Positions 1 through 27,084 of a DNA stretch of 27,084 nt are shown here, piece by piece (position 1 is the first letter of the stretch; every line of letters begins with the position of its first letter). Origin of the DNA: a virus. The position numbers were made by a program, and so were the translations under genes. The stretch covers positions 1 through 27,084 of the IMG/VR virus record IMGVR_UViG_3300048033_001347; one strand, given 5' to 3'. Under the pieces are notes generated by a model. That model ran no database searches. It was given only the letters and a program-made list of their open reading frames with translations, and was not told where the DNA came from.

Positions 1-2
1 TC

Positions 3-260
3 CAAGTGCAAATTCAGCAGATCCAAGCGGACATGCAGAAGAAGGCAGCCGAGTTGCAGCTCAAGCGTGAAAACATGCTGATGGAGGACGACCGCAAGCG
101 CGACGAGCTCGAGGCCGAGCTGTTCGTTAAGGCGGAGGAAATGCAGGCCAAATACGGCACGCAGTTGAACGTCGAAAAGATCCGCTCCGAGCTGGCGATT
201 AATCGCGAGATCATGCGCGGGCAAGTCGACGTGATAAAGGAGGGAGTGCGTGAAGAGTAA
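3..260 (+). CDS. Portal protein, C-terminal end (5' partial)
   Basis: The frame is open to the first base of the window, so this is the 3' end of a longer gene. The roughly 85 visible residues form one highly charged, Gln/Glu/Lys-rich helix with heptad-like spacing and no Gly or Pro until the end. That is typical of the C-terminal helical tail of podovirus portal proteins. The position, directly ahead of a small linker gene, a scaffold and the major capsid gene, is the usual place for the portal. The portal is the dodecameric channel at the capsid vertex through which DNA is packaged and ejected. The core fold lies outside the window, so the assignment rests on synteny and on the tail's character. 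The stop overlaps the next gene by 11 bases. Confidence 0.6.
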   Translation, partial: QVQIQQIQADMQKKAAELQLKRENMLMEDDRKRDELEAELFVKAEEMQAKYGTQLNVEKIRSELAINREIMRGQVDVIKEGVREE

Positions 261-492
261 GCAACAAATCGTGGACGACGGTCGGCAGGCCGACCGTCTT
301 CTGCGTGACACAGATCTGGCTCGGTTTCTTGACGAGATCGAGCAAGAGTGCTGGGGCGACTTCAAGTCGACCGCGACCAGCGATAGCGACGGTCGTGAGG
401 CCGTTTACATGAAATTGCAAGGCGTCGACGCGGTGCGTCGGTCGCTGCGCGCAATGGTGGATAATGCGGCTATTGAGGAAAAGCGAAAATAG
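250..492 (+). CDS. Conserved small phage protein between portal and scaffold
   Basis: An 80-residue acidic/basic mixed protein with a GTG start at 250. The start is supported by a strong AGGAGGGAG ribosome site just upstream, inside the portal gene. The coding region overlaps the portal by 11 bases, suggesting coupled translation. It is predicted to be helical, with a central Trp-Gly-Asp-Phe segment and a C-terminal stretch (AVRRSLRAMVDNA). I recognise no domain with a known function. Small proteins in this slot are common in podovirus-like head operons and may assist head assembly, but that is inference from position only. Confidence 0.75.
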   Translation: MKSKQQIVDDGRQADRLLRDTDLARFLDEIEQECWGDFKSTATSDSDGREAVYMKLQGVDAVRRSLRAMVDNAAIEEKRK

Positions 493-514
493 GCGTATAT
501 TAGGAGAATAAGTC

Positions 515-1522
515 ATGGCAGAAAACAACACCCCGCAAGGGATTGGGTTGTCAGAGGCACAAACAGCAATCAGCGCGATGATGGCACCCTCTCAAGAGGA
601 CAACGCCGCAGAGGTTGATGCGCAGGTCGAGGAAGCCGATCAGGTGGACGAGGCCGAAATGTTCGATGATGCGGAGGGCGAAAGCCACGAGGCGGAGGCG
701 AACGATCTTGATGACGAAGACGAAACCTATGAGGGCGACGACACTTCTCAAGAGTTCGACATCATGGCGGCAGAAGTCGAAGTGAATGGCGAAGAGAAAA
801 CGGTCGAAGAGCTCAAAAGTGGCTATCTAAGGCAGCAGGACTACACCCGTAAAACTCAGGCACTGAGTGAAGAGAAGAAAGCATTCTCGGAAGTTCAGGC
901 CGCAGTATTACAGGAGCGTGCACAATATGCTGAGGCGCTGCCCATGTTGGCGCAGCAAATTCAGCAATCGGTCGAACAGGAGCCGGATTGGGACACACTG
1001 TATGACACAGACCCCGCTCTGGCCGCGAAAGCGGAACGTCAGTGGCGTAAACAGCTAGAGCAGAAGCAGCAGCAACTGCAAGCAGTTCACGCCGAGCAAC
1101 AGCGGATGCAACAACTGGAGCAGCAAAGAGTTGCTCAAATGCAATCGCGGTTCGTGGAGGAGCAGAGGCAGATCCTGCCGGACGTGATCCCCGAATGGAG
1201 AGATGCGAAAGTGGCGGCACAAGAGGCCGGCGAAATTCGCGATTTTCTATTGCAGTCAGGTTTTCAGGAAGCTGACATCGACGGAATGAATTCCGCAGTG
1301 GTCGTGAAAATGGCCAGACTGGCAATGCTACAAGCGCGTGGCGCAAACCGAGCTGATAAGGCAAAGGCCAAGCCGAAACCAGCGAAGGGGAGCAAGACGA
1401 TGCGGGCAGGGTCACGCGGTACGCAACCGAGACCGAAAAATGCGGTACGCGAAGCGCAACAGCGTCTAAAACAAACCGGCCGCGTCAATGATGCCGCAGC
1501 CGCCATCAAAGCCTTATTGTAG
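515..1522 (+). CDS. Head scaffolding protein
   Basis: A 335-residue protein preceded by TTAGGAGAATAAGTC, a good ribosome site. Residues about 30-85 are very acidic (Asp/Glu runs). Residues about 100-215 are a Gln/Glu/Lys/Ala-rich coiled coil with stretches such as EQKQQQLQAVHAEQQ. The C-terminus from about 275 is strongly basic (AKAKPKPAKGSK) and ends in a short helix. An acidic N-terminus, central coiled coil and basic capsid-binding C-terminus is the classic scaffold architecture, and the gene sits immediately before the major capsid gene. Scaffolds direct procapsid assembly and then leave. No protease signature is visible in it. The assignment is from architecture and synteny rather than a sequence signature. 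Confidence 0.85.
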   Translation: MAENNTPQGIGLSEAQTAISAMMAPSQEDNAAEVDAQVEEADQVDEAEMFDDAEGESHEAEANDLDDEDETYEGDDTSQEFDIMAAEVEVNGEEKTVEELKSGYLRQQDYTRKTQALSEEKKAFSEVQAAVLQERAQYAEALPMLAQQIQQSVEQEPDWDTLYDTDPALAAKAERQWRKQLEQKQQQLQAVHAEQQRMQQLEQQRVAQMQSRFVEEQRQILPDVIPEWRDAKVAAQEAGEIRDFLLQSGFQEADIDGMNSAVVVKMARLAMLQARGANRADKAKAKPKPAKGSKTMRAGSRGTQPRPKNAVREAQQRLKQTGRVNDAAAAIKALL

Positions 1523-1534
1523 GAGAAATATACA

Positions 1535-2491
1535 ATGGCAATCGTAGGTAATACATTCACCTCATTCGACGCGAAAGGTATTCGCGAAGAATTATCCAAT
1601 ATCATCAGTAACATAAGCCCAGAAGACGTTCCATTCCAGTCTAATGTCGGCTCCGAAAATGTGTCCAACACATACTTCGAGTGGCAAACAGACGAATTGG
1701 CTAGTGCCCAGAACGTACCAGTCATTGACGGAGATGATGTTTCTTCTTTTGATTCAACAGCTTCCACTGCGCGCGTAGGCAACTACACACAAATCGCCCG
1801 CCGCACAATGATCGTCGCTGACAACCTCGGCAGCCAAGATTTGGCCGGTCGTAACGATGAAATCAGCTACCAGATGGCCAAGCGCGGCTCTGAGCTGAAG
1901 CGCGACGTCGAGCTGATCTTGACTGCAAACTCAGCCAAAAATGCGGGCAACTCTTCGACTGCTCGTGTAACTGCTGGCCTCGGCGCATGGATCGCAACCA
2001 ACACCAGCAAAGCTGGCGATGGTACAGACCCAACTGCCGTAGACGGTTCCGACGCCCGCGGCGACGGCACCCAGCGCGACTTGACCGAAGCAATGGTCAA
2101 GGACGTGATGCAGCAGGCGTTTACAGAAGGTGGTCAGCCATCTGTTCTGATGGTCGGCCCTTACAACAAAACTGTTGTATCTGGCTTCGCCGGTATCGCC
2201 GCACAGCGTTACCAAGCGCCATCCGACGGTCCAACAACCATCATCGGCGCAGCTGACGTCTATCTGTCTGATTTTGGTACACTTTCTGTGGTTCCAAACC
2301 GTTTCCAGCGTGAGCGTGACGCCTTCTTGCTCGACCCAGAGTACGCATCTGTGTGCTACCTGCGTCCGATCCAAGCAGTTGATCTTGCCAAGACCGGCGA
2401 CGCCGAGAAAAAAATGCTCATCTGCGAAATGGGAGCAAAAATTTCCCAGCAAAAAGCGCACGGCGGCATTTTCGATCTCAACGTATCATAA
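1535..2491 (+). CDS. Major capsid protein (SU10-like, DUF5309 family)
   Basis: A 318-residue protein that resembles the SU10/DUF5309 major capsid family (HK97 fold). The N-terminal stretch with FTSFDAKGIREELSN, ISPEDVPFQSNV and an aromatic FEW-TDEL segment is characteristic. A later GPYNKTVVSGF stretch and a C-terminal segment on cognate Asp/Ala-rich strands complete the family pattern. It forms the icosahedral shell. The start is fixed by TAGGAGAAATATACA before the ATG, 12 bases after the scaffold stop. Compared with neighbouring genes it uses a noticeably restricted codon set, as expected of the most abundant virion protein. A strong hairpin follows the stop at 2497-2518. Confidence 0.93.
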   Translation: MAIVGNTFTSFDAKGIREELSNIISNISPEDVPFQSNVGSENVSNTYFEWQTDELASAQNVPVIDGDDVSSFDSTASTARVGNYTQIARRTMIVADNLGSQDLAGRNDEISYQMAKRGSELKRDVELILTANSAKNAGNSSTARVTAGLGAWIATNTSKAGDGTDPTAVDGSDARGDGTQRDLTEAMVKDVMQQAFTEGGQPSVLMVGPYNKTVVSGFAGIAAQRYQAPSDGPTTIIGAADVYLSDFGTLSVVPNRFQRERDAFLLDPEYASVCYLRPIQAVDLAKTGDAEKKMLICEMGAKISQQKAHGGIFDLNVS

Positions 2492-2496
2492 AATGG

Positions 2497-2518
2497 TGGG
2501 GCGGCTTCGGTCGCCCCA
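2497..2518 (+). terminator. UUCG-capped hairpin after the capsid gene
   Basis: TGGGGCGGC, loop TTCG, GGTCGCCCCA gives a 9-bp stem with one G-U pair and a UUCG tetraloop, starting 6 bases after the capsid stop. No U tract follows. It is therefore more likely a partial terminator, an RNA-processing barrier or a 3'-end stabiliser of capsid mRNA than a complete intrinsic terminator. The next gene begins 19 bases later. Confidence 0.7.
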
Positions 2519-2536
2519 ACTACTCTGGAGTGGGTA

Positions 2537-2839
2537 ATGAAAAGACTTTTTAGCGAAGACAAACTGACCGGGATCAAGAAGTTCTGGCACGTCACCGACA
2601 AGGGCGAATATGTCGTTGAGACGGTTCAGCAGATGGACGCTATTCTGGACCAGAATAAGCGGGAATATAACAGCTCCGAGGAGCGGTGGGGTGAGAAGTT
2701 AAACAAGGTGGCAACTCTCCCTCTTTCGGTGTATTATCAATTGAAGCGCGAGGGCATCGCAGACGATCCCAAGCGACTGGCGAAATGGATGAACGACCCA
2801 GACAATCGGGCGTTTAGAACGAGAGGCGGCAGACTGTGA
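2537..2839 (+). CDS. Conserved protein downstream of capsid
   Basis: A 100-residue protein with ribosome site CTGGAGTGGGTA before the ATG. It starts with a short positively charged segment and a WHVTDKGEYVVETVQ strand pattern. A helical segment follows, with KLNKVATLPLSVYYQLKREG and KRLAKWMNDPDNRAFRTR. The C-terminal motif (small helix, W-x-ND-P-x-N-R-x-F-R-T) looks like a conserved virion or assembly protein often found just after the capsid gene in podovirus-like head operons. I do not know its function; head completion or capsid decoration are possible. Its stop overlaps the GTG start of the adaptor gene (GTGA), so the two are translationally coupled. Confidence 0.75.
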   Translation: MKRLFSEDKLTGIKKFWHVTDKGEYVVETVQQMDAILDQNKREYNSSEERWGEKLNKVATLPLSVYYQLKREGIADDPKRLAKWMNDPDNRAFRTRGGRL

Positions 2840-3444
2840 GCATTACAACTTATGCGGAGCTGAAATCGGCCATCGCTGACTTTCTATTTGGGCGCACCGA
2901 CTTGGCCGCAGTTTCGGGCACATTCATCTCCATGGCCGAGGCCCGCATCGCGCGTGATCTGCGGCACTGGAAGCAGGAAAAGCGCGTCACCACCAACGTC
3001 GACGAGCAGTATGAAAACCTGCCGACCGACTGGATCCGCATCGACAATGTAAGCCACGCCGCTGGCGGCTTGATCTCGTCGATCAGCGCCAGTGAAATGG
3101 AGGCCAAGCGGGCTGCGAGCACCACCGCAGGCAAGCCGCGCTATATGCGAATTTCGGCAAACCAGATTGAGTTCTACCCGGCACCCGATCAGACATATGA
3201 AATTAAGATGGATTACATGGCCAAGATACCGGCTCTGACTGACGCCGCGCCATCAAACTGGCTGCTCGAGTATGCGCCTGACGTGTTGCTCTATGGCGCG
3301 CTGATGCAGTCCGCGCCATACCTTGGTGAGGATGCCCGCGTCGCAGTTTGGGGTGGAATGTACCAGTCAGGGATTGAGGCTCTTAATTCCGAAAGCAAAT
3401 CCGCCACCGTTGCCGGTCCACTTAAAATGGGGATACCTCGATAA
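2836..3444 (+). CDS. Head-tail adaptor (connector) protein
   Basis: A 202-residue protein with a GTG start overlapping the previous stop (GTGA). The sequence follows the adaptor pattern seen below portal rings in SU10- and P22-like phages. It begins with a helical N-terminus (TYAELKSAIADFLFGRTDL), then FISMAEARIARDLR. The motif NLPTDWIRIDNV comes next, followed by a strand region with YMRISANQIEFYPAPDQTYEIKM-like features and a C-terminal helical segment (LLEYAPDVLLYGALMQSAPY). Such proteins bind the portal and provide the platform for the tail. Synteny (after capsid, before fibre) agrees. The last base of its stop codon is the first base of the next gene's ATG. Confidence 0.82.
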   Translation: MSITTYAELKSAIADFLFGRTDLAAVSGTFISMAEARIARDLRHWKQEKRVTTNVDEQYENLPTDWIRIDNVSHAAGGLISSISASEMEAKRAASTTAGKPRYMRISANQIEFYPAPDQTYEIKMDYMAKIPALTDAAPSNWLLEYAPDVLLYGALMQSAPYLGEDARVAVWGGMYQSGIEALNSESKSATVAGPLKMGIPR

Positions 3445-6400
3445 TGTCAGAAACCACTTGGACCCAAGACGCCGGAATGAGCTCGCCCACTGAGGCGGAC
3501 AATGTAGAAAACTATTCCGAGCAGGCCGAGGCATCGAAAGACGCCGCCGCGGCATCCGCCACGGCAGCCGCCACCAGCGCGACGTCTGCATCCGGCTCCG
3601 CGTCCACGGCGTCCACAAAAGCAGCAGAGGCTGCGGCTTCCGCAACTGCGTCCGCATCTTCAGCCACGCAGTCGGCTTCTAGTGCCACGTCTGCGGCATC
3701 TTCGGCAACCACTGCTGGAACAGCTCAGACCGCAGCCGAAACCGCGAAGACCGGCGCTCAAACCGCACAGGCTGCCGCAGAGACAGCAAAGGCCGCGGCC
3801 GAGACTGCTCAGACCGCCGCAGAAACCGCGGAGACCAACGCGGAAACCTCAGAAACCAACGCATCCACCAGCGCCACCGCCGCTGCCACGTCAGCCACAG
3901 CGGCCGCTGGATCTGCAACGTCGGCCGCAACATCCGCGACTAACGCCGCCACCAGCGCCACGGCGTCTGAAACATCTAAAGTCGCCGCAGTGGCAGCTCA
4001 AGCCGCCGCCGAGACAGCTAAGACTGGCGCGGAGACGGCGCAGACTGCTGCGGAGACTGCTGAGACCAACGCGGAAACCGCGGAGAGCAACGCCTCGGCC
4101 AGCGCAACTGCCGCAGCCGCTTCAGCAACTGCTGCCTCAAGCAGCGCGTCTGGCGCGTCAACTTCTGCAACCGAAGCCGCCAGTTCTGCGACCGCTGCCT
4201 CTGGCTCCGCCACGGCGGCATCCGGGTCAGCGTCCACCGCAGCCTCAGAGGCTACCGCCGCAGCCGGATCTGCTACCGCAGCGTCAGCTTCAGCGTCGTC
4301 AGCGAGTGCGGCACAGACCGCTGCTGAGACAGCCGAGACAAACGCCGAGACAGCCGAGACTGGCGCACAAGCCGCGCAAACAGCGGCTGAGACGGCTGAA
4401 GCTAACGCGGAGACCGCGGAGACCAATGCAGCGGCGTCCGCTACGGCAGCTTCTGGCTCTGCCTCCGCAGCCGCTTCATCCGCGACTGCCGCCGCCGGTT
4501 CGGCCACCGCAGCCGCCGGATCGGCCAGCGCCGCATCGACATCTGCGTCGGACGCCGCAACGGCTCTCGATGAGTTCACAGACCTGTACCTTGGCACAAA
4601 GGGCAGCGACCCCACTCTCGACAATGATGGCAACGCCCTACAAACTGGCGCGCTCTATCATAATAACTCAGACGACCTGATAAAATTTTATAACGGCAGC
4701 GCGTGGGTCGCGGCATACGCGACGCTCTCCGGCGCGCTGATCGGCACAAACAACTTGTCCGACGTGGCCAGTGTCTCCGCCGCCCGCATAAATCTTGGCC
4801 TCGGAGCCTCGCAGAGCCCATCGTTCAACAACGTGACTGTGCAGCAAGACCCGACAACCAGCTTGCAGCTGGCGACAAAACAGTACGTCGACACGATTGC
4901 GGCGGCGGGCCTACACTATCACGACCCGGTACGCGTTGAGGCCCCCTCAGCGCTCACTGTGACGTACAATAACGGATCGAGCGGCGTGGGCGCCACTCTG
5001 ACCAATGCGGGAACACAGGCCGCTCTTGCGATTGACGGCATCACGCTACAAGCGGCTGACCGCGTTTTGATCTACACTCAAGCGGACGCCACACAGAATG
5101 GCGTATATACAGTGACCAATGTGGGATCTGGCAGCACCAACTGGGTGATGACGCGGTCCACGGACACCGACAGCTATGCTCCGAGCGACCCCGACAGCTT
5201 CGGCGAGGGCGACGCGTTTTTCGTCAAAGAGGGTAACACTGGGGCCGGTGAGCTCTATGTGATGAACGCCTCAGGTGCGATCACGTTTGGCACAACCGAC
5301 ATCACGTTCACTCAGGTGGCCTCGACCGCAGTCTACACCGCCGACGGCGGCCTCAACCTGACTGGCACAGTGTTCAGCCACGCTGACACATCGTCTCAGG
5401 CCACGGTAAATAATTCCGGCGGCACAGTGATACAAGACGTCACTCTGGACACATACGGCCACGTCACTGGCCTGACGTCACACGCCCTGACAGCATCTGA
5501 CGTGGGGGCCGCGACTTCGGCCCAAGGTGCTCTGGCTGACAGCGCCGTGCAGCTCAACGACACTCCGACATTCGGCACCACTACAGTCAACGGCAACGTC
5601 GTCGTCACCGGCACAGTCGATGGGCGTGATGTCGCCGCAGACGGCACAAAGCTGGACGGCATCGAGGCTGGCGCGAAAGACGACCAGACGATCACTGCGG
5701 GCTCCGGCCTGTCAGGTGGCGGCACCGGAAACGTCACCCTGAGCCACGCAGACACGAGCAGCGTCTCGAGCAGCGACAACAGCGGCAACACGTTTATTCA
5801 AGATTTGACGTTTGACACATACGGACACGTCACTGCGGTCGGCACCGGGTCGGTGTCGGTCGGCAATGGCACGCTGACTGTGCAGGGCACTGGCGCCTTG
5901 GGCGGATCTGGCACGTTCAGCGCAAATCAGAGCTCTGATGCCACGATCAGCATCAGTCACGACGACACGTCGTCTCAGGGCAGCGTCAACAACTCCGGCG
6001 CGACAGTCATCCAAGACGTAACGCTCGACGGCTATGGCCACGTCACGGCTCTGGGCTCGCACACTCTGACACTGGCAAATCTGGGCTACACTGGCGCGAC
6101 CAACGCCAATTACATCACTAACAATAACCAGCTTACCAATGGCGCTGGCTACATCACGTCGTCTGGCAGTATTACTGGCAACGCTGGGTCTGTTGACGGC
6201 TACAGCGTGTCCACCACGCGAAATGCTGCAAACACCATTCCGGTTCGCGACGGCAGCGGCTATCTCAACTTAGGCTGGATCAACACAACGTCCGGTGACA
6301 CGTCAAGCAGCCTGTCGCGCGTTTATGTTGACACTGGCGACAACTACATCCGCAAATGCACACTGGCTCATCTAGCGTCGCAAGGCGGCTTCGCAGGCGA

Positions 6401-6797
6401 CATCACCAACGTCTCCGCTGGCACAAACCTCACCGGGGGCGGGTCAAGCGGCTCTGTCACACTCAACGTCACGGCGAGCCCGACGTTCACGACAGTGACC
6501 GCCACCACATTCAACACCACGTCTGACCGCAACACCAAGACGGACATCACACCGATCTCGGACGCGGTGAGCAAGGTGCAGCAATTAGGCGGCTACAGCT
6601 TCACGTTCAAAGACAGTGGCGAAAAGTCGTCAGGTGTGATAGCACAGGAAGTGCAGGCGGTGCTGCCAGAGCTTGTGCAGGAGGGTGGCGAGGGTCACTT
6701 GACTGTGCAGTACGGCAACATGGTGGGCCTCTTGATCGAGGCAATCAAAGAGCAACAGGCGCAGATCGACGCGCTGACGGCAAAACTTAACGGCTAA
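3444..6797 (+). CDS. Long tail fibre with Ala/Ser/Thr repeats and C-terminal S74 self-cleaving chaperone
   Basis: A 1117-residue fibre. Residues 1-30 are a short head-binding segment. Residues about 30-375 are an Ala/Ser/Thr repeat region with recurring AAETAETNAETAE-type units, predicted to be a trimeric coiled or fibrous shaft. Residues 380-1000 are Gly/Thr/Asn-rich beta-structured, with a KLDGIEAGAKDDQ element near 733. Three copies of NNSG-TVIQDVTLD-YGHVT lie near 655, 776 and 848. The C-terminus is an intramolecular chaperone of the S74 family: SDRNTKTDITPI, then SGVIAQEVQAVLPE, then a terminal coiled coil. The Ser-Lys pair expected for autocleavage is Ser1027 and Lys1032, so the mature fibre should be about 1026 residues. 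Cleavage in this phage is inferred from the family. It lies between the adaptor and small tip genes. Confidence 0.92.
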   Translation: MSETTWTQDAGMSSPTEADNVENYSEQAEASKDAAAASATAAATSATSASGSASTASTKAAEAAASATASASSATQSASSATSAASSATTAGTAQTAAETAKTGAQTAQAAAETAKAAAETAQTAAETAETNAETSETNASTSATAAATSATAAAGSATSAATSATNAATSATASETSKVAAVAAQAAAETAKTGAETAQTAAETAETNAETAESNASASATAAAASATAASSSASGASTSATEAASSATAASGSATAASGSASTAASEATAAAGSATAASASASSASAAQTAAETAETNAETAETGAQAAQTAAETAEANAETAETNAAASATAASGSASAAASSATAAAGSATAAAGSASAASTSASDAATALDEFTDLYLGTKGSDPTLDNDGNALQTGALYHNNSDDLIKFYNGSAWVAAYATLSGALIGTNNLSDVASVSAARINLGLGASQSPSFNNVTVQQDPTTSLQLATKQYVDTIAAAGLHYHDPVRVEAPSALTVTYNNGSSGVGATLTNAGTQAALAIDGITLQAADRVLIYTQADATQNGVYTVTNVGSGSTNWVMTRSTDTDSYAPSDPDSFGEGDAFFVKEGNTGAGELYVMNASGAITFGTTDITFTQVASTAVYTADGGLNLTGTVFSHADTSSQATVNNSGGTVIQDVTLDTYGHVTGLTSHALTASDVGAATSAQGALADSAVQLNDTPTFGTTTVNGNVVVTGTVDGRDVAADGTKLDGIEAGAKDDQTITAGSGLSGGGTGNVTLSHADTSSVSSSDNSGNTFIQDLTFDTYGHVTAVGTGSVSVGNGTLTVQGTGALGGSGTFSANQSSDATISISHDDTSSQGSVNNSGATVIQDVTLDGYGHVTALGSHTLTLANLGYTGATNANYITNNNQLTNGAGYITSSGSITGNAGSVDGYSVSTTRNAANTIPVRDGSGYLNLGWINTTSGDTSSSLSRVYVDTGDNYIRKCTLAHLASQGGFAGDITNVSAGTNLTGGGSSGSVTLNVTASPTFTTVTATTFNTTSDRNTKTDITPISDAVSKVQQLGGYSFTFKDSGEKSSGVIAQEVQAVLPELVQEGGEGHLTVQYGNMVGLLIEAIKEQQAQIDALTAKLNG
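3534..4566 (+). repeat. Imperfect tandem repeats encoding the Ala/Ser/Thr fibre shaft
   Basis: About 1 kb of degenerate repeats built from units such as GCAGAGACTGCTGAGACC and GCCACCGCAGCCTCCGGC. They encode alternating A-E-T-A-x-T-x-A and S-A-T-A-A blocks. Because most codons are G-C-N or related, the complement also lacks stops, which creates long false reading frames on both strands. Repeats of this sort can change length by slippage or recombination, altering shaft length. Confidence 0.85.
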
Positions 6798-6818
6798 TAG
6801 TTCGAGAGGAGAACGAGG

Positions 6819-7100
6819 ATGGCTATACAGGTAAACGGCACACAGGTGATCGGCAACTCGCGAGAGTTGACCAACATCACGTCTGTTGACGCGACCACAG
6901 TCGCGGCAATCAGCGCTGCGGGTGTCGGTGGCGGCGCAACAGGGGGTGGCTCAGATGAGATATTCTTTGAGAACGGGCAGACTGTCACCACTAACTACAC
7001 AATTACCAACGGCAAGAACGCTATGAGTGCTGGCCCTATCGCCATTAACTCTGGTGTGACTGTGACTGTTGGCTCTGGAGAGGTTTGGATCGTACTATGA
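6819..7100 (+). CDS. Small fibre/tip protein
   Basis: A 93-residue protein with ribosome site AGAGGAGAACGAGG before the ATG. The N-terminus (MAIQVNGTQVIGNSRELTNI) is the short head motif common to many phage tail-fibre proteins. A helix-like segment ending in a Gly-rich hinge (AGVGGGATGGGSDE) follows. The C-terminus is a compact beta strand module (NAMSAGPIAINSGVTVTV, then GEVWIVL), a tip motif that recurs in marine phage fibres. It probably attaches to the fibre or tail and forms a short knob. The stop overlaps the next ATG (ATGA). Receptor binding is inferred from family and position. Confidence 0.75.
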   Translation: MAIQVNGTQVIGNSRELTNITSVDATTVAAISAAGVGGGATGGGSDEIFFENGQTVTTNYTITNGKNAMSAGPIAINSGVTVTVGSGEVWIVL

Positions 7101-7456
7101 CAAAGATTACACTTTCGAGTAACGCTAGTGGGACGGGCAATGTTAACTTTGCTGCGCCTAATACCAACAGCGCGATTACTGTGACACTTCCAACAGCTAA
7201 TGTTGATATGGATAGCCTTGGGCCTAGTACAGACTATGCGGCGGTTGGTACATACCTCATCGCCCGTGCTACAGGTAGTTTTACTCTTAACCCGGGAGAT
7301 TTGTTTTCTGCGGCCACTTACAACCTATTTCCAGCCAACGCTAGTGGGACAGACGTAGGCACCGCAATAAGCTCCGGCTCTTGGCGCACTATGGGGCTGA
7401 AGCCGTACACCTTTAGCAGCGGCCCCGGGACTACATTGTTTGTGAGGGTTTCATAA
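7097..7456 (+). CDS. Putative receptor-binding tip protein, cassette 1
   Basis: A 119-residue protein. The ATG at 7097 overlaps the previous stop (ATGA) and is preferred over the earlier in-frame GTG-like start at 7085. It is rich in Ser, Thr, Gly and Asn and has no membrane segment or cysteine. It contains MDSLGPSTDYAAVGTY and SGSWRTMGL and ends in TLFVRVS. The same three landmarks occur in the protein at 7876 (DSLGPSTTAGAVGTY, SGTWRCMGM, TVFVRIS), so the two are paralogues. It is immediately followed by a chaperone-like gene. Its role as an exchangeable fibre tip is inferred from this arrangement and the tail-fibre context. Third-position bases are less GC-rich than in the head genes. Confidence 0.72.
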   Translation: MTKITLSSNASGTGNVNFAAPNTNSAITVTLPTANVDMDSLGPSTDYAAVGTYLIARATGSFTLNPGDLFSAATYNLFPANASGTDVGTAISSGSWRTMGLKPYTFSSGPGTTLFVRVS

Positions 7457-7875
7457 TGAGCATTACGATTACAGAGGTGCGCAACGCACGTTCTATGAAC
7501 GCAGACAACACACTTATAGATGTGGAAATAAACCACCCACAACTAGGATGGATACCATACGGCCTTGACCCAGCTGACACTGACATGACAATCGACAACG
7601 CTCAGGTGTTGAACATTATCGGGTCAGACTTTGCGCCATATGTCGCCCCTACTCAGGAAGAGCTAGACGCACAAGCGGCGGCATCTGTACGGGCACAACG
7701 CGATGCTTTGCTGGTAGAGGTAGACGCTATGGTGTCAAATCCTCTGCGCTGGGCTGATATGACGACTGAGCAGCAAGCGGCGTGGTCACAGTACCGCACA
7801 GATTTGCTTAATGTGCCACAACAAGATGGCTTCCCACATGGCGTGACTTGGCCTACAAAGCCGGAGGGCAACTAA
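7456..7875 (+). CDS. Tail fibre assembly chaperone-like protein, cassette 1
   Basis: A 139-residue protein whose ATG shares a base with the previous stop. The N-terminal half carries VEINHPQLGWIPYGLDPAD and a short acidic region. The C-terminal half has the conserved tail-assembly-chaperone ending: RAQRDALL, a helix with LRWADMTTEQQAAWSQYR, then LLNV and GFPHGVTWPTKP. Proteins with this ending (R-x-x-RD-x-LL ... YR-x-x-L ... W-P-x-K-P) are encoded directly downstream of fibre or tip genes. They are thought to fold or oligomerise the preceding protein. It is paralogous along its full length to the protein at 8160. Confidence 0.82.
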   Translation: MSITITEVRNARSMNADNTLIDVEINHPQLGWIPYGLDPADTDMTIDNAQVLNIIGSDFAPYVAPTQEELDAQAAASVRAQRDALLVEVDAMVSNPLRWADMTTEQQAAWSQYRTDLLNVPQQDGFPHGVTWPTKPEGN

Positions 7876-8160
7876 ATGAGTAAGGTAATTGTAGATACGC
7901 TGGAAAACACAGCGGGTACTTTCACGAGTGCTATTGATAGTCTTGGCCCTAGTACAACTGCAGGTGCTGTTGGCACTTATGGTTTTTTTGGTTCAAACGT
8001 CATCATTACTGAAGGCTCGACAACCGCTGCTTCAAATCTGCAGTTTGCGGGTTCACCACGGCTCTCTGCTGGCAATGCGCCCAGTGGCACTTGGCGGTGT
8101 ATGGGTATGACTTCTCGAACAGGATACTCTGACGCTACCGTATTTGTGAGGATTTCATAA
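7876..8160 (+). CDS. Putative receptor-binding tip protein, cassette 2
   Basis: A 94-residue paralogue of the 7097 protein, starting immediately after the chaperone stop. Shared landmarks are DSLGPST near the start, AVGTY, SG-WR-MG and a C-terminal FVRIS. The middle segment (FFGSNVIITEGSTTAASNLQFAG) differs and is shorter, as expected if the exposed surface diverges while the framework is kept. Its stop TAA shares its last base with the ATG of the next gene. Receptor binding is inferred. The N-terminal MSKVIVDTLENT resembles a common short head motif of small phage fibre proteins. Confidence 0.72.
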   Translation: MSKVIVDTLENTAGTFTSAIDSLGPSTTAGAVGTYGFFGSNVIITEGSTTAASNLQFAGSPRLSAGNAPSGTWRCMGMTSRTGYSDATVFVRIS

Positions 8161-8582
8161 TGACTGTAACAATCACACAAATCCGCAATGCGGCATCCCT
8201 CCAAGCTGACAACCTCCGCATGGATGTAGAGATTAACCATCCACAGCACGGCTGGATACCTTACACTCTTGATCCGTCTGACACTGACACCACGATTGAC
8301 AATGATGCAGTCATGGCTCTGATCGGCACAGACTTCGCAGCATATGTTCCGCCCACACAGGCAGAGCTAGATGCAGCCGCAGCCGCAGGGGTTCGTGGTC
8401 AGCGTGACAACATCTTAGCCACAGTAGTTGATCCTATCGTGTCCAACCCTTTGCGCTGGGCAGAGATGAGCGAAGCACAGCAAGCAGAGTGGTCAGCATA
8501 TCGCACCGCCCTGTTGAACATTACAACACAGGCTGGGTTCCCACACAATGTGACGTGGCCCACTAAGCCCGGAGGAGCATAA
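8160..8582 (+). CDS. Tail fibre assembly chaperone-like protein, cassette 2
   Basis: A 140-residue paralogue of the 7456 protein. Both have an M-x-I-T-I-T-x-I/V-R-N-A start, then VEINHPQHGWIPYTLDPSD, a short acidic region, PPTQAELDAAAAAGVR, RDNIL, NPLRWAEM and GFPHNVTWPTKPG at the C-terminus. It should act on the tip protein encoded just upstream, with which it is translationally coupled. The level of similarity, even through non-conserved loops, points to a tandem duplication of a two-gene unit rather than independent acquisition. Confidence 0.82.
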   Translation: MTVTITQIRNAASLQADNLRMDVEINHPQHGWIPYTLDPSDTDTTIDNDAVMALIGTDFAAYVPPTQAELDAAAAAGVRGQRDNILATVVDPIVSNPLRWAEMSEAQQAEWSAYRTALLNITTQAGFPHNVTWPTKPGGA

Positions 8583-8584
8583 CT

Positions 8585-9178
8585 ATGGCTAGTACAATAC
8601 GAGGCGATGACAACTTTGATAGCGCTGGACCGTTTGGTCACTGGACACCTTTATCGGAAGTGACTTTAGGTGGCTCTGCGGTAAGCGCAATAGATATTAC
8701 GCTACCTTCTGGGTATGATAAGCACCGGCTAGATTTTGTTCTCCCTACGCAACCAAGTGGCGCATCTGGCACTGCACTTCTTCTTAACATGTTAAGCTCT
8801 GGCGGCAGCGCTCAGTCATCTACTTATACCGTTATGTGGGCAGGTTATCCGGCCAACAGAAATCAAAACGATGGTGTAACTGACATGTACTTTGCTCCTG
8901 ACGTAGGGGACGCTATTAATGCAAATCAAGATACCTACATTCATGGGGTAATGGAAATTCTTGATGCTAATAGTTCTTCTCTTTACACTCGCTTTCTTTG
9001 CCATATGGGTGCGGCCCTTGAATATGACGGTAGTGCAAATGTTTTGCTCGGCCAAGGAACGCAGACAACAGGCACTGCTTCAACTACATCAAAATTTAGG
9101 TTCAAGTGGCAGAATGGTTCTAACTTCGCTACTGGCTCTGAATTTTACTATCGACTTTACGGCCACTCATACTCATAG
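8585..9178 (+). CDS. Putative receptor-binding tip protein, cassette 3
   Basis: A 197-residue Ser/Gly/Tyr-rich beta-type protein starting 2 bases after the previous stop; the upstream GGAGGAGCATAACT gives a good ribosome site. It is unrelated in sequence to the 7097/7876 tip proteins. Instead it has a jelly-roll-like alternation of strands (VSAIDITLPSGYDKHRLDFV, YTVMWAGYPANRNQN, FRFKWQNGSNFATGSEFYYRL). This resembles phage tip domains seen at fibre or appendage ends, but I cannot name the family. It is followed by a third, shorter assembly-chaperone-like gene. Composition is more AT-rich than the head genes, compatible with recent exchange. Confidence 0.68.
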   Translation: MASTIRGDDNFDSAGPFGHWTPLSEVTLGGSAVSAIDITLPSGYDKHRLDFVLPTQPSGASGTALLLNMLSSGGSAQSSTYTVMWAGYPANRNQNDGVTDMYFAPDVGDAINANQDTYIHGVMEILDANSSSLYTRFLCHMGAALEYDGSANVLLGQGTQTTGTASTTSKFRFKWQNGSNFATGSEFYYRLYGHSYS

Positions 9179-9187
9179 GAGATAATC

Positions 9188-9421
9188 ATGGCAAAAGTAT
9201 TACTTGATGGCGTGGTCGTGGACTTAGATGTGCCTGTATCACCAATCACGGAAAGAGATGTTCGCAATAAGCGTGATAACCTCATAGCAGCAACAGACGT
9301 ATGGGCGCTATCAGATCGCACGATGACCGCAGAGCAGACAGCATACCGCCAAGCACTGCGTGACATCACAGATCAAGCTGGCTTCCCAACCAACATCACA
9401 TGGCCCACTAAGCCTGAGTAA
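9188..9421 (+). CDS. Short tail fibre assembly chaperone-like protein, cassette 3
   Basis: A 77-residue protein preceded by TAGGAGATAATC. It lacks the long N-terminal half of the 7456 and 8160 proteins but keeps the chaperone ending: RDVRNKRDNLIAATDVW, MTAEQTAYRQALRDIT, and GFPTNITWPTKPE. The C-terminal motif R-x-x-RD-x-L ... YR-x-x-LRD-x-x-x-Q-x-GFP-x-x-x-x-WP-x-KP is the recognisable part. It closes the fibre module; a perfect hairpin follows 6 bases after its stop. It presumably serves the 8585 protein. Confidence 0.8.
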   Translation: MAKVLLDGVVVDLDVPVSPITERDVRNKRDNLIAATDVWALSDRTMTAEQTAYRQALRDITDQAGFPTNITWPTKPE

Positions 9422-9427
9422 AAACAC

Positions 9428-9457
9428 GCCACCTACGCCGACTTATGCGTAGGTGGC
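9428..9457 (+). terminator. Hairpin closing the fibre module
   Basis: GCCACCTACGC (9428-9438) and GCGTAGGTGGC (9447-9457) form a perfect 11-bp stem with an 8-base loop, right after the last fibre-module stop. No U tract follows. It is a probable terminator or RNA-processing site separating two structural operons. A TATAAT sits 20 bases downstream. Confidence 0.7.
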
Positions 9458-9469
9458 ACCACGCGGATA

Positions 9470-9490
9470 ATGCGTGTATAATCACCGCAT
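9470..9490 (+). promoter_or_regulatory. TATAAT framed by a small inverted repeat
   Basis: TATAAT (9477-9482) is a perfect consensus -10 box. It is flanked by ATGCGTG (9470-9476) and CACCGCAT (9483-9490), which pair apart from one extra C. I see no good -35 at the expected distance, so either a weak -35 or an activator would be needed. It lies 34 bases upstream of the 9517 gene and just after the terminator-like hairpin, where an operon promoter is expected. Confidence 0.45.
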
Positions 9491-9516
9491 CGGCGGAGTG
9501 ACAGAGGACTGATAGA

Positions 9517-9864
9517 ATGGCAACCACCACAAATTACAGCTTCACGCTGCCGACCGTTGGTGGCAGCCAAGACCAGTGGGGCACGGATCTCAATAATAAC
9601 TGGACCAGCCTTGACACCACACTCTTTGGTCTAGCGCCAAAGGCCAGCCCGACGTTCACTGGCACCGCGACAATACCCACCGCCTCTATCACAACGGCCA
9701 CGATCACAACGGCAAACGCCACCACAGTCGACTTCGGCGACTGGACGATCACCGAGGATGCTGGCGTGCTCAAGTTCGCCACCGGCGGCGTCAATAAGAT
9801 GTCGCTCGACGCGAGCGGCAACCTCACAGTCACTGGGAACGTCAACACAGCCGGGACAATCTAA
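9517..9864 (+). CDS. Tail-fibre-like structural protein
   Basis: A 115-residue protein with ribosome site AGAGGACTGATAGA. The N-terminus (TTNYSFTLPTVGGSQDQWGT, then LNNNWTSLDT) is a module common to many phage tail and baseplate-attached proteins. The middle has ASPTFTGTATIP and a Thr/Ala/Ile-rich segment of imperfect ITTATITTANATT repeats. The C-terminus has a short beta repeat (GGVNKMSLDASGNLTVTGNV), common in fibre shafts. No tip domain follows, so it is probably a short attachment or shaft protein. It is the first gene after the TATAAT box, and its stop abuts the next ATG. Confidence 0.72.
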   Translation: MATTTNYSFTLPTVGGSQDQWGTDLNNNWTSLDTTLFGLAPKASPTFTGTATIPTASITTATITTANATTVDFGDWTITEDAGVLKFATGGVNKMSLDASGNLTVTGNVNTAGTI

Positions 9865-11343
9865 ATGCCGCTCATTCCCCTCAAGATCCCCGCGGGGATG
9901 TTCCGAAACGGCACCGAATATGAGGCCACTGGCCGCTGGCGTGACGGGAACCTCGTCCGCTGGCTTGGCTCGTCACTGCGCCCGGTGGGCGGGTGGCGCG
10001 AGCGCATCACTAATGCCATAGCCGAGACAGCGCGCAGCATGCACACATGGCAGGACAGCAACGCCTCGCGATGGGCTGCACTGGCGACGTACAATAAGTT
10101 GTACGTCTCAAGCGCAGCCGGCACCGTCTACGACATCACGCCCGCGGGCTTCCAGACCGGCGACGACCTTGCGACAGTCAAGACGGGCTATGGCTACAGC
10201 ACCTATGGCACGTCGTTTTACGGCACAGAGCGCCCGGACACTGGAAACTATAGCGAAGTGACCACATGGTCCCTCGACAATTTTGGCAGCTTCCTTGTCG
10301 CGTGCAGTGTGTACGACGGCAAAGTGTACCAGTGGGACGGCATCACGTCCAACCCGGCCACAGTGGTCGCAAATGCGCCAACAGATAACCTCGGCCTCAT
10401 TGTCACCGAGGAGCGCTTCCTGTTCTGCCTCGGCGGCGGCGGAGATCCGCGGACCGTGCAGTGGAGCGATCAGGAGGACATCACCACATGGACCCCGGCC
10501 AGCACCAATCAGGCGGGCGCCCAAATCTTACAGACTTCCGGGCAGATTATGGCGGCCCAGCGCGGACGCGGCCAGACGCTGATCTTCACAGACTTAGACA
10601 TGCACCGGATGACCTACGTCGGCGCGCCTTTTGTGTACTCGACTGAGAAGGTGTCAGAGGCGTGCGGCCTCGCGTCCCGCAAGGCGGTATCAACTGTGGA
10701 CGTCGGAACATTCTGGATGGGCCACAGGTCATTCTTCTTTTATGACGGCTCAAATGTGCAGGAGCTGGCTTGTGACGTGAAGGACTACGTCTTCGGCGAC
10801 ATGAACCGCGCGCAAATTTCCAAGAGCTGGAGCCTATCGCTTGGTCAGCAGGGCGAGATCTGGTGGTTTTACTGTAGTGAGGGGTCCAACGAGATCGACC
10901 GCTACGTCACCTATGACTACAAGCAGGGCTACTGGACTACCGGCAGCCTGTCACGCACATGCGGCGCTGACCGGGGCGTGTTTAAGCACCCACTGATGAT
11001 GTCTGTGGGCGGCACGATGTACGAGCACGAGGTCGGCCTCAATTACGAGGGCGAGACTGTGTTCGCAGAGACTGGCCCGTTTGCCATTGGTGTCGGAGAC
11101 GAGATTGTGCGCGTCACGCGCCTGATACCGGACGAGCTCACCCAGGGCGACGTGTCAGCGACGTTCAAGACCCGCTTCTTCCCGAATGGCGACGAGACTT
11201 CACACGGCCCGTATGACATGGCCAATCCGACTTCGGTACGCTTCAGTGGCCGTCAGGCGCGTATGCGCGTTGAGGGCGCACGTCTAGCAGACTGGCGCGT
11301 CGGGATTATGCGAGTTGAGGCCATGCCCGGTGGCCGCAGATGA
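9865..11343 (+). CDS. Tail nozzle / DNA stabilisation-like protein
   Basis: A 492-residue protein beginning immediately after the previous stop. The N-terminus (IPLKIPAGMFRNGTEYEATG, RWRDGNLVRW, RPVGGWRER) is a recognisable signature of a podovirus tail protein family. The bulk is made of repeated strand units (NKLYVSSAAGTVYDITPAG, FLVACSVYDGKVYQWDG, FLFCLGGGGDPRTVQWSDQED, FWMGHRSFFFYDGSNVQEL), read as a beta-propeller. Similar proteins act as the P22-type packaged-DNA stabiliser or the SU10-type nozzle, sealing the tail below the adaptor. I cannot distinguish these two from sequence. Its last bases overlap the next ATG by 4. Confidence 0.75.
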   Translation: MPLIPLKIPAGMFRNGTEYEATGRWRDGNLVRWLGSSLRPVGGWRERITNAIAETARSMHTWQDSNASRWAALATYNKLYVSSAAGTVYDITPAGFQTGDDLATVKTGYGYSTYGTSFYGTERPDTGNYSEVTTWSLDNFGSFLVACSVYDGKVYQWDGITSNPATVVANAPTDNLGLIVTEERFLFCLGGGGDPRTVQWSDQEDITTWTPASTNQAGAQILQTSGQIMAAQRGRGQTLIFTDLDMHRMTYVGAPFVYSTEKVSEACGLASRKAVSTVDVGTFWMGHRSFFFYDGSNVQELACDVKDYVFGDMNRAQISKSWSLSLGQQGEIWWFYCSEGSNEIDRYVTYDYKQGYWTTGSLSRTCGADRGVFKHPLMMSVGGTMYEHEVGLNYEGETVFAETGPFAIGVGDEIVRVTRLIPDELTQGDVSATFKTRFFPNGDETSHGPYDMANPTSVRFSGRQARMRVEGARLADWRVGIMRVEAMPGGRR

Positions 11344-11993
11344 CGGCGCCGATCCCGCCGCATGTCGGGCCCGATATATTCGAGTGGGCGCGCAGCTTCT
11401 CAACATGGACCCGTCGGGCGCTGTCTCAGCTCATCTTTAAGCCGGCAGGCGCCGCAGCGATTGAAAACGGCACTTTACTCTGGGACGATGCGGCCGGGTA
11501 TCCGGTGGTGTCAAAAGGTGGAGAATGGCGTCAGATTGTGCTCGAGGATGGCAAATATGCTGGTGCTGTGACCGCCGACCAAACGGCAGCTTCAATTAAC
11601 ACAGCGTACACTTTAACGTACACCTCAAGCACGGCTGACGGCATCACAAATGGCACTCCGGCTTCGCGCCTTGTGTTTGATGAGGCTGGCCAGTACATGG
11701 TCAGTTTTTCTGCGCAAATTGCGTCCACGTCCAGCTCAACTGTAAACTTTTGGTTTTGGCCTCGCGTCAACGGCACAGACGTATCTGGCTCAACTATGAA
11801 GAACGCTTTGCATCAAAATGGTTCGGTTTTGGTGGTGTCCCGCTCTGCCATATTTGAGTTTAGTGCCGGAGATTATTTGGAGGCCATGTGGGCTGTTGAT
11901 GGCAACAACGGCTTCTTGGATGCAACTGCGGCGACGGCGTTTGCACCCGCAGCACCGGCGTCCACTATTGCAATAACGAGGCTTCATGGGTGA
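11340..11993 (+). CDS. Tail tip protein with N-terminal attachment segment and C-terminal jelly-roll
   Basis: A 217-residue protein overlapping the previous gene by 4 bases (ATGA). Residues 1-65 (PPHVGPDIFEWARSFSTWTR, then GTLLWDDAAGYPVVSKGGEW) look like a tail attachment segment. Residues 75-217 have the strand order of a C1q/TNF-like jelly-roll: YTLTYTSSTADGI, RLVFDEAGQYMVSFSAQI, STVNFWFWPRVNGTDV, SRSAIFEFSAGDYLEAMW, ending in STIAITRLHG. Such domains form trimeric tips. The first 190 bases are clearly more GC-rich than the rest, suggesting that the tip domain was exchanged onto a conserved base. Receptor recognition is inferred. Confidence 0.7.
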   Translation: MTAPIPPHVGPDIFEWARSFSTWTRRALSQLIFKPAGAAAIENGTLLWDDAAGYPVVSKGGEWRQIVLEDGKYAGAVTADQTAASINTAYTLTYTSSTADGITNGTPASRLVFDEAGQYMVSFSAQIASTSSSTVNFWFWPRVNGTDVSGSTMKNALHQNGSVLVVSRSAIFEFSAGDYLEAMWAVDGNNGFLDATAATAFAPAAPASTIAITRLHG

Positions 11994-12453
11994 GGGTGGC
12001 GCGGTGCGTGATAACGTGGTAAAGTTACACGAAGATCCAGAGGTCGTGGTGGCTCCGGCAGTGGCGGACGAAATCGACTACGGAATTGAGGTCGGCCTGC
12101 CGTTTCTGGAGGCCAGTATTGAGAGAGATAGTAGAAATGTTCCTGTGGAGCGCGTTCTGGCGAACATTCGAGAAAGACGGTCCGTTGTGTGGCTCGTTTT
12201 TATTGCGGGCGAGCCTGTGGCTGCGTTCACTACTGCGGTCATGCAGCACCCCCTGCGTGAAACTTTATTTATTGAGCATCTCGGTGGCTCTCGAATTATT
12301 GAGTGGATGCCAACGGCTATGGAGGCGCTTGTGGAATTAGCACAGAAAGCCAATTTGGCCGGCATCGAGGCGGACGGCCGCCACGGATTTGACAAATACA
12401 TGGGACAGTGTGGCTTCGAGCGCAAATACGTCCACTATGAGATGGAGCTTTAA
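11986..12453 (+). CDS. GNAT-like small phage protein
   Basis: A 155-residue protein with an ATG at 11986 that overlaps the previous gene by 8 bases. A GTG at 12004 with GAGGG upstream is an alternative start. The order of elements looks like a truncated or divergent GNAT N-acetyltransferase fold. RSVVWLVFIAGEPVAAFTTA is a strand pair, ETLFIEHLGG is the central strand, a long helix (WMPTAMEALVELAQKANL) follows, then GIEADGRHGFDKYMGQCGFE and KYVHYEMEL. The usual acetyl-CoA loop R/Q-x-x-G-x-G/A is not clear, so activity is uncertain. Similar proteins occur among the tail genes of podoviruses, where their substrate is unknown. Confidence 0.62.
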   Translation: MGEGGAVRDNVVKLHEDPEVVVAPAVADEIDYGIEVGLPFLEASIERDSRNVPVERVLANIRERRSVVWLVFIAGEPVAAFTTAVMQHPLRETLFIEHLGGSRIIEWMPTAMEALVELAQKANLAGIEADGRHGFDKYMGQCGFERKYVHYEMEL

Positions 12454-12454
12454 G

Positions 12455-13342
12455 ATGGGCAGCACAACCAAGACAACAGAATATATCGACAACACCACAG
12501 AAGCGAAGATGCCTCAGTTCCAAGAGGACTACATCCGCAACGTGGTGCTGCCCAAGGCGACTGCCATCGGAGGCGCGGAATACACGCCATTCGGCGGAGA
12601 GCGCGTGGCAGGTCTGAGCAACCTCGAGCAACAGGCGATGGCTGGGTACGGCGGCCTCGACACACGTCAGGACGTGTACGGCGCCGCTGGAGACGTCTAC
12701 GCGGGTCTGGCGGGGCGCACTCCACAAGATCAGGCGGCGCAGATCGCGCAGTACCAAAACCAGTTCACGTCCGGTGTCATCGACCCGACGATGGCTGCGA
12801 TGGAGCGGCAGCGCGCAAAAGATATCGTGGGAGAGCAGGGCCAGATCACTGGCGCAGGCGCATTCGGCAACACCCGCCGCGACGTTTTCCAAGGCGAGCG
12901 CGCAGGCGAATACGACGCCCGCATGGGTCAGACGCTGGCTGGCCTGCAACAGCAGGGCTTGCAGTACGGCACGCAGCGTGCGGCCGCAGAGGACGCGCTG
13001 CGCATGCAGGCGGCGGGCTCAATGGCATCCACAGCTGGTCAGGGCATGCAGTCGCAGATGGCGGGCCTCGGGGCGCAATTGAGCGCAGGTCAGATCCAGC
13101 GTGCGCCAGATCAGGCGGCACTCGACGCGGCATACGAGCAGTATCTGATGCAGATGCAGTATCCTCTGACACAGCTCACCGCACTACAGGGCGGCGCGGC
13201 CTCTATTCCAGCGGGCTTCGGCACCACCAACGTGTCCGGCACCTCAATGGGCACCAGTTCTACTGGCGGCGCGGGCAACGCTCTGGCAGCTATCGGCTCT
13301 CTGGGGATGGGTCTGGGCGCAATGGGCTACAAGCCGTTTTGA
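12455..13342 (+). CDS. Internal virion / ejection protein 1
   Basis: A 295-residue protein. The ATG at 12455 follows the previous stop by 1 base and has GGAG 7 bases upstream, so it is preferred over an in-frame start at 12389 inside the upstream gene. It begins with KTTEYIDNTTEAKMPQFQED and is then rich in Gln, Ala and Gly, with helical repeats (QQGLQYGTQRAAAEDALRM). The C-terminus is Gly-rich (GNALAAIGSLGMGLGAMG) and may be membrane-active. This pattern and its place before two further large proteins resemble the ejection or core proteins delivered into the host envelope by podoviruses. No enzymatic domain was seen. Confidence 0.65.
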   Translation: MGSTTKTTEYIDNTTEAKMPQFQEDYIRNVVLPKATAIGGAEYTPFGGERVAGLSNLEQQAMAGYGGLDTRQDVYGAAGDVYAGLAGRTPQDQAAQIAQYQNQFTSGVIDPTMAAMERQRAKDIVGEQGQITGAGAFGNTRRDVFQGERAGEYDARMGQTLAGLQQQGLQYGTQRAAAEDALRMQAAGSMASTAGQGMQSQMAGLGAQLSAGQIQRAPDQAALDAAYEQYLMQMQYPLTQLTALQGGAASIPAGFGTTNVSGTSMGTSSTGGAGNALAAIGSLGMGLGAMGYKPF

Positions 13343-13363
13343 TGAATATAAGGGCCAAATGAT

Positions 13364-14578
13364 ATGACTTACTTGCTACAACAATTTGACATTGACGAGC
13401 TCAAGCGTATGGGAATGGACACTACTGGTCTCGCGGTGGACTATCCGGCCACAGACGAGCAGCGCCGCGCGCTGGGCATAGAAAATGATGTCGACCCCGG
13501 AGCGCTTCCTGATCCAGACGTCACACCGCAAAGCGTGGCCGCGGATTTAGCTGGCGCAGTCCCAACGGCAGCCCCGGTCAGCGCCCCGAAGATGACGCCA
13601 GACGCAGTGAGCGCAGCCGTGCAGGCCGTTCCCGCGGCCTCCGCAGTAACTCAGGAGCAGCTATCAGCGACAGCGGCGCAGGGCGGCAGCTCGTTCATGG
13701 ACGCAATTTTCGGGCCCAAAGAAGAAGCTGACCAATTTTCCAACCTCAACCGTCAGCAGCGGATGATGCTGGCTTTTGGGGCGATCAAAGACGCCGGCTT
13801 CGCATTGCAGGGCAAGGAGGGCAACGCCTTCGGAAGCACTCTCAAGGCGATCAACGACCAGATCGACATGGGGCGCAAGGCGAAGGCGGCGGAGGCTAAT
13901 CGTCAGGCGCTGCAAAGCGTTATGGGTGACGATATTGCGGGCGGAGACCCGCTGGCACGCATCCAGCGACTTCTGAATTTAGGCATGCTTTATCCAGACA
14001 TGGCGCCGGCAATCGCGCTACAGGTGAAGGAGATACGGGATCAGATGCAGGCAACCGAGGGCGCAGTAAGCAGCTCCTCTCAAGCAGCCACTCAGCTTGA
14101 AGACGTTAATGCTTTAATCAATATGATTGACGAAGATCCAACTTTAACCACAGGCATAATGGGTTCACTCCTTAGCTACATCCCCGGCACTGGCGCGAAT
14201 ATTGCTGAAGGCTTGGCCACTACCTTGAGGTCCAATCTTGCGCTCCAAGCGCTGAAAGACCTAAAGGCAACAGGCGCGACAATGGGTGCACTTAATGCAA
14301 CAGAATTTAACGCGCTGGAAACTGAATTAACCCAGCTTGATCTGTCTAAGGGGCCGCAGACAGCCAAAAGAGCCTTGAAGCGTATTCAGACAAAGTATCA
14401 AAACCTGATCGCTGATGCGTTTAGAGACGCTGAGGAGCAGGCGGCCGCTGGAAACCCTAATGGGCAAAGGGCGCTTGATGGGTTAAATCGGATATTTGGG
14501 GGCAAGCCAGCGTGGACCGAAAACGCGGGTCCAGTGGTCCCGTCAGGCGACACCTCAGATCCATTGAACATTTTATAA
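13364..14578 (+). CDS. Internal virion / ejection protein 2
   Basis: A 404-residue protein. Residues 1-45 are charged (FDIDELKRMGMDTTGL). Residues about 50-115 are Ala/Pro/Val-rich low complexity. From about 120 the protein is helical: RQQRMMLAFGAIKDAGFALQ, then a Gly/Ala stretch, a helix ending near MGRKAKAAEANRQALQSV, and a long C-terminal coiled-coil region (NALETELTQLDLSKGPQTAK). It sits 21 bases after one probable virion protein and 12 before another, in the usual slot for internal proteins. Packaging in the head or tail and ejection with the DNA are inferred. I recognise no enzyme. Confidence 0.65.
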   Translation: MTYLLQQFDIDELKRMGMDTTGLAVDYPATDEQRRALGIENDVDPGALPDPDVTPQSVAADLAGAVPTAAPVSAPKMTPDAVSAAVQAVPAASAVTQEQLSATAAQGGSSFMDAIFGPKEEADQFSNLNRQQRMMLAFGAIKDAGFALQGKEGNAFGSTLKAINDQIDMGRKAKAAEANRQALQSVMGDDIAGGDPLARIQRLLNLGMLYPDMAPAIALQVKEIRDQMQATEGAVSSSSQAATQLEDVNALINMIDEDPTLTTGIMGSLLSYIPGTGANIAEGLATTLRSNLALQALKDLKATGATMGALNATEFNALETELTQLDLSKGPQTAKRALKRIQTKYQNLIADAFRDAEEQAAAGNPNGQRALDGLNRIFGGKPAWTENAGPVVPSGDTSDPLNIL

Positions 14579-14590
14579 TAGGGTACAAGC

Positions 14591-16915
14591 ATGGCTTCCA
14601 TACAAGAAATCCGCAATAAATACCCTCAGTACGATGAAATGAGCGACGAGGATCTTGCGCGGGCGCTGCACGGCAAATTTTACTCTGACATGGACTTTGG
14701 CGATTTTTCAGAAAAGATCGGACTTACTCCTGCTCAAGAGGCTCCGACGATCCCCGAAGGCTCCACGCTGCTGAAGCAATACCCCGACGGCGGCTACATC
14801 ACGCAGAACCGCAAGACGCGGCAGATGAATTATGTGAACCCAGAGGGCGCATATGTGTCCGCGGATCAGGGAACCATAACCAGCATCATGCGCGAGGGCG
14901 GAGATTTCAAAAAAGTTGTGGGAGGTGAAATGTCCCGCGATGTCGTAGGTGAGGGTTACACAGCGCTGGCCAGCATGTTTGGCAAAGGTCTTCCGTTTGC
15001 TCGCGGTTATGTTGAACCAGCGATGGCTAAGGCCAGCGAGTTCGGTAGCCAGTTCACTGGAAACGCACCCATCAGCGAAGAGACTATCCGCGCAGCCATA
15101 GGGTCGCAGGAGGCAGAGCTTCCCGCCTTGACCACTACCGGCCGCCTCGCGACTGGTGTGTCCACCGGCTTGGCTTCTGGCGCCGACCGCCTAATCAACG
15201 CGCCAACGCGCATTGGACGTGCCACTCAATCTGTTGGATATGGCGCAGGCATCGGTGGCGCTGAAGGCGCTGTTGCGGGCTACGGTGAGGGTGGATTGCC
15301 GGCAGCCGCAGAGCAGGCACAAACTGGCGCCCAATTTGGAGGAATTTTTGGCGCGGTGGCGCCTGTTGTCGGATCAATCATCGGAGGCGTGAGCCGCCTT
15401 AGAGCTGAGATGCCGTTTCGGGCAGACATTAACAAGATTGGCGCTAAGGGCGACGCAAAGAAGTTGATAAAAGACGCCGTGGAGGCTGACGGCGTAGGCG
15501 CCGCCGCCGCGGCCAACACGCCTTATGGAAACATAGCAACGCTTGGCCCTAATATGTCAAACCTGCTTGACGTCGTGGCGAATACTCCGGGCAAGGGTGC
15601 GGCAGTGGTACGCTCAAACCTCAATGAGACATCTCTGGCCGCGTCGCGCGACTTGTCAACCACACTTGATGACGTGCTTGGGCCTGTGACTGACGGAAAA
15701 ATTGGCCAGAAGGCCGACATCATGGCGGACACCGCAGAGGCTCGTCGTGAGCTGTACGGCAGCGCGTACACCTCCCAGATAACTCCCGGCGAAGACGCCT
15801 CTGACACTGTGCTCGATCTGTACACCCGCGTCTCTCCTGATGACTTGACCGGAGCCACCACGCTGATGCGTGAGGCAGGCGGAAAATTCGACTACATGGT
15901 GCCGACGCGCGTCAGCGAAGAGCAGGCGAACAAGATAATGAAGCAGGCGGACGGCGTAAATATAACTTACGACGTCGACGGAAACTACATCGCCATGCGG
16001 ACGCCGACAGTCGAGACGCTGGACTACGTCACGCGCCGGCTGCACAGCCGCGCCCAAGAGCTCAAGCGATCTGGCGACATCGAGGGCTACCGCTCCAAGA
16101 CTGCGCTGGCCATCCAGATGCGCAACGCGCTTGATGAAGTCAGTCCAGACTACGCAGCGGCGCGCGCAGCGGGCAAAGATGCCATCGACCAGAAGATCGC
16201 GGCAGACCTTGGCAACGACTTGCTGAGCCCGTCTGTGACGCGAGAAGAGGTGCAGATCGCCTTAGACGTCATGGGCCCGACTGAGCTGAAGCAAGTCAGA
16301 ACAGCTTTGAGAAACCGCCTAGATGAGTATGCGGCAAACGCGAAGGTCAACCCGTCCAAGCGCACCGACGCCGAAGTGGTCGAGGCTCTGGCGCAACTGA
16401 AGGCAATGAATACTCGAGCCGTGGCCACAAAGATGCAAATGGTGCTTGGCGATGTCGGATTTGAGAAGATGTCGAATAAGATCCGGGAAGTCAGCGACGC
16501 GATGATTATGGCAGCCTCTGTCGCTCAAAACTCTAAAACAGCAATACGTCAGGCAGTGCAGAAGCGCTTTGAGGAGTTAATTACTCCGACGATGGGAGAG
16601 CGCATTGGCCAGCAAGGTCTGCTGGGCGCGCCTACGGCAATGGCGTCTGACCTTTTACTCTCTGGAGGCGGTCAGGCGGATCGCATTCGCGCAGCTCAAG
16701 AGCAGCTCGCACCGATCCTGTCCCGCCGCATGACGCCGGACGATTTGATGCGTCAGGCTCAAGCTATGGAGCGCGCAGCTCCGGGCATACAGGCCGCCAG
16801 AGAGACTGGGGAAGCGACAAGGGCTAATGTCACCAGCGGACTGCTGGGCGCGGGTATGTCAGCGCAGTCAGCCGGCCTGCCATCCCCATATGAGATGCTG
16901 ACCGGCCCCCGCTAA
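14591..16915 (+). CDS. Large internal virion / ejection protein 3
   Basis: A 774-residue protein, the last in the structural operon. The N-terminus (ASIQEIRNKYPQYDEMSDED, then LARALHGKFYSDM) is a short motif often found at the start of podovirus internal proteins and some phage peptidoglycan-degrading ones. Residues about 195-275 are Gly/Ala-rich with repeated GYGAGIGGAEGAVAGYGEGG-type segments, which could insert in a membrane. From about 280 the protein is mostly helical and Ala/Arg/Glu-rich. No lytic transglycosylase catalytic motif was identified. It probably forms part of the channel or core ejected into the host. The stop is 3 bases before the end of the convergent minus-strand gene. 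Confidence 0.7.
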   Translation: MASIQEIRNKYPQYDEMSDEDLARALHGKFYSDMDFGDFSEKIGLTPAQEAPTIPEGSTLLKQYPDGGYITQNRKTRQMNYVNPEGAYVSADQGTITSIMREGGDFKKVVGGEMSRDVVGEGYTALASMFGKGLPFARGYVEPAMAKASEFGSQFTGNAPISEETIRAAIGSQEAELPALTTTGRLATGVSTGLASGADRLINAPTRIGRATQSVGYGAGIGGAEGAVAGYGEGGLPAAAEQAQTGAQFGGIFGAVAPVVGSIIGGVSRLRAEMPFRADINKIGAKGDAKKLIKDAVEADGVGAAAAANTPYGNIATLGPNMSNLLDVVANTPGKGAAVVRSNLNETSLAASRDLSTTLDDVLGPVTDGKIGQKADIMADTAEARRELYGSAYTSQITPGEDASDTVLDLYTRVSPDDLTGATTLMREAGGKFDYMVPTRVSEEQANKIMKQADGVNITYDVDGNYIAMRTPTVETLDYVTRRLHSRAQELKRSGDIEGYRSKTALAIQMRNALDEVSPDYAAARAAGKDAIDQKIAADLGNDLLSPSVTREEVQIALDVMGPTELKQVRTALRNRLDEYAANAKVNPSKRTDAEVVEALAQLKAMNTRAVATKMQMVLGDVGFEKMSNKIREVSDAMIMAASVAQNSKTAIRQAVQKRFEELITPTMGERIGQQGLLGAPTAMASDLLLSGGGQADRIRAAQEQLAPILSRRMTPDDLMRQAQAMERAAPGIQAARETGEATRANVTSGLLGAGMSAQSAGLPSPYEMLTGPR

Positions 16916-16918
16916 ACG

Positions 16919-17119
16919 CTACTTCTTAGCAGACTTTTTGGGCGCAGTCTTCGCGGGCTGCGCCTCAATTGCGTCTGCGGCTGCGCGGTGCAGCTCGGCC
17001 GCTTGATCTTGGATGATCGTGGCCGCCTTCTCGCAGAATTTGAACAGCGCCATGATGTTCACTACGCGGTGCGGATTGTTGAGATTGCGCACCAATTCTT
17101 TTGTGTCGTCGTCGAGCAT
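16919..17119 (-). CDS. Small protein with Lys-rich tail
   Basis: A 66-residue protein on the minus strand, starting at ATG 17119 with GGAGG 5 bases upstream; a longer version from an in-frame TTG is less likely. The first 45 residues are helical (MLDDDTKELVRNLNNPHRVV, then NIMALFKFCEKAATIIQDQA). The end is a Pro/Ala/Lys tail (PAKTAPKKSAKK) that could bind nucleic acid. It is the only minus-strand gene between two plus-strand blocks and is divergent from the 17248 gene. Function unknown. Confidence 0.7.
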   Translation of the reverse strand: MLDDDTKELVRNLNNPHRVVNIMALFKFCEKAATIIQDQAAELHRAAADAIEAQPAKTAPKKSAKK

Positions 17120-17163
17120 GTGATCCTCCAAAATATGTCACTTAGAGACCCTATAACATTTTT

Positions 17164-17176
17164 TTCACAATGTGAA
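17164..17176. promoter_or_regulatory. Palindromic operator candidate
   Basis: TTCACA-A-TGTGAA is a perfect 6+1+6 dyad in the gap between divergent genes starting at 17119 and 17248. A looser relative, CACA-TTT-TGTG, lies at 23349-23359 in the other divergent gap. Both are plausible binding sites for a dimeric regulator, for example the ribbon-helix-helix protein encoded at 23439. This is pattern evidence only. Confidence 0.4.
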
Positions 17177-17185
17177 CATTTAGTG

Positions 17186-17226
17186 CTTGTAATGTGTAGG
17201 TGTTAACATTAGGTTAACTGTATAGA
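17186..17226 (+). promoter_or_regulatory. Upstream element of the 17248 operon (copy 1)
   Basis: CTTGT (17186-17190), TGTTAACA (17201-17208) and GTTAAC (17213-17218) are followed by TATAGA (17221-17226) and an AAAGGAG ribosome site. CTTGT, TGTTAACA and the first GTTA recur in the same order upstream of the 23439 operon. I cannot place a single clean -35/-10 pair, so this is reported as a candidate promoter or regulator site. Confidence 0.45.
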
Positions 17227-17247
17227 CAGAAACAAAGGAGAACGGAC

Positions 17248-17646
17248 ATGAAAATATTCGATTTCACAAACGGCACCAAGGGCGACTTGCTTGGCGACAT
17301 CACAATTGCCAATTCTACTGGCAGTTGGCTTGTCGAGAAAAATGGCAGCACGTTCAAAGTGGAGCTGGCTAATCCTCAAAATGTTGATCCCGTTGCTGGC
17401 GGCAAGGCTGGCACCAAGTGGGCTTGGCACAAAGGCGCCACCAATATCGTGGAAGGCAAAGAACACGCGATTAAGGCGGAAGATTTTGGCGTTGGCGCAA
17501 TCTGTTTCTGCACAGGCGAGTATTACACTGTTTGGCATGAGGGTCATCCAGAGGCGCAAACAGAATGGGAATGGCACGTTATCGGAACCACCGATTGGAA
17601 CCGCGAAGCCTGCAAGTCAGGTATATTGAAATCCGCAAAAGTTTAA
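17248..17646 (+). CDS. Conserved phage protein of unknown function (first gene of early-type block)
   Basis: A 132-residue protein with AAAGGAG ahead of the ATG. It has a beta-rich N-terminal part (MKIFDFTNGTKGDLLGDITI) and GTKWAWHKGATNIVEGK in the middle. The end carries several Trp (YYTVWHEGHPEAQTEWEWHV). There are two close cysteines (CFC) and a third near the end, but no clear metal site. I do not recognise the family. It is first after a shared upstream element and is followed by a strong GC hairpin (17654-17669), so it may be expressed at a higher level than the genes downstream. Confidence 0.7.
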   Translation: MKIFDFTNGTKGDLLGDITIANSTGSWLVEKNGSTFKVELANPQNVDPVAGGKAGTKWAWHKGATNIVEGKEHAIKAEDFGVGAICFCTGEYYTVWHEGHPEAQTEWEWHVIGTTDWNREACKSGILKSAKV

Positions 17647-17653
17647 CTCAACC

Positions 17654-17669
17654 GGGGGCTACGGCCCCC
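17654..17669 (+). terminator. UACG-capped hairpin after 17248 gene
   Basis: GGGGGC-TACG-GCCCCC is a perfect 6-bp GC stem with a UNCG-type tetraloop, 7 bases after the stop. No U tract follows. It is probably an attenuator or mRNA 3'-end stabiliser, like the hairpins at 2497 and 25450. Confidence 0.65.
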
Positions 17670-17691
17670 ATCAACCCAAAAGGAGAGCATC

Positions 17692-18231
17692 ATGCTCAAA
17701 GAAATCACAACAACATTCGCCGGCGATCATCACGCATTCGCCGTCCTGACTGACACCTACGAGCAGGCATATGTGCCCAAATCGGTCGTGTCGGCGATCA
17801 AGCTGGAAGTCGGCCGCACATACCGCGCCGGCGTCGTGGAAAACCGCCACGACCCGAAGGGCCAGACGCCGTGGTTCGTGACGTTCATCGAGGGCGCCGA
17901 CTTTTCGCTTAACAAAAATAGCGTATTCTCACCCCTAGTCGACCTGTTCGATGCGGAGCCCGAGGTAATCGAGCCGGTCAAGGTGCCGACCGAGCCGGTC
18001 AAAACGCTGACCGAGCTGGTGCACGAGGCAATCCCTTTAATGAACGGCGAGCCGTTTCTGGCCTCAGACCTAATGGAGCACACCGGCGCTGACGTCAACG
18101 AGATCGGAACAATTCTTTACAACCTGCACCGCTACGGTAAAATTGCCGCCGCTAAGGTCTACAAGTCTGGCGAGCAGGTTCGGTCGACGCAAAACGTCTG
18201 GTGCGAAGACGTCAAGCGGCTGCTCAAATGA
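17692..18231 (+). CDS. Protein with C-terminal winged-helix-like region
   Basis: A 179-residue protein with AAAAGGAGAGCATC before the ATG. Residues 1-85 look like a small beta barrel (YVPKSVVSAIKLEVGRTYRA and TPWFVTFIEGADFSL). Residues about 90-105 are a Pro/Glu/Val linker with PVKVPTEPVKTLTELV. Residues 110-179 look like a winged helix: HEAIPLMNGEPFLASDLMEH, VNEIGTILYNLHRYGKI, then a strand pair ending WCEDVKRLLK. A nucleic-acid-binding role, perhaps regulatory, is inferred; I cannot name the family. The stop overlaps the ATG of the small membrane protein that follows. Confidence 0.7.
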   Translation: MLKEITTTFAGDHHAFAVLTDTYEQAYVPKSVVSAIKLEVGRTYRAGVVENRHDPKGQTPWFVTFIEGADFSLNKNSVFSPLVDLFDAEPEVIEPVKVPTEPVKTLTELVHEAIPLMNGEPFLASDLMEHTGADVNEIGTILYNLHRYGKIAAAKVYKSGEQVRSTQNVWCEDVKRLLK

Positions 18232-18374
18232 TGCCGACGAAGCAAGACTGGGCGATCCTGATCGCTTGGACTACACTGTGCGGGCTGCTAGTCGCCTGCA
18301 CAGTGGCCACCCATTCCGACGAACCAATGCGCCCGAAAGCGCGGCCAACAAACTGGGAGATCACCAATGGCTAA
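18231..18374 (+). CDS. Small single-pass membrane protein
   Basis: A 47-residue reading frame whose ATG shares a base with the previous stop; an ATG 3 bases earlier is also in frame. After a short charged N-terminus there is one hydrophobic span (WAILIAWTTLCGLLVACTVA), then a polar tail with several Pro and Arg. It overlaps the following gene by 8 bases. The overlap at both ends and the clean membrane segment support it as real. The Cys in LLVACT could be a lipid-attachment site, but the match to a lipobox is loose. Function unknown. Confidence 0.6.
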   Translation: MPTKQDWAILIAWTTLCGLLVACTVATHSDEPMRPKARPTNWEITNG

Positions 18375-18636
18375 AATAACCCGCGCCGAAGTTCTGGACA
18401 CGGCCAAGGAGTATGTGACCAAGGACCGCGCTGCCGATCATGGCGATATGGAGGACAACTTCAAGACCATCGCCATTTATTGGAGCGTGCACCTTGGCGT
18501 CGAGGTGCTGCCCCATGACGTAGGGACGATGATGGTGCTGCTGAAGGCGGCAAGAGCCAAATCAAACCCGCAACACGTCGATAATTATGTGGACGCGGCC
18601 GGATACGCCGCCTGCGCCGCGGAGTGTGCCACATGA
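18367..18636 (+). CDS. DUF6378-like phage protein
   Basis: An 89-residue protein with GGGAGATCACC ahead of the ATG. It matches a pattern I associate with the DUF6378 phage family: DRAADHGDMEDNFKTIAIYW, then LGVEVLPHDVGTMMVLLKAA, and NPQHVDNYVDAAGYAACAAE at the end. Such proteins are small, all-helical and widespread in phages and prophages. No activity is established to my knowledge. The conserved His and Asp residues could bind metal. The stop overlaps the next gene (ATGATG). Confidence 0.82.
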   Translation: MAKITRAEVLDTAKEYVTKDRAADHGDMEDNFKTIAIYWSVHLGVEVLPHDVGTMMVLLKAARAKSNPQHVDNYVDAAGYAACAAECAT

Positions 18637-18848
18637 TGGATGAGTGGATCTGGACGGACCCGAAGCGGCTGGCGTGCCCAGAGTGCCATGGGGAGGGCAC
18701 TCTGGAGGAGACCAGCTTCCTGATGCAGTCATCAACCCGAGACATCGGGGAGCCGGTGATCGAAACCGTGTTGTGCGAATATTGTGGCGGTCTGGGAGAA
18801 GTGGACCCGCCAGAGGACGAGGAGGACGAAGATGCCGAGCCCATATGA
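18633..18848 (+). CDS. Small zinc-binding protein (two CxxC knuckles)
   Basis: A 71-residue protein with an ATG at 18633 overlapping the previous stop; an ATG one codon later is possible. It has two cysteine pairs, CPECHGEGTLEE near residue 15 and CEYCGGLGEVD near 50. Each is followed by a Gly-rich turn as in the DnaJ-type CxxCxGxG zinc finger. The C-terminus is a very acidic tail (PPEDEEDEDAEP). One zinc ion bound by the four cysteines is expected. It may be a protein-protein or nucleic-acid adaptor. It overlaps the HTH gene by 17 bases. Confidence 0.72.
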   Translation: MMDEWIWTDPKRLACPECHGEGTLEETSFLMQSSTRDIGEPVIETVLCEYCGGLGEVDPPEDEEDEDAEPI

Positions 18849-19626
18849 TCGCCAAGAGATGGTGCGGCGCATCCGCGAGTGTGCGGAAGACGGCCTGTGC
18901 AATATCGAGATCGCTCGATATCTGAACGTCTCGCCATCGACTGTGCACAGCGCAGCCTGCGAGTTTAATATTGATATAGTGAAAAGGAGAGGCGGACGTG
19001 GACGAAAAAGTAGACAAATTATTGAGCCGGATCGAGCGGGTGACGTCGGTCTTGATGGAGCGCAGCAAGTTGCGCGGCCAGCCATACGTTCAGCAGACAG
19101 CGGAGGAGCTATCGTCGTTGCTCGAGGCGCTGAGGCGAGCTTTAAAGGATCAAGGGCTTTGACGCCGCACCAGCGGCTGGTCCAAAAGCTGAAGGGCGTG
19201 ACGTGTCTGAAAGAGGCGCGTGAGATCAAGTATGGCCACGACTTGTTCGAGTTTGAGAAGCGCATGTATATGGAGCAGCCAGAGAAGCGCGGGCCTCTCC
19301 CTGCGATGGTCCGGCGATCATTCAAGGACACGCACAAGAAGGCGGCCCGTGAGGCTGAGGAGCGCGCAGAGCGCGTTGTGAGCCAGATAGAGCGCCTCAT
19401 GGACATGGTGGACGATGATCTCATCTTCACGTCCACAGAGGCCGCTGAGTTGCTCGACGACAGCATCCCGCGCGTCGCGTCATATCTCAAGCGTATGTGG
19501 GAGAAGGGCATGGTCTATCGGCACCGCGAGTTTATTCGGGTAGATGGCATGGCGAAGAAACAGTGGCGGTGGCTGTTCTGTAAAACGCCATTCACTTTTG
19601 ACAAGTATTTCGAGGATGATGAGTGA
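18832..19626 (+). CDS. Helix-turn-helix protein, open in frame to a C-terminal winged-helix domain
   Basis: ATG 18832 with GAGGACGAGGAGGACGAA upstream is a better start than earlier in-frame codons. Residues 1-50 form a clear HTH (YDRQEMVRRIRECAEDG, then NIEIARYLNVSPSTVHSAAC). The frame then stays open, 264 residues in all, into residues 110-264. These include a helical stretch (KKAAREAEERAERVVSQIER) and a winged-helix-like end (TSTEAAELLDDSIPRVASYL). Residues about 56-108 look like out-of-frame translation: Gly/Arg/Ala-rich, low order and GC-poor at third positions. That segment overlaps another good gene (18998-19162). The two ends may therefore be separate proteins that happen to share a frame, or a fusion. 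Both domains are probably DNA-binding. Confidence 0.55.
   Translation: MPSPYDRQEMVRRIRECAEDGLCNIEIARYLNVSPSTVHSAACEFNIDIVKRRGGRGRKSRQIIEPDRAGDVGLDGAQQVARPAIRSADSGGAIVVARGAEASFKGSRALTPHQRLVQKLKGVTCLKEAREIKYGHDLFEFEKRMYMEQPEKRGPLPAMVRRSFKDTHKKAAREAEERAERVVSQIERLMDMVDDDLIFTSTEAAELLDDSIPRVASYLKRMWEKGMVYRHREFIRVDGMAKKQWRWLFCKTPFTFDKYFEDDE
18998..19162 (+). CDS. Nested small coiled-coil protein
   Basis: A 54-residue reading frame in a different frame from the HTH gene. It starts with GTG 18998, which has AAGGAG 8 bases upstream. It reads as a typical helical protein (VDEKVDKLLSRIERVTSVLM, then QQTAEELSSLLEALRRALKD) with heptads and third codon positions mostly G or C, as in neighbouring genes. Its TGA overlaps a TTG that begins an in-frame downstream product with its own AAAGGA. 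These features favour it over the HTH frame in this stretch. It is short and its function is unknown. Confidence 0.6.
   Translation: MDEKVDKLLSRIERVTSVLMERSKLRGQPYVQQTAEELSSLLEALRRALKDQGL
19159..19626 (+). CDS. Winged-helix-like protein (internal start product of the HTH frame)
   Basis: A 155-residue product begins at TTG 19159. That codon overlaps the stop of the nested gene (TTGA) and has AAAGGA 9 bases upstream. The product starts LTPHQRLVQKLKGVTCLKEA. A basic helical middle follows, then SQIERLMDMVDDD and a winged-helix-like C-terminus with DDSIPRVASYLKRMWEKGMV and strands ending FTFDKYFEDDE. It may be the natural protein of this region, with the longer HTH frame only incidentally continuous. 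Its stop overlaps the next ATG (TGATG). Confidence 0.55.
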   Translation: MTPHQRLVQKLKGVTCLKEAREIKYGHDLFEFEKRMYMEQPEKRGPLPAMVRRSFKDTHKKAAREAEERAERVVSQIERLMDMVDDDLIFTSTEAAELLDDSIPRVASYLKRMWEKGMVYRHREFIRVDGMAKKQWRWLFCKTPFTFDKYFEDDE

Positions 19627-19736
19627 TGGCTGACGAAGAGATGGAGCGCAAAATCCACATCGCCGGACTTGTCGGGGCCATCTTTGGCTTCGCAAGCGGC
19701 GCTGGCTTAATGATGCTGGTCGCGCTTATATTTTGA
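19626..19736 (+). CDS. Tiny membrane protein
   Basis: A 36-residue frame starting at ATG 19626, one base into the previous stop. After an acidic N-terminus (MADEEMERKIHI) it is one long hydrophobic span with Gly/Ala/Phe (AGLVGAIFGFASGAGLMMLV). The overlapping start is typical of this operon. It is the last gene of the plus-strand block. Function unknown. Confidence 0.5.
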   Translation: MADEEMERKIHIAGLVGAIFGFASGAGLMMLVALIF

Positions 19737-19742
19737 AATCGT

Positions 19743-19860
19743 GCAGGGTGGCCGTTGAGATTTAAAAAGGTGGCGCTTTTTGGTAGCAACGTCATCCGAG
19801 GCAAACAACCAAACCATTCCCGTGGTAAGTCGATTTTTCTTATGATGAGAGCCACCCTGC
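19743..19860. other. Long-range inverted repeat between convergent blocks; possible structured RNA
   Basis: GCAGGGTGGC (19743-19752) and GCCACCCTGC (19851-19860) are a perfect 10-bp inverted repeat bracketing the gap. Nested inside are AAAAAG/CTTTTT (19764-19769/19776-19781), TCATC/GATGA (19792-19796/19844-19848) and TAAG/CTTA (19826-19829/19839-19842). The order is compatible with one RNA fold of three or four helices. No convincing protein is encoded. The AAAAAG...CTTTTT hairpin could be a weak bidirectional terminator. A structured RNA or a termination region are both possible. Confidence 0.4.
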
Positions 19861-19900
19861 TCGGACGTTATAACAGAAGTATGAACACGGCAACAAGTGG

Positions 19901-20281
19901 CTATTTAAAGCTGTCGAGCGTTTTCTGCATCGACAGCTTTTCGTCGAGAAACTCCTGCTCAGAGATGTATGTCGTCACATTTATCACCTCATCCCCGCGG
20001 CGAAAAATTATAGCGTCAAGATGAATAGCCACAAAAGCGTACACGTCTGATGTTTGGCCGCTCTTTTTGACCGTGTGGAAGGCGCACTTAGGGAAATTTT
20101 TATTGTTCTTGCTGGCAGTCTTGACCTGTAAAGTCAGGACGCGTGTGTCCGTTTGTATATACGCGTCGTGGTCATTGATCTGGCAGAGCGTGCAAGAGTA
20201 GCCGGCGAGCGACAGGCGGGCGAGAGCAAGATACTCGCCAGCTCTGCCGACTGCGGCACGTTTTTTCTGGTCTTGGTTCAA
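19901..20281 (-). CDS. PD-(D/E)XK endonuclease-like protein
   Basis: A 126-residue protein with a TTG start 1 base after the endolysin stop. The pattern is that of a small PD-(D/E)XK nuclease, of the sort grouped with group I intron endonucleases and resolvase-like phage nucleases. Glu16 lies in AGEYLAL, Asp39 in DHDAY and the Q-x-K motif is Gln52/Lys54 in LTLQVKTA. A strand with TSDVYAFVAIHLDAIIFRRG follows. These residues would bind the catalytic metal. It lies at the downstream end of the lysis block with no nearby replication gene, which is unusual. Ribosome-site support for the start is weak. Confidence 0.68.
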   Translation of the reverse strand: MNQDQKKRAAVGRAGEYLALARLSLAGYSCTLCQINDHDAYIQTDTRVLTLQVKTASKNNKNFPKCAFHTVKKSGQTSDVYAFVAIHLDAIIFRRGDEVINVTTYISEQEFLDEKLSMQKTLDSFK

Positions 20282-20282
20282 C

Positions 20283-20912
20283 TTATCCAGCGATCAGCCA
20301 AGTGTGAATTTTACGCGTCTGGTTGATGCGGTCCTCGAGGCCGTGATAGCCGCCATTCACGACGCGCGTAATCCGCTTGATGGTCTCATCGCCGACACCG
20401 TCGTCGGCAATGGCGAACAGGCCGTTCTTCTGGAAAAACCACAGCGCAGTCTCAAACGCATATTCGTCCGCCAGCTTCGACGGATACTCAAGCACCTCGG
20501 GCAGCTTCATGTCTGCCGCAAAGGCCTTAACGTTTGACTTGCCCGTGAGCTGAAGGAAACCTTTTCCCGCAAAATTGTAGCCGTCACCACTGGCCTCATC
20601 GCCATTTCCCATGCGGCCTGAGTAGACCTTGTTTGCGAGACCCTGCGGGTTTTTTGCATACGGCTCCGCGCTCTCAACGGTCGGGAAGCGCGAAGGCCAG
20701 ACGGCTTGGATGCGCTCAGGCGTCGAGTAGTACAGCCCCTCTGTGGTGCGCTTGAACCCGCCGCTCTCGTGGTGTGATTGGCCAAGCAAATGCGCGCCGC
20801 GATTGGGCGACAGGTCATAGTGCTTGGCGATGGCTCTGGCCGTGTTTGGGCCAAACGCGCCATCGGCTGAAACTCCAATTTTAGCTTGGAGCAGCTTCAT
20901 CGCTTCACTCAT
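20283..20912 (-). CDS. Endolysin, GH19 chitinase/lysozyme-like
   Basis: A 209-residue muramidase/chitinase-fold endolysin. Residues 1-38 look like a reduced peptidoglycan-binding element (VSADGAFGPNTARAIAKHY). The catalytic GH19-like domain has HHESGGF with Glu49 as the general acid, a nearby acidic Glu58 (TTEGLYY), YNFAGKGFLQLTGKSN, and a C-terminal YEDRINQTRKI-like helix. It cuts the cell wall at lysis. There is no signal peptide, so release should depend on the holin encoded upstream in the same block. The ATG overlaps the stop of the preceding small gene. Confidence 0.9.
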   Translation of the reverse strand: MSEAMKLLQAKIGVSADGAFGPNTARAIAKHYDLSPNRGAHLLGQSHHESGGFKRTTEGLYYSTPERIQAVWPSRFPTVESAEPYAKNPQGLANKVYSGRMGNGDEASGDGYNFAGKGFLQLTGKSNVKAFAADMKLPEVLEYPSKLADEYAFETALWFFQKNGLFAIADDGVGDETIKRITRVVNGGYHGLEDRINQTRKIHTWLIAG

Positions 20913-21070
20913 TTTTTAGCCTTTTTCTTAGCTGGCTTCTTAGCCGTCTCGGCAGCCGCTTTAAATGCACTGGCTTTCGGCGCTCCTTTTGCGCCGGGCT
21001 TACGCATCCGCTCATTACTTCCGGCTTTAATGCGCGCACGCTTTTTTGCGATGTTTTTGTAAAGTGACAT
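20909..21070 (-). CDS. Small highly basic phage protein
   Basis: A 53-residue protein (MSLYKNIAKKRARIKAGSNE, then RMRKPGAKGAPKASAFKAAA and a Lys/Ala tail), starting at ATG 21070 with AGAGAGGTTGATGAG upstream. It overlaps the endolysin ATG. It is rich in Lys, Arg and Ala and short, resembling a widespread family of small basic proteins in marine phages. It may bind DNA, but its position in the lysis block does not explain why. Function unknown. Confidence 0.68.
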   Translation of the reverse strand: MSLYKNIAKKRARIKAGSNERMRKPGAKGAPKASAFKAAAETAKKPAKKKAKK

Positions 21071-21074
21071 CTCA

Positions 21075-21329
21075 TCAACCTCTCTTCGACTTTGTGCCGC
21101 TGCACTTCCACCGCTTGCGCGATAGATTGAGCGGGCTGTTTGGATCTTTGGCGGCGCTGGGAAACTTTTTCTTCTGAGCCGCTGATCGAGCGCAGTATGC
21201 GTCGCCCTTTTTGGTGCCGGGCTTCACGCGCGGGCCGCCGCCTTTGGCTTTGCCGGCTTGGCCATAGCTGACCTTGCGGCCGCTGGCGGTGACTTTAACG
21301 CGGGCCTTGCCCTTTGCTGGTGTCGCCAT
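21075..21329 (-). CDS. Small basic phage protein with two Cys
   Basis: An 84-residue basic protein: GKARVKVTASGRKVSYGQAG, then KPGTKKGDAYCARSAAQKK and LNLSRKRWKCSGTKSKRG at the end. The pattern KGDAYC-R-S ... DPNSP-N-x-SR-x-x-W-x-C recurs in phages of aquatic bacteria. The conserved cysteines may be structural. Only 4 bases separate it from the next gene. Its role is unknown; nucleic-acid or capsid association is possible because of its charge. Confidence 0.7.
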   Translation of the reverse strand: MATPAKGKARVKVTASGRKVSYGQAGKAKGGGPRVKPGTKKGDAYCARSAAQKKKFPSAAKDPNSPLNLSRKRWKCSGTKSKRG

Positions 21330-21341
21330 TTCGCTGTTCCT

Positions 21342-21530
21342 CTATGCAGTTTCGCCGACTTTGAAGCAATACGGCCTCACGGCGAAGCCTTTGTCAACCA
21401 ATTCAAGGGCTAAAGTCATTGCGTCAACCTGGCAATCAGTCTCTCTACTCCAGATGTTTTTCGTGTTTGCGACCACCACACAAGATTGCGCCTCCAGTGT
21501 CGAACATATCAGGAGGGCGGAGAGAAACAT
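21342..21530 (-). CDS. Small exported Cys-containing protein (A)
   Basis: A 62-residue protein with a short signal-like N-terminus (MFLSALLICSTLEAQSC), then a soluble segment with ETDCQVDAMTLALELVDKG and a C-terminal YCFKVG. It resembles the protein at 22266-22430: both have a hydrophobic start and an E-x-x-C ... CF(K/R) core. It lies between the spanin-like gene and the basic protein genes. Periplasmic location is inferred from the signal-like start; function unknown. Confidence 0.58.
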   Translation of the reverse strand: MFLSALLICSTLEAQSCVVVANTKNIWSRETDCQVDAMTLALELVDKGFAVRPYCFKVGETA

Positions 21531-21895
21531 TACTTCATCCCACCTTTCATATCCATGATCCCGTTGTGGTCAAGGTTAATATACTTCAAATCGTTCTCGA
21601 TGAGAGCAACTCTTTGCTTGATTTTGTTGATCTCGCCAATGGCCATGGTCATGGATGCCAGCTCATCCCAAATCTCCTCGATCTCATCGAAGGCGTATTC
21701 CAGCTCCATCGCGTTATCCTGCACATCGCGCTTCAAATTGATGTTGTCTTCGATGGCCATGCGCGATCCGATCTGACCGACGGTCTCCTCGAGGCTCGCA
21801 ATGGTCGCAGCCTGCTGGCTGACCCACCACACACCAGCGGCGAGTTGCACAGCCATAGCTGCCACGAGGGCCAGAGGTAGTTTGACGTTTTCCAT
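21530..21895 (-). CDS. Spanin-like membrane-anchored coiled-coil protein
   Basis: A 121-residue protein with a short N-terminal membrane helix (LPLALVAAMAVQLAAGVWWV). The rest is a long acidic coiled coil (QQAATIASLEETVGQIG, then DEIEEIWDELASM and INKIKQRVALIENDL). The layout (N-in membrane anchor, periplasmic coil) is that of an inner-membrane spanin (Rz-like) or a related lysis accessory protein, and it lies directly downstream of a holin. No outer-membrane partner with a clear lipobox was found. Its ATG overlaps the holin stop. Confidence 0.6.
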   Translation of the reverse strand: MENVKLPLALVAAMAVQLAAGVWWVSQQAATIASLEETVGQIGSRMAIEDNINLKRDVQDNAMELEYAFDEIEEIWDELASMTMAIGEINKIKQRVALIENDLKYINLDHNGIMDMKGGMK

Positions 21896-22266
21896 TACTT
21901 CGCCTTCTTCTTGTCCATGAACCCTTCAGCCGCGCCGGCGCCAAAGTAGAAGCCCAAGATCACAATCATGGCCCAGCCAATCTGGAAATCTTCAAGCACG
22001 CGCTGCACTTTGTCAGCGTCAGCCACGCGATCCATTAGCGTAAAGCCCAGCACCATTGCAAAGCACACGAGATATGTAAACGTAAACGAAAACGCTATCA
22101 CACGCTGTGCCAATTTGAACGGAGCATATGCGCCCATGATGTCAACCTTGGCCTTCGTCTTCGCCGCGATCTCTTCCTCAGTAGAGGTGTGAAAGCTGTC
22201 GATCAGGTCTATGCCAGACTTGATGACGTCTCCACTTCCAAATATCTTTCCAAGTATTCCTGTCAT
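21895..22266 (-). CDS. Holin, GTA_holin_3TM-like family
   Basis: A 123-residue protein. ATG 22266 has AGGAG 7 bases upstream and is preferred over an in-frame GTG one codon earlier. The N-terminus is amphipathic (MTGILGKIFGSGDVIKSGID). Two or three membrane helices follow, with VIAFSFTFTYLVCFAMVLGF and GWAMIVILGFYFGAGAAEGF visible, and a Lys-rich end (MDKKKAK). This fits the three-TM holin family found in gene transfer agents and marine phages. It would form the membrane hole releasing endolysin. Confidence 0.82.
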   Translation of the reverse strand: MTGILGKIFGSGDVIKSGIDLIDSFHTSTEEEIAAKTKAKVDIMGAYAPFKLAQRVIAFSFTFTYLVCFAMVLGFTLMDRVADADKVQRVLEDFQIGWAMIVILGFYFGAGAAEGFMDKKKAK

Positions 22267-22430
22267 CACTGGTCTCCTGATATCCTAAAACACTGCAAAT
22301 ATTCATTATTCTTCGTCACCAGCACCGCCGCGCGGGCCAGCTCATCAAAGCACTCTTTCTCGCTGCTGTATTGACCCACCTCAAAGTGAATGACGTTTGC
22401 CGAGAGCTGAAACCAAAGAAGCAACCACAT
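22266..22430 (-). CDS. Small exported Cys-containing protein (B)
   Basis: A 54-residue frame from ATG 22430, which overlaps the stop of the gene upstream. It begins with a hydrophobic segment (MWLLLWFQLSANVIHF), then EVGQYSSEKECFDELARA and a C-terminal LQCFRIS. It appears to be a diverged relative of protein A at 21342-21530 (matching E-x-x-C, helix, CF-R/K). Its stop overlaps the holin ATG. Supported by overlaps at both ends, by a plausible signal and by this resemblance. Confidence 0.55.
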   Translation of the reverse strand: MWLLLWFQLSANVIHFEVGQYSSEKECFDELARAAVLVTKNNEYLQCFRISGDQ

Positions 22431-22903
22431 CAGCGCACCTCATCTGCCAGCACCGCTGCAACCCATAGCAAACCGCCGCTGCCCGCAGCAAAAACTGTGC
22501 AGGCAATTGCAACTGTGATGAAGTAGAAGATGCGGTCTCGCTTTGCAGCCTGCTCCTCAAGCGCACGTTTCTGCCGCGCTCTGGCCGCGCCCATCTCACG
22601 TTGCACTGTCTCCCACATGCCCGGTGGACCATACAGGCGGCAATGGCTGCGAAGGGTGTCCATAGCTTCCTTATGTTTCATCTTGGCATTGGCAATCGCA
22701 AAGCCTTCTTCCTCAGTCGAGGTGAGCCTGCCAAGTGGGCCTTTGTGTCGTCCTTTTTCTGCAATGTGAATATCAGCTTCCAGTTTAGCCAGCTTGCCAA
22801 ACTGCGGCAGTATAGAGCCAACGTCTTTGCCAGCTTGGACAGCACTGCTTATGCTTCCAGATATTGTGCTGACTGCACTTGCAAGGGCTAAAACTTCAAT
22901 CAT
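22430..22903 (-). CDS. Conserved phage membrane protein with C-terminal TM helix
   Basis: A 157-residue protein from ATG 22903, overlapping the previous stop (ATGA); an upstream TTG is less likely. Residues 1-45 are hydrophobic/small (LALASAVSTISGSISSAVQA) and membrane-active in character. The middle is helical and charged (LTSTEEEGFAIANAKMKHKE, then CRLYGPPGMWETVQREMGAA). Residues 130-153 form a clear TM helix (FYFITVAIACTVFAAGSGGL). A similar architecture occurs in marine podoviruses near lysis genes. It may be a lysis accessory or host-envelope protein; not assigned. Confidence 0.65.
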   Translation of the reverse strand: MIEVLALASAVSTISGSISSAVQAGKDVGSILPQFGKLAKLEADIHIAEKGRHKGPLGRLTSTEEEGFAIANAKMKHKEAMDTLRSHCRLYGPPGMWETVQREMGAARARQKRALEEQAAKRDRIFYFITVAIACTVFAAGSGGLLWVAAVLADEVR

Positions 22904-23082
22904 GCGTCTGTAAACCTCACTGGGCAAACATAATGCGGCGGCACGCTATACTTGCGGTCATACCACTGCGCCTTTGTTATCTTCTCACTGCCACAGTTAT
23001 AGTAACACGACTTCACCAGAACATTGCCTACGCCCTGCACCCATGCGTGTCCGAAATTCACAAAGACCAGCGCGCAGAGCAT
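22900..23082 (-). CDS. Small exported Cys-containing protein (C)
   Basis: A 60-residue protein from ATG 23082, one base into the previous stop. A hydrophobic start (MLCALVFVNFGHAWVQ) is followed by KSCYYNCGSEKITKAQWYD and a third Cys in PPHYVCPVRF. It fits a small exported protein with one or two disulfides; similar small proteins occur in phages of aquatic bacteria. It lies upstream of, and coupled to, the larger membrane protein. Function unknown. Confidence 0.6.
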   Translation of the reverse strand: MLCALVFVNFGHAWVQGVGNVLVKSCYYNCGSEKITKAQWYDRKYSVPPHYVCPVRFTDA

Positions 23083-23306
23083 CACTTTCTCTCAATCAAA
23101 CGGTCTATCTTGGCATCGAGGCCGTCGAGCCGGTTCATTACACGGTTCATTTGGTCCGAGCTGTCGACCTTGGTGATGTATTCCTCACGCGTGCGGTTGA
23201 GCAAAATTTGCAAGCGCGTCACCTCACTGACCCAAGACTTTACCCAAAAGCCCACGGCGGCCACGCCAATTGATAGCAGTGCATTCCACATAAATTCCGC
23301 TTCCAT
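23082..23306 (-). CDS. Membrane-anchored coiled-coil protein (first gene of lysis block)
   Basis: A 74-residue protein from ATG 23306 with AGAGGA 5 bases upstream; longer in-frame starts are less likely. A membrane helix (MWNALLSIGVAAVGFWVKSW) is followed by a coiled coil (VTRLQILLNRTREEYITKV, then NRVMNRLDGLDAKIDRLIER). Similar small membrane-coil proteins are common among phage lysis genes. It is divergent from the 23439 operon, so its promoter must lie in 23307-23438. Confidence 0.65.
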   Translation of the reverse strand: MEAEFMWNALLSIGVAAVGFWVKSWVSEVTRLQILLNRTREEYITKVDSSDQMNRVMNRLDGLDAKIDRLIERK

Positions 23307-23438
23307 ATGGTTCCTCTGGGTATTGAATTTCACTTCACCAATTATTATCACATTTTGTGCCGACCGTCCAACCAACCATAATTCTACTTGTGCTCTGCGG
23401 CGGGTGCTGTTAACACTGCGTTACAAATGGAGGGATCA
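23307..23438. promoter_or_regulatory. Divergent regulatory gap: element copy 2 and CACA/TGTG dyad
   Basis: This 132-base gap must drive both directions. It contains CTTGT (23387-23391), GGTG, TGTTAACA (23408-23415) and GTTA (23420-23423), in the same order as upstream of 17248. It also has CACA-TTT-TGTG (23349-23359). A possible -35 (TTGTGC, 23388) and a weak -10 (TAACAC, 23411) lie 17 bases apart, the latter inside the shared motif. Confidence 0.45.
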
Positions 23439-23606
23439 ATGTCTAAACTGAAGCAAATAGGGCCGCGCGTGCGGCTGGATATCGCTGAAAAGCTGAAAGA
23501 GTATTGTAAGGCGCAACGCGTCAGCTCGTCGATGCTGGTCGAAAAACTTATTGCACAACATCTGGAAGCGAGCGGGTATGACATCGAAGATTACAATCGG
23601 AATTGA
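23439..23606 (+). CDS. Ribbon-helix-helix-like small protein
   Basis: A 55-residue protein from ATG 23439 with GGAGG 5 bases upstream; a longer in-frame start at 23388 would run through the shared element and is rejected. The pattern is short basic strand (QIGPRVRLDIAEKL), helix, turn, helix (KEYCKAQRVSSSMLVEKLIA), then a short end. This is the ribbon-helix-helix fold of small phage repressors. It would bind DNA as a dimer, plausibly at dyads in its own upstream gap. It overlaps the resolvase gene by 29 bases. Confidence 0.68.
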   Translation: MSKLKQIGPRVRLDIAEKLKEYCKAQRVSSSMLVEKLIAQHLEASGYDIEDYNRN

Positions 23607-24036
23607 TCCGGGCTACCGGACCGGCGGCGTGGCGCTGCTCGGCGATGGCTTTGCTGAGGTGCACGACCTGCCGGTCTACACCGAGGGCGGCGTCGACGTG
23701 ATCGCGCTGCTCGACATCATCAACAGCGCCGGCCCGGTGGAACATATTTGGCTTGAAAAGCAACAATCCATGCCGAAGCAGGGCGTGGTTTCAGTATTCA
23801 AGCTGGGATTTGCGTTTGGCCAAATTTTGGCGACTGCCGCACTGTCTGGCCACCCGTACAGCGAAGTGCGGCCGGCTAAGTGGAAGTCGAGCATGAACCT
23901 GCCGAAGGACAAGGACGCGGCGCGCCGGCAAGCCCAGCAATGGTATCCAGATCTGGCGCTGCGACTGAAGCGGAAGAAGGACGAACACCGTGCGGAGAGC
24001 CTGCTGATCGCCGCGTATGGGAGGGGCGAGAGATGA
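23578..24036 (+). CDS. RuvC-like Holliday junction resolvase
   Basis: A 152-residue protein from ATG 23578, inside the end of the previous gene. It has the RuvC layout: Asp10 in ITIGIDPGYRTGG, Glu60 in IWLEKQQSMP, and C-terminal acids in DEHRAESLLIA (Asp136, Glu140). These correspond to the metal-binding quartet of RuvC-type nucleases. It should cut four-way junctions, resolving replication or recombination intermediates before packaging. Phage versions are often fused to nothing and replace host RuvABC. The stop overlaps the next ATG (ATGA). Confidence 0.85.
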   Translation: MTSKITIGIDPGYRTGGVALLGDGFAEVHDLPVYTEGGVDVIALLDIINSAGPVEHIWLEKQQSMPKQGVVSVFKLGFAFGQILATAALSGHPYSEVRPAKWKSSMNLPKDKDAARRQAQQWYPDLALRLKRKKDEHRAESLLIAAYGRGER

Positions 24037-24827
24037 CTGTAAAATTTGACATGACCAACGAGGCGTATCACCTCGAGCCATCTCTGAGTGCCAGCGGCGC
24101 AAAGACGATAGCTCTGGGATCGCCGGCTGAGTATAAATACGGCGAGTTTAAGAGCAGCCCCGCATTCGACGTGGGCACGGCCACGCACACGCTGGTATTC
24201 GAGCCGCAGAACGCGGCCAGCATCTGGTGCGGTCCAGAGACACGCCGGGGGCTCGACTGGAAGCGTAAGAAGTTGGAAGCCGACGAGGCGGGCGCCTTGC
24301 TGTTGACGGAGGCGGATTACCGCTTGGCCGCTGACATGGCTGAAGCTGTGCGATCAAACCGGGCAGCCGCGGATCTTCTCAGCGGCGATCTGGTCTGCGA
24401 GGCCAGCATATTCAGCAAGGATCCGTCGACCGGCGTCGAGATGCGGTGCCGCCCGGACGGATGGCGCCGGGACATTGGCGCGCTGATCGACTTGAAGACG
24501 ACCATTGCGTCAGACCCCGAGGGCTTTGCCAAGCAATGCGCTAATTTGGGTTATCATATACAAGACCAATTTTACCGGCGGTGCATGGAAAACGCCGGAT
24601 TTGAGGTCGACCGCTTCTGCTTCATAGCGGTTCAAAAATCACGTCCGCACTTGATCGGCGTGTACGAATTGGACTGGGCCAGCCTCGATGAGGGGAAGGC
24701 CGCAGTCCAGTACGCTCTCGAGAAATATCGTAAGGCGAGCGAGAGCAACGAGTGGGGCTACGATTTTGGGGACTTGAAAACGATCCAAATTCCGCGCTAC
24801 TCATTTAGGTTCAGTCAGATTGACTGA
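24033..24827 (+). CDS. RecE-like / PD-(D/E)XK exonuclease (DUF3799 type)
   Basis: A 264-residue protein. The N-terminus (YHLEPSLSASGAKTIALGSP) is the DUF3799 entry signature. His52 is in GTATHTLVFEP. Catalytic motifs are Glu123, then CRPDGWRRD with Asp142, Asp153-Leu-Lys155 (IDLKTT), and Gln177 in YHIQDQFYR. This is the RecB/RecE-like PD-(D/E)XK nuclease fold. It is expected to degrade one strand from double-strand ends to make single strands for annealing. No RecT-like annealing protein was found in the window; the SSB downstream could be its partner. Confidence 0.87.
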   Translation: MTVKFDMTNEAYHLEPSLSASGAKTIALGSPAEYKYGEFKSSPAFDVGTATHTLVFEPQNAASIWCGPETRRGLDWKRKKLEADEAGALLLTEADYRLAADMAEAVRSNRAAADLLSGDLVCEASIFSKDPSTGVEMRCRPDGWRRDIGALIDLKTTIASDPEGFAKQCANLGYHIQDQFYRRCMENAGFEVDRFCFIAVQKSRPHLIGVYELDWASLDEGKAAVQYALEKYRKASESNEWGYDFGDLKTIQIPRYSFRFSQID

Positions 24828-24858
24828 GAAACGGCAACCATAGTCTAGGAGACAACAC

Positions 24859-25443
24859 ATGCCAATATCATTCGGAAGTTCAGAAGGGTCTGGAAACTCA
24901 CTATTTATTCGCTCAAATCTGCCGCAAAATCGCTGGTGGGTAAAGACAGAAGCGGGCGATGAAAACATCGACATGTCTCGCGGCTTCGCAGTAGACATCA
25001 AAAACGTGCAGTTCGGGTGGCTGCACATCGATATAGGCGTGCGCGACTGGCAGCCGTGGCCGTCACCCTCCGAGCAGATCCCGCGGCCCAGTGAGCAGCA
25101 CAAACAGGGCTTCGAGGTCAACTGCTGGCTGGTCGACGGTCGTGAGGCGTCGTTCAGTGGTAACTCTTATGGCCTCGGCCAGTTCATCGCCAAGCTGTAC
25201 AATCAGGCCGAGCAGGCGCCGGAATTTGCGACGCAGATCCCGATTGTGCAGGTCACAGGCAGCACCCCGGTAGTGATCGGCAAGGGCACGTCATACGATG
25301 TGTCGTTTAACATCTCCAAGTGGATCAACCGCCCGGAGAACGGCGCAGAGCACCCGGCGGCCGCAGCGGCACCCGCAATGGCGCCAGCGCCTGCACCGGC
25401 ACCCGCCGCAGCACCCGCGACCGATAACAACTTCGGCTTCTGA
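24859..25443 (+). CDS. Single-stranded DNA-binding protein
   Basis: A 194-residue protein with TAGGAGACAACAC before the ATG. It has an OB-type core: NRWWVKTEAGDENIDMSRGF, then GWLHIDIGVRDWQPW with several exposed aromatics, and GFEVNCWLVDGREASFSGN. An Ala/Pro linker of about 35 residues follows, ending in a short tip DNNFGF. The linker and acidic/aromatic tip are typical of SSB proteins and recruit other replication enzymes. It sits between exonuclease and primase genes, and is followed by a strong hairpin that may limit transcription into the primase-helicase. Confidence 0.8.
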   Translation: MPISFGSSEGSGNSLFIRSNLPQNRWWVKTEAGDENIDMSRGFAVDIKNVQFGWLHIDIGVRDWQPWPSPSEQIPRPSEQHKQGFEVNCWLVDGREASFSGNSYGLGQFIAKLYNQAEQAPEFATQIPIVQVTGSTPVVIGKGTSYDVSFNISKWINRPENGAEHPAAAAAPAMAPAPAPAPAAAPATDNNFGF

Positions 25444-25449
25444 TCAACA

Positions 25450-25475
25450 TGGCCGCCTGCCTCGGCGGGCGGCCA
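25450..25475 (+). terminator. Strong hairpin after SSB gene
   Basis: TGGCCGCCTGC (25450-25460), loop CTCG, GCGGGCGGCCA (25465-25475): an 11-bp stem with one T-G pair, starting 6 bases after the SSB stop. No U tract. It may attenuate expression of the downstream primase-helicase or stabilise SSB mRNA. Confidence 0.65.
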
Positions 25476-25493
25476 AACTATAGGGTGGAAACT

Positions 25494-27084
25494 ATGAGCG
25501 AGAGATACTTTAGCAAAGTTGCGGAGAGCGCAGTGGCCGACGTGGCCAATGCGATCAAGGGGAGCCGCAACGAAATTTTAAACAAGGCCGCGTTCAGCCT
25601 CGGGCGTCACGCCCACATGGCACCGGCAAACTTAGACGCGGCGATCAGCGAATTGCACAGCGCAGCGAAGGCGATGGGCCTGCAAGACCACGAGATCAAG
25701 GCGACGATTGGCAGCGGCTTCAAGCGCGGCGGCGACAACCCGAAGGAGCTCGAGAACGCGGACGCAATGCCGTACACGCCGTCCGAGTTCGAGCGGCTTA
25801 TGTCGCGTCTGGCTGCCAAAGATATGCTGGCAAAGGACGACGAGACCCGCGCAGACAAGATGCGTAAGGCCCGCGAAATTTGGGAGCGCGGCGTCACGAT
25901 TTCGCGCGACAACATCGATGCCGTGCGGCCGGCGCTACTCTACCTCAACTCGAGGGGTCTGAGGGCCAGCACAGCCTCGGATGCAGCGCGGTTTAGCCCT
26001 AATATATACGACGGCCCCGCAATCATGTTTCCCGCGCTTGATCCAAGCGGAGAAGTGTGCGGCGTGCAGAGCGTGCTGCTCACACCCGAGGGGCACAAGC
26101 GCGAGCACAATGGCATCAGCAAATACAGCCGCGGCGTGATCGCCGGCAACGTCATGCGGATCGGCAACGAGCACGAGGGCGGCGTCATCATCATGACCGA
26201 GGGGCCGGAGGATGCGTTGAGCGTGTATCAGGCGGTCGGCGACGAGGCGACGGTCGTGTGCACGTTTGGCAAGGCCGGCATGTCCACATACCCCGTGCCG
26301 CGGGCGTCCGACGTGACGATCTGCGCCGACCCGGATCTGGACGTGGATGCGGTGGCAGATGTGCTCCGTGGCGACGGCAGCACCGACGTCCACGTCGTGC
26401 GGTTCGATATGCTGGGCGTTGAGGGTGTCAAGGATGCCAACGACTACCTGCGTGAGACCAACGCCGAGAAATTGCGTGAGGCTTTGGCGATGGCTAAGCC
26501 GGTCGCTCAGGTACAGGCCGAGATCGCGCAGTCAGAGCGCAGTTATCCGACGCCCTACGATCCCGTCGATCCGGCGTCGATCCCGGCGCGGCGCTGGATC
26601 TATGGTCAGCACTACATCCGGTCAAACGTGTCTGTGCTGGCTTCCGCAGGGGGCGTGGGCAAGACGTCGATGCAGATCGTGGAGGCGCTGGCAATTTGCA
26701 CCGGCCGTCCGCTACTCGGTGAGGTCGTGCACGAGCCGTGCAATGTGTGGGTGATTAACTTGGAAGACCCATACGAGGAGCTCCAGCGGCGTGTGGCCGC
26801 GGCTATGCTGCACTACAAGGTCACGGCCGACGAGATCCGGGGCAAGTTGTTCCTCGACGCGGGCCGCGACATGAACATCATCTTCGCCAGACAGGACCGC
26901 GAGGGCATCACAGTCGACGACGCGCTGGTCGACTACCTGACGGCCAAGATTACGGAGAACCGCATAGGTTTGATGTCTGTGGATCCATGGGTCGGGGCGA
27001 CTGGCATTCAAGAGAACGATAACGTCGCAATGAACGCCGCCGTCGGGGCTGTGCGTGCCGTGTGCGACGTCACAGACTGCGCGG
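25494..27084 (+). CDS. Primase-helicase (Toprim + RepA-like AAA+), 3' partial
   Basis: The frame from ATG 25494 stays open for 530 codons to the window end, so the C-terminus is missing. Residues about 125-225 fit a Toprim_3-type phage primase (REIWERGVTISRDNIDAVRP, then LLYLNSRGL and GPAIMFPALDPSGEVCGV). The Toprim core is MTEGPEDALS (Glu236) and CADPDLD (Asp279, Asp281). From about 370 comes a RepA/AAA_25-like ATPase with Walker A SAGGVGKTS (Lys390), then INLEDPYEELQRR and GLMSVDPWVGATG. Toprim synthesises primers and the ATPase should unwind DNA at the fork. The N-terminus has no obvious zinc-binding Cys quartet. Replication initiation functions lie beyond the window. Confidence 0.88.
   Translation, partial: MSERYFSKVAESAVADVANAIKGSRNEILNKAAFSLGRHAHMAPANLDAAISELHSAAKAMGLQDHEIKATIGSGFKRGGDNPKELENADAMPYTPSEFERLMSRLAAKDMLAKDDETRADKMRKAREIWERGVTISRDNIDAVRPALLYLNSRGLRASTASDAARFSPNIYDGPAIMFPALDPSGEVCGVQSVLLTPEGHKREHNGISKYSRGVIAGNVMRIGNEHEGGVIIMTEGPEDALSVYQAVGDEATVVCTFGKAGMSTYPVPRASDVTICADPDLDVDAVADVLRGDGSTDVHVVRFDMLGVEGVKDANDYLRETNAEKLREALAMAKPVAQVQAEIAQSERSYPTPYDPVDPASIPARRWIYGQHYIRSNVSVLASAGGVGKTSMQIVEALAICTGRPLLGEVVHEPCNVWVINLEDPYEELQRRVAAAMLHYKVTADEIRGKLFLDAGRDMNIIFARQDREGITVDDALVDYLTAKITENRIGLMSVDPWVGATGIQENDNVAMNAAVGAVRAVCDVTDCA

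Follow-up and report, generated by a model that had tools for sequence, protein, structure and literature searches.

The locus described here belongs to a marine podovirus and carries cassettes that each consist of a small tip gene followed by the gene for a chaperone. In all likelihood, it is a stack of receptor-tip cassettes that recombine at their conserved parts, with the N-terminal half of each chaperone fitting the class of its tip. The observations behind this reading include the following: the choice of chaperone depends on tip class, and the unit exchanged between phages is the tip together with the chaperone N-terminal half, with the PF16778 C-terminal half (about 46-60 aa) staying in place. 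We refer to the whole 27,084-nucleotide stretch of viral DNA that was analysed as the window.

Layout of the array

The array consists of six intact, closely packed open reading frames on the plus strand, which form three tip/chaperone pairs back to back (Table 1). These are the three pairs of the original prediction, and all three chaperones prove to be PF16778 proteins. In pairs 1 and 2, the stop codon of the tip gene overlaps the start codon of the chaperone gene (TAATG), so that translation of the two is probably coupled. An assembly artefact can be dismissed, since an independently assembled, near-identical contig (L115) shows the same order of pairs 1 and 2 between identical flanking genes.

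The backbone neighbour of the array is a long tail fibre. Between them lies a 93-aa tip-like protein that has no chaperone of its own; its C-terminus matches phrog_34255 (E 1.1e-17), and its anchor is found fused to 39 different tips at other loci. The intergenic stretch at the far end of the array contains a hairpin (9426-9459) that is terminator-like on the minus strand and a TATAAT promoter-like site oriented toward the next gene.

Table 1 Features of the tip/chaperone array, in window coordinates.
Feature	Position	Strand	Description
Long tail fibre	3444..6797	+	1117 aa; C-terminal S74 intramolecular chaperone (PF13884, E 6.8e-15)
Tip-like protein	6819..7100	+	93 aa; N-terminal anchor MAIQVNGTQVIGNSR and short C-terminal domain also present at tail-fibre ends
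tip1	7097-7456	+	119 aa; anchor MTKITLSSNASGTGNVNFAAPNTNS and GSWRxMG...RVS tip domain
ch1	7456-7875	+	139 aa; tip-class-specific N-terminal half and PF16778 C-terminal half (7678-7866)
tip2	7876-8160	+	94 aa; anchor MSKVIVDTLENTAGTFTSAI and GTWRxMG...RIS tip domain
Exchanged tract	7945..8410	+	tip-2 domain and N-terminal half of ch2; recurs on contig L078
ch2	8160-8582	+	140 aa; same class as ch1; PF16778 at 8385-8570
14-bp direct repeat, first copy	8556..8569	+	TGGCCCACTAAGCC (WPTKP codons); left end of pair-3 cassette
tip3	8585-9178	+	197 aa; anchor MASTIRGDDNFDS; C-terminal end YYRLYGHSYS; class unrelated to tips 1 and 2
ch3	9188-9421	+	77 aa; short N-terminus MAKVLLDGVVVD and PF16778 (9257-9418)
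14-bp direct repeat, second copy	9401..9414	+	TGGCCCACTAAGCC; right end of pair-3 cassette
Intergenic stretch	9426..9482	.	conserved, closes the array; 65-77% DNA identity to relatives

Tip and chaperone proteins

As receptor-binding tips, the three small proteins would be trimers on the virion that bind the host receptor. They had been predicted to be small beta-type proteins, each with its own chaperone, and structure prediction agrees with this for tip2: strands predominate in its AlphaFold model (pLDDT 80, about 92 in the core). The model of tip3 is all-beta with 10 strands, at low confidence (pLDDT 57). In Foldseek searches, the tip2 model gave 23 viral fold matches at E<=0.001, the named ones being mostly tail fibres, and no fold match among solved structures in the PDB; tip3 has weak lectin-like matches to solved structures (TM <0.5).

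Tip1 and tip2 are 39% identical over 92 aa (E 4e-9), and their shared domain forms the terminal domain of long tail fibres in other phages. The tip profile matches the C-terminus of the Pa193 gp47 fibre (residues 887-961, E 9e-9), which is in the deposited sequence and unbuilt in the structure, and tip2 matches the C-termini of phrog_33642 and phrog_4900. Pair 3 combines a short chaperone with an unrelated tip, as anticipated; tip3 has no convincing sequence match to tips 1 or 2. Its relatives, which were retrieved via ch3, are 31-40% identical and each is followed by a ch3-type chaperone, and an exact-pattern search for tip3 in viral contigs matched the N-terminal anchor alone.

In a Pfam scan, ch1, ch2, and ch3 score 56.9, 45.1, and 63.9 bits against PF16778 (phage tail assembly chaperone; curated cut-off 26.6 bits), the sole family returned at E<=1; the Tfa/Caudo_TAP family gave no match. 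A chaperone gene lies directly downstream of the fibre or tip gene in all three pairs here and in 261 pairs in the collected loci. Ch1 and ch2 are 67% identical over 139 aa (E 3e-68), and ch3 aligns with ch2 in the C-terminal part alone (48% over 60 aa). Ch1 matches phrog_4628 (E 2e-27), and ch2 has 83% DNA identity to gp42 of Roseobacter phage CRP-227. Matches to the PHROG tail fibre assembly families fall mainly in the C-terminal part of the chaperones, and 2kz6, the sole credible solved relative of the chaperone profile, matches the C-terminus only. By analogy, these PF16778 proteins would assist folding or trimerisation of the upstream tip. In some relatives (L012 and L034) the tip is not accompanied by a PF16778 gene, so a chaperone is not always needed.

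The dN/dS values of the chaperones, about 0.1-0.2, indicate purifying selection. They also bear on an alternative that we consider unlikely, in which the virion keeps the chaperones as terminal adhesin caps, tip and chaperone together bind the receptor, and receptor contact is what makes the chaperone N-terminus vary. Mu Tfa and S16 gp38 do stay bound (PMC10579305, PMC7289586), and here the chaperone N-terminus is swapped together with the tip. A receptor-contacting protein is expected to be variable, however, and dN/dS is about 0.1 for chaperones against about 0.4 for tips; in the class with the GTWRxMG...RIS motif (RIS class), mean column identity is 72% for chaperones and 23% for tips. In addition, the Pam3 chaperone gp25 is missing from virions (PMC9608196).

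Coupling of chaperones to tip classes

Among 178 dereplicated tip/chaperone pairs, every RIS-class tip (102/102) precedes a chaperone of N-type 0, and 102 of 103 N-type 0 chaperones follow a RIS-class tip; the single genuine exception is L164, in which such a chaperone comes after an unrelated tip. Outside this block, 35 of 37 same-tip-class pairs agree in their chaperone N-type, compared to a mean of 1.6 and a maximum of 8 in the shuffle control.

Inside the RIS class, similarity between tips correlates with similarity between chaperone N-termini (partial r 0.19, p 0.0005), and the C-termini show no such relation (r -0.003, p 0.54). This within-class correlation is weak, and linkage could yield it because the chaperone N-terminal half adjoins the tip gene.

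Could linkage account for the entire association, with recombination dragging along the adjoining 5' end and no functional fit between the two proteins? The adjacency and the weak within-class correlation are what it would predict, but we give it a low probability. Coupling between classes is near absolute across cobaviruses, Autographiviridae, and marine contigs. Within the chaperone, the correlation with the tip is highest at residues 26-50 rather than at the extreme N-terminus, and the tract shared by the window and contig L078 ends at domain boundaries. Moreover, in the Pbunavirus PB1 this tip domain is still followed by a related chaperone N-terminus, joined to a C-terminus without a PF16778 match.

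Exchange boundaries and changes in pair number

Tips are swapped between phages, as had been proposed. At the pair-3 position in seven relatives, identity is 16% for the tip and 16% for the chaperone N-terminus, 85% (aa) and 82% (DNA) for the chaperone C-terminus, and 76% (DNA) for the next gene. The C-terminus of ch3 is 83-91% identical in relatives whose N-termini are unrelated. Across tip classes, the accompanying claim that the chaperone framework is retained holds for the PF16778 C-terminus and fails for the N-terminal half, which is exchanged along with the tip.

In pair 2, the exchanged tract begins just past the tip anchor and stops where PF16778 begins. Identity between the window and L078 is 80-92% up to chaperone codon 80 and 47-67% thereafter, with the tract ends falling on domain boundaries; outside 7945-8410, the two have no detectable homology.

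Pair 3 differs from a near-identical sister genome by one clean gain/loss event: the sister has a single copy of the 14-bp repeat and no pair 3, and the gap falls exactly between the two copies. Across relatives there is no fixed gene set, in line with the original prediction; pair number is 3, 2, 1, or 0 and varies even between near-identical genomes. Such free variation might mean that one tip is used and the remaining pairs are spare or decaying copies, a store for recombination. This is improbable, given that the six reading frames are intact and tightly packed, with stops and starts overlapping, and that ch1 and ch2, compared with the orthologues in L115, are both under purifying selection (dN/dS about 0.10 and 0.13).

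Pairs 1 and 2 had been called duplicates in both genes, which is correct as paralogy (67% and 39% aa identity) and not as recent local duplication. In a tree of 102 rows, forcing ch1 and ch2 to group costs 113 log-likelihood units (p-AU 0.013; the bootstrap is unsettled), and the nearest relatives of ch2 are in other phages. Recent tandem duplication was dropped as a candidate, and the two pairs probably did not form by simple tandem duplication. A search for a prophage source gave two contigs labelled as Flavobacterium and Euryarchaeota MAGs, both probably binned phage, and no usable host; no plasmid matches were found.

It is very hard to credit that a diversity-generating retroelement or an invertase switch programmes the variation of the tips: conserved anchors do bear hypervariable C-termini, but the variants are of unequal length and diverge over large tracts, every gene is on the same strand, and the 27-kb record, a genome fragment, contains neither a reverse transcriptase (PF00078) nor a serine recombinase (PF00239).

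A cassette model and its closest precedents

In the cassette model that we favour, each cassette comprises a small tip, made of a short N-terminal anchor and a C-terminal beta domain, followed by a dedicated intermolecular chaperone. By analogy with Pam3 gp24/gp25, the chaperone N-terminal half would contact the tip, recognising its class and initiating its folding, and the PF16778 half would trimerise the complex. Cassettes would be gained, lost, and exchanged via recombination at conserved parts, namely the tip anchor at one end and, at the other, the 3' end of the chaperone gene, which codes for PF16778 and WPTKP. Because recombination would occur at these sites, an incoming tip would bring its fitting chaperone half and reuse the resident trimerisation half. 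One phage may co-produce several tips, and a single virion might carry them as alternatives or side by side, as suggested in the original prediction.

Cassette exchange would explain the ways in which these phages may replace or accumulate host-recognition tips, and the pairing of tip and chaperone would restrict which receptor-binding parts they can trade. The boundaries (anchor / tip + chaperone N-terminus / chaperone C-terminus) provide a testable compatibility rule. In metagenomic phages, unannotated receptor-binding tips could be found directly upstream of PF16778 genes and sorted by chaperone N-type. A broader version, to which we give slightly less than an even chance, is that the PF16778 C-terminus serves universally as a plug for trimerisation and as a landing site for recombination; tips of any kind could then enter with a matching N-terminal half, generating combinatorial co-displayed stacks, and N-type would predict tip class across unrelated phages.

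Pam3 (PMC9608196) has a similar arrangement, a fibre gene (gp24) followed by a two-part chaperone (gp25) whose variable N-terminal beta-sandwich binds the fibre and whose conserved C-terminal helices trimerise. Pam3 has a single pair, whereas the window has three; a sequence search with our chaperone profile did not find gp25, and the passages on Pam3 do not follow, in populations, a joint exchange of tip and chaperone N-terminal half. The marine Alteromonas phages V22 (gp26/gp27) and A5 (gp8/gp9) have in common a fibre with a cognate downstream chaperone, although they are unrelated (PMC7289586, PMC10579305). They carry one pair, however, the chaperone C-terminus is DUF4376 rather than PF16778, and fibre and whole chaperone travel inside a larger module.

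The Pbunavirus fibres Pa193 gp47 and PB1 gp46 end in the tip-1/2 domain, like the window tips, and PB1 gp47, downstream of gp46, has an N-terminal half in common with the chaperones (hhalign E 8e-4). In these phages, in contrast, the tip domain is fused to a 960-aa fibre and the chaperone has no PF16778 match. For the PF16778 family itself (Phage_tail_APC), the defining part is the C-terminal ~60 aa alone, and the tip-specific N-terminal halves lie outside the Pfam model. The cobavirus ICBM2, a Lentibacter phage, is reported to have several tail fibres and three tail assembly chaperones within a variable tail region; a modular exchange unit is not described in the excerpted account (PMC6775973). 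Our analysis recovered three tip/chaperone pairs in ICBM2, with tips that are mostly larger (133-523 aa) and of other classes than those in the window.

Organisation of the tip/chaperone array

The capsid and adaptor proteins of the window (an IMG/VR virus record, 27,084 bp) match SU10-type proteins (PF17236, PF24175), and its P22-type stabilisation protein, encoded beyond the array, is 57% identical to the Octadecabacter phage counterpart; together these sequence matches point to what is probably a podovirus of marine Rhodobacterales. The array and a 93-aa tip-like gene are flanked by a 1117-aa fibre and a conserved gene at 9517. The second gene of all three pairs scores above the cut-off for PF16778, a phage tail assembly chaperone family. 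The similarities noted in the original prediction hold: chaperones 1 and 2 are 67% identical and tips 1 and 2 39% (E 4e-9), and chaperone 3, described there as short, resembles only the C-terminal part of chaperone 2. The stretch that separates the array from the following gene (9426-9482) has a hairpin and a promoter-like TATAAT site that are kept in relatives.

Features of the array and its upstream flank
Feature	Position	Detail
Fibre	3444-6797	1117 aa, S74 intramolecular chaperone
Tip-like gene	6819-7100	93 aa
Pair 1, tip / chaperone	7097-7456 / 7456-7875
Pair 2, tip / chaperone	7876-8160 / 8160-8582
Pair 3, tip / chaperone	8585-9178 / 9188-9421
14-mer copies	8556-8569 and 9401-9414	WPTKP-coding

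The exchanged unit ends inside the chaperone gene

Tips were thought to be swapped on a retained chaperone framework; we find that the tips are indeed swapped and the chaperone C-terminus kept, but that the N-terminus is exchanged as well. Seven relatives were compared at the position of pair 3. By median pairwise identity, the tip and the chaperone N-terminus are each only 16% identical, whereas the last 46 chaperone residues reach 85% (82% in DNA); the junction therefore lies inside the chaperone gene. The intergenic DNA and the next gene are both at 76%. In pair 2, a tract at 7945-8410 is common to the window and L078, a viral contig otherwise without detectable homology to the window; it runs from just past the anchor, the short N-terminal segment of the tip, to the start of PF16778, with identities of 83-95% in the tip, 80-92% in chaperone codons 1-80 and 47-67% beyond them. 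In pair 1, the window differs from the sister genome L115 in the tip and in the chaperone up to about codon 48 (75% aa), later codons being 97% identical. The anchor MAIQVNGT... is found before 39 different tips and MTKITLSSNASGTG... before 12, and the anchor of tip 3, MASTIRGDDNFDS, is joined in L130 to a tip of the RIS class, to which tips 1 and 2 belong.

We built a profile of this class from 83 tips, with the consensus ...GTYxx...SGTWRxMG...TLxVRIS and a mean identity per column of 23%. It matches (E 9e-9) the C-terminal 75 residues of gp47, the tail fibre of Pa193; these residues are in the deposited sequence and unbuilt in the structure. The AlphaFold model of tip 2 (pLDDT 80, core ~92) has 23 matches at E<=0.001 among predicted viral structures, those with names being mostly tail fibres. 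Among 102 carriers of the domain in related loci, 43 are small proteins (<=160 aa), 30 are mid-size and 29 are fibres >400 aa that end in it. Tip 3 forms a separate class with relatives 31-40% identical; its predicted model is all beta, at low confidence.

Tip class and chaperone N-terminus are coupled

We gathered 178 tip/chaperone pairs via the chaperone or the stabilisation protein, not via tip 1 or 2, and dereplicated them at 95% tip identity. One chaperone N-terminal type follows every RIS-class tip (102/102), and such a tip precedes 102 of the 103 chaperones of that type. The sole exception, L164 3865-4651, is real on reading: a chaperone of this type follows a tip that lacks the GTWR...RIS domain. 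Beyond the RIS block, tips of the same class form 37 pairs, and 35 of these have their chaperone N-type in common (shuffled maximum, 8). Within the RIS class, tip similarity follows that of the N-terminal part of the chaperone, with a partial r of 0.19 (p 0.0005) and a peak at chaperone residues 26-50; no correlation was seen with the C-terminus (p 0.54). All these tests remove relatedness and linkage only in part. In Pseudomonas phage PB1 the fibre ends in a RIS-class domain and the next gene, in which PF16778 was not found, has the chaperone N-terminus in common; the coupling thus extends outside marine phages.

The Pam3 gp24-gp25 pair offers a precedent by analogy. Cryo-EM resolves the two proteins as a 3:3 complex: the variable N-terminal beta-sandwich of the chaperone, gp25, wraps around the tip of the fibre, its conserved C-terminal helices trimerise, and virions are without gp25 (PMC9608196). 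Similarly, V22 gp27 is required for an active fibre of which it is no component (PMC7289586). The exchange boundaries are those expected if PF16778 chaperones act as Pam3 gp25 does: the N-terminal half would grip the tip and the PF16778 half would trimerise. The likeness is one of function and layout: a profile search with the chaperones gave 2kz6 only, a C-terminal match, and did not find gp25.

Exchange of fibre and chaperone between unrelated phages is already known (PMC10579305), as is a cobavirus tail region with three chaperones (PMC6775973); tip/chaperone pairs as such are known. A literature search on PF16778 gave no results. As far as the literature searched shows, the compact three-pair array, an exchange unit with its edge within the chaperone gene, and an almost one-to-one match between chaperone N-type and tip class are undescribed. 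That one virion carries several tips is our hypothesis.

Pair number and history

Comparison of the locus across relatives, as proposed earlier, shows that pair number varies. We read the stretch before the stabilisation gene in 28 viral contigs encoding a relative of that protein: there are three pairs in the window, two in L115, one in L013, L014, L017, L030-L032, L035, L037 and others, and no PF16778 gene in L012, L022 and L034. The flanks of L115 are nearly identical to those of the window (gene 6819 and adaptor both 100% aa); tips 1 and 2 are 56% and 49% identical, chaperones 1 and 2 89% and 97%. In L115, which is without pair 3, the sequence passes through chaperone 2 as far as TGGCCCACTAAGCC; the bases that come next are those which, in the window, follow the copy of this 14-mer at chaperone 3's end. 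A single recombination event between the two WPTKP-coding repeats would produce such a junction. Loss in L115 is more likely than gain, because most relatives keep a chaperone-3-like C-terminus at this place.

Purifying selection on the chaperones is strong, with dN/dS about 0.1-0.2. The tips are less constrained: their median is 0.40 against 0.11 for chaperones, and they have the higher value in 11 of 12 comparisons. Pairs 1 and 2 had been called duplicates, and they are similar in both genes; duplication in place fares less well. Past L115, the closest relatives of chaperone 2 lie in other phages (L040, 89% aa; CRP-227, 83% DNA), and an alignment of 138 columns rejects a tree that groups chaperone 1 with chaperone 2 (p-AU 0.013, the bootstrap being unsettled), which makes it more likely that the pairs were brought together.

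Other variable points

The C-terminal S74 chaperone of the long fibre is exchanged too (window 6481-6730 and L115 ~4060-4330, 53% aa), the last codons and everything downstream being identical; on sequence comparison this is a second tip-swap point, separate from the array. L115 6286-6612 and L011 2-178, both from metagenome 3300021378, each cover part of gene 9517, and the two contigs are probably fragments of one genome. The gene 3' of the stabilisation protein (window 11340-11993, L011 1654-2310) is 72% identical overall in near-identical genomes: the first ~70 aa are the same in both, and the C-terminus diverges. It has a weak C1q/TNF-like (BclA_C) match and may be a tail needle whose knob varies. 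At window 13364-16915 and L011 3681-6328, of two large structural or ejection-type genes, one is 57% identical and the other is without detectable similarity, in surroundings 97-99% identical. At the array position, L022 3807-5266 and L023 122-1581 encode a glycine-rich 366-aa tip and then an unrelated 115-aa protein, perhaps a further tip/chaperone class.
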